A program made the position numbers and the translations under genes. The notes beneath the pieces are model-generated. The model was not told the origin of the DNA. It saw only the letters and a program-made list of their open reading frames with translations, and made no database searches. From Haloquadratum walsbyi J07HQW1 (GTDB lineage Archaea > Halobacteriota > Halobacteria > Halobacteriales > Haloferacaceae), in NCBI GenBank assembly GCA_000415965.1, contig KE356560.1:1688808-1752807 (forward strand): 64,000 nt of DNA, in the 5' to 3' direction. This document shows, piece after piece, positions 1-64,000 of the stretch. Position 1 is the stretch's first letter; the number at the start of each line of letters is the position of its first letter.

Positions 1-214
1 AACCAACTCTGGGCGAGGGCGTGAGCGTCCGACTCTGACAAACGAGAGGAGTACCGGGGGCTTGGCATCTTCTCGAAGAGATACCCATCGACCGGTCCCG
101 CACTCACCGATTCGAACGGTGTGGTGGCCTGGTAGTCTGTAAACCTGACATTCCCAACGCAGCGGTGCCGTGGGATTCCTCCCGCCTCCCGCCTTCAGGC
201 TGAGGAGGATGTCA
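1..214 (+). mobile_element. 3' end of a TnpB-type (IS200/IS605-like) element, copy alpha, cut by window edge
   Basis: This GC-rich non-coding stretch is shared with 11807-12060 (opposite strand) and, more divergently, with 30100-30377. Shared landmarks are CAACCAACTCTGGG near the start, AACGAGAGGAGT in the middle, and a terminal hairpin region (CCGCCTTCAGGC) ending in GAGGAGGATGTCAA. Such right ends belong to haloarchaeal IS1341/TnpB-type elements and their short derivatives (PATEs of Haloquadratum); that assignment is from memory. The transposase part would lie left of the window. Confidence 0.6.
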
Positions 215-745
215 ATCCTCACGGTCAGGTTCACGCACTGCTCCCTTTTGTTTGAGTTCAGCGAAGGACGCGAACACCCCTTCTGACCTGCGTATCGTTA
301 TTCGGTCGACTCTTGCTGTGTACAGATTCGCATTTCGTAGGTCGGTCTCAGTCAGGTCGACCTCAGAGAGGTCTGCCTTGGTGAGATCAGCATCAAAGAG
401 TTTAGCACCCGAGAGATCCGCTTTGGGGAGCTCAGCACCAGAAAGGTCGGCGTTCGAGAGATCAGCCCCGGAAAGGTCACTTCCAGGGAGCTCAGCACTT
501 GAGAGAGTCGCATTCGAGAGGTCAACACCAGAGAGGTCCGCCCCGGAGAGGTCCGCATCGTGGAGCTTTGCCCTTGAGAGATCGGCACCAGAGAGGTTTG
601 TCCCGGTAAGATCGGCGCTTGAGAGAGTTGCATTTGAGAGATCAGCCCCAGAGAGGTTCAGCCCTGAGCAATCAGCCTCTCGTCTAATATCAGTCTCATC
701 AATCGGGTCGTCTGAGTCGAGATTTACCACATAATAATTTACCAC
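212..745 (-). CDS. pentapeptide-repeat protein
   Basis: A 177-residue protein with about 24 uninterrupted A(D/N)LSx pentapeptides from roughly residue 25 to 145, predicted to fold as a right-handed quadrilateral beta-helix. It has an acidic N-terminal leader of about 24 residues and a basic C-terminal tail. No signal peptide or membrane segment is visible, so it is probably cytoplasmic. Family members range from gyrase-protecting DNA mimics to proteins of unknown role; nothing here decides between them. Its stop codon (212-214) lies inside the terminal bases of the mobile element copy that abuts it, so the present C-terminus may have been created by that insertion. The opposite strand also carries a long open frame, but it is only the mirror of the repeat. 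Confidence 0.85.
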   Translation of the reverse strand: MVNYYVVNLDSDDPIDETDIRREADCSGLNLSGADLSNATLSSADLTGTNLSGADLSRAKLHDADLSGADLSGVDLSNATLSSAELPGSDLSGADLSNADLSGAELPKADLSGAKLFDADLTKADLSEVDLTETDLRNANLYTARVDRITIRRSEGVFASFAELKQKGAVREPDRED

Positions 746-936
746 GGCGTCTGCAAAGTTTGTTGTGTCGCGGCAGCACCGGATGTCTCACTCTCCCGGC
801 TCTCGAAGAGATCACATGATGTTTATCATCATCTGAGTGAACGCTGGATGCGTAGTCTCATCAGTCATGGGAGAATTCGAAGAGCAACTGTAACAATATA
901 CGTGTGCGAATCAATGTTGATATTCTGTCAATAACA

Positions 937-1302
937 CTATTTAGGTAGCAATCCATCTGGCGCCTCCATGACTGTTGGTTTGTCAACCGGAGCGCTGCTT
1001 TTCACTGATTTCTCAAATGTTTCGTGAATCTCACGCGGTTCATCTGAGAGTTCGAGTTGAAGCATATCGGCAAGCCACTCGCAAAATTCTGTTTCGATGT
1101 GACCAAGACGTACTCCTTCTTCAGTTTGAATGAGTGTCACATACGTCTCGCCATCGGTATGATCTCCATCTGACGTTGAGTCCATCATGACAGTGACTTC
1201 ACCCGAGACTTGAGTCCCGTTAGCCCAGCACACGTTATCATCTGATTCGAATGTTTGTGTGTCATTCGCCGATGCCGGTGACATTACTGTGAGTTCAATC
1301 AT
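937..1302 (-). CDS. conserved-looking acidic hypothetical protein
   Basis: A 121-residue acidic protein that I do not recognise. It has no signal peptide, membrane segment or repeat. A segment rich in beta-prone residues (ETYVTLIQTEEGVRLGHIET, about residues 52-72) is followed by a likely helix. A TATA-like stretch lies about 27 bases upstream of the ATG (around 1325-1335), which fits a leaderless transcript. Acidic composition and this start context argue for a real gene. It stands alone, with no operon partner. Confidence 0.6.
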   Translation of the reverse strand: MIELTVMSPASANDTQTFESDDNVCWANGTQVSGEVTVMMDSTSDGDHTDGETYVTLIQTEEGVRLGHIETEFCEWLADMLQLELSDEPREIHETFEKSVKSSAPVDKPTVMEAPDGLLPK

Positions 1303-1943
1303 TAATATTATTTCGCCGTATCAACACATAAGTTTCGTTGTTAGCTGTCGTATCGTGGCACAGAGACTATGAAAATCACACTGCGAGTAAATCCTTGCGT
1401 GAGGAGTCTCAGCCCGCCCGTCTCTCATCCAGCGTATAAAATCACATCAGCGGTTGTATGGAATCAGCGGGCTCTTCGAGTATAACAGTCGTTGGCAATC
1501 TCACCAGTGTTTCTTTCCGAACCCACACTCAGACTGAGTTCACCTGGAGCGCCCGGTGACGCGTTCGGTTGCGACTCCGGAGACAGAAATCACAGTCCCA
1601 CCAACTGATAACCACAGTCGCAATCTATCACCGAGATTGAGCTGGTATACGAGTCGCCACAGACAAGACTACCTCACGGTGATGAGAGAGGTGGACAGAG
1701 CCGATACCCAATCACGCACTCGTTGGATGTTGAGAGCGTGATAATGGTCCATATCGAAGAAATTCATTGCAGATTATCTCCCTTCGGCAATTGCACCTGG
1801 CAGACGACATGACGCTTCGTAGTAACTCAGTGGAGTTGTGCCCGCTCGGCGAACAGTATCACAACTCAAAAAAAAGGACCGATGACGGTTGTTCGAGGCG
1901 AAAGCCCACAGCTCTAGCCGTGAGAAGAGATCAACTACAGTTG
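1303..1943. other. 641-base spacer holding a short derivative of a decayed element
   Basis: No convincing gene. Bases 1484-1612 are one of three copies of a 120-130-base sequence (see 5046-5175 and 29351-29469). Around 1855-1875 the 15-mer GAACAGTATCACAAC matches the far end of the longer copy at 3874-5330, so 1484-1880 looks like an internally deleted version of that element. Confidence 0.55.
1484..1612 (+). repeat. three-copy dispersed repeat, copy 1
   Basis: About 129 bases closely similar to 5046-5175 on the opposite strand and 29351-29469 on the same strand. Shared blocks include CCGAACCCACA and GGAGACAGAAATCACA or near variants. Read in one frame the copies give a related peptide ending near RRQKSQSHQL, so the repeat probably derives from a coding region. 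Confidence 0.75.
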
Positions 1944-2654
1944 TTAGAACAACCGAGAGAGAAATCCACCATCTGATTTGGGTTGTTGCTCTGAATGCTT
2001 TCCACCATCTGTTGAGACAGCATCTGCATTAACATTAGCCGTGGCTAGTCTGTCGACTACCTCCTCAGTCGTTGCAGTCTCGTGTGCGATGAATCCGAAA
2101 TTGGTATGCGCTGCTTCTAGAGCGTCGTGTCCGGCGGCCGCAGTCGCGTCTGTTACTGTGAGCACTTCGAATCCATTCTCGACAGCGTCGCGCAGATGCG
2201 ACTCGACACACAAATTCGCGCTCATCCCCGCGAGGACGAGGGTGTCAACCCCACGCTGACGAAGTTGTGTTCCAACGTCATTGCTCCAAAAGCCTGATAA
2301 CTGTTTGTGTGGCGAGAGCACGAACGTATTGTCATCCGGTTCCAACTCGGGGACAAAGTCACTCCCCTCGCTGTCGGCGTCAAACATCCGTGTGTCAAAC
2401 ATTATTTGATCGATCGTATTCAATTTCTCCCAGCTATCGAATTCGTCGTCAGTGTACTCGTGAGGAGAATAAAGCACCGGGACATCGCCTTCGCGTGCAG
2501 CATCACGTAACGTAACCAACTTCTCAACCACTGCATTCTCTTCGACTGTCTCTCCAACCTTATCCCACACGACGCTGTCCGGCTTCAAAAAGTCAATCTG
2601 TGGGTCTGTAATAAGGAGTGCTGTACTGTCTGTGTCAATTTCAACGGCTGACAT
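1944..2654 (-). CDS. isochorismatase-family (cysteine) hydrolase
   Basis: A 236-residue protein of the isochorismatase-like alpha/beta fold, which includes isochorismatases, nicotinamidases and N-carbamoyl amidases. The likely triad is visible: Asp17 in TDPQIDF, Lys117 in SPHKQLSGF, and Cys149 in MSANLCVESH. A GXXG-like loop before the cysteine is typical. The last 35 residues are a low-complexity polar tail ending in GGFLSRLF, beyond the usual domain. Substrate cannot be deduced: no neighbouring siderophore or NAD salvage genes are present. It stands alone; the next gene upstream is transcribed away from it after a long spacer. Soluble and cytoplasmic. Confidence 0.85.
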   Translation of the reverse strand: MSAVEIDTDSTALLITDPQIDFLKPDSVVWDKVGETVEENAVVEKLVTLRDAAREGDVPVLYSPHEYTDDEFDSWEKLNTIDQIMFDTRMFDADSEGSDFVPELEPDDNTFVLSPHKQLSGFWSNDVGTQLRQRGVDTLVLAGMSANLCVESHLRDAVENGFEVLTVTDATAAAGHDALEAAHTNFGFIAHETATTEEVVDRLATANVNADAVSTDGGKHSEQQPKSDGGFLSRLF

Positions 2655-3347
2655 ACAAGTTACCTCTCGTTACTTGATACGGGTTAGTAATGTAAAAGTC
2701 CGAGCTGAGAAGATAGATACCTCATAACCAATCGGTAATTCGGTTACTGAAACCGAAGGTAAAATCGCTGTCATCTGGGTTGGATATAAATCCAATATCA
2801 GTTTCTATAATTCGAATAAACTAGTGAGCATACTCTTTTTAACCTTGAAAATCGTCTTTCTTCACCTCAACAGATGACCCGTCAGCAATTGTGATGAGTG
2901 CCGAGCACATACTCAAACATAGACCAATTACTGTTATCCCTTGTCCTCGTCACTGAGACGCGAATACGGCATTTCCTCAGTTGAATCATCGACTCTCGAA
3001 GGAAACGACATTTCCATTCACCCGTGCGGTCCACCTGGATACGAAAGAGTTCTGTGACGGAACTCAACGCATTGGAACGCGCGTTCCTGGTCATAACCAG
3101 ACAGCAATCAGTGAAGATTAGTTTCTATACGACAGCATCCTTGAGACGAGAGAACGTACAAATGAAATATCCTTCGCGAGGAATCCTCGTCGATAGGCAG
3201 AAGAGCATCTCAATAGACGGGTGAGTGCTGAATGATCACGGAATTGTTTACCTATCGAGGTATCATGACATGTGCGAGCCTCGCTCTCGCCTATTTTGAG
3301 TTATTACTGATACAATCATAACGATTATTTACGCCTCTGCAGACACA
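2655..3347. other. 693-base spacer, no gene recognised
   Basis: Both strands contain only short open frames (up to about 70 codons) without recognisable sequence or clear start context. The left 200 bases are AT-rich; the remainder has mixed composition and may include decayed sequence. Confidence 0.4.
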
Positions 3348-3380
3348 GTTACAGTACGTAATGTACTATTGTATAGTAAC
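3348..3380. promoter_or_regulatory. imperfect palindrome at the HxlR-type regulator promoter (candidate operator)
   Basis: Bases 3348-3380 form an interrupted inverted repeat of the form GTTACnnTAC-N13-GTAnnGTAAC, with a smaller inner one (AGTAC/GTACT, 3353-3367). It directly precedes a TATA-like sequence (about 3381-3390) that lies some 25 bases before the GTG chosen as start. A symmetric site over the core promoter of a dimeric winged-helix regulator suggests autoregulation; that function is inferred. Confidence 0.5.
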
Positions 3381-3411
3381 CTTATTTACTACCCTGCACA
3401 AAGATAAAATC

Positions 3412-3783
3412 GTGACCGAACAAACGCGACTTCCAGTCTGGTGTGGTGGGGAGGAGTGGTGTCCAGTCACGTCAACAGCGACGTTAATCGGGCGAAAGTG
3501 GCATCCAGTAATCGTTGAACGACTCCTGGACGACGGACCGATGGGATTCAGTGAGCTCAAAGAAGCCGTCGACGGGATATCGAGTAAAGTGTTATCGGAT
3601 GTGGTTGAGGACTTAGAACAGAAGGAATTGCTTGATCGAGCAATCATCAGTGAAAAGCCGTTTCGTGTCCAATATTCGCTGACAGACCGTGGAGCTGACC
3701 TACGACCAGTCATTGAAGCGATGGACCGCTGGGGTCGTGATCATCTGCAGTCTGCCTCCGATGAGGAGGAGTCTATTGTCTAG
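3412..3783 (+). CDS. HxlR-family winged-helix transcriptional regulator
   Basis: A 123-residue DNA-binding protein with the HxlR layout: WCPVTSTATLIGRKW near the N-terminus, where most members have CPV...LIGGKW, then a winged helix ending in the wing around residues 60-85. HxlR proteins are usually dimers that respond to small molecules or oxidants through the N-terminal Cys; here there are two Cys (CGGEEWC). The frame is open upstream to an ATG at 3361, but that ATG overlaps a palindrome and lies before the TATA-like box; the GTG at 3412 fits a leaderless start. The gene is solitary, so its targets cannot be inferred beyond possible self-control. Confidence 0.8.
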   Translation: MTEQTRLPVWCGGEEWCPVTSTATLIGRKWHPVIVERLLDDGPMGFSELKEAVDGISSKVLSDVVEDLEQKELLDRAIISEKPFRVQYSLTDRGADLRPVIEAMDRWGRDHLQSASDEEESIV

Positions 3784-3873
3784 CAGTTATTGGCAATACG
3801 ATTTCTTTATTCAGTCTCCGATCTGAATTTTTTATGATTGATTCACCGAGATTCTGACGTATGCCTACGGTTC

Positions 3874-5330
3874 GATTCAGTCTTTCCTCTTTGGGTTGTG
3901 ATACTGTTCATCAACAGACTTCAGCCGCAGCTTTCCGAAGTTGTCTCGGGAGTGCGAACCGGTCCTCGTGAAACCGTTCTTCACAGTCCTCAGCGGGCAG
4001 TCCCCGAGGTACGTTACGATCTGTCTGTGTTCCACTGTCTCCAGTCTGAAGACCTCGCGCTGTTCAAGGATCTTCTTCTCGCAGAGCCGGAGGTCGTCGC
4101 GATTCTTAACCCACCGCAGTCACAGCACAGACCTGTCGGTCGCCTCTGGATATTCCGACGCCACCACGAACGGCATCACCAACTCGATGAGGCACATCCC
4201 TGCACCTTCGAGCCGGGAGTAATTCAGGATGGTTCGGTCTATCGTCTGCATGTACTTTCATTCGACCTCGCCGTAGCCGTAGTGACGCTTCCCACTGAAC
4301 TGAGGTCCGTCAACCACAGCCTCGCCAAGCGTGATCACCGCTGTATCATCGGCGTGTATGTAGGTGTGGACATCCCACTTCGTCGTCTGCTGCTGTTTTC
4401 GTTGGTCTTCTCGGCGACTTATATGGTCTCGTGAGCGAATGCTCAGTGACCAGCTTGAACACGGAGATTGTGCGTATTCAGCGCATTCCAAGCGCGCGTA
4501 TCCAGCAGCCACGGGTGCATCGCCTTCCGCTGGAAGAAAACATCGTCGGAGGCCTCCACGTCGGGCAGACCGCTCCCAATGTTAAGGCGGATGCCCGACT
4601 GCGTATCTTCTTCGGGGAACGGCCTGAACTGACCGGACAGGAAGACACCTCGTGGCTGGCGGAGAGCACCCTGTGCGTCTCGGGATCAAGATGCTGACCG
4701 AGAGCGTGTATGATGATGTTCCTACGTAGTACGGATGACCGATGCAGTCCATCCACAGCTCTCACAGGACTTGCTGAATCATCCTCATTGGTCTGGTCTC
4801 CATTCGGTGTAGTCATCGATTATGAGTCGGAAATTGGGGAACTTGTTCCCGGCTCGGTAGTTATCCAGCAGTGCCGCCACCAGCAACGTGTGGAACGCCA
4901 AACTCGTATACAGATTGTCAAGGCGACTGCCTCGGGGCTTTGATGTTGATGTGACCCCGAGGCAGGTTCACGGGTAGATACACCGAGTTGTTGAACGCGG
5001 CGGCGACATCGGACGCCAGCCATTGTTCGTGCGTTGTTTATGCGTACAGTTGGTGGGACTGTGACTTCTATCTCCGAAGTTGCAACCGAACGCGTCACCG
5101 GGCGTTCTAGGTGAACTCAGTCTGAGTGTGGGTGTGGGTTCGGAGAGACACGTGATCATATTGCCAACGATTGTTAATGACGACGAGGTCCGTCACCTCG
5201 TTTTCGGTTGTCGCTCGGGAGAACTCGCCGGGGTCGTAGGCTGCCTCACCAGTCAGCAGCGAGAGCCGGTAGTGGCAATCGTGAGTCGGGACGGTCTGTT
5301 CCTGCTTTTGTTGAGGACGCGAGACAGCAG
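3874..5330 (-). pseudogene. decayed long gene of unknown family, probably from a mobile element
   Basis: Reading the minus strand from about 5330 down to 3874 gives long coherent stretches in switching frames: one through the repeat at 5046-5175, one containing NFRLIIDDYTEW, one containing PWLLDTRAWNALNTHNLRVQ, and a final frame from about 4512 to 3874. The final frame contains FSGKRHYGYGEV and KKILEQREVFRLETVEHRQ, is broken by two in-frame TGA codons (near 4258 and 4123), and ends in DEQYHNPKRKD. That implies roughly 450-480 original codons with at least three frameshifts. Composition looks GC-richer than the neighbours, suggesting transfer. I do not recognise the family. Shortened copies at 1484-1880 and 29351-29512 suggest a transposable origin. 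Confidence 0.5.
5046..5175 (-). repeat. three-copy dispersed repeat, copy 2 (within the long decayed gene)
   Basis: Same 120-130-base sequence as 1484-1612 and 29351-29469, here inside the longest version of the element. The translated core reads NNRWQYDHVSLRTH and continues to QKSQSHQL. Confidence 0.75.
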
Positions 5331-5929
5331 TGAGACTGTCCGCTTCGGAATATTCGTTTGATATTGATATTCTGCTGTCTTGTCTTTGTCTTACTGCCGA
5401 CCGATAGGATCCTCAGACCCTCTCGTGAGTATATTCGATCAGACTGACTGGAAAATACACATCGTCTAACGATATATTCTTTTTCAGATAACTTACATAG
5501 ATGTTTCGTGATCGTATCAAATAGTATGTCGCCAATCCAGATGTATTCGAGAAAGACATCGCTATCGCCATTGAGACAGCAGGACCAAATCATCGTTTTG
5601 CTCAGTCGGCAGTTATCGGGAGTGACAGCTACTGCATCCGCTGATACCACGAACCCGCCTCTGACAGCGTGAGACTATAGAGCGTAGACTTCTTTCGATG
5701 TCGCTCTGCGTTTACTAGCTAAGACCGGTTTATAATCGCGCTGAGACGTCATTATCAAACGGTGAAGTCCAGCAGTGAACCCACCCGAGGACGGTCGCAT
5801 TATCTGAGACAAGATGTGAAACGGCTTCTGCACCCCCGTTGTTCAGAAACTCAAAATGCAGAGAATCGTATCGTCGTCTTGTTTGCTTCCTCCGGTCGCT
5901 ACTTGAACACGGGAGTGAGCCTCGATAGA
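5331..5929. other. 599-base spacer, no gene recognised
   Basis: The minus strand carries a 134-codon open frame over part of this spacer, overlapping the decayed gene. Its first half looks protein-like (DSDVFLEYIWIGDILFD), but no start context or family is recognisable. I treat it as undetermined, possibly another relic. Confidence 0.35.
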
Positions 5930-6664
5930 TTATATATCGATGTCGATATTACCGCCATCATCGCCACTCGCTCCACTAAACGGCATGTCTTCGGTAAGTT
6001 GTGTCACAAACCCATCATAATTCCGGGTTTGCGTGAATACAACACCAGGACCAGTGAAATCCATCACAAGTCCTTCACCGCTTAGGACAGTCTCTTTTAA
6101 TCCGCCGACACGGCGAGTCTCATAGTCCATATCTGCATTCCACGCGACAATATGCCCCGAGTCAACGGTGAGGGTTTCATCGCGTTGGATTTCTTTTCGA
6201 TCGATTCCACCGAAACTGCCGATAAACAATACACCACTACCATGTGCTTTGATCAGTGAAATACCTTCACCACCGAGTAATGTGTCAAGCCCACCTAGTT
6301 CCGAGTCGATGCTGACATCGGTTCCGCATCCGATATATGCTCCACCTTGCAGGTATAATTCATCGCGGTCTAATGTGAGTGCAGTCACGTCACCTGGTGT
6401 CGATGGTGCTAGCTCAACCGTTCCCTGCCCGCCTTCTGATGTAAAGCGATTTCTAAACAGCGATTCATCACCTAAGACCGAATCTTTAAGCGATGAAAAC
6501 ATTCCTTCATCTTCATCACCAATTCCCGTTTCAAGCCTGATTTCTTCGGAGTGTGAGACCATTGCGCCTGCTTCGGACGTCACCGTCTCGCCGCGTTCTA
6601 ATGTGACTTCCACAACTGTGTATGCCGGGCTCTGTCGTAACTCGTACTGCATATCTTGCTTCAT
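5930..6664 (-). CDS. AIM24 / TIGR00266 family protein
   Basis: A 244-residue all-beta protein of the AIM24 (TIGR00266) family, built of internally repeated beta-helical units. Family hallmarks are visible: the opening with YELRQSPAYTVVEVTLERGE, the GAMVSHS segment, the glycine-rich GSFGGI region and the late VDSGHIVAWNADMDYE segment. Function is unknown in prokaryotes; the mitochondrial relative affects inner-membrane organisation. The C-terminal tail is acidic and glycine-rich. There is no signal peptide. A TATA-like CTTATATT at about 6682-6690 lies some 25 bases before the ATG, fitting a leaderless message. It is a single-gene unit. Confidence 0.85.
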   Translation of the reverse strand: MKQDMQYELRQSPAYTVVEVTLERGETVTSEAGAMVSHSEEIRLETGIGDEDEGMFSSLKDSVLGDESLFRNRFTSEGGQGTVELAPSTPGDVTALTLDRDELYLQGGAYIGCGTDVSIDSELGGLDTLLGGEGISLIKAHGSGVLFIGSFGGIDRKEIQRDETLTVDSGHIVAWNADMDYETRRVGGLKETVLSGEGLVMDFTGPGVVFTQTRNYDGFVTQLTEDMPFSGASGDDGGNIDIDI

Positions 6665-7471
6665 TCTCCGCTAAAATAAAAAATATAAGCTTGATTTCAC
6701 GTTGAGACACGCTTGACGGTGCTGTGAGTGCTTTAGTTGATCATCGCCGCTTCGCTCCCTTTTTAACGTATCTAAGCGAGACATCGCCGTTGTCGTCAAA
6801 ATAATAAATTCAGACCTTTCCTGTGGTAGTTATAACTGGATATCGCTCATTTCATTTATATCAGTAAGATCAATTATAATGACAATAATAATTATGAATC
6901 TGAACCATGAGAGATTAAATGGAATAATGCTTGTATGTATGCCCTGGAGAAGCGATTGATAGAAGTACCTGTCAGATTTCGGTCACCCCCGTCTCAACGT
7001 CGGAGGGAGCTATCTGTCCTGGCTGTGGGGAATCAATTGAGTAACCACTGGATGGAGTGCCCCCATGAGCGTATTCTCACATGAATGACTGTCATACCGC
7101 CGTCACATATCTCTATAGAGGATAACTCACTCATAGCGTGATGATAAGACCCGATAGTCAAAATTATGATATAAAGTAAGTGATAAAAAGAACATTATGT
7201 AATCATTCAAATTATGTTATTGTATATAATGGTTCATCAGTCGTCGAGCGTTAATCATCAACAATCAATACTATCGACATGTGCAATATTCGAGAGAAGA
7301 AATAATACTGATCAATATATACTCTCGATACCGATCTATAGTGCACTTACAAGAAGTTAAGATATCAGGCTAACGAATACTCACATATTGAAGCTTGAGT
7401 AGACTAACTTATAATCAGTTTACGAACGGGCTGGGTCAACAGTAACTCCTCACTCTCACTCTCACTGTAGC
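6665..7471. other. 807-base AT-rich spacer
   Basis: Very AT-rich at 6820-6920 and 7150-7400, with no long frames. Around 6975-7050 one plus-strand frame reads like a zinc-ribbon fragment (CPGCGESIE) between stops, possibly the relic of a small gene. A TATA-like CTTATAATCA at 7409-7418 probably serves the next gene. Confidence 0.4.
7449..7466. repeat. three tandem CTCACT hexamers before a start codon
   Basis: Three perfect copies of CTCACT end six bases before the ATG of the following membrane-protein gene, within its presumed leader of about 33 bases. A change in copy number would alter leader length without changing the protein. Confidence 0.7.
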
Positions 7472-8539
7472 ATGACAGAACCAGATAGTGTGTCGATACG
7501 CTTGCTGAATATCCGTAATCGATGGTCCCAAATTTTGGGGTGTATATTCATTGGTGTCATTTTTGCTGTAGGGTATACCTGGCTTATCGGTCCGAGTGCA
7601 CTGTGGCAGGCGTTGACGAGCGTTTCGTCCTGGCAATTTGGATTCTTACTTCTGATTAGTACTGTTCCGATGATCCTGTGGGGGAGTGGCTTCTACGTTA
7701 TTCTTCGCCGACTTGGACATGCAGGAAGTTTTGTTGTCTCAATATTACTCATGAATGCATCGGGATTTCTCAACACCATCACACCGTTTGGACAACTTGG
7801 CGGGAATCCCCCCGCTGCGCTGTTAATTAAACGAGCACTTGGGACTGATTTTGAAACAGCATTGGCAGCAATCGGGGTAATAAATGCAACAAATCGTCTT
7901 GCATCGCTGTTTTTAGGCTTTCTTGCTGCGAGTTACTTGGGATGGCAACTCGTTGTTGAACGGGCATTTAATACGGCAATTTTCACACTCACTGGTGTCA
8001 TAGTCGCCGCCGTGTTTGCGGTCGGATTTTTATGGCAGTATCGATACATGCTTGTTGATTACAGTAGTTGGGTGCTCTCAATTATATCGAAACCGCTTGA
8101 TTATCTCCCGCGGATTACCGCTCCATCACAACAACGGTTTCAGCAGCATGGAGTGCAGTTTATTGAGGCACTAGAGTTGCTCGCAACTGCGCCAGCACAG
8201 CTAGCGCTTGTATTTGGGTTGTGCATGGCTGGACAGATTTTCATTGCGGGAATTCTCTGGGCAGCACTCACAGCGCTTGGTGCTGAGTCATTATTTGTAA
8301 CGGTCTTACTCGTTATTCCAATCGCCAAACTCGGTGCAGTTGCACCAACACCAGGCGGTCTTGGAGCCGCAGAAACAATATTGACCGGAGCGCTCGTGAC
8401 TATGACAGGTATGTCTTCAGCAGTTGCTGGCGCGGCGGCACTACTATATCGTGCGAGTGCGTTTTGGATTCCAGCACTCAGTGGTGGATTCATTACCGCG
8501 TGGTATCTGACGCACAAGTCTGCATCTCAAAAGACATGA
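7472..8539 (+). CDS. UPF0104 / lysylphosphatidylglycerol-synthase-type membrane protein (flippase-like)
   Basis: A 355-residue integral membrane protein with about eight hydrophobic helices. It shows the signatures of the UPF0104 / YbhN family: NTITPFGQLGGNPPAALLIK in the middle and APTPGGLGAAE near the C-terminus. This family corresponds to the lipid-flipping half of bacterial MprF and is often linked to cell-envelope lipid or polyprenyl handling; the archaeal substrate is not known. No synthase domain is attached. The start is supported by a TATA-like box near 7409-7418 with a short leader. It is followed by a convergent NikR-like gene, so it is probably monocistronic. Confidence 0.85.
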   Translation: MTEPDSVSIRLLNIRNRWSQILGCIFIGVIFAVGYTWLIGPSALWQALTSVSSWQFGFLLLISTVPMILWGSGFYVILRRLGHAGSFVVSILLMNASGFLNTITPFGQLGGNPPAALLIKRALGTDFETALAAIGVINATNRLASLFLGFLAASYLGWQLVVERAFNTAIFTLTGVIVAAVFAVGFLWQYRYMLVDYSSWVLSIISKPLDYLPRITAPSQQRFQQHGVQFIEALELLATAPAQLALVFGLCMAGQIFIAGILWAALTALGAESLFVTVLLVIPIAKLGAVAPTPGGLGAAETILTGALVTMTGMSSAVAGAAALLYRASAFWIPALSGGFITAWYLTHKSASQKT

Positions 8540-8564
8540 TCTGAATACCTTGCAGCGCTGCGAT

Positions 8565-8582
8565 ATCGATATTTATATCGAT
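8565..8582. terminator. perfect inverted repeat between convergent genes
   Basis: ATCGATA and TATCGAT separated by four bases, just after the membrane-protein gene and before the 3' end of the convergent NikR-like gene. Position suggests a transcript-end hairpin, though no long T-run follows. Confidence 0.35.
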
Positions 8583-8715
8583 GATACTCGTTGCATATCC
8601 TCAGAGCGCCCACCTAGTATAAAATAGCTGAAAGGACAGCTCACGATCAATCGAAATCAGCAACGGAGCAAGCGAGTAGACTGAGACTGAAGACGATACT
8701 CAATAAATACGTCCT

Positions 8716-9144
8716 CTACGTCATTTCTGCAAGCGGACCAAAGTCATCAACCGGCAACACGGAGTAATCAATCGTGAGCGTATTCTTTGTGGCGCGAATC
8801 TTGCCGACGAATGTCGAGATCGTCTCGAGTGACCCCTCAAGAACGAATAATTCCATGCAGTGATGACCGCCAACATGACTATGAAAGTTTGAGGCGACGA
8901 TATCCTCGTGTTCATGTCGAAGGTGCATCATTTTCTCCTCAACATTCGTTGTTTCATAGTCAAACACAACCGTCACGATACCCATTAATTCACGATCTTC
9001 GAGTCGTTTATCCTCAAATTCCTCTAATAGATTCCGACTCGCTTCTCGAAACACCTCACTTCGACCTGTATAGCCGTGATCATCAGCAAACTGATCAATT
9101 CGCTCAAGCAATTCCTCAGGCATTGAGACGCTGACAACGCTCAT
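8716..9144 (-). CDS. nikR: NikR-like nickel-responsive transcriptional regulator
   Basis: A 142-residue protein with an N-terminal ribbon-helix-helix ([20 protein letters not shown], about residues 5-45) and a C-terminal ACT-like metal-binding domain. The NikR nickel ligands align well: His77, His88, His90 and Cys96 within [20 protein letters not shown]. Their spacing (11, 2, 6) matches the Escherichia coli set H76, H87, H89, C95. NikR normally represses nickel uptake genes when nickel is plentiful. No nickel transporter or urease gene lies nearby, so its targets are elsewhere. The frame extends 23 codons upstream, but a TATA-like CTTAATATT lies about 25 bases before the ATG at 9144, which I chose as a leaderless start. 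Confidence 0.85.
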
Positions 9145-9508
9145 ATAATAATCCATGCCCAAGAAAATATTAAGTATTGTTATCGAAACGGAGACTCCCA
9201 CACGAGAGTTCATAAGATGATTTCAAAGAGTCCACACTTGACAAGGTGATATCCGGCATAGGTGAGAATGAAGGTATTACTCTGGGTCGCTCCGAACGCT
9301 CATGATGTTGCTCTCAGCATGGTGTCAGGTCGATACTCATGTTTCGATCATATGCTCAATCTCATGAATCTCTCAATATTTTTTTTCCATCTCAGCGCGT
9401 AGGCACTCTCCTCTCTATGAGGCTATTATTTTCGATCAAAAACCTCATAGATATGATAGAGACAGAAAGCGGGTTTCGCTGCTTCCTCATTTTGAATTCG
9501 GAGGATAC
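9145..9508. other. 364-base spacer between two minus-strand genes
   Basis: Contains the NikR-like gene promoter at its left end. Otherwise AT-rich, with nothing recognised; short open frames on both strands lack start context. Confidence 0.4.
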
Positions 9509-10162
9509 TTATATAAATGAGGCACTGAGGAACGAGAGACCCACATTGAGGAGAATTTGAACCACAACGACTGCTCCGACGACAATCCCTGCATTCTGAA
9601 TCGATATGTTTCTGATTTGTGCAACCGCGTGCGTCCATATCCACCCAGCCCAAATGAACGTTCCCGCATTCACCGCGTGATTCACAAATCCGATTGTTCC
9701 GGTTGTTGCCATCTGTGAAAGTTGCCGAGCCTGCTGTGGATCAGAGAAGTTTGTTCCAGAGATCAAAATAAATCCGGTTATCCCTCCAATCACGGGAACA
9801 ATCACCCGTGGAGCAAAACCCCACCCGATGACTGCAAACAGATCACGGAATTCGCCGTCGCCACCGAACACGAGCGAGCCAATAAAAAATAACCCTCCGA
9901 TAATCAGCCACGACAGAAATGGTCCAATCACTCCAAGCAAACTCCCAACGGCAACCGAAATAATGACAAACACACCTGCGTCTCCAGGTGTTGCCTCCGC
10001 AACAGCCAATAATGTTGGAATCGAGCTGAGAAGCCCAACAATTGCGACAGCAGCGACCACCAACGCTGGACGGAACAGGCTGGGTTCATCTGCATCTGTG
10101 TCGGTTTTGAAGAACGATGCCGGGCGTGTAGCGGCGTATTGAATGTCCGATATCATACTCAT
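9509..10162 (-). CDS. Yip1-domain integral membrane protein
   Basis: A 217-residue membrane protein with about five hydrophobic helices, preceded by an amphipathic stretch (IQYAATRPASFFKTD) and a short acidic loop. The overall pattern and the central segment GDGEFRDLFAVIGWGFAPRV match haloarchaeal Yip1-domain proteins. In eukaryotes the Yip1 domain works in membrane traffic; in archaea its role is unknown. The start could be the first Met or the third residue (MISD). The gene stands alone; no signal peptide other than the first helix. Confidence 0.8.
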   Translation of the reverse strand: MSMISDIQYAATRPASFFKTDTDADEPSLFRPALVVAAVAIVGLLSSIPTLLAVAEATPGDAGVFVIISVAVGSLLGVIGPFLSWLIIGGLFFIGSLVFGGDGEFRDLFAVIGWGFAPRVIVPVIGGITGFILISGTNFSDPQQARQLSQMATTGTIGFVNHAVNAGTFIWAGWIWTHAVAQIRNISIQNAGIVVGAVVVVQILLNVGLSFLSASFI

Positions 10163-10815
10163 TCTTCCATGTTCACCTCACTGTGGATCATTTATAATCC
10201 GTATGATGAGTTACAGTGAATGTAACAGCAAAGAATAAAAAAGACTGTTCAATCAGCAAACGTCCCTGAAGCATGTTTTGTGTCGTGTATAAGAAGGTGA
10301 CTGATCCGGGTGTCTGATACTGATTTTCGTCATTTTGAGTGCGTGATATTGTCGTTATTATCATTGGATCCGGTGAATTTGGTATCTAATGGATTAAGAT
10401 GACAGTGAGGTCATCTACTATAATGATTTTAGAAAGCGCCTCCGGAGATGTACCAATACGTCAATCAAGGCTCCGCGCTCTGGTGGGCAATATGCACGGT
10501 TCTGGCGTAGACCTGCTCAATCTTGTCGGCGTCAATAGCTATCTCCCGAGGACGTGGTACTCCTGGTCAGCCGAATTGACTGATTTACCTGATTGATCAT
10601 AGCAGTAGTTGTCACTCTGACCACTGTGTCCCCGTGGAACCGTATCAAGCCTGAGCGACAGTTCCCGTATTTCGCTTCGAATAGTGCCAACAACTGATAA
10701 TGGATTGCAGTAGCGTCGTTGAATCATCATTCGGAGAATGTGTATTCATGTATACATTGTCTGGTTCTGTTGAAATCTCTAGAAGGTAACAGTCTCACTC
10801 ACTGATTGCTAATTG
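10163..10815. other. 653-base spacer upstream of an IS5-type relic
   Basis: No gene recognised. A 65-codon plus-strand frame at 10399-10596 has a natural-looking end but no family or promoter that I can see. The right third is likely part of the decayed insertion sequence. Confidence 0.35.
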
Positions 10816-11628
10816 ATGGACATTGTTCCGAAATCTGACCTACTTCGGGTTGTCAAACGTGTACTCGAACTGGCGCAATAGATGATTGCCTGCTACTCGT
10901 CAGAATACCCCAGACGACGATACAGCGAGCCTCAACGATGATTTTGCTCTATCTTAACTTGAAGAAGACGACTGCATATCCGGATCTCGTTGACAAACTC
11001 ACCGAGATGCCTCAGGTTCGTGATGCCCTCTCCTTCGATTTGAGCCCTGCAGTATCCAATTCACCCTGTCGAAAGCGTTTGGTCGCGTGAAGATGACCGT
11101 CTGGCGTGTTCTGTTGGGGGTCTCAGTTACTAGACTTCCATAACAACGTAACTGGTATTGATGCATCTGAGTTTGAGCGAGCATATACCTCAGCTCATTA
11201 TACCAACCGAACCGATCTTACGATACAACAGTTGAAAATGGTGCTATTGGTCGACACCGTGAGCAACGCAGTCCTTGATATTCATGTGACGATGACGCGG
11301 AACCACGATGCACAGATTGCACCACGAGTAGTGAAACGCAGTGCGGAGTCGATTACAGCACTGATCAGGGGGTGTGACGACCAGAAGCTTCAGCAGTTTG
11401 CCCGGAGTGCGATATCTGACTACTGATCAAGCATCGTGAGTTCTCGTCGCTCCACTGAGCGTGGAACTTACAACTGGACACTGACCTGTATCATCAACGG
11501 AGCATAAAAAGATAGTCACTGCGGCGATCAAACAGAAATTCGGTGCATTCGTGCGGTCACAGCTCTGGTGGGAGCGGTTCCACGAACTTGGTATCAACTG
11601 TATCGTTGACAATCTGGAGGGGGGCTGA
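10816..11628 (+). pseudogene. decayed IS5-type transposase
   Basis: Relic of a haloarchaeal IS5-family (DDE) transposase spread over all three plus frames. The N-terminal part is read near 10816-11090 (VDKLTEMPQVRDAL), the catalytic core at 11106-11426 (GIDASEFERAYTSAHYTNRT, then LVDTVSNAVLDIHVTMTR), and the C-terminal part ends at 11628 with KFGAFVRSQLWWERFHELG. Stops and frame changes separate these blocks, and part between the core and the C-terminus is missing. The first catalytic Asp (GIDAS) and the LVDT segment are typical of the family. It cannot encode an active enzyme. Confidence 0.75.
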
Positions 11629-11806
11629 ATCTGTCATGTGATGAGTTCGGAAACGCATAATCTTGAACGGAGTAGACTGTTGCGTATAAAGAATGAGTGC
11701 AACGGACGAGAAACTCGCGTTTACTTGGAGAGTACACTATTCATTAGTGTTTTGTCTATCGATATTGTCGCACACAGTCAGAATCTAGACGGTGGGTAGT
11801 TCAACA

Positions 11807-12410
11807 TTGACATCCTCCTCCGCCTGAAGGCGGGAGGAATCCCACGGCACCGCACCGCTGCGTTGAGTTGAGTTGGGAATTTCAGGGTTGGGTTGACAGA
11901 CTCCCAATACCAAGCCACCACACCGTTCGAATCGGTGTGGGACCGGTCGATGGGTAGTCTCCTGGGAGTGCCACATCTCAGCTCTAGCTTAGCTTCCGCC
12001 CCCGGGACTCCTCTCGTTTGTCAGAGTCGGACGCCCACGCCCACGCCCAGAGTTGGTTGTGCCTCGGGGCGTCCGACACCGACAGACTCAGACTTCAGCG
12101 GACACGGACTCGGAGTTACTTTCACTGCGAGTTTCGCCCGGTGGTTGTTGTTTGATTCCCACAGAGGGTACACCCTGGTTCCAGCGTGGGCGGACACTCA
12201 CAGTTACACTCACACTCATACTCGAACCGCCAGTTTCGGGCACTCGGCTACACTGGGGTCGTAACCACTGCGCCGACAGTGACATTCACATATACATATG
12301 CGCTGTTTGTGGAGAAAACTGTGTGGAATTCCCACTGTGACGGCGCGTATCCACAGCCTCAGTGGGATTGCGCCTGCTCCGCGTATAATTATATGATTTT
12401 TATCATATAA
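11807..12410 (-). mobile_element. palindrome-associated, TnpB-type non-coding element, copy beta (PATE-like)
   Basis: About 600 bases with no open transposase. Read on the minus strand, it begins with a palindrome at 12389-12410 (TTATATGAT and ATCATATAA around four T) and ends in the same GC-rich right end as 1-214: CAACCAACTCTGGG, AACGAGAGGAGT, the CCGCCTTCAGGC hairpin and GAGGAGGATGTCAA. Size, left palindrome and TnpB-like right end fit the PATE elements described for Haloquadratum walsbyi; the name is applied from memory. The interior carries GTGAG/CTCAC-rich low-complexity sequence. Confidence 0.65.
12389..12410. repeat. perfect 9-base-arm palindrome at the left end of element beta
   Basis: Arms TTATATGAT and ATCATATAA with a four-base loop, flanked by GCGT on one side and ACGC on the other, which would extend the hairpin. 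Probably recognised by a Y1-type transposase as the element's left end (inference). Confidence 0.7.
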
Positions 12411-12710
12411 ACGCAGATGGATTCGTCGTGATGCTATATTCATTGATTATGATTGAGATAATAACGCATGATTATGCTAAAAGATATAAATAAACAACGA
12501 AAGAACAGATATAAGATATGCACTTACCCAAATGTCCAATTAATCGGCGAGTCTCGAAAAGAGTGCTTTCGAATCCGAAGCGAAGCTAAATGGTAAAGAG
12601 AAGATACGTTACTGAATGCAGTTGCATCTCGGGTTGTTGACCGACAGAGAACCAACGAGATACCCCGGACACATTTCCGAAGGCACTACCGGGGATTAGT
12701 GAGTCGATGA
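12411..12710. other. 300-base spacer between element beta and the propeller lipoprotein gene
   Basis: AT-rich first half and mixed second half. I see no gene or repeat in it. Confidence 0.4.
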
Positions 12711-13739
12711 TTAGACTTGTCCGCGAAGAATCGCCCCGTCATTTGGCGATTGTGTTGCGAAGTTACAAATGAAGAGGTCGTTCGAGTTGGGGGCGAATAA
12801 CACGTCCGAGGGGAATACGAGCCCATCATCGGCAGTGGCGATGGTTTCGGTCGTCCCTCCAGGGTCGACACGAACCACGCGGTTTTGACTGTTGGCAGCA
12901 ACGTATATATCACCGTCACGGGCGGTAATCCCATCCGCGCCGAGGATTGCCTCACTTTCGACAATAGTGTTCGCCTCACTAGCACTCCCGTCTGACCGGA
13001 CGGGCACCTCGATGAGTCGACCAGTCTCACCCGCTTGCGTCACTGCGACGTAGACAGTGCCGTCGGCAGTCCGAGTGATCCCGTTGGCGCCGAAACTTTC
13101 GGTCGCCAACCGGTCGTCGTCGAGCCATCTCTCACGTAACCCGTCAGTCCCGACGGTGTGCACCACGCCGCCAGAGGATTCAGTCACCAATATTCGAGAT
13201 CGGTCAACATCGAACAGGATATCGTTCGGAAAGCCACCGATTTCGACGAGTTGGCTCACCTCGCCGCCGGGTTGCACCGTCCAAACGCCTGCGTTATTAT
13301 CCTGCGTGGCGACGGCAACATAGATGACGCCATCTGGTCCGACCTCAACCCCAACGGCTCCTGGCATCGTGGCCAATCTCTCGGTGTCCGCGAGAGTCAG
13401 CCCGGTCTCATTGATCCGATTGGACGAGAGACGGCGTACCTCGCCGGCTGTGATTCCGAAATAGAGGTTGCCATCAGCATCGAAGGCTAGATTCTCTGGC
13501 ACACGCTCGCCCGAGACTGACACGACGGTCTCCGGGGTGAAAGTAGACTGTGCAGTTTGAGTATCGGGTCGGGGTGTCGTTTGGACGACCTCGGTTGCTG
13601 TCGCTGTATCCTCAACCGCGGTGTCGGTAGGCGTTGATGATGATTCAGTCTCCGCACAGCCGGCTAGTCCAAGTGTTACTGCCACGCTAGTTGTGAGCAA
13701 CCCGCGCCGAGTGAATGAATCGTCCAGCACAATCATCAT
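12711..13739 (-). CDS. Tat-exported lipoprotein with SMP-30/NHL-like beta-propeller
   Basis: About 343 residues. The N-terminus has a twin-arginine motif (FTRRGLL), a hydrophobic segment and the lipobox LAGC, then a Thr/Ser/Asp-rich linker of some 50 residues typical of haloarchaeal lipoproteins. The rest is a series of NHL/SMP-30-like blades: LAFDADGNLYFGI, VEVGPDGVIYVAV, ITRTADGTVYVAV and GITARDGDIYVAANS. SMP-30 relatives are lactonases or sugar-acid binding proteins; no decisive metal ligands were identified, so binding or scaffolding is equally possible. The frame extends 16 codons further, but the Met at 13739 (or the next one) places the Tat motif correctly. The gene is GC-richer than most neighbours, suggesting recent transfer from another haloarchaeon. 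Confidence 0.8.
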   Translation of the reverse strand: MMIVLDDSFTRRGLLTTSVAVTLGLAGCAETESSSTPTDTAVEDTATATEVVQTTPRPDTQTAQSTFTPETVVSVSGERVPENLAFDADGNLYFGITAGEVRRLSSNRINETGLTLADTERLATMPGAVGVEVGPDGVIYVAVATQDNNAGVWTVQPGGEVSQLVEIGGFPNDILFDVDRSRILVTESSGGVVHTVGTDGLRERWLDDDRLATESFGANGITRTADGTVYVAVTQAGETGRLIEVPVRSDGSASEANTIVESEAILGADGITARDGDIYVAANSQNRVVRVDPGGTTETIATADDGLVFPSDVLFAPNSNDLFICNFATQSPNDGAILRGQV

Positions 13740-14020
13740 TAACGGACGGATATCGTTTGAATGCACGGAACTCGAACAGATACTCATTCGAGATGAGCGT
13801 ATGTCTGAGATTCATATCGCTGAAGCCGCCGGTTGGTCTGATGAGTGCCGGACCAATGAGAACGAATATCGATGGGAGTGAGTTGTTGCGTGCCGAGACT
13901 CTATTATCCACATTACCCGTCGGATGTATCTCCTTATCTGAATCTCGGGATCTCGAAGTGTACTCGTGTCAACGACACCAGTTGTGTCGTTTTTGTACTC
14001 GTGGTGAGTGAGGGCGCAGA

Positions 14021-14110
14021 TTGACCTCCTCCTCCGGCTGATGCCACGTGGGATTTCCTGGTGGGGATATGAGGGTTGTGCATTTTCTCGGCGGCTCACA
14101 GACGCTTTCG
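14021..14110 (-). mobile_element. partial TnpB-type right end, copy delta
   Basis: On the minus strand this ends in GGAGGAGGAGGTCAAT after a segment like AATCCCACGTGGCATCAGCC. It resembles, with changes, the right ends at 1-214 and 11807-12060. Only the last 90 or so bases are recognisable; it separates the propeller lipoprotein gene from the ZIP gene. Confidence 0.4.
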
Positions 14111-14181
14111 CGTGGTCAGCCTCACAGGTTTCCGCTCGATTCTTACCGACATTCCATATCGTGTCTGTATTCGCTTTTTGA

Positions 14182-14955
14182 ATGAGCATTGTTTGCCAAT
14201 TTTTATTTATTATTAGAGATGTCTGTCAGGTAGTGGTTGGAACGCTGATTCAAGCCCTCTCGTATACGAGTATCGCTGTTATCGCCGCGCTGGTTGGCGG
14301 CGTGGTCGCTATCTATCGGACTCCCGGACCCCAGATGGAAAGCAATGTCCAACACCTCGCCGCTGGCGTGGTCTTCGCTGCGGTCGCGGCTGAACTTCTG
14401 CCGGATATCCACGACCAATCACCCACAGTGGTCGTCACCGGATTTGCGATTGGTATCGTCGCTATGCTTGGCATCCACCGACTCAGCAAGGCTATCGAGA
14501 AACGGGGCGTTGGCGGCAACTTTGCGGGCGCCGCAGGTCTCATTATTACGATTGCTATCGATATGCTCATCGACGGCGTGCTCATCGGTGTCACGTTCAT
14601 CGAGGAGACAACCACGGGAGTCATTATCGCCCTGGCGCTCGCCATCGAGGTACTGTTCCTTGGGGTGGCTGCCGTCGTTGCACTGCCAAAGGGGATGGGG
14701 AACATTCGAAAGATGGCTGTCCCGGCAACGTTTGGAGCGCTGATGACGATTGGAGTCACTGTCGGTGTGCTCACCCTTGAGGGGGCAGCTGGGACGACGA
14801 TTGCAACCGTCCTCGCTTTCGGCGCGGCGGCGCTGTTGTATCTTGTGACGGAAGAACTACTGCTGAAAGCCGGCAAAGTTCCACAGACACCAGTGTCAAC
14901 GACGCTATTCTTTGTTGGCTTCCTCACGATATTTCTCCTCGACATTATCGGGTAG
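14182..14955 (+). CDS. ZIP-family divalent metal transporter
   Basis: Up to 257 residues, with seven or eight hydrophobic helices. The first ZIP signature is HLAAGVVFAAVAAELLP. The helix IV equivalent is IAIDMLIDGVLIGV, where ZIP proteins usually have HNxxDG (here ID replaces HN). The following helix has IALALAIEVLFLG, and a late helix contains LVTEELL. ZIP proteins bring Zn or Fe into the cytoplasm. Loss of the usual His in helix IV may shift metal preference or direction. The start is uncertain: a TATA-like stretch at about 14199-14216 lies just after the ATG at 14182, so the GTG at 14233 may be the true start. GC-richer than surroundings, like the propeller gene. Confidence 0.8.
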   Translation: MSIVCQFLFIIRDVCQVVVGTLIQALSYTSIAVIAALVGGVVAIYRTPGPQMESNVQHLAAGVVFAAVAAELLPDIHDQSPTVVVTGFAIGIVAMLGIHRLSKAIEKRGVGGNFAGAAGLIITIAIDMLIDGVLIGVTFIEETTTGVIIALALAIEVLFLGVAAVVALPKGMGNIRKMAVPATFGALMTIGVTVGVLTLEGAAGTTIATVLAFGAAALLYLVTEELLLKAGKVPQTPVSTTLFFVGFLTIFLLDIIG

Positions 14956-15106
14956 AGTTGGAAAACATCACAGAATGAACATTAGGGTTTCCTCCATCTT
15001 GGATGAGTGTTGAATAACCCGCTTAGTCTCTCACATTTTTATTGACGGTTTCGCAGATTGGTGCTGGACACCACAAGTAAATATGACAGAACGTGACTAG
15101 GAGGAT

Positions 15107-15993
15107 ATGCACCGTCGCCACGTACTTTCAGTCATGGGTACAGTCATGATTACCTCTGGGTCTGGATGTCTCAGTAGTGATAATACAGACACAGGGTCTG
15201 AAGAAACCAACTCCAACTCGACGCAGACAACCTCACAATCTTCATTTTCGGATGTCACCGATACTGCAACAAAACAGCAACAAAGACGATATCAGCTTTC
15301 TGTCGGAGAAACAGCATATTTGTCCACCGGAACAGTCTCTATCACAAATCCGACTGTTCAGGGCTCTATCATATATTCGAGTGATATTTTTTACTCGCTA
15401 CTAGGCTCGAATGAACCGACTCAGCAATTCGTCGTCGTTGAAATTGAAGGAACGCTCGAAGTAGATCCAGCCGCGTTTGCCCTGAGGCGGAACGGACAGG
15501 TGCTCGACCCTGACCCCGCCCGCAACAGATTGTGCCAGTTATTCGGAGTTGTCCCACCCTATGTATCGGCATCCCGCTCGACACACAGGCGACTGATAAC
15601 GCTGCAGTAGTGTATCACCCGTCTCACGCTACGTCTAATAAGTCTGACAACATCGATGCGGCATGGAATTTGGACACAAACACAGTGAAATTGTTGGGTA
15701 TCCAGCCTCGTTGTCAACTGCAAAAGGCGCGGATAATCGAGTTTGACGGAACAGTCGCTCTCGAGGTGACAGTGAAAAATGTCAGTCCCAGGGATGTTGG
15801 ATTTCGAGCACTCATCAGACACGCGGACATCGCTGATGAGAGTGAACCAATTGGGTTTCCGATAGCGAAAGAACAGACTGTCACGCAAACTATCGTACCG
15901 TCGAATCTTCAATCGCATGATCCTGAAGAGGCAACATTCACTCACCCCATCAATGAGGATACACGGTCGTTTACGGTGGGCACGGAGACATAG
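15107..15993 (+). pseudogene. frameshifted haloarchaeal lipoprotein gene
   Basis: The first frame (15107-15610) starts with a short basic leader, MHRRHVLSVMGTV, and a lipobox-like SGSGC, followed by a Ser/Thr/Asn linker and a domain resembling DUF4352-like beta sandwiches (VGETAYLSTGTVSITNP). Around 15540-15560 the sense passes into the +1 frame (15532-15993), continuing with TQATDNAAVVYHPS and VALEVTVKNVSPRDVGFRAL to a natural C-terminus. A single small indel near 15540-15560 would explain it. Intact, it would be a secreted lipid-anchored protein of about 290 residues. A sequencing error in the source is the alternative. Confidence 0.65.
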
Positions 15994-16131
15994 CCGACGC
16001 GAACATTGTGCATACAATGCTCACGTCGCGCGTTGATTGATCTCAGCCGTCGAGTAACTGAGTTACATTGCGCCATTAACAACGAGTAATTACAAACCTA
16101 TATAGACAATTCACAATCTCACCCTTGATTC

Positions 16132-16302
16132 TTATTCAGCCTCTTCACGCTCTTCATCAATCTCCAATAACTTCTCTGCAATGAGGGACATCGAAGTATC
16201 ACCATCAACCAACAGTTCAAGATGTTCACGTTCCGAGATTGCCTGTAATAATGTCTCTCGATCCAGTTGTTCTGTTTCTGATTCTGACTTTGCCTCACTC
16301 AT
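16132..16302 (-). CDS. small acidic protein overlapping a broken upstream gene
   Basis: A 56-residue, very acidic, helix-prone protein (MSEAKSESETEQLDRETLLQ at the start, EEREEAE at the end). Its ATG lies inside ATGAGTGA, overlapping the stop of the gene before it (TGA at 16295-16297), a classic coupled pair. The partner is frameshifted. Two-gene layout and size recall small toxin-antitoxin or regulator pairs, but no family is recognised. The track-like longer frame through 16596 is a mixture of two genes. Confidence 0.55.
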   Translation of the reverse strand: MSEAKSESETEQLDRETLLQAISEREHLELLVDGDTSMSLIAEKLLEIDEEREEAE

Positions 16303-16560
16303 GACTAACGACCTCCTCGTAATCGCCTCGTCTAATAGCACTCGCATACTCCGATCCCGGATTAGGGTAATTCTCGACATTATCACGACAGAACGAATAT
16401 ATCTCAGTTGCATCAAACAACGTCTTCGGGACTGATTTCTCAAGATAACCTTCGATTTATCATCTGTTTGACTCTGTGGGATACGATAGACCATCTCGTT
16501 TCCATCAACATCTTCGACAGTAGCCGAATCTCGATCGTCATTCCGAAAATAATGTCCACA
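16295..16560 (-). pseudogene. frameshifted partner gene of the 56-residue acidic protein
   Basis: Two protein-like stretches in different minus frames join near 16440: the upstream one contains DGNEMVYRIPQSQTDDKSKV, the downstream one runs VPKTLFDATEIYSFCRDNVE and ends in GDYEEVVSHE. Together they would make about 85-95 residues. No family recognised; the start is uncertain. Confidence 0.45.
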
Positions 16561-16596
16561 AAACCAGAACAGATTCCGTTGGAGGCACAAATCCAT

Positions 16597-17488
16597 TCAT
16601 CTAATATCTAACTTGAGGATTTCCGTCAGAACGAACATACTAGCCTCTTACCTGAAATTTCCTCAATAATCTCACGTTCAATCCAAATCTCTCTATCATA
16701 TATGATCTTCAGAGCGTAGTGTCAATGATATTCTACATTGGAGTATGTGCAACTTTCCAGAGGTTCTTTTTCCGACACTCAAGACCAACGAACTACGTAG
16801 CGACCCGATATTTTTCTCGTATGAAGAGTACGTCTCTCTGCCGAAGCAATGGTCACTACGACGCATCCGACATACTCTTGCATCTCTTCGTTTTTCTCAC
16901 ACCAAGAGACAGCTCTCTATGGAAGGCACGAGCTTGCTATCCTTGGAATATTAATTTCGACGCTCTGATAATCAAAATCATAACGCACGAGTAAACAATA
17001 ACACGGACTCATCATTATCGGTAACTAATCAGACACGAATACTGGACTCACATGTCTTCATCACATTCAGACTCTGCATTACTAACTTAATGGTAGTTTT
17101 TAGATTATCAGATTACGCCCTCTCCAGGTATGGTTAAGATTAATTTTGTCCTAATTATGTTTTTTGTTGGTTTAGATTCACAAGACGTGGAACTATTACC
17201 ATGATTGGCAGGTACACGTCTGTGGCTGACAGTTAATCAGGTGCGCAGAGGTGATTGATAAAGTCACCTACGATGACCTCGAGTTGGCTGTTATTTACTC
17301 AATTGCTGTGAGGTAAAGCATCAGGTTCATAGGTCGGTATGTCGGTTATTGATGAGATGATTCTTTCTCTGAGTGTGATCATCAGGAGATTGTCCAGAGG
17401 TCACATCAGGACATTTTTCAGAAGTAATTTCGTGGATTACTTCTGCTATTGCACGCTCGGTCTCAATGGAGGTCACACGACGGTGATA
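16597..17488. other. 892-base AT-rich spacer with repeat copy A
   Basis: No gene recognised. Contains copy A of the three-copy repeat (16813-16949). The rest holds only short open frames, some protein-like by chance or decay. Confidence 0.45.
16813..16949 (+). repeat. three-copy direct repeat around the nuclease gene, copy A
   Basis: About 137 bases related to 17933-18044 and 19831-19972. Shared blocks: GAAGAGTACGTCTCT, GCCGAAGCAATGGTCACTAC and CTCACACCAAGAGAC or close variants. One frame translates as EEYVSLPKQWSLRRIRHT, so it may derive from coding sequence. Confidence 0.7.
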
Positions 17489-17680
17489 TCAGTTCCCCTT
17501 ACTCACTGGTGGCTCAATGACGATCAGTTCAGACCCGAGGTACCCGATTTTCACATCATCTGATGTTAACTTATCAACGCGTAGTGTAATCGTATCATCC
17601 CTGCAGATTCCATAGAAAACATTGTTAGAATGATCAGAGAAGCGACCAGTAACTCGCAGTAAATGACGATCACCAATCAT
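17489..17680 (-). CDS. possible small protein of unknown function
   Basis: A 63-residue frame with a natural, beta-rich look (DRHLLRVTGRFSDHSNNVFY, then KIGYLGSELIVIEPP). A second protein-like stretch precedes it in another frame (GDIITVTVRSTLGNCMTASG), so it may instead be the 3' part of a longer broken gene. No family recognised and no clear promoter. Confidence 0.3.
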   Translation of the reverse strand: MIGDRHLLRVTGRFSDHSNNVFYGICRDDTITLRVDKLTSDDVKIGYLGSELIVIEPPVSKGN

Positions 17681-18264
17681 ACCGCTGCCATGGGTAAAGC
17701 ATCACCGGATGCAGTCATACAGTTCCCTAAGGTACTTCTGACCGTGACTGTGATGATATCGCCTACACCAGTTGTGGTGTCTTCCATTGGGGTAGCGCAC
17801 CCAATTTTTTCCAGTTAGCTATATTTAATGCTAACTTATCCCATGGGTAGGGTCAAATAACACACAAATACTCCGAATAAGCTGTATGTCACTGAGCGCA
17901 CGATATACAATAACGACTCAACACAATTTTATTTTCTCGGGTCAAGAGTATATATATCTCTACCGAAGCAGTGGTCGCTATGACATCCGAGTACCACTAC
18001 ATCCCTTCGACTCTCTCACGGCAAGAACGGCTCTTAACGCAAATCTACAGTCATAAGTGGTCAAGAAAAATACACGTCTGTCTCAGCAGGATATACAGAC
18101 ATCACGAATACCGGAAACCAACAAGTAAGCTCTGAACGATTCATTTCCATAGATAGAGATATTATACTACAGCATTTTAGATATACTTGAGTTATCAAAA
18201 GACGCTTGGGAAATGACATAAGATGCTCTACTCATAAACCACTCATATTGTAGGGTAGACTGCT
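17681..18264. other. 584-base spacer with repeat copy B and the nuclease promoter
   Basis: Contains repeat copy B (17933-18044) and a TATA-like CTCATAAACC at 18231-18240 about 27 bases before the nuclease start. Nothing else recognised. Confidence 0.45.
17933..18044 (+). repeat. three-copy direct repeat, copy B
   Basis: The most diverged copy: it shares ACCGAAGCAGTGGTCGCTA, CATCCGAGTA and GACTCTCTCACGGCAAGA with copies A and C. It ends about 220 bases before the nuclease gene. Confidence 0.65.
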
Positions 18265-19644
18265 ATGAGTGAGGATGTATTTGACTTCGATGCTACCGAA
18301 TTAGAAGCGTTCATTCAGCAGTACATGAATCTTGATCAAGGGTCCCAACAGCCTTCGGGCATCTTCTCTATTCTCCGAGGACCCAGAGAAAGGCAGTATC
18401 AAAGTGCTTTACAGTATTTTTTGAATCCACGGAAACCTCATGGGTTCGGATACGCACTTCTCGAGCCATTTCTTTCCGAAGTTGGTATGAATGAATTCAA
18501 CCTGAGCAGCCAACATATCGAAATCAGCGAGGAGGTCTCAATTGCAGACGAAGGCTCAGAACGACGCATTGACCTCATCATTGCCGGTGGGAGCGCGTTA
18601 TCTGAGCATCCTCGATGGGCAGTCTTCATGGAATTGAAAGTCGGAGCTAAGGAAGGCGATGGGCAAACAACATCATACTCTAAAGCGGATAGCTGGAATT
18701 TTAATTGGTTTGACAGCAATGAATTGAATGTAAGTCAGCTAGATGAGAGTCACTTTGTGTATCTGAAACGAGAAGCAGCAAGTCAACCCACGGACATAAC
18801 CAACACGTTTGAGACTCTCAGTTGGAGTGATATAGTTGACCAATTCGAATCTAAGGTTCAAGATTCGCTGTACGACTACCCTAACCGGAGCGTTATTCAG
18901 TTCACGGACTTCATTCAATCACTAAAGGAGACAGAGGGTATGGACTCAGATATCGATACGGACGAACTCAACGAGCGGTTGAATCTCTATTTCGAGCACG
19001 ATAGACTCATTCGGCAAGTTGAGAAGGCGAACAGCCAATTCGAAAGTGATTTTGAGAACGTAAGCACGTATCTGATAGATAGTTGGGAGAACAAAGTTCG
19101 ATATAAATTCGACTTCGAGAACTCAGGCTGGAAAACATCACCATCCAGCACTCCGAAGTGGCAATCGATCTTCCCGGCGTATTGGGACCAAGACCCATTT
19201 AATCAGTCGAGTACAATCAAGCTCTTTTTTCGACATTCTCCAACAACCGAGTCGATCCGGAATCAGCAATTCATATTTAGACTTCGGCTCCCTCCGGCGA
19301 GAAATGTCCACACAAAAAACCATCATGACGGTGAGCAATCATTCAATGATGTATTTGCTGAGAAGTGCACCGGTGAGTACAGCGAACAGATACAGGAAGC
19401 TCTTAATCACATCGATGGTAGTGAATCCAGACTTGACAGTGCTTCTGGTCTTGTCAAGAAGACATACCCGCTAGATCCAAACAATCTAACGGAATCGTAT
19501 TTCGGACAGCTTGAGCGGGCAGTCGAGGAATTTTGTCGTAATGAGGAGTTAGTGACGGCGTTTGACCGAGTGTTTGAGGACTCATACGAAACAGTATTTG
19601 ATATGAAGCCTGAGGGAGAGTTCCCAGGACCACTCCCTGAATAA
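18265..19644 (+). CDS. PD-(D/E)XK nuclease superfamily protein (PDDEXK_4-like)
   Basis: A 459-residue soluble protein. The N-terminal domain has the layout of PDDEXK_4-type nucleases: EFQ-like opening (RERQYQSALQYFLNPRKPHG, residues 41-60), then Asp103 in RRIDLIIAGG, the ExK pair Glu123/Lys125 in WAVFMELKVGAKEGDGQTTS, and a trailing Gln134/Tyr138. This arrangement (D-ExK-QxxxY) is complete, so metal-dependent DNA cleavage is plausible. The C-terminal 250 residues (helical segment 230-270, then mixed alpha/beta) are not recognised. Such single proteins are found in archaeal and bacterial defence islands, often uncharacterised. A TATA-like box 27 bases upstream supports the ATG. It is flanked on both sides by copies of a direct repeat, hinting at acquisition as a unit. 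Confidence 0.75.
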   Translation: MSEDVFDFDATELEAFIQQYMNLDQGSQQPSGIFSILRGPRERQYQSALQYFLNPRKPHGFGYALLEPFLSEVGMNEFNLSSQHIEISEEVSIADEGSERRIDLIIAGGSALSEHPRWAVFMELKVGAKEGDGQTTSYSKADSWNFNWFDSNELNVSQLDESHFVYLKREAASQPTDITNTFETLSWSDIVDQFESKVQDSLYDYPNRSVIQFTDFIQSLKETEGMDSDIDTDELNERLNLYFEHDRLIRQVEKANSQFESDFENVSTYLIDSWENKVRYKFDFENSGWKTSPSSTPKWQSIFPAYWDQDPFNQSSTIKLFFRHSPTTESIRNQQFIFRLRLPPARNVHTKNHHDGEQSFNDVFAEKCTGEYSEQIQEALNHIDGSESRLDSASGLVKKTYPLDPNNLTESYFGQLERAVEEFCRNEELVTAFDRVFEDSYETVFDMKPEGEFPGPLPE

Positions 19645-20361
19645 GAGTAGATCGCTACTACCTGAGTTTGATGTTTTAATGATGCCCCTTGAGAATGGTA
19701 GCGTCGATATGTAATTAATACAGCATACTCCAGAATAACCCAATATTTTCACAACGACTGTATCGGAGTTGGAAATTTTCCGAGATCTCTCCCCAACAGG
19801 CGAAATCAAAGAACCATTACACCCGATATATTCTCTCGTGTGAAGAGTACGTCTCTGTGCCGAAGCAATGATCACTACGACGCGTCCGACATACGTGTAC
19901 ATTGCTCCGACTCTCTCACGCCAAGGGACGACTCTCCATGGACAGGGTTGTTACCCTTGTTCTCTGGATCTTGGCTATGATACAACATGGAGAGCGGGTA
20001 TGAGACTATATTTGTTTGAGTCTATTGAGAGTGACACGACTGCGAACGACAAGGTATGGACAGACAGTTCCCTGGGATCCTCACCGCTGGACACCGGCGG
20101 ATGAAACTGATATATCTATGTTAGAAATTAGTGGGGATTAAATCGGTCCGATCTTTATATCATTCATAATACGGCGATAGTCAGACTATCCCGGGAGGCA
20201 AAAATTGTCCTCCCGGATCACCTCATTCTCAATAGTCATAACAAAGCAAACCAAACCAGACCCAATGATGCTCACTCAGAGAACAGACGCTGGAAACCAC
20301 AGTTACACAACGAGATTTTCAGAGGAAATTATATCTCAACCGGATTGCTCTACTATGCAAT
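19645..20361. other. 717-base spacer with repeat copy C
   Basis: Holds copy C (19831-19972) and, at its right end, a TATA-like AATTATATCTC (around 20329-20338) serving the following lipoprotein gene. No gene recognised. Confidence 0.45.
19831..19972 (+). repeat. three-copy direct repeat, copy C
   Basis: Closest to copy A: shared GAAGAGTACGTCTCT, GCCGAAGCAATG, TCACTACGACGC and CTCTCACGCCAAGGGACGAC. Same orientation as A and B, about 190 bases after the nuclease gene. Confidence 0.7.
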
Positions 20362-20754
20362 ATGCAGCGACGACAATTCATGACTCTTGCCGGTGTTGGA
20401 TTGCTTTCGGCGACAGGGGCCGGGTGTCTTCTCCGCCCGAATCCACAAGATGCAGTTGTCAATATCGCCCCCGCAAGCGTTGATGAAGACGCAAGTGCAG
20501 TGTTATATGCTGACCTTCCACAGGCTGAGCAAGAAATCGTCCGGACGACCCTTACTGAAGGGTTTTATCATGTGTGTGAAGTCCCGGGCACGCTCCGGTC
20601 GTTTGCCCGGCGATTCGGCCCAGAAGACTCTGCAGAGGACTCGTATCTCATATACAAAACCGAGATGTATGGATTGTGGATTCGGATTACAGATACGCTG
20701 CGAGTGTCAACTGCTCCATCACCTGATGAAAATCCTTCTTGTGGTCTCTTATAG
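20362..20754 (+). CDS. small Tat-type lipoprotein, function unknown
   Basis: A 130-residue protein starting MQRRQFMTLAGVGLLSATGA followed by GC, that is a twin-arginine motif, a hydrophobic segment and a lipobox cysteine. The mature part is about 105 residues, acidic, with ASAVLYADLPQAEQEIVRTT and YLIYKTEMYGLWIRITDTLR; it resembles short haloarchaeal lipoproteins of unknown role. The ATG is about 27 bases after a TATA-like box, consistent with leaderless translation. It would be anchored to the outer face of the membrane. No operon partner. Confidence 0.75.
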   Translation: MQRRQFMTLAGVGLLSATGAGCLLRPNPQDAVVNIAPASVDEDASAVLYADLPQAEQEIVRTTLTEGFYHVCEVPGTLRSFARRFGPEDSAEDSYLIYKTEMYGLWIRITDTLRVSTAPSPDENPSCGLL

Positions 20755-20986
20755 GCTTGATTCAAACACGCCGCGGTCCGCATTGAATCCGACAATACAA
20801 TGACAGTCATAACCGACAATATAGCCACATTCACCAGATGATGACTGACACCGAATTCTCAATTCCACACAGCGATACAATCTCGCTAACAGACATTCAT
20901 CCCAATGCCAATCTCACTAATCGTAAAAAACCCATCCTTTCGGGGCAGACCTCACTAATGCTGAATTCTGTCGCGAATATAGAGAG

Positions 20987-21367
20987 ATGAGTGATATTGA
21001 AGAGCCATATTCTGATGAAGATACTCTGAACATGATTGCCGCTGGGGTAGTCACGACAGTGACTCTCCTTGTTGGGTTTGGGCTCTTAGCCGCTGGTGTG
21101 TCGTATTTTTGGGTTGCTTTCCTAGTAGGGTTTGCTGGAGTCCTCCCACTGACAATCGGGGTTCTGCGTTTTTATCGAGAGAATAATAATACGAGTAATC
21201 AGACCTCAAAAGAGGACCCAATTACGACACTTCGAGAACGATACGCGAATGGGGAGCTGACTGATGAGGAGTTTGAAAATCAGGTTGAAAAGTTAATTGA
21301 GACGGAATCCGGTGTTAGCTTTCACAGCAAGTGCGAATCTGAACGTGAAATTGAGCGTGAAAAATAA
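20987..21367 (+). CDS. SHOCT-domain membrane protein
   Basis: A 126-residue protein with an acidic N-terminus, two closely spaced membrane helices (about residues 15-37 and 42-62) and a soluble tail carrying a SHOCT domain: TTLRERYANGELTDEEFENQ. SHOCT (short C-terminal) domains are about 30 residues long and occur at the ends of many small haloarchaeal membrane proteins; they are thought to mediate oligomer contacts. A charged tail of 20 residues follows. Function unknown. Confidence 0.85.
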   Translation: MSDIEEPYSDEDTLNMIAAGVVTTVTLLVGFGLLAAGVSYFWVAFLVGFAGVLPLTIGVLRFYRENNNTSNQTSKEDPITTLRERYANGELTDEEFENQVEKLIETESGVSFHSKCESEREIEREK

Positions 21368-21784
21368 TAAAGAGACGAGTGCATACTCCCGTCCTCAGCT
21401 ATATTACATCTACTGTTCTTGCACAGCGCGCTAGATGTGTGACTATTGTAGATTCACGTCTTGTGTAACATCTCTCGGCAATATCGGACATAAGAGACTC
21501 CTCCCTCCAGGCGTAATCAGGTAACGCCCCCTCTGTTTCAGTGCTCATCCCGATATCCATACTAAATGGGGTTGGATTATTTGTTAATGGCGTGTCATGG
21601 AGAATTTGGCACATTCTCCCTATCGTATCGAAGTATCGTCAAGAGTCGCATGCAAAAGACAAAAAATGAGTCTTGTACAGTCTCTCTCGGCAACTACACT
21701 CGCCCAACCATCGGTTCGATTTCCCTCGTTTTAGATCCAGAAAATCAGGAGTCGTATTATCTGCTGTCGGTCTCATGAGCAGAT
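21368..21784. other. 417-base spacer
   Basis: No gene recognised. A TATA-like TCGTATTATC (about 21751-21760) lies some 27 bases upstream of the next start codon. Confidence 0.4.
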
Positions 21785-22201
21785 ATGCAATCAAATAGCT
21801 ATAACCGCTCAATCCCACAAGTCTGGCGTGTTGCGATTCTTGGAGTGATAGCTGCACTACCCGCCACTGTGATAATCAACTGGCTTCCAAACTCCGAGGC
21901 GAATATCGGTGGTGGGGCAATGATAATTGGATCAATACTCGCTGGAGGTTTCGCAGCTACCCGCTCGGTAGAGCCGAGTGCTGCTGGACTTCGGACTGGG
22001 TTTTTGGGTGGTATGATTGCAGTCTCTGAGTTTCTTATCACAGAAGGCACAACATTGACGTGGTCTCTCAACTTGACCGTGTTCTTCTTCATTGCCGTTG
22101 TGATGCCTCTGTGTACTTCACCGTTTTTCGGCATGATTTTCGGTCGAATCGGTGGCTGGATAGCAAGCGCCGTCACCGAGTCCAGGGGCAGCTTATGTTA
22201 A
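21785..22201 (+). CDS. DUF5518 family membrane protein
   Basis: A 138-residue haloarchaeal membrane protein with four hydrophobic helices. Family hallmarks: NIGGGAMIIGSILAGGFAA and PSAAGLRTGFLGG, the small-residue-rich pairs typical of DUF5518. Function unknown. The leaderless start at 21785 is supported by its TATA-like box. It is a single-gene unit. Confidence 0.8.
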   Translation: MQSNSYNRSIPQVWRVAILGVIAALPATVIINWLPNSEANIGGGAMIIGSILAGGFAATRSVEPSAAGLRTGFLGGMIAVSEFLITEGTTLTWSLNLTVFFFIAVVMPLCTSPFFGMIFGRIGGWIASAVTESRGSLC

Positions 22202-22437
22202 CGAGAATTGAGAAGTCAATATCAGTTCGATACAGTCTTCTTGAGAATCCCGTGCTCGCGCTTGAGAAGTCACCGATAACCGGTCACTTCGACATGAAGT
22301 AAATATCCTGACTCATGTGAGATTCGTTCTATGACATTTAGATCTGACTGTCTCTGCACAAATTACTCTTCGAATGTGTGCAACCCAGGTAAGCAAGACC
22401 CGGGTGTATTTGTGTCATGATATACCTATACCATATC

Positions 22438-22659
22438 ATGCCGTCATGTCCTATTTGCGGAGATAAATGTGATACCAACCGCGAAATAAGAATTCACGCT
22501 TCCCGTTCGCATGATACGACTCTCGCGGGAGAACCAACTGAGTGTGGGAACTGTGGCACGGATATACGCCGTCCGCAGCACCATCTTGAGGAAGAGAATA
22601 CCGTCTTTTGCTCAGATGAGTGTGAAACCGAGTGGCGTACGGAAGCCAGACGTGGGTGA
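22438..22659 (+). CDS. small zinc-finger protein
   Basis: A 73-residue protein beginning MPSCPICGDKC. It holds a C2H2-like N-terminal finger (CPIC...HASRSH) and a second metal site made of CGNCG and FCSDEC (a TRASH/MYM-like pattern). Such small double-finger proteins are common in haloarchaea and may bind DNA, RNA or protein. The frame extends seven codons upstream to 22417; I prefer the Met directly before the first finger, with AT-rich promoter-like sequence immediately upstream. Soluble. Confidence 0.7.
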   Translation: MPSCPICGDKCDTNREIRIHASRSHDTTLAGEPTECGNCGTDIRRPQHHLEEENTVFCSDECETEWRTEARRG

Positions 22660-23026
22660 GTTGGAGTTGTTGTTGAACGTGCTCACTGCACCGTGTGAAA
22701 CGGTTTATGAACGGTTATTATCACACGGTCTCTACACGGTTTTCACGATATCCCCACTCTAGTGTGTGTTGCGTTAACAATTAATTTGAAGACCCATCCG
22801 GGTGACCATGTTTGTGAGTCGGGAAGATTTCGTGTCTGCTCGTGCGCCCAGTTGCCCGGCTCTACGGGCACTTGCAGATCTGGGGAAGCTCCGGGTCCAG
22901 ATCAAGTCGTGCTCAATATTTCTGTCATTCCACTCTGTTTGAGAGACGACCTGTTGTATATGAACAGACTAACACGACGCAGTGGCGGAGCTGTGACATG
23001 TTTGATCAGAACTCACGTGATCAAGA
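22660..23026. other. 367-base spacer with possible gene fragments
   Basis: Plus-strand frames contain short protein-like pieces (FVSREDFVSARAPSCPALRA and, in another frame, YFCHSTLFERRPVVYEQ) but no consistent gene. Probably a small decayed gene. Confidence 0.35.
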
Positions 23027-23818
23027 ATGAATCTGAATAATGTATTTGAAATAGCGCTGACAGTGCTGGCAGTCGTGCTTGCAACGTATGCTGTTATCTC
23101 ATTTACATCAATACAGTTGCTCTCGTCTCCAATTACAGTGTCCTCACTGATACTTCTGATAGCCCTCTCAGCACATTTTCTTCTTGCAAGAACAGAAGAC
23201 AGCACGCTAGTCGATACCGGATACACCATACTGTGTTTGTACGGTATTTCAGTCGCTATCTATTTGATGACGACATTCTCTGTCGGTCCACTGCTTCGGT
23301 CAGTAATACTGCTATCGTTGTCTGCGGTCATCTTAGCTGGGGTCTATTCCATACGCAGGGACCTTCAGGTCCTCTCACAGAGAAATCTCAGTCTATTAGT
23401 TCTTGGAGCACTTCTCTTATCGGCAGGTCTTATCGGATTGGATATCTTCTCCGACGGACCGACTGATACTGTTGTTCCTGTAGACGACATCACGACCACT
23501 GGCAATGGACAAGAACTCGTGATTGCTCATATAAAAGCTGAGAATCCCTCTGTACTTCCGAAGTCTTATGACTCAAATAGCTATGTTGCCTGCGTTTCAG
23601 AAGACATTTTCGCAGGTGAGGAGGAAGCGAGATCAAAGAACATTGGATTCGCGAGTATCGCTGATGATGTGATAGTTGAGTCTGTCTCGAAAGAGATGAA
23701 AATACCATCTCGGGCGTTGGCGGAGCCTGGCAGTGTAAACAACATAACGGTCATTCGGACAGAAAAATGCCCAGCCAACATGAGTACCAACACAATTGCA
23801 GTGTATCAGAATAACTGA
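23027..23818 (+). CDS. membrane protein of unknown function with extracellular C-terminal domain
   Basis: A 263-residue protein. The N-terminal 135 residues form about five membrane helices in close succession (starting NVFEIALTVLAVVLATYAV). The last 120 residues are hydrophilic (GQELVIAHIKAENPSVLPKS onward) and contain two cysteines (VACVSED and EKCPANMS) that could pair outside the cell. No family recognised. No neighbouring gene is close enough to form an operon. Confidence 0.65.
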   Translation: MNLNNVFEIALTVLAVVLATYAVISFTSIQLLSSPITVSSLILLIALSAHFLLARTEDSTLVDTGYTILCLYGISVAIYLMTTFSVGPLLRSVILLSLSAVILAGVYSIRRDLQVLSQRNLSLLVLGALLLSAGLIGLDIFSDGPTDTVVPVDDITTTGNGQELVIAHIKAENPSVLPKSYDSNSYVACVSEDIFAGEEEARSKNIGFASIADDVIVESVSKEMKIPSRALAEPGSVNNITVIRTEKCPANMSTNTIAVYQNN

Positions 23819-24153
23819 CCCCCTCAGGTCTACTCACTCTCGGAATCGAAGATAATCATACACCCCACTGGCTGTTACGCTACCTAACGAACATAATGAC
23901 ACAAATTACTTGCCAGTATTATAATTGGATACCATTCTGTTCCTCCGTGTTTTCCTCCGCAGCCCATTGACTCGCACTCATGAGAACAAAAAGAGTCGTT
24001 TCGGGCTCAAACGCGGAGTTATTCCAGGAGACTGCGCCTAGCGAGTGGGGTTAACATCGCCTCGGAGATAATGACACTCCAGTCAGGACGGAACCAACGT
24101 TCATAGATGAGTCGACGGAGAGCCCGCACATAGCTTATAGCTTGAGGAAATAT
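23819..24153. other. 335-base spacer, nothing recognised
   Basis: Mixed composition, no long frames, repeats or clear hairpins. Confidence 0.4.
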
Positions 24154-24561
24154 TCACGTTTTGATTATCTTGACAGCTTGACGGACGAGTGCATCGTGGG
24201 GGTCTGTGTCCGGTCTTCGCTCAATTACTTGATTGAATGCCTCGGTGAGGGTAATCCCTGTGAGAGATGTGATTGCCGTTGCGGCGACAGATGGACTGCG
24301 GGAGGACCCAGCCGAGCAATGGATGAGAATTGATTGATCGTTTTGATACTGCTGCATCACTTTGTCCACGGCGTTACTGAATGTTTCCTCACTGTTCTGT
24401 GGTCCGTCTCTCATCGGCACGTCAATTCGAGTGATGTCTCCTGTATCTGGTTGGCTATGAGTAAGAGAGATCACAATATCGATGCTATGTCTCTTAAGAA
24501 GTGACTCATCACTAACATCAGATTCCGCACCGATGAAGATCCCATCAGCTACCTCATTCAT
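24154..24561 (-). CDS. dual-specificity protein phosphatase (DUSP) family
   Basis: A 135-residue single-domain protein with the cysteine phosphatase P-loop HCSAGSSRS (Cys82, Arg88) and a likely general acid Asp52 in IDVPMRDGP, followed by the AATAITSLTG helix typical of DUSPs. It begins MNEVADGIFIGAESD, matching the opening of the family fold. It should dephosphorylate Ser/Thr/Tyr phosphoproteins or another phosphate ester in the cytoplasm. No kinase gene nearby. Length is normal for the compact archaeal version. Confidence 0.85.
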   Translation of the reverse strand: MNEVADGIFIGAESDVSDESLLKRHSIDIVISLTHSQPDTGDITRIDVPMRDGPQNSEETFSNAVDKVMQQYQNDQSILIHCSAGSSRSPSVAATAITSLTGITLTEAFNQVIERRPDTDPHDALVRQAVKIIKT

Positions 24562-24747
24562 CTCAACATGTCGTTGTGAACTACCTCTTGAGACTCGCTT
24601 GCGTTGCTTGCTCCTTGAGGAAGAGGACTGATGTATTTATTCGAAAATACCACTGGGCAGGTGACATTACCCGCGAGTGTGACCATGACAATAGTTATGA
24701 ATTTTATGCTCAAAAATGGCGCTCTTCGCGAAGGGACTGAGCCGGTG

Positions 24748-25422
24748 GTGTTCAGATAAGTATGAGGAGTGAGGCGGTGTGTTTTCTGAGTGATTCATGC
24801 CCAAAAACACACGCCTCAGCGGTAGTATCGACCAGATCGAAGGGTTTGTGGAACGAGAAGCGACACCGAGACTGCTGATAAAGCTCGGGATTCAACTCCA
24901 TCTTGCTGGACTCTCAGTTTCGAATACCGCTTTTATTCTTGAGATATTCGGTGTCGAACGTGCTCGATCAGCCGTTCATAATTGGGTTCACAAGGCCGAT
25001 CGACAGCCCGAAGCTGGTCAGTGTCCGGATCACGTTGCGGTTGACGAGACGGTGATCCGACTCAACGATGAGCAATATTAGCTGTCTGCCGCCGTCAATC
25101 CCGAGACAAACGAATTGCTCCATACGAAGGTTGAACCGACGACAACAAAGGTCCTTGCTCATTCGTTTCTGACGGAACTCTCCGAGAAACACGACGTCTC
25201 CGACGCCGTGTTTCTCGTCGATGGATTGCACTCGTTACAAGATGCGTGCCACCGCCACGGCTTCGATTTCAGATACGAGAAACATGGAAATCGGAACGCT
25301 GTTTGAACGTGTCTTCAAAGAAATAAAACGTCGAACTATCTGCTTCAGTAATGTCAAAGCAGAAACCGCCGACGACTGGCTCAGATCGGTCACCTTCGCA
25401 TGGAATCAGCTTATCTGAACAC
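24748..25422 (+). mobile_element. decayed IS6-type insertion sequence with matching ends
   Basis: The transposase relic (24797-25418) sits between perfect 13-base inverted repeats: GTGTTCAGATAAG at 24748-24760 and its complement at 25410-25422, the latter including the transposase stop codon. Related sequence continues just outside both (ACTGAGCC), so the true ends may be slightly further out. A third, poorer copy of the left end (GTGGTGTTGATAAAG) occurs near 25705, suggesting an older second insertion. Confidence 0.75.
24797..25418 (+). pseudogene. broken IS6-family transposase
   Basis: Starts MPKNTRLSGSIDQIEGFVER, typical of haloarchaeal IS6-type transposases, and continues through the first catalytic Asp region (HVAVDETVIRLNDEQY) to a premature TAG at 25079-25081. 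Homology resumes in the same frame (LSAAVNPETNELLHTKVEPT, then the second Asp in FLVDGLHSLQDACHRHGFDF). At about 25302 one extra T shifts it into the frame reading ERVFKEIKRRT and ending AWNQLI, with the third catalytic residue in ERVFKE. One stop and one frameshift, so inactive. Confidence 0.85.
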
Positions 25423-26305
25423 GAGCACTGAGCCAGTTACAGTCTTTTTTTTGTCTTCATAATGCCATTGGAGGCGTGACCGACTGGAGGGCTCATTCGA
25501 GAGCCTCCGAATGCCGTGGGTATTATTCCTAAATGATATGTTCTATGGACCCTGGAAAAAATCCTCGGTGAGAGGTCTCAACGGTCCTGTTCTATCGAAT
25601 ACACGCATGAAGCTGAGTATAACCTATCTCCAGATTCGGTTAGACTGGACTGATCAACACACGAGTTATGATAACCGTCGTGTAACGCCATTGAATATTT
25701 TCACCGAGCGGGAGCGGACCTAGTGGTGTTGATAAAGACACCTCTCTGGATTAAATCGGCTTTTCGGAATCCTCTCTCCTGCTCGCTACTCAACAGGCGG
25801 ATTATGCCAGTCAATCAACATCGATTATTCATTGAGAAAACTGACTATCATTGAGGGTGCCCATGTTTACGAGCACCGAGACCAGTTTCAGCAGCGGTCG
25901 GAATTCAACGCACAGCCACGTGAGCAAAGCATTACCAACAACTGTTATGCTGGGGCTGAGATATCAGTGACTCTTCGACTATCGCAGGCGAAGGGTACCT
26001 CTCAGAGCACGACGATATGCGACCGGAGAATGGGCAGTCCAAGGATTTGCCACCAGCAAAGACCGACGCCAGTCAACCGATAGACCAGGAAGCATGAGAA
26101 AACCACAAAATAATCGGAAAGTAGTAACTCGCAGGGTCAACAGAGCGAATCGACGAGTTATAACCGGGCTTCGTCGCTAACCCGGAGGTCAGAGTCATCT
26201 GGGCGCTAAAAGCGGTGACGACGCGCCGCTAGTGACCCCTACCAATGTATGTTTCAGTGCGGTCGAACTCTTGCTCCTCAACCATCATGAGACCCGACTC
26301 CGGGT
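25423..26305. other. 883-base spacer with relics
   Basis: Open frames at 25511-25723 (DMFYGPWKKSSVRGLN) and around 26000-26090 (GEGYLSEHDDMRPENGQSK) look protein-like but have no family or intact start. Includes the partial IS6-like end near 25705. Read as decayed mobile DNA. Confidence 0.4.
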
Positions 26306-26563
26306 CTATGTCTTAGTCCAATGCAGATCATATAGAAGATAGATGCTTGCACCGGTCACGAGAACACCAACTGCAGCAAGGGCTAACGCAGTGAGACCGC
26401 TCGTGTAGAATGCGATTTGAACCACTTGAAGTCCAACAAGAATCGTAAATGCAGCCACTATCGTCCAAAAAATCGTTGAGAGAATCGACCATACTGCCCT
26501 GAATACCTCCTCCCTCACGACACGACGGACTTCAGACTGCCTAAGGGCATCGGACTCAGCCAT
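26306..26563 (-). CDS. small two-helix membrane protein
   Basis: An 85-residue protein: an amphipathic charged N-terminal helix (AESDALRQSEVRRVVREEVF) followed by two membrane helices (about residues 26-48 and 52-74) and a short tail. Similar small proteins with an RxxVREEVFRAVW-like opening occur in haloarchaea; the function is unknown. The frame begins seven codons earlier (26584), but the Met at 26563 gives the more usual N-terminus. Confidence 0.65.
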   Translation of the reverse strand: MAESDALRQSEVRRVVREEVFRAVWSILSTIFWTIVAAFTILVGLQVVQIAFYTSGLTALALAAVGVLVTGASIYLLYDLHWTKT

Positions 26564-27978
26564 ATCAATTATTCTTGTCAGCATCCACTAGATGATTATG
26601 CTTATACTGGTCAGGGTACTCTTTATCTGGACTGTCTGAGTTACAACCTCACGTTGAATTTGCCTCAGATGCCCACTGTCCACTGTGCACTCTATATCTT
26701 GCACAATCATTCGCACGCCTCCTTGAACCGGGGGAGTTCCACGAAGATACCAGTGACATCCGTGTGATGACCGACTAGCAAAAACATTGATCTCCGACCG
26801 TCATGCAAGTCGGTTGTATGTCAGACCTGTGGGAAGAAACGGGAGTTATAGACATATATTCCAGCGGCGGATTTAATCTGCTCGTACCAGACCATCGAAT
26901 GTCAAATTAGCGAACATCCCTGCCGGTCTGACGATCATTATCGGGATTTGTATAGCTCACCATTCCCCAAATGTAAGCTCCGGAACTTTCCAACGAGGGT
27001 GCTCGATTCCAGTTACCTGGTCTTCTGCATGACGTTAGTGAGGCATGTCCCTTGAGCCATGAAGACCGGACACAACCTGTTTGAGTGAGTTGAACCGAAC
27101 ATCTCGGATGCTGCGTGGACATCATTCGATATCTATCCGCCATTTGAAAGCGAATGGACCCGGTGACTGCTGATGACCGTCTTCTTGCATATGAAGCCAC
27201 CCACCTTCTCGAGGGCGGAGACTGAGTTGAGAAAGCTCCAGATCGGAGGACGGGTTGCAATCAGACGACATTGTGCGGATCTGAGAGCGCTTTCGACCCC
27301 GGAGTAAGTTGTTGATGAATCAAATACAGGAATGACCTCACAACCTGAGTTGATGTGTGTATTTTCTGCACTGAGCGTGTTAAACGCTCTCCGATCTCGG
27401 CGGGATGACTACGAGATATGATACTCACGCTGTGTGTGACCTGGTATGAGCATTAACATAATGTGGAAGACATTTCAGCGACAGATACCTAAACAGAGTT
27501 CCACAACTGCTCGGGGTGGCGTGGACCAAACACCGTGTCGATCCATGTCGTTGTCTAATACGCCGTTTCGACAGACGCTCCCAGCACAGAGCAAAAGCGA
27601 AACTGAGTCCGAACGATGAGGACAGAGAATACAACTACACACATTGTCCACTGTGACATGTCATCGTCGACTGCTTCAGCGTTCGAACCCATGGTATGAA
27701 CAACCGGGGATGTTGAACCGACTGTTCAGTCGTGAACTTCATACATGTCACGATTGTGTATTCATCAACAGTCAGACTGACCGGTCATTGCCTTTGCAGA
27801 TCACTACTCAACCGTGCTACATTCGCGCGTTGGATTTAATACGACCCCTGAAAACCTCTGAGCAATGGCGTGTTTCGACAAGCCCTTCCTCATAACTACA
27901 AGTAATTTTATATGGATACTCTGAGGGATGTATAATTCGTGCGTGTGACCGCATACGCATCAAAACTACCTAAGAAGA
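26564..27978. other. 1.4-kb stretch without an identifiable gene
   Basis: Frames on both strands are short and interrupted. Some pieces look protein-like (minus strand near 26907-27020: ESSGAYIWGMVSYTNPDND; plus strand near 27150: DDRLLAYEATHLLEGG) yet none can be assembled or recognised. I read it as decayed DNA. No repeats shared with other parts of the window were found. Confidence 0.4.
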
Positions 27979-29076
27979 TTAGCTATATTCCTCCATCCAG
28001 AGGCGATGCAGATCGGCTACCTGTGTGAAGATCGTATGTATGGTGGCATCTTTTCGCCGAATTGAGGGCGAATCGGTCTCTCCAACTTCAATCTCCGGAA
28101 GATCTCTGTCATCCGGATGTTGGACATATATGACCTTCTGATTGAATACCCCTGCTGGCATTCCGATATCGTTGTTTTCCATCAGGGCGTGCATCTCTGT
28201 GTCGTCCGTTTGAAGATAGAATACCGCGGTATATCCGCTTTCGATTCCCGCCTTTTCTCTAATCGTTCTTAGTGTGAATTCATTTGCGGGCATCCGATAG
28301 CTATGATCTAATTCGGCATGATTTCCTGGTTTATCTCGTGAGTATGCTGAATATGCATAAATATCGGCTCTTCCATTATATGAGTCAATATCTACCTGCA
28401 CGGTCACTTCCGTTCCGGTGAGTGATGACGTTTGATCAGTAACACTTACCGTGAGTCTGAGCTTCTTCAGTGCGCGCTGCATTCGCTTGTCTCCGACGAG
28501 TTCCACCTGCGTGCTGTCCATCATGAGTATCTCACCAGTTGCAATATTTCTTCTCTCAGTCTCAGTCTCAGTCGTGGGGGAATCCGACATCACGTTGTAC
28601 ATCTGTGGTACGAGAGCTGTTGGTCGGAGACCTAACTTCTCACTCCAAATGTACTGTGAGCCAGTCGAGACATAATTCGTCCCCGTGCCTATCGACCAGT
28701 CATCATGATTTCGCGTTTCGATATCTCTGAGACTTCTTTTACGCAACGAGACACCGATTCCTTCTCCCTGGTATGCTGGTCGTATTGAGAGTCCTTTCGC
28801 TTCATACCAAAGTGGTTCAGCGTGCTCTCTGGAGAGAAGTGCAACGCCGATGGCGCGTCTGTCTTTTTCAGCAATATAAATACTGTTGCCTGCACTCGCA
28901 ACGAATGTATGGAAAAACTCCTCGTGAAGTCTCTCTTCTGAGGCATAACGTATTCCATAACCCTCATTGCTGTTCCAAGCAGCCCTGTATATCTCTGGGA
29001 GTTGCTCGCTATACTTCTTTACTTCAGCTGACTCAGTTATCCGCTTGATATCGACGCTGGCTCGGATATCTTTCAT
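27979..29076 (-). CDS. GNAT-fold N-acetyltransferase family protein
   Basis: A 365-residue protein. The N-terminal half carries a GNAT domain: beta-strand 4 and the acetyl-CoA pyrophosphate loop are seen as AKGLSIRPAYQGEGIGVSLR (Q/RxxGxG/A motif QGEGIG), with the preceding IYIAEKDRRAIGVALLSREH. Residues after about 180 form a second domain of beta and mixed structure (TVQVDIDSYNGRADIYAYSA) that may be a divergent second GNAT-like half or a substrate domain; I do not recognise it. The acceptor is unknown. Cytoplasmic, single gene. The tail ends in a Trp/Glu-rich helix. Confidence 0.8.
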   Translation of the reverse strand: MKDIRASVDIKRITESAEVKKYSEQLPEIYRAAWNSNEGYGIRYASEERLHEEFFHTFVASAGNSIYIAEKDRRAIGVALLSREHAEPLWYEAKGLSIRPAYQGEGIGVSLRKRSLRDIETRNHDDWSIGTGTNYVSTGSQYIWSEKLGLRPTALVPQMYNVMSDSPTTETETERRNIATGEILMMDSTQVELVGDKRMQRALKKLRLTVSVTDQTSSLTGTEVTVQVDIDSYNGRADIYAYSAYSRDKPGNHAELDHSYRMPANEFTLRTIREKAGIESGYTAVFYLQTDDTEMHALMENNDIGMPAGVFNQKVIYVQHPDDRDLPEIEVGETDSPSIRRKDATIHTIFTQVADLHRLWMEEYS

Positions 29077-29350
29077 CGTTGAGTCTTTCTGAATAACTGA
29101 CCTGAATTCGATTTCTTTCTTTGCTGGGCAATCTGTCTGAAAGACACTGATCGGCGTGTCGGTCTCACTCTGTGTCCTGTCTCTGAGACCAGTGATTCGT
29201 GATTGTTTCCGATGGCATTGAGAATGTACAGATAATAGAATTAATCATGTGGACAGATTAAATGTATGCTCTTTACTCGGACGTTCTATGGATTTGAATC
29301 TGACTGTTACACATCGTCAATCCCGAGAGAACTACTATTACGTTGTCAAT

Positions 29351-29469
29351 AACAGTCGGTGGCAATCTGACCACTGTGTCTCTCCGAACCCACATAACTT
29401 ACTTCACCTGGAATGCCCGGTAACGCGTTCCGCTCCGCAGACAGAAATCACATTCCCAACAACTGATAA
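29351..29469 (+). repeat. three-copy dispersed repeat, copy 3
   Basis: Same family as 1484-1612 and 5046-5175. The translated upstream part reads VVNNSRWQSDH, matching VVINNRWQYDH of the long copy. About 40 bases further on, GTGAACAGAGATCATAAC partly resembles the far end of the long copy, so this may be an even shorter deletion derivative. Confidence 0.7.
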
Positions 29470-30099
29470 GCGTATTCGGGTCATGCCGTACGGTGAACAG
29501 AGATCATAACGGCGTTGATGAATCGCAGAGCAATTCGTTCGTATACCAGAACTCTTCGAGTTCTGAGAACGCTGTATCCCCTGCTCGTCCCAATCACTCT
29601 CATCGGTCGCGAGTTAATAAAGGGGGATTAGCGCCCGTAGCCAGCCGCACATTTCGAGACTATCGGCATAGATTCACCTATATGTGAGATTATGGGTGAC
29701 ATGGGTGTTGGAGTATAACAGAGACTACTCAGAATATTTGTGGTTTCGAACCGATATAATATACGTAATTTACGCATTGTCAGATAGATTTTAGATTCCC
29801 ATTCCCGATTTATAAAGATACAAGCAGAATACTTGTGGGTGCAGCTGCAGAATAAATCCGGCAATTCTGAACCAATCTACGCAGGGATAGCCACTCGGAG
29901 GTTTGACAATCCGTGGGTTAAACTGACAGGCAGTCCCATACTGAGACAGGAACTAGACCGAACAGAGAACGATTCCGGTCACTCCGACGATGGCGGTCTG
30001 TCCGCCCCAAGCAATCAGACAGAAACCGGAACCAGTCAGGTGAACGGTCGGTTCCTCTGACTATTATGAACCGATGCTATGCCCGACTGCTGGACTCCC

Positions 30100-30377
30100 C
30101 ACAGAAAGTAACTCTAAGCCTATCGAAGTCTGCGGGACTCCCCGAGGCACAACCAACTCTGGGAGTCCGAACACGACAGAGGAGAGGAGTCCCGGGGGCT
30201 GGGGCTGAGAGGTGTGACACTCTCAGCACTAGCAGTCCCACTCCACCCGCGACAGTCCGTGAACCCCACACGGATTCTTCCCGTACTGGGGTTTGGTGGG
30301 AGTGCAAACCTGCAATCTCCACTCGCTCCCGCTTCACGCTCAGGATTCCTCTGTGTTCACGCCGAGGAGGATGTCAA
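30100..30377 (+). mobile_element. TnpB-type right end, copy gamma
   Basis: Starts with a segment matching element beta (GAAAGTAACTC...GAAGTCTG), then CCCCGAGGCACAACCAACTCTGGG, GAGAGGAGTCCCGGGGGC, and ends in GAGGAGGATGTCAA. More diverged in the middle than alpha and beta. No transposase is attached. Confidence 0.55.
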
Positions 30378-30568
30378 GAGGATCGATTGCAGCCAACATG
30401 CAGGTTCATTGATCGGTTATGTCGGGTGAGACTCTGTATGAATCGCCTCGGCGTCAACCCTAGGTATTCGGCTTATGCTTATCTAAAGATTCAACATTCA
30501 ACAGAGCGTCAGGAATGACTGCATGGTGACCAAGTGGATGGGTGAGAGAACAGACCGGAGGGGAGTCG

Positions 30569-31291
30569 ATGTCAGTTGTTGACCCAGTCCTCGAAGCGTT
30601 GAGAGACTCCCGCGGGTTTGTGTTTGGACTCATCCTCAATACTGCACTCATTCTCGGAGTGATTGTGTTTGAGTGGAGTCTCGTTGAGATTGCTGTAATA
30701 TATTTGATTGAGATAGTGATTATCAATCTCGTTTTTCTCTTTGTCGCGTTGTTTACGCCACAACCAGCGGACGACCGTGATGGAGACATGTGGAATACAA
30801 AGCCTACGCCATTTCAGCCGATTTCCCGGCTCCCGCCAATCTACTGGCGGAATATCAAATTTGTCGGGCACAGGGCTATTTTTAGTGGGATCTTCATCGG
30901 AGTCTTTATTGGTGGATTTCTTAACATTGTGTTTTCTAGCTCTTATTTTGATTCAGGAGTTCCCCTCTCAGTCGGAGTTGCGATTGCCGGCATTATTCTG
31001 TTTCAACTGAGGCGGGTTCGGCGATACTTTATAATTGATCAATCATATCAACATAAGTCACCGCTGGATGCGATGCAGTTTGCGTTTGCCCCAGTTGCCG
31101 AATTATTGCTTATGCTTTTCTATGTGTTCGTTCCAGTCACCGCTGTGGTCGTAGGTACCGCAATCGTAATGAATGTTGACGTGACCTCACGGCTTGTGTT
31201 GTTGTTGTATCTCGTGCCAATGGGAGCCATTCGGGCGTGGATAGGGAGCTTAGATCCCCAGACAGACGACCTTGAGATAAGTTTCGGCTGA
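30569..31291 (+). CDS. DUF6498-type membrane protein
   Basis: A 240-residue membrane protein with about six helices. The opening LILNTALILGVIVFEWSLVE and IAVIYLIEIVIINL are characteristic of haloarchaeal DUF6498 proteins, as is the cytoplasmic RPxx loop between helices 2 and 3. Function unknown. The frame extends nine codons upstream to 30542; MSVVDPVLEALRDSRG at 30569 gives the usual N-terminus. Single gene. Confidence 0.75.
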   Translation: MSVVDPVLEALRDSRGFVFGLILNTALILGVIVFEWSLVEIAVIYLIEIVIINLVFLFVALFTPQPADDRDGDMWNTKPTPFQPISRLPPIYWRNIKFVGHRAIFSGIFIGVFIGGFLNIVFSSSYFDSGVPLSVGVAIAGIILFQLRRVRRYFIIDQSYQHKSPLDAMQFAFAPVAELLLMLFYVFVPVTAVVVGTAIVMNVDVTSRLVLLLYLVPMGAIRAWIGSLDPQTDDLEISFG

Positions 31292-31937
31292 GGGTTCTCA
31301 CCGCCCGGATGACGACGCAGGGTCTGTCACTATGATTGATGGATCGTTGAAGTGACCTGCTGAATCACGACGTCATTAAAAAGCACAGTATACGAATCTG
31401 ATATGAAATATTCGTGTACTCACACAATACGACCGATGCAATCACCGTATGGATTATCCTCACAATACAAGATATAATATACAATATGATCTGTGGCTCA
31501 CCGTCGCGTGATGAGGGGTGCTGTCACTCCCGAAATAGAGCTCTCTGTGCAGACAGCGATTCATATCGCAATTACCATTGGTGGCACTGTGCGTTCCGTT
31601 ATTCGAGATAAGCGTTCAATTTAATACTATTGAGTGTGGTTTCGAATTGAAACAGTGGTCATACTGATAACCACTGTGAAACGAACTATGCTCGATTCTT
31701 GATCAACTCATCAACTGAATGTGTGCTGAGTATGAGCGTGGTTGGCACTATGATACGTACACATGCGACTGTCATCATTATCCAGCAGGTCAAGGGCGAC
31801 ACCTCGTGGAATCTCCGAGACAAGCTTGAGTTCAGCCTTCCCTCACCGTGGACGCGCACATACTTCCTTTCCTCAGCGGATGAAGTATCGGGTCAGACTA
31901 TCGAGGAGTAAATCGGAGCACAGACTGGACGATAGTG
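31292..31937. other. 646-base spacer before the TnpB relic
   Basis: No intact gene. A short frame near 31750 starts MIRTHATVIIIQQVKGD, resembling the opening of a different TnpB class, then loses sense; it may be a remnant. Confidence 0.35.
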
Positions 31938-32502
31938 ATGCGTCGAAAAGTCACCACCACGGTCCGGGTTCGGGTCACACTCCACTCGCTCACCGAGCGG
32001 AAAACCCAATTCGTCGAACATGAGTACGGCGCGTTCCAAGATGCCGTTCACGATGACGACGCGAACCTCTACTCCGCCACCAAACAATAGCTGGGCAAAG
32101 TCTGGTCGAACGAGAACCCACGAAAGGACACCACACAGCCTGTCATCCTCCGCAACAACTGCATCACCATCGAACACAACGAGGAGACAGTTCTCTCGTG
32201 ATGGTTCACACTCCCCGTCTCCAACCCCGAGAAGGAACGTGGGCATAGTATCTGGGTTCCCGTCCACGTCCCCGAGAAGGACACACACCTGCTCACCGAC
32301 GAGTACATCCGTGACTCGGAACTCATCCACCGGGAAGGCGAGTGGCACGTTCACCTCGTCTGCAGGCGATCTGCGGTCGTCGCAGACGAATTCGACAATG
32401 TTCTCGCCATCGATATGGGTTCGAAGTGGATAGCCGTCAGCACGCTCCCCTCTGACCGAAGCCAAGGCGGTACCCGTACATATCCGTTTCTGCCCGGTTA
32501 GA
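31938..32502 (+). pseudogene. TnpB (IS200/IS605, IS1341-type) gene relic with two internal stops
   Basis: One continuous frame from ATG 31938 to TAG 32500-32502 shows the N-terminal half of a haloarchaeal TnpB: TTTVRVRVTLHSLTERKTQF, EYGAFQDAVHDDDANLYSAT, PVHVPEKDTHLLTDEYIRDS and the RuvC-I strand FDNVLAIDMGSKWIAVSTL, whose Asp is the first catalytic residue. A TAG after SATKQ and a TGA in TVLS-WFT interrupt it. After the RuvC-I region sense is lost, so RuvC-II/III and the zinc finger are missing. TnpB is an RNA-guided DNA nuclease in active elements; this copy is dead. Confidence 0.8.
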
Positions 32503-33068
32503 GACACTAATGGTTTTAGTTCCGCCAGTCTACAGAAAACAAAGGCGAGTGTCTCAGGGCTTTGGTGCTGATGCTGAAGCTGAAGCCAACGATATTTCTC
32601 ACACTACGTGACTTCTAGACAAGTATAGCTAGAGAACCGAAAGACGGGTGAAATACCTTCACACAATGCTTGCTACGGCAGTGTGGAAACGTGACTCCTC
32701 TCAAAACCCGCTATTGGCGGTGCGACGGGAGTTGTCGGGTCGTGGTGGAGCGACCGGCTCCCACGGACACATCGAGTGTTCGGGTGTTACTTCCAGCCGA
32801 TCCATCATGGAAAGGTCGGGAGGAATGAAATCCCCTTGTCCGAGCAAATGCAGCCGACACAGGGAAGCCTCGGGGATTGAGCGTAACCCCAGGGGACTTC
32901 ACCCTCGTCTTGGGTTCGATATTGATTCATCTCTCCATCTTCGATTGGATTCAGCAAATCAAATTAGTTGATATCGTCAGTCCGTATCAGACTCGACAGT
33001 TCAATGAGTGCTTCCGAGCGGGGCTACTGACAGGCTGCCAGACTCCGAGTTTGAACCCGGAGAGCACC
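32503..33068. other. 566-base spacer after the TnpB relic
   Basis: May include unrecognisable 3' parts of the TnpB element. GC-richer stretch at 32690-32920. No gene recognised. Confidence 0.35.
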
Positions 33069-33080
33069 TCATGTGCTCTC
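33060..33080. terminator. 8-base-arm hairpin at a gene end
   Basis: GAGAGCAC and GTGCTCTC separated by CTCAT, overlapping the stop codon of the minus-strand membrane-protein gene. Likely a transcript-end structure; no T-run follows. Confidence 0.4.
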
Positions 33081-33809
33081 GGCTGAGGAGGTGGGAGCTG
33101 AGTGGCTCTGGAAGACTCTTATAATCCGAGACGACAAGCTTCCAAGCAGAAATCCAACTGCAGCAAGAGGTATTCCAATGCTCACGGCAAAGAAAATCGC
33201 TGTCCCAATCGCGCTCGGAAGAGAGACGACTCCAACTTCGGCTCCTCCGGAGTAACTGAGAGTCGTTCCATATCGAGTCGCCCCAACGCCGAATATCGGC
33301 GCGCTCACCAGAAATGTCGTCGGAATAATTCCAGAATTTACTGCTGCACTGATTGCTCCAAGAGTAATGAGTACGCCAACAGTAACAAACACTGCTAGAG
33401 AAGGGTTTGTTCCAACCCAGGTTCCTTGGACCAACGCGGCTATTCTTCTATATCCAATGCTCGGACTGACAGCAATCCACCAGGCTGGAGCGAGCGCGAG
33501 CACAGGTGATAAAAGAACCGTCAAAAGCGAGACATCGGTTCGGCGACCAAAGAGGGATACGCGGAGTGGACCAAGCACAAACTCTCTGATCGGACCAGAG
33601 AAGAGTTCGCCCATTCTGCGTTGACCGGTCGTCATCAAGATGTGCACTCGATGTGTGAGACGACGAATTGACTGCCAGAACACAGCGCAGGTCGAGGTCC
33701 CGATGTCTGCAATCCAAGCGAGAGAGAATATAACCGTCCATACCGCCTTCCGAAGAACTGACCGAAACGAGGACCACTGAGGACGCATAGATGTATTCTC
33801 TGCTGACAA
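33069..33809 (-). CDS. membrane protein of unknown function
   Basis: A 246-residue protein. The first 90 residues are partly amphipathic and basic (RKAVWTVIFSLAWIADIGTS, RRLTHRVHILMTTGQRRMGE). The remainder has about four membrane helices, including LLTVLLSPVLALAPAWWIAV and PSAIGTAIFFAVSIGIPLAA. I recognise no family. It is flanked by mobile-element relics and stands alone. Confidence 0.65.
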   Translation of the reverse strand: MSAENTSMRPQWSSFRSVLRKAVWTVIFSLAWIADIGTSTCAVFWQSIRRLTHRVHILMTTGQRRMGELFSGPIREFVLGPLRVSLFGRRTDVSLLTVLLSPVLALAPAWWIAVSPSIGYRRIAALVQGTWVGTNPSLAVFVTVGVLITLGAISAAVNSGIIPTTFLVSAPIFGVGATRYGTTLSYSGGAEVGVVSLPSAIGTAIFFAVSIGIPLAAVGFLLGSLSSRIIRVFQSHSAPTSSAEST

Positions 33810-34234
33810 TTATTAATCGTTTTTCTGAGTTGAGCGTGATGAAACGGAATCGTGAGCGACTCAGGCGAGTGTCACTCCTGTGGATAGACACGATGTGCAG
33901 CACTGCCTGTGAGATGGATTATATGAGTATACTGAGTGCGGTCCAGCCTACAGGAATCCCCTTTCGAGTGTCGGTCCTGCTCTCTCCCATCAACGGAGCG
34001 ATTGGAGATGTCCTCGATTCCCGTTAGAACCATGCGTCGACCCACATTCTGACAGAAAGGGCTGTGTGGCGTGGATCTGATTACTCACCGTACCCGAGGT
34101 ATCGACGACGTTATTTCTGAGTGATGAGTCGTCGAAAAGAATAATTACTCTCTGGTGTCACCGAGCGCGTTACTCGTCTGTCGGCACGAAGATGTCCACT
34201 CCAGCCGTCAATGAGTTGAAAGAGTAAACATATC
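33810..34234. other. 425-base spacer, nothing recognised
   Basis: Short frames only; no hairpin or repeat of note between the membrane-protein gene and the nitrate cluster. Confidence 0.4.
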
Positions 34235-34516
34235 TCAGTGAGACGCTGATCGAGCATCATCAGCGTAGTCTTGCAGACTCTCTGCTACTGCCTCTGCCTG
34301 ATCGGGGGTTAGTTCGATACGGTCCGCATGGGCTGGAACCGCATCAATGCCGACTGTGTCCAATTCAATACCGAGGATGACGCGGTCCGGACACTCGTCT
34401 TCTGTCGTCACATTGAGGACACCATTGAGCGAAAGCGAATCATCGTGAGTCTCGAGTCGAGCGGAAACAAGATCAAGCGTTGTATACGCGTTTACTGACA
34501 GAATTCGATTTGACAT
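34235..34516 (-). CDS. DUF6360 family protein
   Basis: A 93-residue acidic protein with the family opening (RILSVNAYTTLDLVSARLET) and a centre VLNVTTEDECPDRVILGIEL. It ends with a helical segment ELTPDQAEAVAESLQDYADD. DUF6360 is a haloarchaeal family of unknown function. It begins 21 bases after the nitrate reductase stop codon with no clear promoter between, so it is probably the last gene of the nirA-nasA transcript, although a link to nitrate metabolism is only implied by position. Confidence 0.75.
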   Translation of the reverse strand: MSNRILSVNAYTTLDLVSARLETHDDSLSLNGVLNVTTEDECPDRVILGIELDTVGIDAVPAHADRIELTPDQAEAVAESLQDYADDARSASH

Positions 34517-34537
34517 ATGTCGTGTATCATATTATCT

Positions 34538-36661
34538 TTAATCGTCGGCGGTTGATTTCGTCCGGGCTGTCTCTTCGGCGGTGATTGCGTTGGGTGCCGG
34601 TTCGAGTGCGACCGCACACTGTTTATAATTCGGTTCGTCTGAACGGGGGTCGGTCGCCGCCACGGTCAGTTCGTTCGTTGCCGGATTATGAATCGGGAGC
34701 CAAACCATCCCTGGTGGGACAGCATCGTCACTGGTCACTCGCACAGGGACCGACGCGCGACGAGACGAGACGAAAGCGATTGAATCGATTTCAATAACAT
34801 CGTTTTCGTTGTCGGCATCGGTTTTCAGATTTGAAAGCGTGTCTGGAGCGACCCGGGCGACTACTGTGTCTGTGTGGTCCGGTCCTGTGCCCCGTGACCG
34901 GATACCGGTATTATATTCATCGATTGTACGACCGGTCGTCAAGGTGAGCGGATACGACTCATCAGTTGGTTCTGGTACCTCGCTGTGTGTCCCAGTGGAG
35001 AATTGAGCCCGCCCGGACAGCGTCTGGAATGACCACTCACCGTCATCATAGTATCGGTACCCGCCCTCGGTGGTGGCAGATGGCGCTGGCCATCGGACCG
35101 CTCGCTCGTCTTCGAGTCGGTCATACGAAACGCCTGAGAGATCAGCAGTCGTGCCCGACGTAAGCGAGGCGAGTTCGTCGAACAATATCGCTGGCTCTGT
35201 CTCGGAAAATAGTCCGGGCGTGAGTTCGTTGCCGATGGTCGTGATGATATCAAGATCGGTTCGCACGTCGGGTGTCAGATCCGACGCGGGTCGGATACGC
35301 GAGATCCGCCGTTCCATGTTGATTGCTGTCCCATCGGTCTCAACCCATGTTGCGGCTGGCAGAATTACATCTGCCAACTCGGTTGTGTCGGTGTGGAATG
35401 CGTCCTGAACGACGAGGAACGCGTCTTCAAGACGGTCTCGAACTGTCGATGCGTCCGGGAGCCCCGCGGCTGGATTCGTGGCGACCGTCCAAAGACCTTC
35501 AACCGGTCCATCGTCAATCGCCTCAACGATATCGACCGGTCCCGGACCGGAGTCGTCCGGTAGTCGCTTGACAGGCACGTCCCACGCCTCGGCAATCGCT
35601 CGACGTTCGACAGGGTCTGTAAATGAACACATGCCTGGCCAGGATCCCTTAGATGAACACACGCGCGTTCCCATTGAATTCGCCTGTCCGGTCAGCGAAA
35701 ACGGACCGCTTCCTGGTCCGAGGTTGCCAGTTGCAAGACATAAATCGATCAGCGAACCAGCGGTTTTGGTGCCCTGAGCGCTCTGGTTTACCCCCATTCC
35801 CCAGTAGACAAGTGTGGTTTCTCTCAGGGCGTCGGCAAGCGTGTCGACGGTTGACATAGAGACACCAGCGGTCGCCGCGGCGTCTCGGGGATCCGGAAGT
35901 GATGATCGAGTCGCCTCAAACCCGGTCGTTGCCCGATCGATAAATTCGTCATCGATGTCTCCGCGCTCAATGACTCGCGCGAGAATACCACGAGCGAGTG
36001 CAAGATCAGTTCCGGGGTCAGGTGCGATATGACAGTCGCCACGTGCTGCGGTCTGTGTTTCGACGGGGTCGACAACGAGGAGTTGACCGTCACTCGCAGA
36101 CGCGCTGTCAACAATCCAGCGAAACATGACGGGGTGGGCAATAGCTGGATTTGCACCCCAGACGACGTGTGTTGTCGCAGCCTCGATGTCATCATATGTA
36201 CATGGTGGTGCGTCGCTGCCAAACGCGTCATAGTACGCGGTCACAGCACTCGCCATACATAGCGTTGTATTCGCATCGTAGTGTCGCGTTCCAAATCCGC
36301 CGCGGGCAAGTTTTCCCAGCGCGTAAGCCGCTTCATTCGTCTGTTGCCCGCTCCCGAGGACCGCAACTCCATCGTGGTCGTGCTTGAGGATATCACGGAA
36401 CTCCTCAACAACCCGAGTGAGCGCTGCGTCCCACGTGGTGCGGTGCAACTCGCCGTCACGTCGGACATGCGGCTTCGACAGTCGTTCGCCGTCCGAGTTC
36501 CCGGTTTCTTCAATCCCGCGGGCACATGCAAGCCCTTGGCTGACTGGATGCGCGATGTCGCCTCGAACACCGTCGATTCCGTAGCCCGAGTCGGTCGTCT
36601 CCGTAAGATGCCCACAACCGACCGCACACCGCATACAAGTGGTCGGGACGAAGTCGCTCAC
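34538..36661 (-). CDS. nasA: assimilatory nitrate reductase, molybdopterin catalytic subunit (copy 1)
   Basis: A 707-residue molybdopterin oxidoreductase. The N-terminal [4Fe-4S] site is Cys9, Cys12, Cys16 and Cys46. The Mo-bis-MGD domain includes SGQQTNEAAYALGK, the presumed Mo ligand Cys135 in NTTLCMASAV, and NLGPGSGPFSLTGQANSMG. The C-terminal molybdopterin-dinucleotide-binding domain contains the YPLTLTTGR strand and ends around LKQC-like NYKQCAVAL. It reduces nitrate to nitrite for ammonium production, probably with ferredoxin as donor, in the cytoplasm (no Tat signal). The start is a GTG that overlaps the stop of a 50-codon ORF (GTGA), so translation is coupled to it and to nirA upstream. 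Confidence 0.9.
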   Translation of the reverse strand: MSDFVPTTCMRCAVGCGHLTETTDSGYGIDGVRGDIAHPVSQGLACARGIEETGNSDGERLSKPHVRRDGELHRTTWDAALTRVVEEFRDILKHDHDGVAVLGSGQQTNEAAYALGKLARGGFGTRHYDANTTLCMASAVTAYYDAFGSDAPPCTYDDIEAATTHVVWGANPAIAHPVMFRWIVDSASASDGQLLVVDPVETQTAARGDCHIAPDPGTDLALARGILARVIERGDIDDEFIDRATTGFEATRSSLPDPRDAAATAGVSMSTVDTLADALRETTLVYWGMGVNQSAQGTKTAGSLIDLCLATGNLGPGSGPFSLTGQANSMGTRVCSSKGSWPGMCSFTDPVERRAIAEAWDVPVKRLPDDSGPGPVDIVEAIDDGPVEGLWTVATNPAAGLPDASTVRDRLEDAFLVVQDAFHTDTTELADVILPAATWVETDGTAINMERRISRIRPASDLTPDVRTDLDIITTIGNELTPGLFSETEPAILFDELASLTSGTTADLSGVSYDRLEDERAVRWPAPSATTEGGYRYYDDGEWSFQTLSGRAQFSTGTHSEVPEPTDESYPLTLTTGRTIDEYNTGIRSRGTGPDHTDTVVARVAPDTLSNLKTDADNENDVIEIDSIAFVSSRRASVPVRVTSDDAVPPGMVWLPIHNPATNELTVAATDPRSDEPNYKQCAVALEPAPNAITAEETARTKSTADD

Positions 36662-36810
36662 TGACTCCCGCCCTCCGTTTGATTGGTTGGTGAGGTTCCT
36701 GATGCGAACAGTTCTGGAGCAACGTCCATTGGTGCCACTGGTATAGATGAGGGTATGATTGCCATCCTCAATTCAGTGTCGTCTTGTGTTGCGTCGGTAG
36801 GCTCAGTCAT
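36658..36810 (-). CDS. 50-residue protein coupled between nitrite and nitrate reductase
   Basis: A 50-residue frame starting MTEPTDATQDDTELRMAIIP and ending NQTEGGSQ. Its ATG overlaps the end of nirA (8-base overlap) and its TGA overlaps the GTG of nasA (4 bases), so all three genes are translationally linked. It has an acidic N-terminus, a short hydrophobic Pro/Ala-rich centre (IIPSSIPVAPMDVAPELF) and a polar tail. It may be a small accessory factor or simply a coupling ORF. It is short for the known nitrate-assimilation accessory proteins and is not recognised. Confidence 0.6.
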   Translation of the reverse strand: MTEPTDATQDDTELRMAIIPSSIPVAPMDVAPELFASGTSPTNQTEGGSQ

Positions 36811-38575
36811 CGCTCTCAGTCGCGAGTGGCGTGCCGTCAGGGGCGGTTGGAGCAGGTCCCTCGCTGTCTGCGAACGGATACCATGACCCTTTCGCGTCGT
36901 GGAGACAGGGATCCTTATAGTCGGTTTCTTCCGGTTCAGCGGCCTCGATGAGCACCTCCTCGCTGGTCGCCTCAACCCATTGTCTGAATGTCTGTCCCTT
37001 CTCGCGGTGCGCCGCGAATGTCTCAAGAAGATTCTGTAAGAGTCCGGGAACCTCGTCTGCCGGCACACGCTGTCTAATCCACTCGACGAAGGAGGGGTCA
37101 GGACCGATACCGCCGCCGACACCAACGTCAATCGCCTCAACCATTTGCCCGTCTTTCCGCGCTCGCATTCCCTGAAAGCCGATGTCGGCGGTCATCGCAT
37201 GACCACAGTCAGCCGTACAACCGGAATAATGAATCTTGATTTGTTCGATGTCATCCGGCAGGTCGACATTTGATCGCAGCCACCGAAGCAGCGTTGCCAT
37301 CCTGGCTTTTGTTTCCGTCAACGCCAGCGAGCAGAACTCTGTCCCTGTACACGCCATTGCACCTCGCGTGAACACACTTGGTTCGGGACTGTGAGTCTCA
37401 AGCAGATCAGACGCAAGGAGCGCGTCGAGTTCCGACTCGGGGACGTCTAAAATCAGCGGATTCTGTCGCCGGGTGAGCCGCATCGCCCCAGACCCGTGTG
37501 TGTCTGCCAGATCGGCAAGCCGGACAGTCTCATTTGCGGTGAGCCGCCCAATTGGGACCGAGAGACCAACGTAGTAGGAACCGTCTGTTTGTTCATGAAC
37601 ACCGATGTGATCGTGTTTCCCATCTGCTGGTGATTTGCCGGCGTTGTACGTGTACTCATCGCGGCAATTTGCGCCTTCATGTTGAAGCTCGAAATCGACA
37701 TATGATTTCTGGAGTCGATGACGTATTTTCTCCGTCCCCCAATCGTCAACGAAGAAGCGACTCCGATTTTTTTGTCTGTTTTCTCTGTCTCCGTTCTCAA
37801 AGTACAGTTCGACAAATCCCCTAACAACGTCGTATGCATTGTCGGGCGTTACAAAGATATCGAGACTCCGTGCTTTACGTGGCTCACGACCGCCGAGACC
37901 GCCGCCAACACGAACATTGAATCCCCATGTTGTCTCGTCGTCAATCGTCTTTTGTGCGGGTTCGAGCCCGATACCGTTAATCGAGTCCTGTGCGCAGCCC
38001 TCACGACAGCCGGTCACGCTGATGTTGAACTTTCGAGGCATGTTCGCAAGGTCGTCATCGGCGCGGAGCTTCGCAGATATCTCGTCAAGCACCGGTTGTG
38101 CGTCGACGAACTCGTGTTTGTCTCGCCCAGCGACCGGACAGCCCGAAATATTCCGCATCGTATCGCCTCCAGACGACCGGGATGACAGCCCGACGGATTC
38201 GAGTTGTTCCCAGATTTCCGGCACGTCCTCAAGATTGAGCCAGTGGAGTTGGATCGATTGCCGGGTAGTGAAATCAATCCACGCATCGCCGAACTCTGGG
38301 TTTGAGACCGGACCAACGGCATACTCTCTGGCGACCTTCCCGATGGTACGGAGCTGTTCGGCGTTCAGGACGCCGTTGGTGTTCGCCAGTCGCATCATAA
38401 AGTAACTTTCCTGCCCGGACCGCTGGTGGAAGACACCCCAGAATTTGAAACGTGAAAACCACATCTCGCGTTCATCCTCTGGGATCGAGTCCCACCCGGA
38501 CTCTGCAAACTCAATAATCTTCTCTCGTATCTCGTCACCGTACATCTCGTCTTTCCACTGTTCTTTCTTTGTCGT
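36803..38575 (-). CDS. nirA: ferredoxin-dependent assimilatory nitrite reductase
   Basis: A 590-residue sirohaem protein of the nitrite/sulfite reductase family: two ferrodoxin-like half domains, each followed by a sirohaem/[4Fe-4S] domain. The cluster cysteines are seen as ACTGTEFCSLA and HYSGCTADCGHA (Cys409, 415, 453, 457). The first half repeat has FNISVTGCREGCAQD. It reduces nitrite to ammonium with six electrons from ferredoxin. A TATA-like TAATAAAAAC at 38591-38600 places the start at the Met at 38575 rather than the one four codons earlier. First gene of the run nirA - ORF50 - nasA - DUF6360. Confidence 0.9.
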   Translation of the reverse strand, partial: TTKKEQWKDEMYGDEIREKIIEFAESGWDSIPEDEREMWFSRFKFWGVFHQRSGQESYFMMRLANTNGVLNAEQLRTIGKVAREYAVGPVSNPEFGDAWIDFTTRQSIQLHWLNLEDVPEIWEQLESVGLSSRSSGGDTMRNISGCPVAGRDKHEFVDAQPVLDEISAKLRADDDLANMPRKFNISVTGCREGCAQDSINGIGLEPAQKTIDDETTWGFNVRVGGGLGGREPRKARSLDIFVTPDNAYDVVRGFVELYFENGDRENRQKNRSRFFVDDWGTEKIRHRLQKSYVDFELQHEGANCRDEYTYNAGKSPADGKHDHIGVHEQTDGSYYVGLSVPIGRLTANETVRLADLADTHGSGAMRLTRRQNPLILDVPESELDALLASDLLETHSPEPSVFTRGAMACTGTEFCSLALTETKARMATLLRWLRSNVDLPDDIEQIKIHYSGCTADCGHAMTADIGFQGMRARKDGQMVEAIDVGVGGGIGPDPSFVEWIRQRVPADEVPGLLQNLLETFAAHREKGQTFRQWVEATSEEVLIEAAEPEETDYKDPCLHDAKGSWYPFADSEGPAPTAPDGTPLATESDD

Positions 38576-39034
38576 CATGCGTGACACCCAGTTTTTATTA
38601 CTTTGGTTAAGATCGATATATTTCTGCTTGATTGCATCGTTTTGATTGGCTTTACATTAATATCATAGCGTAAAATGGTGTTGATTTAATAAATACAGAA
38701 ATTATATCAGGAAATCGGAGAGAACGATACATCGATTAGTTCAACGTCATAATTTCGATCATAAGGGGATGAATATATCATCCCGTGATACTCTGGGCGG
38801 TTTAGTGAAAGATCGGAAGTTTTGATTCCGAGGTAAGATATTCATTTAGTTCCCTTCATGAATTAATACGTCTTCATACAAACCACGCGTGACAGCGCCT
38901 CAGACGGTCGAAATTTAAGGATTCTTTATTATAAACAACGGTTATATGTCGGACAAAGCTGTGTGTATCTATCTGAGAGGTCTGACAATGCTCATGAACA
39001 TCACACGAACTGCTGATCAGTTCTGGAAGCGTCG
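38576..39034. promoter_or_regulatory. divergent control region between nirA and the second nasA
   Basis: An AT-rich spacer of about 460 bases. It holds the nirA TATA-like box (38591-38600, minus strand). On the plus strand, TTATAAAC at about 38929-38936 could start the second nasA transcript with a leader of roughly 80 bases. Nitrogen-dependent control would be expected here; I found no perfect operator palindrome. Confidence 0.45.
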
Positions 39035-41131
39035 GTGGCTATGAAGGAGACGCGACCGACAACATGTATGCGATGTGCGGTTGGCTGCGGTTACCTCCAA
39101 ACGGAAGCCGACGCCGACGAGCATATCGTTGATGTCTCTGGGGATCCAGATCACCCAACCAATCACGGGCTAAAGTGTCAGAGAGGTGTCAATGAGACAG
39201 TTAATCCAAGCGCAGGCAGAGTGACACAGCCACTGATCCGCCGCGGTGGTTCGCTCCAGCCGACCACATGGGACACTGTGCTTGGCGTTACGGCAACGCG
39301 GCTCATTGAAGCTGTTCGCCAGAGCCCGGACAATGTCGCGGTGTTGGGGAGTGGTCAACAGACGAACGAGGCAGCCTACGCCCTTGGAAAGGTCACCCGA
39401 GGCGCAATCGGGACACAGTACTACGACGCGAACACAACGCTGTGTATGGCTTCGGCGGTCACCGCATACTATCAGGCGTTCGGGAGTGACGGACCGCCAC
39501 CGACTTACGACGATATTCCGAAGGCGAATACTCACGTCGTCTGGGGTGCGAACCCGGCTGTCGCTCATCCTGTTTTATACTCGTGGATTGCGAACAGTGT
39601 GACCGAAAGCGATGGTGAACTCATTGTCGTGGATCCAGTTACCACGACAACCGCAGCCGACGCCGACATACACGCACAACCGAATCCGGGAACTGACCTT
39701 GCGTTGGCGCGAGCGGTGCTGGCAGCTGTGATTGCATCCGGAAACGTCGACGAACGGTTTGTCGATCGTCATACTGAGGGGTATGCAGAGATGGTCGAAT
39801 CGCTCCCGACGGTGGACGCCGCCGCGGAGACAGCGGGCATCGCACCCGAGCGCGTCCGCGACATCGCCGGCGCGCTGACCGCAAACACGCTCGTGTACTG
39901 GGGGATGGGCGTCAATCAAAGTATTCAGGGAACGGGAACGGCGCGAGCACTCATTGATCTGTGTCTTGCGACCGGAAACCTCGGACCGGGAAGCGGACCG
40001 TTTTCGTTGACAGGACAGGCTAACTCGATGGGCAATCGCGTGTGCGCCTCAAAAGGAACGTGGCCCGGACACCGAACGTTCAACGACTCAGCTAACCGCA
40101 AGATTATCGCAGACACATGGGATGTTCCGTTCAGTCGACTTCCGAAGTCTCCCGGTCCAGGATTCGTGCGGATTGTTGACGCGCTTGCTCGCGACAACAT
40201 CGACATCTGCTGGACGGTCGCGACGAACCCAGTCGCTGGCGTACCTGATTCGAGCCACGTCGAGACCGCTCTTGAGGACACATTCTTGATTGTACAGGAC
40301 GCGTTCCGCTCGGATACCATCGAGTATGCTGACGTGGTATTACCGGCAGCGACATGGGGAGAATCGGTCGGTACGACGATGAACATGGAACGACGTGTGT
40401 CGCGGGTCACCGCATCAGCCGACCCCCCAGGGAAGGTCCGACAAGACATCGACATTATTGCTGCAATCGGAAACCGGATTCATTCAGGGCTGTTTAATTC
40501 GCCCCCACTAGACCCAGAAACCATCTTTGACGAGATTCGCGAACTCACCGCAGGAACGAACGCAGACATGTTCGGTATCAGCTACGACCGGCTTGAAGCC
40601 GAACGAGCAGTCCGGTGGCCCGCTCCAAGTGCTGATACTGAGGGGAGCTACCGGTATCATACGAATGATGATGAGTGGTCGTTCCAAACAGCGTCCGGTC
40701 GGGCACAGTTCTCAACGGCGACACATAATCAAGTTCCAGAGCCGGTCGATTCGGAGTATCCGCTCACGCTCACGACGGGTCGAACAGATGGCGTCTACAA
40801 TACAGGTGTTCGGACACGAAATGATGCCGACACTGAGCGACCAACAGCGCGGATTCATCCAGAGACGGTCGTTCAACACTTAGACGCCTTTGAACAAGGG
40901 CAGACGGTTATTACGTCGCGTCGGTCTCAGGTCGTCGTGGACGTCAGCCCGAACGACGACATTCCACCTGGCATGGTCTGGTTGCCGATTCACAACGCGG
41001 CGATCAACGAACTCACACTGTCTGCAGTTGACCCTGATTCTGCCGAACCGAACCTCAAACAATGTGCGGTAGGGCTGTTGGCACCGGCGCGTCGAAAGAT
41101 GGATGCGCCTCATAGAACCACCTCGAAGTGA
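39035..41131 (+). CDS. nasA: assimilatory nitrate reductase paralogue (copy 2)
   Basis: A 698-residue molybdopterin oxidoreductase closely related to the protein encoded at 34538-36661 along its whole length, with identical stretches such as LGSGQQTNEAAYALGK and YDANTTLCMASAVTAYY. The [4Fe-4S] cysteines (Cys11, 14, 18, 48) and presumed Mo ligand Cys are all present, so it should be catalytically competent. It diverges most in loops and at the C-terminus (ending in RRKMDAPHRTTSK). The start is GTG 39035 or ATG 39041. It is transcribed away from the nirA operon towards the transporter gene. Two nitrate reductases beside one nitrite reductase suggest regulation or donor differences. Confidence 0.85.
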   Translation: MAMKETRPTTCMRCAVGCGYLQTEADADEHIVDVSGDPDHPTNHGLKCQRGVNETVNPSAGRVTQPLIRRGGSLQPTTWDTVLGVTATRLIEAVRQSPDNVAVLGSGQQTNEAAYALGKVTRGAIGTQYYDANTTLCMASAVTAYYQAFGSDGPPPTYDDIPKANTHVVWGANPAVAHPVLYSWIANSVTESDGELIVVDPVTTTTAADADIHAQPNPGTDLALARAVLAAVIASGNVDERFVDRHTEGYAEMVESLPTVDAAAETAGIAPERVRDIAGALTANTLVYWGMGVNQSIQGTGTARALIDLCLATGNLGPGSGPFSLTGQANSMGNRVCASKGTWPGHRTFNDSANRKIIADTWDVPFSRLPKSPGPGFVRIVDALARDNIDICWTVATNPVAGVPDSSHVETALEDTFLIVQDAFRSDTIEYADVVLPAATWGESVGTTMNMERRVSRVTASADPPGKVRQDIDIIAAIGNRIHSGLFNSPPLDPETIFDEIRELTAGTNADMFGISYDRLEAERAVRWPAPSADTEGSYRYHTNDDEWSFQTASGRAQFSTATHNQVPEPVDSEYPLTLTTGRTDGVYNTGVRTRNDADTERPTARIHPETVVQHLDAFEQGQTVITSRRSQVVVDVSPNDDIPPGMVWLPIHNAAINELTLSAVDPDSAEPNLKQCAVGLLAPARRKMDAPHRTTSK

Positions 41132-41592
41132 CATCTCGGCTCCCCCTAATCAGCTACTGATTTAATGTGGGTTCTTCGCCGTTTCTCGATGGCGACAGTG
41201 TGTTGCGACGGTCGACAGCTATCGACGCGCGCTCGTTTCTATTATCCCCGGTCAGGCACCGCCGTCATCTTCGGTGGAAGCAGATAATGATCATAGCTAG
41301 CTGATGAAAGACGGTTGTCTCACGGAAAGACACACAGCAATAAACAATCATGAGGTACATTTCTTTACTTCATCTGATTATCTGTTAATTTTAGAAAGAA
41401 AATGAATTTCTCTTCTCAGGCTGTTAAAACGAACGCTACTCCGATGTGTTCTTTCTATTCCGCAAATACTTCTCAATTAAATTGACCATGCATCAACCAA
41501 ATAGTTTATCAATTACCCGTTGATGATATATTCGTGTGAAAAATCACAAATACAGAAGCAAAAGGCGTATTCCTTATTGGAATGTAATTGCC
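41132..41592. other. 461-base spacer before the nitrate transporter unit
   Basis: GC-rich left part, AT-rich right part (41340-41560). Probably contains the promoter of the leader ORF and transporter. No other gene seen. Confidence 0.4.
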
Positions 41593-41709
41593 ATGCCAGA
41601 CGAATCGCGAATACCGGATACGAAGCCGTCTGAACTGTCGCCATCGCGATCAGATAATGAGAAGCGTCAGTATGTAGGGCATATCGATATCATGGGGTGT
41701 CTCGAATGA
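41593..41709 (+). CDS. 38-residue leader ORF overlapping the transporter start
   Basis: ATG 41593 to TGA 41707-41709, beginning [20 protein letters not shown]. The last codons share ATGA with the transporter start at 41706, so ribosomes finishing it could restart on the transporter. Hydrophilic, no family. It could be a translational control peptide or a small accessory protein. Confidence 0.5.
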
Positions 41710-43022
41710 ACAGTCCAATGAAGATGACGAAGTATCGGACGTTACTGCTCGCGACAATCGGTTTTAATTTCTCTTTTCTGATTTGGTTCTCATTTGCGCC
41801 ATTCACTGGACCGATGGCGGATGAGTTCGGTCTGTCATTAGCCGAGATTGGTGTTTTGGCGAGCGCAGCGATCTGGCTGGCTCCGTTTGGACGTATCCTT
41901 ACGGGATGGCTCTCGGATCGGTTTGGCGCACCGACAATCTTCGCTATTGTTTTGGCGTACGTCGGGGTCTTCTCGATTTGGAGCGCGTTCGCCGAGTCGT
42001 ACACTGTGTTCTTTATCACGCGATTAATCGTTGCCACAGCCGGTATCACGTTCGTGATTGGGATTCAACACGTCTCTGAGTGGTTCGACGCAGCGGAACT
42101 TGGGACTGCTGAGGGGATTTACGCCGGTATCGGGAACGCCGGCGCAGCGGGTGGGGCGCTGATCCTTCCTCGGGTATTCTCGCCTGGGTGGAGCGGTCCA
42201 ATTTTCAACACAAACTGGCGGGCTGCGTTCTTTTACACCGGAATTGTCTCAATCTTGTTGGCAGGTATCTACTATACGTTCGGTGAAGCCGCAAAAAGCA
42301 GTCAAAAGCGCGCAGCGACCAAAAGCAAAGCAAGCCTGAAAGAGTGGGTTTTCACTGCGACGCGGTACGGAACGGTGGTACTTGCACTGGCGTACGTCAT
42401 GACGTTTGGGCTTGAGTTATCAATGAACGGCTGGCTCGCTACGTATTACCGTGAAGGATTCAATACGCAGAATCTTGTATTGGCTTCCACATTTGCAGCG
42501 ACATTCTCAGTTGCGGCTGGACTGCTCCGTCCGGTCGGCGGGTACGTGAGCGATCTTCTCGCCCGAAAGGAACGGAACATCATTCCATTCTTTACTGGTC
42601 GTTATCGTGAACAGTGGACGTTTGTCTCGTTGTGTTTCGTCGTCCTTGCCATGTTTGGAATGACACTTGCGGGTCTGACCGGGCAAGTACTCATCGCTGT
42701 CAGCGCAGGGTTCCTCGTTGGGATGGGTTGTGCGTTCTCAGAGGGAGCAATCTTCGCACAGGTACCCGCGATGTTTCCGGACAGTTCTGGTGCCGTCGCA
42801 GGCGTCGTCGGTGGAGTCGGGACCGTTGGGGGAATCGTCTATCCATTGGTGTACGCCGCGCCGTTCCTGCCGAATCTCCATACTGGATATTCCATCGTGG
42901 CTGTGTCGATGATTCCGATTGTGTTATTGGCAGCGTGGGTCTTCCAGCCCACCGTTGCTGAACGTGCGACTGATGACGGACTGGTTACCGGACGGGATTC
43001 TGGAGGGGTTGCTGACGATTAA
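41706..43022 (+). CDS. narK: MFS nitrate/nitrite transporter (NarK/NasC type)
   Basis: A 438-residue twelve-helix major facilitator protein. The nitrate/nitrite porter signature is seen twice as glycine-rich helices: [20 protein letters not shown] in helix 5 and [19 protein letters not shown] in helix 11. Conserved Arg in [17 protein letters not shown] and in GLLRPVGG would bind the anion. The A-loop [13 protein letters not shown] is typical of MFS. It would import nitrate (possibly exchanging nitrite). A GTG three codons upstream (41697) is an alternative start; the ATG at 41706 overlaps the leader ORF stop. Confidence 0.85.
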
Positions 43023-43541
43023 CGACGTATATATGATCCCATCGAAGCCTGAGTCGAAACGGTGATACTATCATCAGTCCACCTGATACCGGTCTAACAC
43101 ATCGTGACCAGTCACGGTATTGTTGCGAGCTTGCGAGCATGTTGAATCGGTAAATTGCCTCGGGATCATGCCCCGTAGCATCCGGCTTGTAACTCAGTGA
43201 ACGCGCTACGTTTGTTGCATCTGATTATTATATTAGTATGAAAGAGGCTCACCGAATACTAACATATCTCATCTGACGTCGAGTCAATCAGCGTCACCCC
43301 GCTTAAACGCGGGTTTTGGATAATACATCTGATATCCCGAGTCACCGGTGTCAATACTCCTGACGACATTATCGTTGACCTGCAGCTTCGTAAACGGTGA
43401 ACTACTGACCCAATAGACTACCAGGCTGTCGTAGGTACTAGAGTGAAGTCTGAGTGCAAAAAGGTAGGATTTCACCGAGAGAGACCGTTGGCTGGCAATT
43501 ATATATTTAGACTGTCTGAAATTGTATGTTTCATTGTGAAT
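43023..43541. other. 519-base spacer
   Basis: A minus-strand frame at 43284-43475 looks partly protein-like (GYQMYYPKPAFKRGDAD at its end) and may be a gene remnant. A TATA-like TTATATATTTA near 43499-43509 precedes the next gene. Confidence 0.4.
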
Positions 43542-43838
43542 ATGAAGAGAATATCACAGACACTGTTTCGTGAACCCGATGGACGGACGAAAGGGCTCTG
43601 TTTTGCAGGGGTGTCGCTTGGAGGCGCTCTTGTGTGGGTGTCTCTGAGCGTCACATTTGGTGAGTTCTTATCGCCTTTTATCCTCTTTGTGTCTCTGTCC
43701 TGTGGATTGGTTGGGATTGCCGAATCTCTGCCTGTGTCTCAGCGACGGTTCGCAGGAATCCTCCGGGTGGGAGCTGTAGGCATACAGTTGGCAGTGCTAC
43801 TGCATCTCCTGAGTGCTCCAGAGTTCTATGTGTCGTAG
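43542..43838 (+). CDS. small membrane protein, function unknown
   Basis: A 98-residue protein with three hydrophobic helices (about residues 19-36, 43-60 and 72-93), basic loops (RRFAGILRV) and no recognised family. The frame runs upstream to 43443, but the Met at 43542 lies 11 bases after the expected transcript start given the TATA-like box at 43499-43509, so I start there. Single gene. Confidence 0.65.
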   Translation: MKRISQTLFREPDGRTKGLCFAGVSLGGALVWVSLSVTFGEFLSPFILFVSLSCGLVGIAESLPVSQRRFAGILRVGAVGIQLAVLLHLLSAPEFYVS

Positions 43839-44681
43839 CTCTTCATTTCCGTCAATATCGGCGTTGACATCAACATCACGATTGAGACGAATAATCAATT
43901 CATGTTGTTTAGTATATGTGACACCTACTTAGGTGAGAGCTATCTTGACCATGTGAGATCAGAAAGAACAGACTCAAGCAGTCGATCGAGTGGTTGGTTC
44001 CTTGAGCGAATTTGATGAAGGCGCAGTGAGTAAAATGGTTGCGGGAAGCGCATGGTTATGTTATGATACAGGCGAGGAGGTAAGGCTATGATAGACTCTT
44101 TCTCTACAACCGGCAGAGTAGTTTCTTATATTAATGATAACTCAGTTGAGCGGGAGAGAGTGTTTGTTAAGATACTACCAGAGTAGACAGAGCCACGAGT
44201 TCTAGAAACACTTGCTCGTTCGCGTCTCATAACAGTGTAATGAAATCGTGGTATATTCGTGACGGTGTTCGTATCTCTGTTATCGTGGCGAGATGACGGA
44301 GATATCGACAACGCAACCGTGACACCGACAACGACAGTTATGCTCAAGACTGAGACAGGACCGGACGATGACGATATCGGCTTCAATTGAGACTGAAACA
44401 CAGCTTCTCTCGGAGGTGGGGGTTCCTCTACCGGAGTGTCAGCTGTCCGTGGACTCTGTGTTTAGATCAGCAACCAGCCAACAACGTGGTTCATACCACG
44501 ACCGCGGGATTGGGTCGGCGTTAAGTGTCTCAGATTCAGATTCTAGATTTTGATTCCAGTCTTCAGATTGCTGCGTTTCCATTGAATCAGCACGGAGTTT
44601 TTTTGAAATCTAATCGCAAACCCCGTCATGAGTCAGCCAAGCATCTATTTGGTATTAGTTAAAAAGACCGCGTAGCGTTTC
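43839..44681. other. 843-base spacer with a gene remnant
   Basis: At 43954-44090 a plus frame without a start codon reads VDRVVGSLSEFDEGAVSKMV and ends GEEVRL, probably the 3' end of a lost small gene. The remainder carries AGATT-rich low-complexity sequence near 44535-44560. A TATA-like GTTAAAAAG lies at 44658-44666. Confidence 0.4.
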
Positions 44682-45149
44682 ATGTCCATAGATGTCACCG
44701 ACGTTCATTTGAACGAGTACGATGCTGGCGTGTCGGGCGGACGGCTCGTCTATCAAGAGAGGAATCTGGCATATACTGACCCTGCCGAACCGGAGCGTGA
44801 GGTGACGACGATTCCAGTTGAGGACATCACGCGGGTAGACGCGGGGACCGATCTGTCGCTAACTGGCTTCCGGGGATTAGCACTTTTTTATTTACTCTTC
44901 GCAGTTGTAGCAACCTATCGTGCAGTCCTGTTCCTTGCTGATGGGGCGGAACTGACCGTGGTCTCTGGGGGGACGTACGTCATCGCCATCTTCTGTTGGT
45001 ACGGTGTGGCTAACTTTGCAACGCAGGAGGTCGGTGCAGTGAGGATTCTGACAGTCGAAACTGTCGAGACCGAATACACCTTTCTAACGGACGGACAAAC
45101 CGAACGGTTTGGACAGATTGCCTCGCAACTTGGGGGAGGCCAGACGTGA
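44682..45149 (+). CDS. membrane protein with a PH-like N-terminal part, unknown function
   Basis: A 155-residue protein. An N-terminal beta-rich region (GRLVYQERNLAYTDPAEPER ... VTTIPVEDITRVDAG) resembles small bPH-type membrane-associated domains. Two membrane helices follow (GLALFYLLFAVVATYRAVLF and GTYVIAIFCWYGVANFA), then a second beta-rich portion with ETVETEYTFLTDGQTERFGQ, as in haloarchaeal proteins that split a PH domain around two helices. The role is unknown. The ATG is supported by a TATA-like box about 20 bases upstream. Confidence 0.65.
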   Translation: MSIDVTDVHLNEYDAGVSGGRLVYQERNLAYTDPAEPEREVTTIPVEDITRVDAGTDLSLTGFRGLALFYLLFAVVATYRAVLFLADGAELTVVSGGTYVIAIFCWYGVANFATQEVGAVRILTVETVETEYTFLTDGQTERFGQIASQLGGGQT

Positions 45150-45728
45150 GAGACATGATAGCAGCTAGTTGATACTATCAATCAGGGCAGCAGACTGTCT
45201 CCTCATCTTGTCCGAGGAGCGGGCTTCGTTCAGTTATCCCCGCTCCAGTACTAGAGATGATATCCCCGATACCTGTTTTTTGATTCGTCTGTGAGTGGTT
45301 ATCGCCTGCAGTGCTGTCTGCTGTCTGTTGTCAGGATCGATCAAGTAGTGCATAGTATTTGTGTCACTGCATCGTCTCCATGACGATGCAACTCGAATTG
45401 TCACACCTGGAGGACAACTCACTCGATCATCCATCATCTCACTCAGAAGGGAATTACGCTGTGACATGCTCACGAGTCTGAATCAAACGCGAGTTAACTA
45501 CGCTACAATCGAGGGTCAAATTATCGCTGTTGAGTTTTGTCGTTTCGATGTTTCGATCAGCTTGTTCCCCCATCGTTCGTTGATGTCCTCGTTAATACTC
45601 GTCTATGTGGCAGTACACGGTCTCTGTGTGTGAAGATTTCATTTGAGTGCCCTATCTCTCTGGTACTCGTGTCGTCTGTGCTTTTGAAAAACAGAGTATA
45701 TATCATCACTACCGTTGGATGTGATCAC
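45150..45728. other. 579-base spacer
   Basis: No gene recognised. A TATA-like GTATATATCAT (45694-45704) may start the short gene that follows. Confidence 0.4.
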
Positions 45729-45896
45729 ATGGGTGATTCGACGACAGGAGGCTCACTTCCCCAAAATAGTTATATCGATGTTGATACGAACAAACTGGTT
45801 TTTCTGAGTCGCACTCAGATTCGAAGTCCAATTCAAGACAGTGCAACCAGAGTGACCGTCGAATACAGAGATAAATTGAAGCAGACAGCGCGATGA
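45729..45896 (+). CDS. possible 55-residue protein before the ParB-like gene
   Basis: MGDSTTGGSLPQNSYIDVDT at the start and EYRDKLKQTAR at the end, with a central VFLSRTQIRSPIQDSATRVT. The ATG lies 25-30 bases after a TATA-like box, as in leaderless genes. No family recognised. Support is start context and natural composition only. Confidence 0.4.
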   Translation: MGDSTTGGSLPQNSYIDVDTNKLVFLSRTQIRSPIQDSATRVTVEYRDKLKQTAR

Positions 45897-46042
45897 GTTA
45901 CTCTCAATGCTCAGAATGATACCACTACCACCGCCACCGCCACCATCATCGGCATTATCGGATTGTGACGAGTGTCAGTTCTCCAGAACTGAAACACATC
46001 GGATGCAACCGACCGTGGCTTAATCTGCAGACCTCTTACAGA

Positions 46043-46864
46043 ATGACCCGACTCACAACAGACACTGATGACCCAGATCACCCAGAGCACAAACACGACC
46101 ACGAACACGAACACAATCACGAGAATGACCTCTCATTCGGAGACATTGTGATTGACAGGAAACGTTCGGACTCGAAGAACAAGAGGACGGAGAACAACAA
46201 CAAGACGAAGAATGAGAGTGAGACTGGGACTGACACTCACAAGGCAGTGGTAGTCAATGTGCCGCCTGTGACGGCTGAAGAATGGGATGTGCTCGACCGT
46301 GGGACGACTGTTGCGGAAGATAATCCACAGTACCGGAGTGATGCACCGATAGCGATCGTCGTGTTCATGCCAGAACTTGACTCCGAGTTTCAATACTATT
46401 CTGGAGTCGCACCACTCACATTGACTCGACTCAACGGATCTGGAGTCAATTGGTATGCATTTCCACAGCCGCGACTTCGGAAAGTGGGTTCGAGAGGACC
46501 GGTCGAAGTTGATATCAATCAGATACAGCCATTGCGATACCACTCCCGGACATTTTCGGTGAGTCATAACAGACAATTTATCGAGGAGATTGCAGCCAGA
46601 GGGCAACTATCGAGGGCTCCTCTTGTGTGGGCAAACCGCACTGACAACGATTCCCTGAGTTTATTGGATGGTCACAAACGGGTCTGGGCAAGTCATGTGG
46701 CTGGACTCGAAACAATCCAGGTTCTTGGCATGTATCTGGACGACGAGACTGCAACGAGAGTGTGGGCAAACCGCCATCTTGGGGGCTACAATCGCGCTGA
46801 AACGAACTGTGCGAAAGAGCGGCTCAAAGATGAGTGGGGAGAGGATTATCGGCAGTTTTTCTGA
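46043..46864 (+). CDS. ParB-like nuclease-domain protein with His-rich N-terminus
   Basis: A 273-residue protein. Residues 1-60 form a charged low-complexity region dominated by His, Asp, Glu and Asn (DDPDHPEHKHDHEHEHNHEN). Residues 70-170 are of unknown fold, and 175-270 match a ParB/Spo0J N-terminal domain: VDINQIQPLRYHSRT, then the nucleotide-binding motif LLDGHKRVWASHVAG, then LETIQVLGMYLDDE. ParB domains bind CTP or act as small nucleases and often serve in DNA partition or in phage and plasmid modules. No ParA is nearby. The frame is open upstream to 45965, but the upstream residues look non-protein-like; the start is uncertain. Confidence 0.65.
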   Translation: MTRLTTDTDDPDHPEHKHDHEHEHNHENDLSFGDIVIDRKRSDSKNKRTENNNKTKNESETGTDTHKAVVVNVPPVTAEEWDVLDRGTTVAEDNPQYRSDAPIAIVVFMPELDSEFQYYSGVAPLTLTRLNGSGVNWYAFPQPRLRKVGSRGPVEVDINQIQPLRYHSRTFSVSHNRQFIEEIAARGQLSRAPLVWANRTDNDSLSLLDGHKRVWASHVAGLETIQVLGMYLDDETATRVWANRHLGGYNRAETNCAKERLKDEWGEDYRQFF

Positions 46865-47278
46865 TGAATAATGACAACTAATTGAGTAAGTTCGCCCTTG
46901 ATTCTATTGCGATGACCTCTCCTGGACGTTTTCAACCCGGAGCAGCGGATAGATAGGTGCCGAATCCATATACCTGTTACGCAGAAGGACTCAGAGACAA
47001 CTCCACGTATCAGTTTCGCTGACCGAAGGGTAACGCGTTCGAGCGGGACACTCCCCCCCTCGCGCTTGAGCAGACGATGGACGAGCGGTTCGGGCCGGTC
47101 GACAGCTGATTCTGACTCGGATGAGGACATAGGTGGGAGACGGAACCCACGCGGGAATCCCGCCACCCAATTGAGGGCCGGTAAATTCGCCGGTCAGGAT
47201 GCGTCGTGGAGATTGTCGAGCCGGCACTGGATGCAATGGTCGTTTGATTATACGTCTCCAACAATTCGAGTGGAGTGA
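46865..47278. other. 414-base GC-rich spacer
   Basis: Minus-strand fragment near 47030-47130 reads SSSESESAVDRPEPLVHRLL and may be the relic of a gene. Composition differs clearly from the flanks, matching the decayed block to its right. Confidence 0.4.
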
Positions 47279-47600
47279 TCACTCTTGGAACTGATACCGA
47301 TTTTCGACCGCCTCGACGAAATCGAACGCTCGGACCAACTGGACGCGGTCCTCGTATCCGTGTTCGGTCAACGCCCGTTCGATCCCTCGAAACGCTGGTA
47401 GATCATGCGTGTAGACGGCGACCGGTCACCACGTTCGAGAAGCATCGCCGTTGCCCCACCAACTTCGGCATCGGTCTGTTCGATGTTGTGTTCGGAGCGG
47501 TCGTCAGCGGCAGCAATGTATCGACGAACCATATCCATCGTCGCCGAGATCACGGACAACGAGAGCTCGGTACTTCTGTGGCTCGTCGTCAGAGAGCGTC
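47279..47600 (-). pseudogene. 3' part of a PIN-like nuclease gene, frameshifted
   Basis: Two frames join: DMVRRYIAAADDRSEHNIEQ continuing to TDAEVGGATAMLLERGD, then after a shift VAVYTHDLPAFRGIERALTE and RVQLVRAFDFVEAVENRYQF. The pattern (acidic EQTDAEVGG, then a THD or TTD strand) is that of the C-terminal half of haloarchaeal PIN-like ribonuclease partners. The N-terminal half is missing; the preceding regulator gene runs straight into it in another frame, so an internal deletion probably joined the two genes. Confidence 0.5.
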
Positions 47601-47812
47601 TCAACTGTACCCATCTCTTCGAGCCGAGACAGTAACGTCTGAGTAGTCTCTCGAGAGAAGTCGAGCGCGTTCATGACCTCGCGAACGGTCGCAGGCTCTT
47701 CACGATAGAGGTACGCGTACAGACCGGTCAGCTGTGGATTCTTGAGGAGAGTTGCGACTGAGAGGAGATCTCCGACTACCGATCCGTGCGCACAGCGCGT
47801 ATCGTCAGGCAT
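47504..47812 (-). pseudogene. truncated winged-helix regulator (DUF7437-like)
   Basis: A 102-codon frame: SVVGDLLSVATLLKNPQLTG, LYAYLYREEPATVREVMNAL and a recognition helix region SRETTQTLLSRLEEMGTVET, as in haloarchaeal helix-turn-helix proteins that pair with PIN-like genes. After QKYRAL the sequence reads out of frame over the PIN-like relic, so the normal C-terminal half is lost. The N-terminal winged helix could still fold and bind DNA. Confidence 0.5.
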
Positions 47813-47831
47813 GATTCAACCACCAGTCGTT

Positions 47832-47960
47832 CAGTTTTCCAGCATCGCACCTATTCGACCTGCGTCTTCAGCGTTCTCGCTTCCGGACAGATCGTGCATC
47901 GCAAGTCCCTCCTCAACTATGTCATCGAACAGCATGTGTGCCTCTACGATGCTGCAGCCG
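47832..47960 (-). pseudogene. 3' fragment of a small gene in the decayed regulatory block
   Basis: A minus frame reads SIVEAHMLFDDIVEEGLAMH and ends DAGRIGAMLEN just before the winged-helix relic. Protein-like but without a start; unknown family. Confidence 0.3.
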
Positions 47961-48530
47961 CTGTATCTCCAGCGTCGGGATCAAACGGGAGGTTGATGAC
48001 GAGTTCGTCGAACCAGACGACCGGGCGCTTGCTCTGACCATCTTCTTCGAAGAAGGTGATTCCCAGTTGGGCAAGCTGACTGAGTTCCTCGTGGACGTTC
48101 TTTACGTCTCGGTCAACAACCAGAGCAGCCTCGTTGATGCTCGATGGTTCGTCCCGACGAATGGCCTCGATGAGCTCGAGGACACGCGGCGTCAGCGTCT
48201 CCATGAGGTCGTCGTAACTGGTAAACGAGAGCGTCGGCGTAGCACCGACTGGAACTGCGCGTCGTGTTCGTGCATGTAGGCGATGGTCTCATCGCGAGGA
48301 ACGACTGGGGAGCCGTCGACATAGTCAACTTCGAGCGTTGGTCGCGGAGCAAGGACAATCTGGAGGGACGTCGAGTCCGCCCCGCGGTTGTTGCTTGAGC
48401 ACTGCTGGTAGAATTGCTGAAAAAAACCATGCCTCGACGTTCTGCTCACGAACGGGGAGAAAGGCTCGATAGTCGTTGCGACCGATGTGGTAGCCACCCT
48501 CCAGGCGTCGACTGCATCGATCTGGGTGAA
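47944..48530 (-). pseudogene. decayed HVO_A0114-like DNA-binding protein gene and upstream fragment
   Basis: The 3' part (47944-48240) is intact-looking: LSFTSYDDLMETLTPRVLEL, EAALVVDRDVKNVHEELSQL and FEEDGQSKRPVVWFDELVIN, a helix-turn-helix family common next to toxin-like genes in haloarchaea (family name from memory). Upstream, a second frame gives EVDYVDGSPVVPRDETIAYM, and further up GRNDYRAFLPVREQNVEAWF in the first frame again. At least two frameshifts separate them, so the N-terminal region or an upstream partner is broken. Confidence 0.55.
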
Positions 48531-48534
48531 TGCA

Positions 48535-48840
48535 GACGGTCAGTTTGACTCACGCCGCCCGACACTGGAATTACTTTATCCAAAATCACGACCTCATCTC
48601 TGCGATTGAGCCACTTTCATATATCCCTGGTCGAGAGCGTGCAATCATCAACGTTGAACCGACGATAATGACAGGGAGATGAAACAAGCACGTGAGCTAG
48701 AGCAGGGATACTATCTTGAATTGAATCTGAGCTGGGATCAGAAACAACGTGAGATGGAGCGGATGGCAGAAACCTGTGGTGTGGAAGTCAGCACTCAAGA
48801 ATGGGAACTGAGCAATCAACTCGTGATTAAGTCTGAGTAG
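48535..48840 (+). pseudogene. frameshifted small gene of unknown family
   Basis: One frame reads HAARHWNYFIQNHDLISAIE to GRERAIINVEPTIMTG, then shifts into the 53-codon frame starting at ATG 48679 (MKQARELEQGYYLELNLSWD ... CGVEVSTQEWELSNQLVI). A single indel near 48665 would join them into about 100 residues. The end overlaps the convergent VOC gene by 25 bases. Alternatively the 53-codon ORF is a separate small protein. Confidence 0.45.
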
Positions 48841-49334
48841 ATATGCCGGTCTGGTCCACTTGTCTCCCTGTGAACGATATTCTTGAACGCTGACTGATCA
48901 AGTGCATCAATATCTGGATGGTCAACCTCAATGAGATTACCTGTTGGATCATGGATATACATCTGAGCAGTTCCGTTAAATTCGAATACCTGCGGTGGTG
49001 CTGTGTCACTCCCGACTGTGGCGAAGATATCGCGTTGCTTTGCTTGCTCATACACGTCAGTGAACTCATCAACGTGTACTCCAAAATGAGCGAATTTAAT
49101 CGATTCAATCTCTCTCGCTGGATCATTCCAGAGGTGTAATTGGACGTCGCCAATCTGAAGCATTTGAAGATCGGGGTGTTTTTTCGTATCAAAGTCTGCT
49201 TGTGTTCCGAGTTGTGGAGTAGCAATTGATTCTGCGCCGAGCACATCCCGATAGAATTTGGTTGATTCTTCAACATCTGCGGCAACAACGCTCACATGGG
49301 TCAACTGTGGATTCTCAGTAAGAGTAGGTGACAT
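48816..49334 (-). CDS. VOC-family (glyoxalase/dioxygenase-fold) protein
   Basis: A 172-residue protein with two beta-alpha-beta-beta-beta units. The first is LTHVSVVAADVEESTKFYRD with VQLHLWND; the second is KFAHFGVHVDEFTDVYEQAK with MYIHDPTGNLIEVDH. The metal ligands are the expected His13-like residue in THVSVV, His in FAHFGV and Glu in NLIEVD. Members include glyoxalases, extradiol dioxygenases and fosfomycin-type resistance proteins; the substrate is not deducible. A TATA-like TTATATAAT at 49357-49365 lies 27 bases upstream, giving a leaderless start. It is divergent from the TRAP transporter, 206 bases away. Confidence 0.85.
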   Translation of the reverse strand: MSPTLTENPQLTHVSVVAADVEESTKFYRDVLGAESIATPQLGTQADFDTKKHPDLQMLQIGDVQLHLWNDPAREIESIKFAHFGVHVDEFTDVYEQAKQRDIFATVGSDTAPPQVFEFNGTAQMYIHDPTGNLIEVDHPDIDALDQSAFKNIVHRETSGPDRHIYSDLITS

Positions 49335-49356
49335 ATCTTAGTCATAATGTGTGTAC

Positions 49357-49365
49357 TTATATAAT
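49357..49365 (-). promoter_or_regulatory. TATA box of the VOC-family gene
   Basis: TTATATAAT centred about 27 bases upstream of the ATG at 49334. Confidence 0.55.
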
Positions 49366-49505
49366 AATATCTGTTGTATACATAAACAACAGATAATGTC
49401 GACGTGTGATTTAGATAGTATATTGGCACATCTGAGCATTAATTATCAAAATAATCTCCATAATAATTGTATCATTTCTGGTTCCAACTCGATATAGTAT
49501 GGCAA

Positions 49506-49518
49506 TTATTATATATCG
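49506..49518 (+). promoter_or_regulatory. TATA box of the TRAP transporter operon
   Basis: ATTATTATATATC centred about 28 bases before the dctP-like ATG at 49541, implying a nearly leaderless transcript. Confidence 0.55.
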
Positions 49519-49540
49519 GTAACACAGCAGTCGTGTTGAA

Positions 49541-50665
49541 ATGTTTGATAATTCAGGCAGAATTAATCGACGCAATTATATCAAGTCAGTCGGGGCGGCG
49601 TCGGTGGCTGGATTAGCTAGTTTGGCTGGATGTAGTGGTGATAGCTCAACCGATGATACCAGCAGTGATGGCAACGAGGGCGGCGCCACAACCGGAACTG
49701 CAAGTCAGAATACAATCACGCTTCAGGCAAATTCACCAGCGGCTGAAGGCTCGGTACATGGAGACGCTGCTGCAATGGTTGGTGATATTGTTTCCTCACG
49801 AACTGATGGGGCTATCGAGGTCGAGGCATTTCGAAACTCAGAGTTGGGCGGACAGGCTCAGTCCATTCAGGATATTTCATCAGGGGCCTTAGATATGTAT
49901 GTTATCCCATATGCACTGACTGCAATCGTCGATCAACGGGAGGCTCAGGTGTTTGACGCGCCATATATGTATGATCCAGATAACCCATATGAGGATATCT
50001 ATGAAAAGACGGATCCACAGGACTCTGAACCTGCAAGGCGGGTTATTGAGAATTTGGCTGAGCAGGCAGACATTCGCTCGCTCGGTGCTGTTGCACAAGG
50101 GACTCGGCGAGTCTCGCTCAACGTGCCTGACGGAACAGAACCACCGCGTAATCCCGAAATGCTTTCAAATTATACGATGCGGGCTGTTCCAATCTCAATG
50201 TATGCTGAGGCACTCAACGGTCTCGGTGCGCAAACAACAAATATTGACTTTTCTGAGGTTCCACAGGCATTAGCGACTGGCAGTGTTGACGGTCAAGAGA
50301 ACCCATATAATATAATCCGGTCATCTCAGATATATGAAGAGCAAACACATATAATTGAGACGAATCACATGCATGTTCCACTTGCAGTATTAATGAATGA
50401 GGGGGTGTTTCAGGATCTCTCTGACAGTCAACAGCAAGCATTCTATGATGCCGTTCGTGAAATTCAGCCTCAAGCGACTGAGACACTCCGGTCAAATCTT
50501 GAGGACACAAAGCAACTCTTTCGAGATGAAGGGCTTACCATTGTCACGCCAGATCAAATTGAGTATGAAGCATACCGATCTGCGACACGGGCGAACATTC
50601 GTGAGCAGTTCTCTGATTTGCGTGACACAATTGAATCACTCGCTCACGACGATTACAGTGCATAA
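49541..50665 (+). CDS. dctP: TRAP transporter solute-binding lipoprotein (DctP family)
   Basis: A 374-residue exported protein: Tat motif NRRNYIKSVG, a short hydrophobic segment and lipobox LAGC at about residue 30, then a Ser/Thr/Gly linker. The mature part is a DctP-type binding protein: SPAAEGSVHGDAAAMVGDIV, the carboxylate-binding Arg in AQGTRRVSLN, and the late DGQENPYNIIRSSQIYEEQT signature. It captures organic acids outside the cell and delivers them to the DctQM membrane pair. First gene of a three-gene operon (gaps 21 and 13 bases). Confidence 0.9.
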   Translation: MFDNSGRINRRNYIKSVGAASVAGLASLAGCSGDSSTDDTSSDGNEGGATTGTASQNTITLQANSPAAEGSVHGDAAAMVGDIVSSRTDGAIEVEAFRNSELGGQAQSIQDISSGALDMYVIPYALTAIVDQREAQVFDAPYMYDPDNPYEDIYEKTDPQDSEPARRVIENLAEQADIRSLGAVAQGTRRVSLNVPDGTEPPRNPEMLSNYTMRAVPISMYAEALNGLGAQTTNIDFSEVPQALATGSVDGQENPYNIIRSSQIYEEQTHIIETNHMHVPLAVLMNEGVFQDLSDSQQQAFYDAVREIQPQATETLRSNLEDTKQLFRDEGLTIVTPDQIEYEAYRSATRANIREQFSDLRDTIESLAHDDYSA

Positions 50666-50686
50666 TACAATCTAACTATCATATAT

Positions 50687-51163
50687 ATGAGTCGTGTCGA
50701 TACGTTCATGAGACAAATAAAATTGGTGACATATGCAATCGCAGCCGTTTCACTCGGCATTATATTATGTCTCATGACATTACGAATCCTCTCTCGAAAT
50801 CTTGGCTTAGAACTCGCAGGACTACAACTTTACGCGCAGGCGCTCGGTGTGTGGATGGTGTTCATTGTTGCTGGGGCGCTAGGGCTAGAGAATCGTCATA
50901 TCAAACTTGATTATTTTACAGATCGCTTTCCGGAACCAATACAGACGTATCACAACATTCTCACAGGACTACTCAATACTGCGATGTGCGTCGTTATTGT
51001 TGGTGGCTCACTGTTGGCTATACGCGAGTTCTGGACCGGAACATCACCATCGGTGAATATTCCACTACCACTTTATTATGTGCCCGCAATCATCGGACTC
51101 ACGATGCTTGGTATCGTTTACATCCGCCGAACTGTTACAGAAATTCAGAGTCTCTACTCATAA
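50687..51163 (+). CDS. dctQ: TRAP transporter small membrane subunit (DctQ family)
   Basis: A 158-residue protein with four membrane helices, as in DctQ. The core segment AQALGVWMVFIVAGALGLEN followed by RHIKLDYFTDRFPE matches the family's helix 2-3 region (usual form R.H.xxD). It probably stabilises the large subunit. ATG lies 21 bases after the dctP stop and its own stop is 13 bases before dctM. Confidence 0.85.
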   Translation: MSRVDTFMRQIKLVTYAIAAVSLGIILCLMTLRILSRNLGLELAGLQLYAQALGVWMVFIVAGALGLENRHIKLDYFTDRFPEPIQTYHNILTGLLNTAMCVVIVGGSLLAIREFWTGTSPSVNIPLPLYYVPAIIGLTMLGIVYIRRTVTEIQSLYS

Positions 51164-51176
51164 ATGATCAAATAAA

Positions 51177-52475
51177 ATGGAATTCCTTGGTATCAACGCT
51201 GGCTTAGTCGTTATCCTTGGATTTGTGCTCTTGGCACTGCTCCGAATACCGGTGTTTATTTCATTGGCATTACCGTCAACGGTCTATGTGCTCGCATCGG
51301 ACCGACCTATTCTGTTTGTTGTTAATCGCATGGTCCGAACAGTTGATTCATTTACACTCCTCGCTATACCATTGTTTATATATGTTGGATCGTTGATGAA
51401 CCATGGTGATATAACTGAAAAGATATTCGATTTTGCTGATAACATTGTTGGTCACCTTACTGGTGGGCTCGCGCAGGTGAATATTGTTACGAGTCTTATT
51501 TTCTCTGGAATCTCTGGTTCAGCACTTGCAGATGTCGGTGGTATCGGTCGAGTTCTTATACAGACCATGTCCGATAACGGATATAACAAGGACTTCTCAG
51601 CTGCACTTACGAGTGCGTCAGCGACTATCGGACCAATTTTCCCACCGTCAATCCCGCTTATTCTCTATGGAATTCTGGCTGAGGTTTCAGTTCTGCAATT
51701 ACTGATTGCTGGTGCTGGTCCGGCGATTCTAACGACAGCACTGCTCATGGTCTGGACCAGCTATATTGCTCGACAGCGAAATCTACCAAGCAATGATGAA
51801 CGCGCAACACTCAGTATTGTCGGAAGCTCGCTTGTCATTGCCGCTCCTGCGCTACTGACACCGGTCGTATTGATAACGGGGATGTTGGGTGGCATATTCA
51901 CACCGACGGAAGCAGCCGCGGTTACAGTTGTCTATATACTTATAATTAACACTGTGATATATCGTGTGACCGGATTTGAATACCTCTGGGAGGCAGCGAT
52001 TGAGACAGCACGCACGACAGGTTCAATTGTTCTAATCCTCGCTGCTGCCGCTGTGTTCAGTTTTGTCCTTTCTGTCGAGGGGATCGATACAGTCTTTGCG
52101 AATTTCGTTTTTTCAATCAGTGAGAATCCAATTATCGTCTTACTTCTGGTCAATGCCTTGCTTCTGTTTATTGGTCTTTTCCTAGATCCGATTGCTGCAT
52201 TAGTGATGATGACCCCGATTGTTTTTCCAGTCTTATTCGAGGTTGGGGTCGATCCAGTCCAGATTGGTGTGATAATGGTATTTAATCTTATGCTCGGACT
52301 CCTCACGCCGCCGTTAGGTCTCTCGGTATATCTTTCTGCGGATATCGCTGATGTTTCAGTGAGTTCGGTGTTTAATCAAACCCGCACATACTATGCCATC
52401 ATGATCATTGCGCTGTTAGTGGTTACATTCGTGCCGGCAGTTAGTTTATCAGTTGTCGAGATGTTCCTCCGATGA
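51177..52475 (+). CDS. dctM: TRAP transporter large membrane subunit (DctM family)
   Basis: A 432-residue protein with about 12 membrane helices and the DctM signatures: FTLLAIPLFIYVGSLMNHGD near the N-terminus, SGISGSALADVGGIGRVLIQ, SATIGPIFPPSIPLILYGIL, and late GLFLDPIAALVMMTPIVFPV. This subunit forms the sodium-coupled channel. It completes a DctP-Q-M system; the substrate (probably a carboxylate) cannot be fixed from sequence alone. Confidence 0.9.
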   Translation: MEFLGINAGLVVILGFVLLALLRIPVFISLALPSTVYVLASDRPILFVVNRMVRTVDSFTLLAIPLFIYVGSLMNHGDITEKIFDFADNIVGHLTGGLAQVNIVTSLIFSGISGSALADVGGIGRVLIQTMSDNGYNKDFSAALTSASATIGPIFPPSIPLILYGILAEVSVLQLLIAGAGPAILTTALLMVWTSYIARQRNLPSNDERATLSIVGSSLVIAAPALLTPVVLITGMLGGIFTPTEAAAVTVVYILIINTVIYRVTGFEYLWEAAIETARTTGSIVLILAAAAVFSFVLSVEGIDTVFANFVFSISENPIIVLLLVNALLLFIGLFLDPIAALVMMTPIVFPVLFEVGVDPVQIGVIMVFNLMLGLLTPPLGLSVYLSADIADVSVSSVFNQTRTYYAIMIIALLVVTFVPAVSLSVVEMFLR

Positions 52476-53091
52476 CTACGAGTTGATTCCCACAGGATTG
52501 ACTCTCCCACTCAAACCCTATTATTCAATATAAGAATTGTAAATCGCACGTTGAAGATTCAACGAATTCAATCCAACGTTGCTCGTATTCTTGCGCATAC
52601 TCCTCTTTCGCTTCGTGTGGAAATATATCGAGTTCGCATTAGATTAACCATAACCCCGTGTTTTCGTTCCAGTGTCGTTGCTCCGAATTCACGCGAGTGT
52701 CTGAAGATGACATTCCTCTGTCGGGCAGTCAAGAGCCGCTTTGACTCATTGGTGTGTTCATTCACCCAAGCTAGTCGTATTCGTCCAGTTTAATATCAAT
52801 GACAGGAATCACGGAACGAATCCTCTCTATCGCTCACAATGCCACTATCAAAACGAGAGCAATTGCGTCAGCATGTGCTGAATGCAGCAAGTGGCTTTTG
52901 CCCTCTCTCCAGAGGAAGTGGTGGCGTTTTCTGAACTTGTGAGCATATTTTATACGATGGTCATAGGGACCGCTTCCTGTTCATGACTCTCTTTGGACGG
53001 ACTTCGTATAATCAGCTCCGACGTTATTGAATACTGCGCGCGAATCTTGTAGGAGTATATACAGATTAGCGATGGGTTTAGGAAAATTTGA
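52476..53091. other. 616-base spacer with a small gene relic
   Basis: At 52839 a plus frame opens MPLSKREQLRQHVLNAASGF and after a frame change continues ALSPEEVVAFSELVSIFY. A small decayed gene is likely. Nothing else recognised. Confidence 0.4.
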
Positions 53092-53378
53092 TTACTCTAT
53101 GTTGCATTCCAGAATCGTGTTGGCGAGGTCACGGGCTGCTCCAACGTGTTCGTCGGCGGTCGAATCGCCAGTTCCCTGAATGTTCGAGAGCAGTTCTGTG
53201 ACATGTCCAATCCTATGTTGAATCACACCCGGGGTTGAGATCTGCAATCTCTGGACTGACCAAGTCATCAGTGATGACATTCGCTTCACCAATCCACCGG
53301 CTGGCTTCCCGTTCGATGGGTCGCTGCAAGGTGGTCACGAGGTTGCCTAACCTCTGGTTCGAGTTTCTTTCGTGACAT
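53092..53378 (-). pseudogene. frameshifted small haloarchaeal protein gene (DUF8152-like)
   Basis: Three minus frames read in order: MSRKKLEPEVRQPRDHLAATH, then PIEREASRWIGEANVITDDL, then PGVIQHRIGHVTELLSNIQG and DEHVGAARDLANTILEC. Two indels (near 53315 and 53230) restore one protein of about 95 residues. It resembles short helical haloarchaeal proteins (a DUF8152-like family, named from memory) in which a DHLAAT-RP-ER-AS-WIGEA order is conserved. Confidence 0.6.
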
Positions 53379-54032
53379 GGACTGAGTAAGACGACGCGTC
53401 AGCAAAGTCGCTTCGCCAGCATGAGAATCTATATTATGAACGTGTGATTCTAAAGAAGAATTCACTCGGCATAGCTCATATCTGAGTGCTGATGACAGCC
53501 TCTGCATCTCGCAGTGTGATCTAGTGTTGGGACGCGCCGATTGAAAAACCCAACTTCAACCTACCAGGGGTTCTTGTTTGAAATTATCTGCATTCATCGA
53601 TCCAGTGAAGCAAGGAATTGTGAGGTATATCTCTAAATAACGAAGCAGTTCAACAGCACAAAAGGGAAACAGGAGGTTCTAACTGGAATTGGGAGTTGGT
53701 GGATGGAAATGAGAAAACATTTGAGATGTTCAAAGCCAGCCAGGATGGATGCCGGCACAAAACCCAGTCACCATATGTGGGAAAAACAAGCACAATATAA
53801 AGACTGTGAAGACGCTCATATTCGGCAGGACAGATATTAACTCAACTAGGAGGCTTGAGGGTGGAGTGGAGACGCTTGTGAATTACCAGACTAAGACAGC
53901 TGACGCGACCAGACAGTTTTTTATCGATACTATTGTATGAATCATTGTGAGTAATCACACCCAAACACAGCGGGGAAGATATGAGCGAGGAGATTAAATG
54001 ACCGACCCCAGCGGGTTGCGATTGCATGACAT
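53379..54032. other. 654-base spacer before trmB-like gene
   Basis: Short frames only. A TATA-like AGATTAAATG (53991-54000) lies about 37 bases before the regulator start. Nothing else recognised. Confidence 0.4.
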
Positions 54033-55100
54033 ATGAATCGTCAAGAACTGGTTACAGCGCTTGAGAATGCTGGACTCTCACCGTATCAAGCAGATGCTTA
54101 TGTTGCGGTGTTAGAACTTGGAACAGCGCAAGCGACTGCAGTTGCGGACGCAAGTGACGTCCCCGATCCTCGTATTTATGATGTGTTGCGTAATCTCGCA
54201 AGCGAGGGCTACGTCGAAGTGTACGAACAGGACTCACTTCACGTGCGTGCAAACAGTCTTGATCCTATGACCGCTGATCTCGAAGAGCGTGCCGAGCAGT
54301 TCATGACTGCGGTAGATGAGATTGAGCACCGGTGGAACGACCCACCAATCAACGACTCTGCAGTGACCATCGTTCGGAAATTTGAGACCGTGCTCAAGAA
54401 TGCGATTGAATCTGTTCGGTCAGCGTCAGTGCAAGTTCAGGTCTCTTTGAGCGTTGATGCGTTTCATCGGCTATATCCCGCACTTGCCGAGGCAACTGAT
54501 AATGGTGTCACTGTCCATCTCTCGATTCACACAGCGAACGGTCCTGAGACATTGCCATCGACCGAGAAGATTGCAGATGTGTGTTCAGAGGCGCGCTACC
54601 GTGAACTCCCCGCACCGTTTACCGTCATCGTCGACCGAACTGAGACGTTCTTTGCCCCGCACACTGGGTCAACAAATGAGTATGGTATCTTGGTGAATGA
54701 CCGAACGCATACATATGTGTTTCACTGGTATTTCCTGACGACACAGTGGGACGTCTGGGAACATCTGTATGATGAATCTAGTTCTGAACCCCCTATTAGG
54801 TATGTTGACATCCGTTACTGTGTACAAGATATTCGACCGCTTGTGGATGCAGGCGACACGGTTATGATTCGAGTTGAAGGGAGCGAAACTGACAGTGGGA
54901 GTGAACGAGTGGTTGAGGGTGAAGTGGTTGATGTACTCACGAGTGACGCCACAGAAACCGCAGCTGGTTCGATTACCTCCTATGCCGGACAGGTTGGAAT
55001 GACCATCGACACTGGGTTTGACCGCGTGAGCGTCGGGGGATTAGGCGCGATGGTTGAGGACGTTGAGGCTCACCGGATTACGGTTCTGTCGGTCGAGTGA
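54033..55100 (+). CDS. trmB: TrmB-family sugar-responsive transcriptional regulator
   Basis: A 355-residue regulator with an N-terminal winged helix (LENAGLSPYQADAYVAVLEL, then ATAVADASDVPDPRIYDVLR) and a long C-terminal TrmB sensor domain (residues 105-355). That domain contains PLD-like beta strands and the region VDRTETFFAPHTGSTNEYGI followed by VFHWYFLTTQWDVWE. TrmB proteins bind sugars and repress or activate sugar transport and central carbon genes. Its position directly before a glucosidase and an ABC sugar importer makes these the likely targets. Promoter: TATA-like box about 37 bases before the ATG. Length is normal for the family. Confidence 0.9.
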   Translation: MNRQELVTALENAGLSPYQADAYVAVLELGTAQATAVADASDVPDPRIYDVLRNLASEGYVEVYEQDSLHVRANSLDPMTADLEERAEQFMTAVDEIEHRWNDPPINDSAVTIVRKFETVLKNAIESVRSASVQVQVSLSVDAFHRLYPALAEATDNGVTVHLSIHTANGPETLPSTEKIADVCSEARYRELPAPFTVIVDRTETFFAPHTGSTNEYGILVNDRTHTYVFHWYFLTTQWDVWEHLYDESSSEPPIRYVDIRYCVQDIRPLVDAGDTVMIRVEGSETDSGSERVVEGEVVDVLTSDATETAAGSITSYAGQVGMTIDTGFDRVSVGGLGAMVEDVEAHRITVLSVE

Positions 55101-55216
55101 GAGACTTTTTTGATACCCGATTGCGAAGCCCTCACGCTTAGTGAGCTCAAATAAGCGAGTGCATCGAACCGGAGAACTCAAACACAGGGTAGCACGACGA
55201 GTGAACACAAGACAAA

Positions 55217-55228
55217 CCGTATATCTTT
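55217..55228 (+). promoter_or_regulatory. TATA-like box of the GH13 gene
   Basis: CCGTATATCTTT, centred about 30 bases before the GTG at 55253; used to choose that start over the in-frame GTG at 55229. Confidence 0.45.
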
Positions 55229-55252
55229 GTGCTGCTACGATATAGAGTTCTT

Positions 55253-56944
55253 GTGAGCAACTCAGATACAACAGGTGTAGTAGCCGATGAGAATTGGTGG
55301 AAAGAGGCAGTATTCTATCAGATCTATCCGCGGAGTTTCAACGATACCGATGGTGATGGTGTTGGTGATCTCGGTGGGATTCGAGCGAAAGTTGACTATC
55401 TTGATTACTTGGGTGTTGACTGTGTGTGGCTCAATCCAATCTATGCCTCTCCTGGCGTTGATAATGGGTACGATATCGCTGATTATCGGACCATCGACCC
55501 GACAATCGGAGACATGGACCAGTGGGAACGACTTCTCGAAGAGCTTCATAATCATGATATCCGACTAATCATGGACCTCGTGATCAACCACACCTCAGAT
55601 CAACATATGTGGTTTCAGCAGTCACGAGACGAAACAGAACCATATGCAGATTATTATTACTGGCAATCAGAGCCGAACAACTGGGAATCTCACTTCGAAG
55701 ACTCTGCATGGAGTTATGACGAGAAGCGTGAGGCGTATTACTTGCATCTGTTTGCAGACGCTCAGCCAGATCTCAACTGGGAGAATCCGACAGTTCGGGA
55801 TGAATTGTACGATATTGTTTCGTGGTGGCTCGAGCGTGGTATCGACGGATTTCGAATGGATGTAATCAATGTCATTTCGAAAGCACATGGTCTCCCTGAT
55901 GGTGACCCCGAAACGCCATCTCTCACCGGGTCAGAGCATTTTATCAATGGTCCTCGGATGCATGAGTACTTCAATGAACTCGCTGATGATGGACTTGGCT
56001 CTTATAATGATGATATCGTCACGGTTGGGGAGTGCGCCGAGATCGACCCAGAGACTGCTGTCGATGTCACTGGTCGCAAGTCGAATGCGCTCGATATGAC
56101 GATCTTTTTCGAGCACATGGGACTCGATCGAAACGAGGGATGGGAATCGTGTGAGTGGTCGCTGTCGGAACTGAAATCCATCATGCAAAAATGGCAGGAG
56201 ACCACTGAGGATGGAGCCTGGCTGAGTCTCTATCACAGTAACCATGACCAGCCTCGTGGACTTTCGCGATTCGGCGATGAGGAATACCGGTATCGGTCTG
56301 CAACGATGGTTGCCACGTGGCTTCATGGACACCGTGGGTCACCATTCGTCTATCAAGGCGAAGAGATAGGGATGAGTAATGTCTCATTTGAATCGCCTGC
56401 ACAACTACGCGACGTCTGGGCGAAGAATTTCTGGAAGCGTCAAGAGCGGGCGGGTAAAGACTTCGAGCAGGTCCGGGATCGTATCGAAGAATTCAGTCGT
56501 GATAACGCTCGCACGCCTATGCAGTGGAATGATGAACCGAATGCTGGATTTAGTGACAGTGAACCTTGGATCGATGTTGCAGACGATTATGAAACAGTCA
56601 ATGTCGCTGCCCAGCGTGGTGCTGAGAGATCAGTGCTCGAGTATTATCGAAAGTTGATTCGATTACGCGATGAGGATGATGTCATAACGTACGGTGACTT
56701 CGAGCTTCTAGCGCCGGAGCACGAGCAGGTATATGCAATCAAGCGATCGCTCCAGTCGGCTGATTATACCCTCTTGATTATTTGTAACTTTGCTGCTGAG
56801 CCACTTACGTTTGAGCCACCGCTCTCGGTGGATCTGGCGGCGGAAGACGTAACAGTTGCTCTTGGGAATGAGCCTGACCCGGCACTCCCACCAATACTTG
56901 AACTTCGACCATACGAATCAGCAATTTATCGGCTACACGACTAA
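55253..56944 (+). CDS. GH13 alpha-glucosidase, oligo-1,6-glucosidase type
   Basis: A 563-residue cytoplasmic glycoside hydrolase (no signal peptide). All four GH13 regions are present: I DLVINHTSDQH; II GFRMDVINVISK with the nucleophile Asp203; III VGECAEI with acid/base Glu260; IV YHSNHDQPR with Asp332. The opening NWWKEAVFYQIYPRSFND and late ARTPMQWNDEPNAGFS are typical of oligo-1,6-glucosidases and alpha-glucosidases (GH13 subfamilies 29/31). The residue after the nucleophile is Val, which in this group goes with alpha-1,6 (isomaltose-type) specificity, whereas alpha-1,4 enzymes usually have Ala or Thr. It would split sugars imported by the ABC system downstream. Confidence 0.85.
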   Translation: MSNSDTTGVVADENWWKEAVFYQIYPRSFNDTDGDGVGDLGGIRAKVDYLDYLGVDCVWLNPIYASPGVDNGYDIADYRTIDPTIGDMDQWERLLEELHNHDIRLIMDLVINHTSDQHMWFQQSRDETEPYADYYYWQSEPNNWESHFEDSAWSYDEKREAYYLHLFADAQPDLNWENPTVRDELYDIVSWWLERGIDGFRMDVINVISKAHGLPDGDPETPSLTGSEHFINGPRMHEYFNELADDGLGSYNDDIVTVGECAEIDPETAVDVTGRKSNALDMTIFFEHMGLDRNEGWESCEWSLSELKSIMQKWQETTEDGAWLSLYHSNHDQPRGLSRFGDEEYRYRSATMVATWLHGHRGSPFVYQGEEIGMSNVSFESPAQLRDVWAKNFWKRQERAGKDFEQVRDRIEEFSRDNARTPMQWNDEPNAGFSDSEPWIDVADDYETVNVAAQRGAERSVLEYYRKLIRLRDEDDVITYGDFELLAPEHEQVYAIKRSLQSADYTLLIICNFAAEPLTFEPPLSVDLAAEDVTVALGNEPDPALPPILELRPYESAIYRLHD

Positions 56945-57106
56945 CCGAAAGATTCCACAAAGGCGTAGCTCAGTTTGATCTGCGGCAGTGTCATGACCGG
57001 TCAGGTGTATTTCCTCGTTATTTTGTAGACGTGACAAACTGTTTACAATCAATGAGTGAAACTATCCACAACATATAATTGGAAATACATACAACAGCTG
57101 TGATTA

Positions 57107-57118
57107 ATCGATATATTT
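57107..57118 (+). promoter_or_regulatory. TATA-like box of the ABC sugar importer operon
   Basis: ATCGATATATTT, about 30 bases before the in-frame ATG codons at 57137 and 57146. Confidence 0.5.
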
Positions 57119-57136
57119 TTTCCTTGCCGTTTTATC

Positions 57137-58657
57137 ATGTACAATATGGGATCAGAAACCAACAACACACGCTCAAGCAGGCGGCAATTCTCACGTCGAC
57201 AGTACCTCCAGACAGCGATTGCATCTGGTGTTGGTGTCGGACTAGCAGGATGCGCCGGGGGTAATGGATCTGACTCATCAGGTGGTTCGACTTCAGGGTC
57301 GACCTCTGAGTCTGAAACGACGATTCAGTTTGCGTCCGATGATACATTCAAAGAACAGCAGTCGAGAATCAACGAGTTGCTACACGAGAATGGTGTCTCG
57401 GACAGCGTCACTGTCGAAATTCTCGGCGGCTCATTCGTGAGCAGCGGTCGGAAGAATAAGTATGGGAATATCCTCAGCGCGAGTCAGCAGCAACCGACGA
57501 TGTTCATGATGGACAATGGGTGGACAATTCCATTTATTGCACGCGGGGAAATTGCAAATCTGAGCAACGAACTTGATGATTCACTTGTCAGTACTATTCG
57601 AGACACATACATTGACACGATGGTTGCCACCGCGACGCGAAATGGTGATCTCTATGGTGTCCCATTGTTTGCTGATTTCCCTGTGATTCAATATCGCAAG
57701 GATAAGGTCTTAGAAGCGGGATTCAGTGAGTCAGAACTGGAGACGTGGTCAACTGAATCAATGAGTTGGCAGCAGTTTTCGAATGTCGTCGCCGACACAA
57801 TGGAAGCCAACCCTGAGATGCGAGGGTATAATTTCCAGGGTGCTGCTTATATCGGGCTCTCCTGTTGTAACTTCGTTGAAATAATGTCCGCGTGGGGCGG
57901 CTCTTACTTTGGCGACTTCGAGAATCTTTTCGGTCCGATTGGGGACCGACCGGTGACTGTTAACGAAGAGCCAGTGGTTCAAGCAATCAATATGATCCGG
58001 CATTTCATTCACGACGAGAACCCAAATGGGCAGTGGGATGACTTTGCTGGTGGCATTTCTCCAGAGGCGGTTGTTCAATACAAAGAGGAATCCTCACGAA
58101 AACCATTCACCAACGGAGAAGTACTGTTCCACCGCAATTGGCCGTACGCGATAAATATTAATGCCGACCCTGAGAATGGACTCGGTCAGGAGAAATTGGG
58201 AACGATGCCAATTCCATATGGTGTCACTCCTGAGGAATCCAAATATGGTCCTGAAATTGGTGGGATTCCAGCCGCCCTGGGTGGATGGCACGTAACGTTG
58301 AACCCAAATGCCCCCGAGGAAAAGAAAGCTGCCGCCAAAGAGGTGATGGAGGCCTTGACAAAAAAACCAGTCCAGATTGGACTTGCTGACGCTGGGGGAT
58401 GGCTTCCACCAGTTGCGGACACGCTTCGGTCTGACGAACTCAAAGAAAAGACTAGTACTGTGAGCCCGCATCTCGACTCATTGGCGGTTGCTGCTGAGAA
58501 CGCAGTGCCACGCCCAGTTACTGTGGTATGGCCGCAGCAAGCACAACAGATCAATTCTGAGGTCAACGCAGCGTTCAAACAAGAAAAATCTGCTCGTGAG
58601 GCAATGGACTCGCTTCATCAGTCCCTTACCACACTTGAAGAGCAAAACGCACAGTAA
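57137..58657 (+). CDS. ABC transporter sugar-binding lipoprotein
   Basis: A 506-residue exported protein: Tat motif SRRQYLQTAI, hydrophobic segment and lipobox LAGC at about residue 39, then a Gly/Ser linker. The mature part is a family-1 extracellular solute-binding protein (MalE-like fold): PTMFMMDNGWTIPFIARGEI, GDLYGVPLFADFPVIQYRKD, EVLFHRNWPYAININADP, and KPVQIGLADAGGWLPPVADT. Binding proteins of this class take maltose, trehalose or related oligosaccharides. It begins an operon with two permeases and an ATPase. The true start may be the Met at 57146. Confidence 0.9.
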   Translation: MYNMGSETNNTRSSRRQFSRRQYLQTAIASGVGVGLAGCAGGNGSDSSGGSTSGSTSESETTIQFASDDTFKEQQSRINELLHENGVSDSVTVEILGGSFVSSGRKNKYGNILSASQQQPTMFMMDNGWTIPFIARGEIANLSNELDDSLVSTIRDTYIDTMVATATRNGDLYGVPLFADFPVIQYRKDKVLEAGFSESELETWSTESMSWQQFSNVVADTMEANPEMRGYNFQGAAYIGLSCCNFVEIMSAWGGSYFGDFENLFGPIGDRPVTVNEEPVVQAINMIRHFIHDENPNGQWDDFAGGISPEAVVQYKEESSRKPFTNGEVLFHRNWPYAININADPENGLGQEKLGTMPIPYGVTPEESKYGPEIGGIPAALGGWHVTLNPNAPEEKKAAAKEVMEALTKKPVQIGLADAGGWLPPVADTLRSDELKEKTSTVSPHLDSLAVAAENAVPRPVTVVWPQQAQQINSEVNAAFKQEKSAREAMDSLHQSLTTLEEQNAQ

Positions 58658-58743
58658 CACAGCACTCCCTCATGACGGATAGATCTCCACCAACGACAGT
58701 ACATACACAATCGAATCTGAGTATACAGCATTTCAATTAAGAT

Positions 58744-59751
58744 ATGGCATCTGAACAAGCACCGCGAAACGAACCTCGCCAGCAGCTCAACACCGGTCCA
58801 CTAGCGCAGGTCACCCGGTGGATGGAGAATCTCAATGAGACGCAGTATGCATACCTGCTACTGACACCTGCGTTAGTATTATTGACAGTCATCGCGCTGT
58901 ATCCACTGCTCGATACACTGCGGATGTCACTGTTCGCTGATAGTCTCACCGGGGGTCTCGGTGACTTCACCGGGGTAACTAATTATGTTGAAATCATGAC
59001 TGGTCAGCGGACAGCCTCACTCCCGTCACCATTTTTACCTGAAGCAATAACAGTTGATGCATTATTTAACAGCGCACTCATCGTGACGCTCATCTTTACA
59101 GTCGTGAGCGTATTTTTTGAGACCATAATCGGGTTTGGTCAGGCGCTCGTGTTGAATCAGGACTTCGCTGGACGACGCTGGGTCCGCGTTGCGATTATTA
59201 TCCCATGGGCGGTTCCCATCGTTATTCAGGGAATGATCTTCTTTTTACTTTTCACCCCTGGTATTGGATTGTTTATCGGAGCAGAGAATAACCCGACACT
59301 CCTCCAGGAGTGGGGGATTTTCGGACAGACACCGCTTGCAAATACGACCGAATCAACGCTTATTGTCATCATCGCTGATATCTGGAAGACAACAGCATTC
59401 ATGGCGCTGCTTATTCTGGCTGGTTTGCAGAGCGTTGACCGGAATCTATACGATGTCGCTCGCGTCGCTGGCGCATCAAAATGGCAGATGTTCAAGCGAA
59501 TCACACTCCCAGTCGTTCTTCCGAGCGTCCTGGTAGCGATGCTATTCCGGACCATTCAGGCGATGCGAGTGTACGGTGTGATTGAGGTTGTTGCCGGATG
59601 TAATACCGTTCCATCGCTTTCGTGTTTGGTGATTACGACGTTTAATCAGAATCTCTTCGGGTCCTCAGCTGCGATTGCATTCATGACTGCCGCTATTATT
59701 GGAATAATGACTGGTGTATACATTATCGGATACGCACGGGAGGAGGTATAA
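58744..59751 (+). CDS. ABC transporter permease (MalF-like)
   Basis: A 335-residue permease with six or seven membrane helices. The EAA loop contacting the ATPase is YDVARVAGASKWQMFKRITL. The opening NETQYAYLLLTPALVLLTVI is typical. An odd feature is the segment VVAGCNTVPSLSCLVITTFN, where the usual xGGPxxxT turn is replaced by a pair of cysteines that could form a disulfide on the outer face. It starts 87 bases after the binding protein gene and ends 1 base before the second permease. Confidence 0.85.
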   Translation: MASEQAPRNEPRQQLNTGPLAQVTRWMENLNETQYAYLLLTPALVLLTVIALYPLLDTLRMSLFADSLTGGLGDFTGVTNYVEIMTGQRTASLPSPFLPEAITVDALFNSALIVTLIFTVVSVFFETIIGFGQALVLNQDFAGRRWVRVAIIIPWAVPIVIQGMIFFLLFTPGIGLFIGAENNPTLLQEWGIFGQTPLANTTESTLIVIIADIWKTTAFMALLILAGLQSVDRNLYDVARVAGASKWQMFKRITLPVVLPSVLVAMLFRTIQAMRVYGVIEVVAGCNTVPSLSCLVITTFNQNLFGSSAAIAFMTAAIIGIMTGVYIIGYAREEV

Positions 59752-59752
59752 C

Positions 59753-60676
59753 ATGGCAACCGACGAGCGCAATACGGGTGAAATTGAGCGTGGTCCCTTC
59801 GAGCGCTGGGTTGCAGCCGCTATCACAAATCCAGAGCGGGCCTACCGATCCATGTTCTGGGTCATCACGATTTTCTTTATTTTTACGACGCTATTCCCAT
59901 TCTACTGGCTTCTTGTCCTAGCACTAACACCAGAGGCAAGACTCTACGATGCAGGGCTGGTTCCTGCGGGATTCAATCCGGAGAATTTCATCCGTGTGTT
60001 TGAGACGATTCCATTCCACGTCTACATGTTCAACAGCCTCGTTCTGGCGACTGTAACGACAGTGATTGTACTATTACTCGCGAGTTTAGCAGGATATGTA
60101 TTCGGGCGGCTCGATTTCCCCGGTAAGAGTGTGATGATGCTGCTCATTTTAGCTATCTCATATTTCCCACCTGCAGCGTTCTTCTTACCTCTCTGGGATC
60201 TGTTTACCGGACAGGTTGTCCCTGGGTTACGTCTGTACAACACGCCCGGTGCGATGGTTCTCCCGTTTAGTGCGCTCTTCTTACCGTTATCAATATTCGT
60301 GTTGACGACATTTTATGGTCAGATACCCGATGGACTCGAAGATGCTGCCCGGGTCGAAGGGACAACGCGACTTGGTGCCTTGTTCCGAGTGATTGTCCCG
60401 CTCTCTGCCCCTGGTGTGGCGACCGCTGGTGTATTAACATTCATTGCGGTCTATAACGAATTCTTCTTTTCGTTCTTAATGAATAACGGACAACCAGAGA
60501 ACTGGGCACCAATCGTCGGCGGGCTTCTTCAGTTACAGCGCTCTGGGCAGTTTGAATCGACATTTTCGGTGATGGCCGCCGGCAGTATTATTGCTGTGTT
60601 ACCGGTGGCGATTTTGGTTGTTATCGCTCAGGAGAAAATTGTCAGTGGACTCACAGCAGGCGCACTCAAAGAATAA
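59753..60676 (+). CDS. ABC transporter permease (MalG-like)
   Basis: A 307-residue permease, six helices, with the EAA loop LEDAARVEGTTRLGALFRVI. Pairs with the preceding permease to form the channel. The frame opens upstream at 59714 inside the first permease gene, but the ATG at 59753, one base after that gene's stop, gives the conventional N-terminus (MATDERNTGEIERGPFERWV). Confidence 0.88.
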   Translation: MATDERNTGEIERGPFERWVAAAITNPERAYRSMFWVITIFFIFTTLFPFYWLLVLALTPEARLYDAGLVPAGFNPENFIRVFETIPFHVYMFNSLVLATVTTVIVLLLASLAGYVFGRLDFPGKSVMMLLILAISYFPPAAFFLPLWDLFTGQVVPGLRLYNTPGAMVLPFSALFLPLSIFVLTTFYGQIPDGLEDAARVEGTTRLGALFRVIVPLSAPGVATAGVLTFIAVYNEFFFSFLMNNGQPENWAPIVGGLLQLQRSGQFESTFSVMAAGSIIAVLPVAILVVIAQEKIVSGLTAGALKE

Positions 60677-60783
60677 ATCAACGTATGTCACGTCACACGA
60701 CGCATACAGCCAAACACAATCCAACCATACTATTATGAACAACACGCGATTCAGCATTTATCAACGCAGTACAAATCCTACAT

Positions 60784-62001
60784 ATGGCACGAGTTAGACT
60801 CAAAGACGTCACAAAAAACTACGGAGATGTAACGGCCGTCGACAGTATCAACCTTGATATCCAACATAATGAGTTCGTCACACTCGTTGGTCCGTCAGGA
60901 TGCGGAAAATCAACCACGATGGAGCAGGTCGCAGGACTCACACATCCAACAAGTGGACAAGTGTATATCGGTGACAGAGATGTGACGAACCTCCCACCGA
61001 AAGACCGTGGGATTGCAATGGTATTTCAGAATATCGCATTGTTTCCACATCTCGATGTGTTTGATAATATCAGCTTTGGTCTCCGTCTTCGTGATTACAC
61101 CGACCAGGAGATCAAACGCCGCGTCGACAACGCTGCAGAGGTTGTCGAACTTGAGGGCATGCTCGACCGCATGCCAGATGAGATGTCTGGTGGGCAACGA
61201 CAACGGGTCGCGATTGCCCGGGCGATTGTGCGTGAGCCCGCGGTTTTCCTGATGGACGAACCACTGGCAAATCTCGATGCCAAACTCCGCGTTCATATGC
61301 GAACGCAATTACAACGTCTGCATAAAGAACTCGATACCACGATTATCTACGTCACCCATAATCAAGCAGAGGCGATGACAATGTCCGACCGAATTGCAGT
61401 TCTTGACACTGGCGAACTGCAACAGATTGATCCCCCGCTTGTGTGTTACAATGAACCAGCAAATCTCTTTGTTGCAACGTTCATTGGATCACCGTCGATG
61501 AACACGATTGAAGGCACGATTACGAATGCAGGCTTTGAGTCTGATTACGGTGAAATTACAGTCGAACTTGACCCAGTGAGTGCTGGTGTCACAACCGGAG
61601 AGACTGTGACGTTAGGTATTCGACCGGAAGACGTCCACCCGACTACCAGTGCAGACACAAGTGACGTTGAGCATCCAACTGGGACGTTCTCAACGGTGAG
61701 CGATGTCATGGAGCCGATGGGTGACCAGATCTATGTGTACCTGACGACTGCAGATGTCGAGTCATCGAGCATGGACCAAGGGTCGGACCGCGGAGAGGTT
61801 CTGATGAGTGTCGACCCTGACAGTACTATCCAGCCTGATCAACCAGTGGATGTCGTGTTTGACCGCTCTCGTATCCATCTCTTTGACGAGAGTGGAGAAG
61901 CAATTATTCACGGGATCGAAACCGCTGGAGCAACCGCCGGAAGCCTCACCGAGGGATCCCGAAACACCGAAGCCAACAGAGGTGTCTCAACGGATGGTTG
62001 A
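60784..62001 (+). CDS. ABC transporter ATP-binding protein (MalK/MsmK/UgpC type)
   Basis: A 405-residue ATPase. Walker A is GPSGCGKST (residues 36-44), Q-loop MVFQN, signature MSGGQRQRVAIARAI, Walker B AVFLMDEPLANLD, H-loop IYVTHNQAEAM. The C-terminal TOBE/MalK regulatory domain follows (LGIRPEDVHP) and is somewhat divergent and acidic. It energises import through the two permeases. It lies 107 bases after the second permease gene, so it may have its own promoter. Confidence 0.9.
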   Translation: MARVRLKDVTKNYGDVTAVDSINLDIQHNEFVTLVGPSGCGKSTTMEQVAGLTHPTSGQVYIGDRDVTNLPPKDRGIAMVFQNIALFPHLDVFDNISFGLRLRDYTDQEIKRRVDNAAEVVELEGMLDRMPDEMSGGQRQRVAIARAIVREPAVFLMDEPLANLDAKLRVHMRTQLQRLHKELDTTIIYVTHNQAEAMTMSDRIAVLDTGELQQIDPPLVCYNEPANLFVATFIGSPSMNTIEGTITNAGFESDYGEITVELDPVSAGVTTGETVTLGIRPEDVHPTTSADTSDVEHPTGTFSTVSDVMEPMGDQIYVYLTTADVESSSMDQGSDRGEVLMSVDPDSTIQPDQPVDVVFDRSRIHLFDESGEAIIHGIETAGATAGSLTEGSRNTEANRGVSTDG

Positions 62002-62329
62002 GACGATTCTCCCGTACTTTCTCGCTGGGACTGTGTTGTTCTTCTTTTGGGTGTACGGAATTGTCTCATTCATTCTTGACGTCAAACACAAGTTTATACC
62101 GGCGGCAACCCGGTATTGGTATCACCGACAAACCGACTCAGCGTCGGACGCCTCTGAGGACTCCTCGGTCACCAAAACAAAGACAGATACAGATTCGATG
62201 ACTTCACTATGGAGACAGGAATCCGGTGGTGATTCGAGAGCGAATTATGCTGATCGAACAGATGCAAGGACAGCTAATGAGTCGACACATAATCGAGAGA
62301 ATATCGACAGCGATGAGAGTCTGCATTGA
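61994..62329 (+). CDS. single-helix membrane protein overlapping the ATPase gene
   Basis: A 111-residue protein from ATG 61994, overlapping the ATPase end by 8 bases. It has one N-terminal membrane helix (ILPYFLAGTVLFFFWVYGIV) followed by a basic patch (KHKFIPAATRYWYHRQ) and a Ser/Asp/Thr-rich tail. The frame runs upstream inside the ATPase gene, but those residues are not protein-like. It is part of the operon and could be a small accessory subunit; no family recognised. Confidence 0.55.
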   Translation: MVETILPYFLAGTVLFFFWVYGIVSFILDVKHKFIPAATRYWYHRQTDSASDASEDSSVTKTKTDTDSMTSLWRQESGGDSRANYADRTDARTANESTHNRENIDSDESLH

Positions 62330-62401
62330 TTAGCGTGCAGCTACTCACACCGTTCAACTCAGATCAAGTGATTATCGATTACGGTTAAGACTCATGCGAT
62401 C

Positions 62402-62605
62402 ATGATGAAGATAGGAAGCCTCCACAAGATTACCACTGGGCTAGGCTGTTTAGCAGTTATGACGATGTGGATCTTTCTCAAAACTGGATTTATTCCAGCT
62501 GTATTACTCACGATCATCTGCAGCGTTGCAATCGCGTATATCATCGTTGATACTATTTGGCGGCAATTTCAGCGGTGGCTCGGATGGACACAGCTTGAGC
62601 ACTAA
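62402..62605 (+). CDS. small two-helix membrane protein
   Basis: A 67-residue hydrophobic protein: helix 1 around residues 11-28 (GLGCLAVMTMWIFLKTGF), helix 2 around 30-49 (AVLLTIICSVAIAYIIVDTI) and a basic amphipathic tail (WRQFQRWLGWTQ). It follows the ABC operon by 70 bases in the same direction. Function unknown. Confidence 0.6.
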   Translation: MMKIGSLHKITTGLGCLAVMTMWIFLKTGFIPAVLLTIICSVAIAYIIVDTIWRQFQRWLGWTQLEH

Positions 62606-62953
62606 CTCTTCGGTCGTGTCACGACAGTCTGTGTCGGGAGTTCACACAACTTGGCTCCGTTCATATTGGTATTCCGGGGTGTCCTGATATCGGATATAAA
62701 ATCGAGAGGTGAGGGAATCAGTCTTTGTTGATGTCCCCATCGCACCCGTCACGTCCTCGGTGTCGAGAGCAAACGCCGAGTTGAGTCTGAAAGCTAATAT
62801 CTCAATACTGGGGTATGGAGGAGATAGTTGGGCTGTATTCAATGGACGATCCCCAGAATAATTCTCATTTGAGACCAATATCAACGGTACATACACAGAT
62901 GCGCTCTGCCAGTTGATTATGTCGCCTCACACCTGTATATACAGCGTACGCTC

Positions 62954-63297
62954 ATGACAGATGTCACTCTCGCACGTGCTCCAATCAAGAATGGGAAGAC
63001 CGATCAGCTACGTGACTGGTTCGAGGAGATGGAACACCAGGAATCAGAAGTCAGGAGTCACAGAGACTCTTCAGCACAAAGGTGTCGATACTGTGACTGA
63101 TTCATTCTTGAGTACAATGGGGATGCATATCGTTATGTCTACATGGAAATTGAAAACTTCAACAAAGCCGACAAGCCGGTCACAAAGAAAAATATGATAT
63201 CGATAAGCAACAGCATGAACTGCTCGGCGACACAGTTACTGGGGTTGGGAGAGCCCCCGAGACAATCGGTCACTTTAGAAACCCAACAATAAGATAG
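62954..63297 (+). pseudogene. frameshifted DUF6176-type gene
   Basis: Starts intact as MTDVTLARAPIKNGKTDQLR then DWFEEMEHQESE, and after shifts continues TETLQHKGVDT, EYNGDAYRYVYMEIENFNKA and YDIDKQQHELLGDTVTG to an end ETIGHFRNPTIR. This order matches haloarchaeal DUF6176 proteins of about 110 residues (beta-alpha ferredoxin-like, possibly ABM-type). At least three indels are needed, so it is broken. Confidence 0.7.
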
Positions 63298-63509
63298 ACT
63301 GAGTGGAATGAACCTTCCGAACGTGAACTCAAAACCATCTTTGCATTGGTGATTGTATTTAATACGCGCTGTGTACTTAGTGGTGTCCAATTAACGTATT
63401 GATACTCAGTTCGCCCGCCTACTCATCTTTGGAGCCGGGATGCCGTTCGATAAAAAGAGTTCGCTATGCCGTGGAAATTGACTTGCTCACAGCCCCCGTG
63501 CAAGCATAT
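63298..63509. other. 212-base spacer, nothing recognised
   Basis: No frame or repeat of note between the DUF6176 relic and the last gene. Confidence 0.35.
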
Positions 63510-64000
63510 ATGAGCCGTCAAGAGACAGGTGACAACGCCGTGAATGGAGCAACCAAGACCGCCAGCGGTGGGTTCGGGTTGAGCACCCATCCGACATATC
63601 CCGAGCGTGGCGGAATCGATGTCTTTGACTCGCTATTCATTCGCCAACCGATCGCCCGTGGACGGACTGGAGTTGTCAGAGATATACTGGCAGACTGGGC
63701 GCGTGACAACACCGAGGGTGATGTTCACACGCTGTTGCCGGTTGACGGCGTGACATTAGTGACGCTGTTTCTCGACGACGGGGGGTTTGGCTGGACCACC
63801 GACTCTGAGCGCGACCGACAGCGCAGCGATGCATTGCTGTGGTACATTGAGGTGATGGACAGCGACGCAGAGGTATGGACGCTGCCGGACGAGACCATCC
63901 GGAGTGCGTCGCCGCTGTTTGAGCGTGGGCTAGCAGACCTACTTACTGGGGAGGCGACGGTTTACGCCGACGGTCACGGCGACCATCGGTACGTCACCCA
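63510..64000 (+). CDS. unrecognised soluble protein, cut by the window edge
   Basis: An open frame from ATG 63510 (an in-frame GTG lies 12 bases earlier) running off the right end, at least 163 residues. It contains GRTGVVRDILADWARDNTEG, VTLVTLFLDDGGFGWTTDSE and a WYIEVMDSDAEVW segment. Acidic, GC-richer than the preceding spacer, no signal peptide or membrane segment. No family recognised. Confidence 0.65.
   Translation, partial: MSRQETGDNAVNGATKTASGGFGLSTHPTYPERGGIDVFDSLFIRQPIARGRTGVVRDILADWARDNTEGDVHTLLPVDGVTLVTLFLDDGGFGWTTDSERDRQRSDALLWYIEVMDSDAEVWTLPDETIRSASPLFERGLADLLTGEATVYADGHGDHRYVT

Follow-up and report, generated by a model that had tools for sequence, protein, structure and literature searches.

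The window, a 64,000-nucleotide stretch of Haloquadratum walsbyi J07HQW1 DNA, carries a decayed coding region on its minus strand (3874-5330). tblastn searches with intact relatives as queries confirmed that this region is real and matched it to two genes, hereafter B and C (Table 1). The initial annotation had seen here one protein of 450-480 residues. In intact copies, however, the corresponding stretch holds the end of B followed by C, two adjacent genes overlapping by a few codons; hence one protein of 450-480 residues never existed, and the single 480-aa candidate was rejected. The coding relic spans 3784-5328(-) when the right terminal repeat is included, and the right end of the element (3784) thus lies about 90 bp beyond the limit first proposed. 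This site is the sole strong right end in the 64-kb window, none being found in shuffled windows, and its outer flank reads CTAG (3780-3783). The gene C relic is interrupted by in-frame stops and compensating frameshifts, intact copies being 306 aa long. In addition, the window copy lacks the N-terminus of B, a third gene named A, and a transposase gene. A viral origin was rejected, with no match in phage records or IMG/VR, and an Rfam search of window positions 1-30000 gave no match. Elsewhere in the window, a 177-aa ORF (212-745, minus strand) is built of A(D/N)LS-type pentapeptide repeats.

Table 1 Features of the decayed element and related repeats in the window
Feature	Position	Strand	Remarks
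MITE copy, 122 bp	1486-1607	+	ATAA/ATAA flanks
Gene C 3'-end fragment and following bases	1842-1887	+	81% over 47 bp, E 2e-4 (within this window)
Right terminal inverted repeat	3784-3814	-	CAGTTATTGGCAATACGATTTCTTTATTCAG on the + strand; 2 mismatches to the 31-bp consensus
Gene C relic	3877-4803	-	tblastn E 9e-80 to a N. pellirubrum protein (aligned over 4803-3886); predicted RAMP, Cmr3/Cas5-like
Gene B relic	4788-5328	-	tblastn E 2.7e-36 (aligned over 5328-4794); residues ~47-246 of a 246-aa protein of unknown fold
Insert of ~59 bp	4911-4970		inside gene B; alignment gap; near-terminal palindrome GCCTCGGGG...CCCCGAGGC
MITE copy, 127 bp	5047-5173		in gene B; intact gene B is continuous across this point
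MITE copy, 113 bp	29353-29465	+	ATAA/ATAA flanks

Two insertions interrupt the gene B relic. The first belongs to a repeat with further copies at 1484 and 29351, both verified by alignment (84.7% over 131 columns, E 6e-36; 74% over 140 columns, E 3e-20). The initial annotation took this 120-130-base stretch for a part of the gene and the short copies for miniature elements that had arisen from the coding parent by internal deletion. The shared stretch of about 130 bases speaks for such an origin, together with a second shared 15-mer, GAACAGTATCACAAC at about 1855, which is indeed homologous to the 3' end of gene C. The stretch is absent from intact gene B, however, and it occurs on its own about 40 times in this genome, with its own ends and ATAA duplications. 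An internal-deletion origin was therefore rejected, intact copies of gene B being free of the repeat, and we give it next to no credence. The repeat is instead an independent MITE family of 113-127 bp, with an internal sequence unrelated to the gene: it is short, non-coding and multicopy, and has inverted ends and a target duplication. The duplications are perfect at the two other window copies, while the flanks of the copy inside gene B are too decayed to reveal one. Among 15 MITE loci, duplications were found at 6, a count from automatic end alignment that was misaligned at several of them; the assignment draws on the window copies and on those that aligned cleanly.

The MITE nevertheless has a link to the transposon at its ends. 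Of the 31 positions of the transposon terminal repeat, 22 are shared by its right end and 17 by its left end; among 20,000 shuffles, 0 and 6, respectively, did as well. The ends of the two are related, yet neither is a deletion product of the other. Since both have related ends and 4-bp target duplications, related transposases probably move both. Haloquadratum MITEs have been described as unlike the transposon that supplies their transposase except at the terminal bases (Dyall-Smith et al., PMC3119063). The second insertion, of about 59 bp, was delimited by alignments to intact elements, which stop at its first position and restart at its last. Its sequence recurs at several sites of a relative (G012) with 88-98% identity. 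It is probably a terminal-only PATE/IS605 remnant, a name given by analogy with PMC3119063. Both repeats behave like the MITEs and PATEs of that study. In G012, a near-identical locus shares the in-frame stops of C, and the alignment also covers the MITE insert. Stops and MITE region being common to both, the locus is an old fossil inherited by the two genomes.

Intact relatives show what the fossil once was. Relatives of C, found in 31 matching records, stand as "hypothetical proteins" in plasmid records. They belong to an operon of constant order, A-B-C, present at dozens of haloarchaeal loci; its products in Natrinema pellirubrum have 285, 246 and 306 aa. The third protein, C, gave a match to Cmr3 in PADLOC (2e-7), and A to Csm3 (3.7e-5 for one member, also 2.5e-4); against Pfam RAMPs, A scored 0.012, below the Pfam cutoff. 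A PDB search with a structure model of C ranked Cas6 at the top (E 6e-4), followed by Csm/Cas7 RAMPs; given the pLDDT of 59, these matches are supportive only. Neither B nor C had a match in Pfam, NCBIfam or PHROGs. B matched no family, and its AlphaFold model (pLDDT 67) had no counterpart in the PDB. From these profile matches, A is a predicted Cas7/Csm3-like RAMP, C a predicted Cmr3/Cas5-like RAMP, and B their constant partner. Gene A also encodes a TDRHH motif that is invariant in 8 of 8 aligned clade-1 proteins (clades defined below) and found in one clade-2 protein. Values of dN/dS for A, B and C range from 0.05 to 0.32 and indicate purifying selection, transposase-less loci included. The initial annotation was right that the decayed gene is not itself a transposase: it consists of B and C relics.

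A survey of 391 Halobacteria genomes detected gene A in 104. Its loci fall into 53 strong ones, corresponding to clade 1, and 56 weaker ones, corresponding to clade 2, and a tree splits the two with a support of 100; its root was placed at the midpoint, and the relative age of the clades is not read from it. Between clades, A is 51-60% and B 42-53% identical. The window copy belongs to clade 1. In this clade, A-B-C is preceded by small genes and, in divergent orientation, by a gene for a transposase of 537-626 aa. An intact element typically measures 3.7-7.3 kb: the transposase lies at its left, some small genes follow, and A-B-C occupies its right, all between inverted ends of about 31 bp, CAGTTGTTGGTAATACGATTTCTTTATTCAG. 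The right end was recognized as CTGAATAAAGAAATCGTATTACCAACAACTG, about 100 bp 3' of C, beyond which the sequences diverge; an inverse copy forms the left end. It is present in 28/40 and 30/38 clade-1 loci (two overlapping samples) and in 0/40 clade-2 loci, where the best score is at chance level.

Matching 4-bp NTAN target duplications flank at least 12 distinct elements whose ends were placed by local alignment; some elements are delimited from one side only, and a number of left ends were called at low scores (13-15). Complete elements were delimited in Haloferax sulfurifontis (L085 6241-12581; 6,341 bp, TTAT/TTAT), in Halovenus (L084 8768-12529; 3,762 bp, TTAA/TTAA), where the transposase is a remnant only, and in Halopiger (L090 6854-12610; 5,757 bp, ATAT/ATAT). 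Further duplications were seen at a copy in the genome studied here (L070, ATAA), at L077 (ATAA) and at L078 (ATAT). The 2.67-kb element at L070 is absent from the corresponding site of two relatives, in which the flanks lie close together. When the flanks of the Haloferax sulfurifontis element were joined and searched for in its genus, no other strain proved to carry the site, and none did in the corresponding search for Halopiger. Movement of the element is read from its ends, target duplications, empty sites and linkage to a transposase, all of them traces left in sequence. On the other hand, no transposase is recognizable near half of the clade-1 loci, and basal clade-1 loci have no clear ends, which indicates that the module is not always mobile.

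Additional variation was noted among these loci. At L104, L108, L220 and L229, where A-B-C is present, the right motif ends in ...AAAAA, not CAACTG; such loci are either immobile relics or bear another kind of end. Some elements have a toxin-antitoxin-like pair beside the transposase (L059 4393-4975, L058 5772-6360), in which a ParE-like protein of 99 aa (PF05016, 7e-4, below cutoff) accompanies a ribbon-helix-helix protein. Small cargo proteins encoded upstream of gene A (L059 5644-6012, L061 5506-6281, L060 4987-5457) start with Tat-like signals of the MQRR(Q/E)FL type. In the genome of the window, about 15 relics of the element were counted, and all copies examined are decayed. The least decayed material there comprises a segment with a transposase and the greater part of gene A (G000:C1:1948153-1951412) and, about 8 kb away, a copy with the end of A together with B and C (G000:C1:1959068-1961302).

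By its match to PF01609 (DDE_Tnp_1, 3e-11), the transposase is a DDE enzyme; its D, D and Y-R-E-K residues are conserved. Its nearest family is ISH3 (NCBIfam 3.6e-33, 2.7e-34 and 7.3e-23), the scores of 115, 118.6 and 81.1 bits falling short of the family cutoff of 225. Like ISH3 insertion sequences (IS4 superfamily), the element has a DDE transposase with a YREK-type motif, inverted ends and a short target duplication. In contrast, the ISH3 model covers 298 positions against 537-626 aa here, and the element carries passenger genes. The Haloferax sulfurifontis transposase (L085) is 77% identical to a Halomicrobium one. For 10 of the 12 closest transposase genes in the 391 genomes, the distance to a clade-1 A gene is 1.5-2.7 kb; the remaining two are both in one genome. 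In clade 2, a remote match (22% identity, on the other strand) was found at one locus and at no other. A second transposase of the same family, without RAMP genes, lies nearby in L061 (13862-16921, Halobacterium salinarum 91-R6 pHSAL2), where its neighbors include a metallophosphoesterase gene and two hypothetical ones; it possibly represents a sister element with other cargo.

Clade-2 operons are chromosomal and have a different neighborhood. The order of genes is a 200-aa putative zinc protein (40/40 loci), A, B, C, an RNase-H-like exonuclease (36/40; PF13482, 5.8e-5), and an HNH protein (33/40; PF01844, 1.2e-9) or a putative PD-(D/E)xK protein (6/40), the latter assignment being our own reading, which Pfam does not recognize. 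None of these nucleases was found at clade-1 loci, except at L091, which is home to a separate clade-2 operon. HRAMP systems (Makarova et al. 2019, per PMC8730458 and PMC12669027) comprise Cas5 and Cas7 homologs with an uncharacterized conserved protein; they are haloarchaeal, array-less and type III-derived, and mostly have HNH or PD-(D/E)xK nucleases (PMC8730458, PMC12669027). Compared by these review descriptions only, the likeness extends to the Cas7-like A, the Cas5-like C, the conserved partner B and the lack of an array, and in the sister operon of clade 2 the HNH and putative PD-(D/E)xK partners correspond to those of HRAMP as well. Clade 1 differs: it has no nucleases, and it is enclosed by transposon ends with 4-bp duplications, in many cases together with an ISH3-like transposase. 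Given this absence of nucleases throughout clade 1, the window element is a nuclease-less relative of HRAMP and not a standard HRAMP. The two reviews on which this comparison draws make no mention of a transposon-borne or nuclease-less HRAMP.

Overall, the window feature very probably represents a haloarchaeal DNA transposon whose cargo is a nuclease-less HRAMP core, in a copy that is dead and truncated. This agrees with the annotation's view of a coding parent, multicopy in this genome and part of a mobile element. A, B and C may form an RNA-binding complex. We tentatively favor, by analogy, the possibility that the transposon carries A-B-C as selfish cargo that would suppress competing invaders or rival elements, and would do so at the RNA level by binding or cleaving RNA in the manner of Cas7. 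The element multiplied to about 15 places in this genome, and the copies examined are decayed, the window copy being additionally struck by the MITE and the PATE-like insert.

Alternatively, the RAMP core could help the transposase to pick its target, like Cascade in Tn7-like CASTs. A nuclease-less effector core within transposon ends and beside a transposase is a CAST hallmark, and A-B-C is recurrently associated with at least three transposase lineages, which are 34-63% alike. However, no TnsC/TniQ-like partner was seen, and no array-like repeat was found in 92 clade-1 and 40 clade-2 loci. Moreover, comparison of element interiors with insertion flanks in 7 elements revealed no matching sequence that could act as a spacer, and the target duplications show only the loose NTAN preference of an ordinary insertion sequence. 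RNA-guided transposition thus appears improbable. With neither an array nor a flank-matching spacer found, and the right end showing no conserved RNA fold, selfish cargo acting on RNA is favored over an RNA-guided target selector.

A guide could also come from the transposon itself, if the RAMP complex used the right end as a guide handle. The A-B-C transcript would cross the end repeat into the flank, and each insertion would yield a guide from its own neighborhood. Comparable end-derived guides are the omega RNAs of TnpB at IS605 ends. In several clade-1 loci without transposase, left end or terminal CTG, the right-end core ATAAAGAAATCGTATTACCAACAA stays near its place after C. The terminal CTG is lost while the motif core is kept at L104, L108, L220, L229 and L231, and at some of these neither a left end nor a transposase lies within reach. 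L114 and L231 have a junction in common; the motif is preserved there, in contrast to the diverged spacer that separates it from C, a pattern that would fit an end-derived RNA handle. Against this stands the right end itself, in which no conserved RNA structure was found. We regard the handle as a long shot, slightly less probable still than RNA-guided transposition.

Another alternative to selfish cargo is that an ISH3-like transposon once captured a defense module, which would serve the host as the resident HRAMP does, perhaps with clade-2 nucleases acting in trans, and would be a neutral hitch-hiker on the transposon. Intact A-B-C genes persist at loci without a transposase or clear left end, and both clades coexist in some genomes, as such a hitch-hiker would lead one to expect. 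These genomes number only about 8 (hand count in the 391-genome survey), however, so that nuclease supply in trans is not general, and nucleases are missing across the entire clade 1. We consider this explanation rather doubtful, albeit less so than either guided reading.

The known CRISPR-transposon alliances named in a 2025 classification involve Tn7-like, Mu-like or telomeric transposons (PMC12669027). Like Tn7-like and Mu-like CASTs, the element has CRISPR effector genes without nucleases within transposon ends. Unlike in CASTs, there are no TnsB/TnsC/TniQ or Mu proteins: the ends enclose a DDE_Tnp_1 transposase, an IS4-superfamily DDE enzyme, and small genes, with no array or guide found and no sign of targeted insertion. 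A type III-derived, array-less, nuclease-less effector core here travels in a simple IS4-superfamily transposon through many haloarchaeal genera and under purifying selection, and HRAMP systems gain a mobile vehicle. A set of proteins annotated as hypothetical on pNRC200 and other model plasmids become parts of a defined element. In the pNRC200 copy (Halobacterium NRC-1, L058 7032-8016), gene A is lost, remains of a small gene are fused to B, and C is intact. The two clades also provide a natural comparison, with and without nucleases and with and without transposase, in haloarchaea that are harmless and genetically tractable. Halosimplex pelagicum would be a natural place for it: at L091, a clade-1 element (6825-12653) and a nuclease-bearing clade-2 operon (16123-20855) lie about 5 kb apart.
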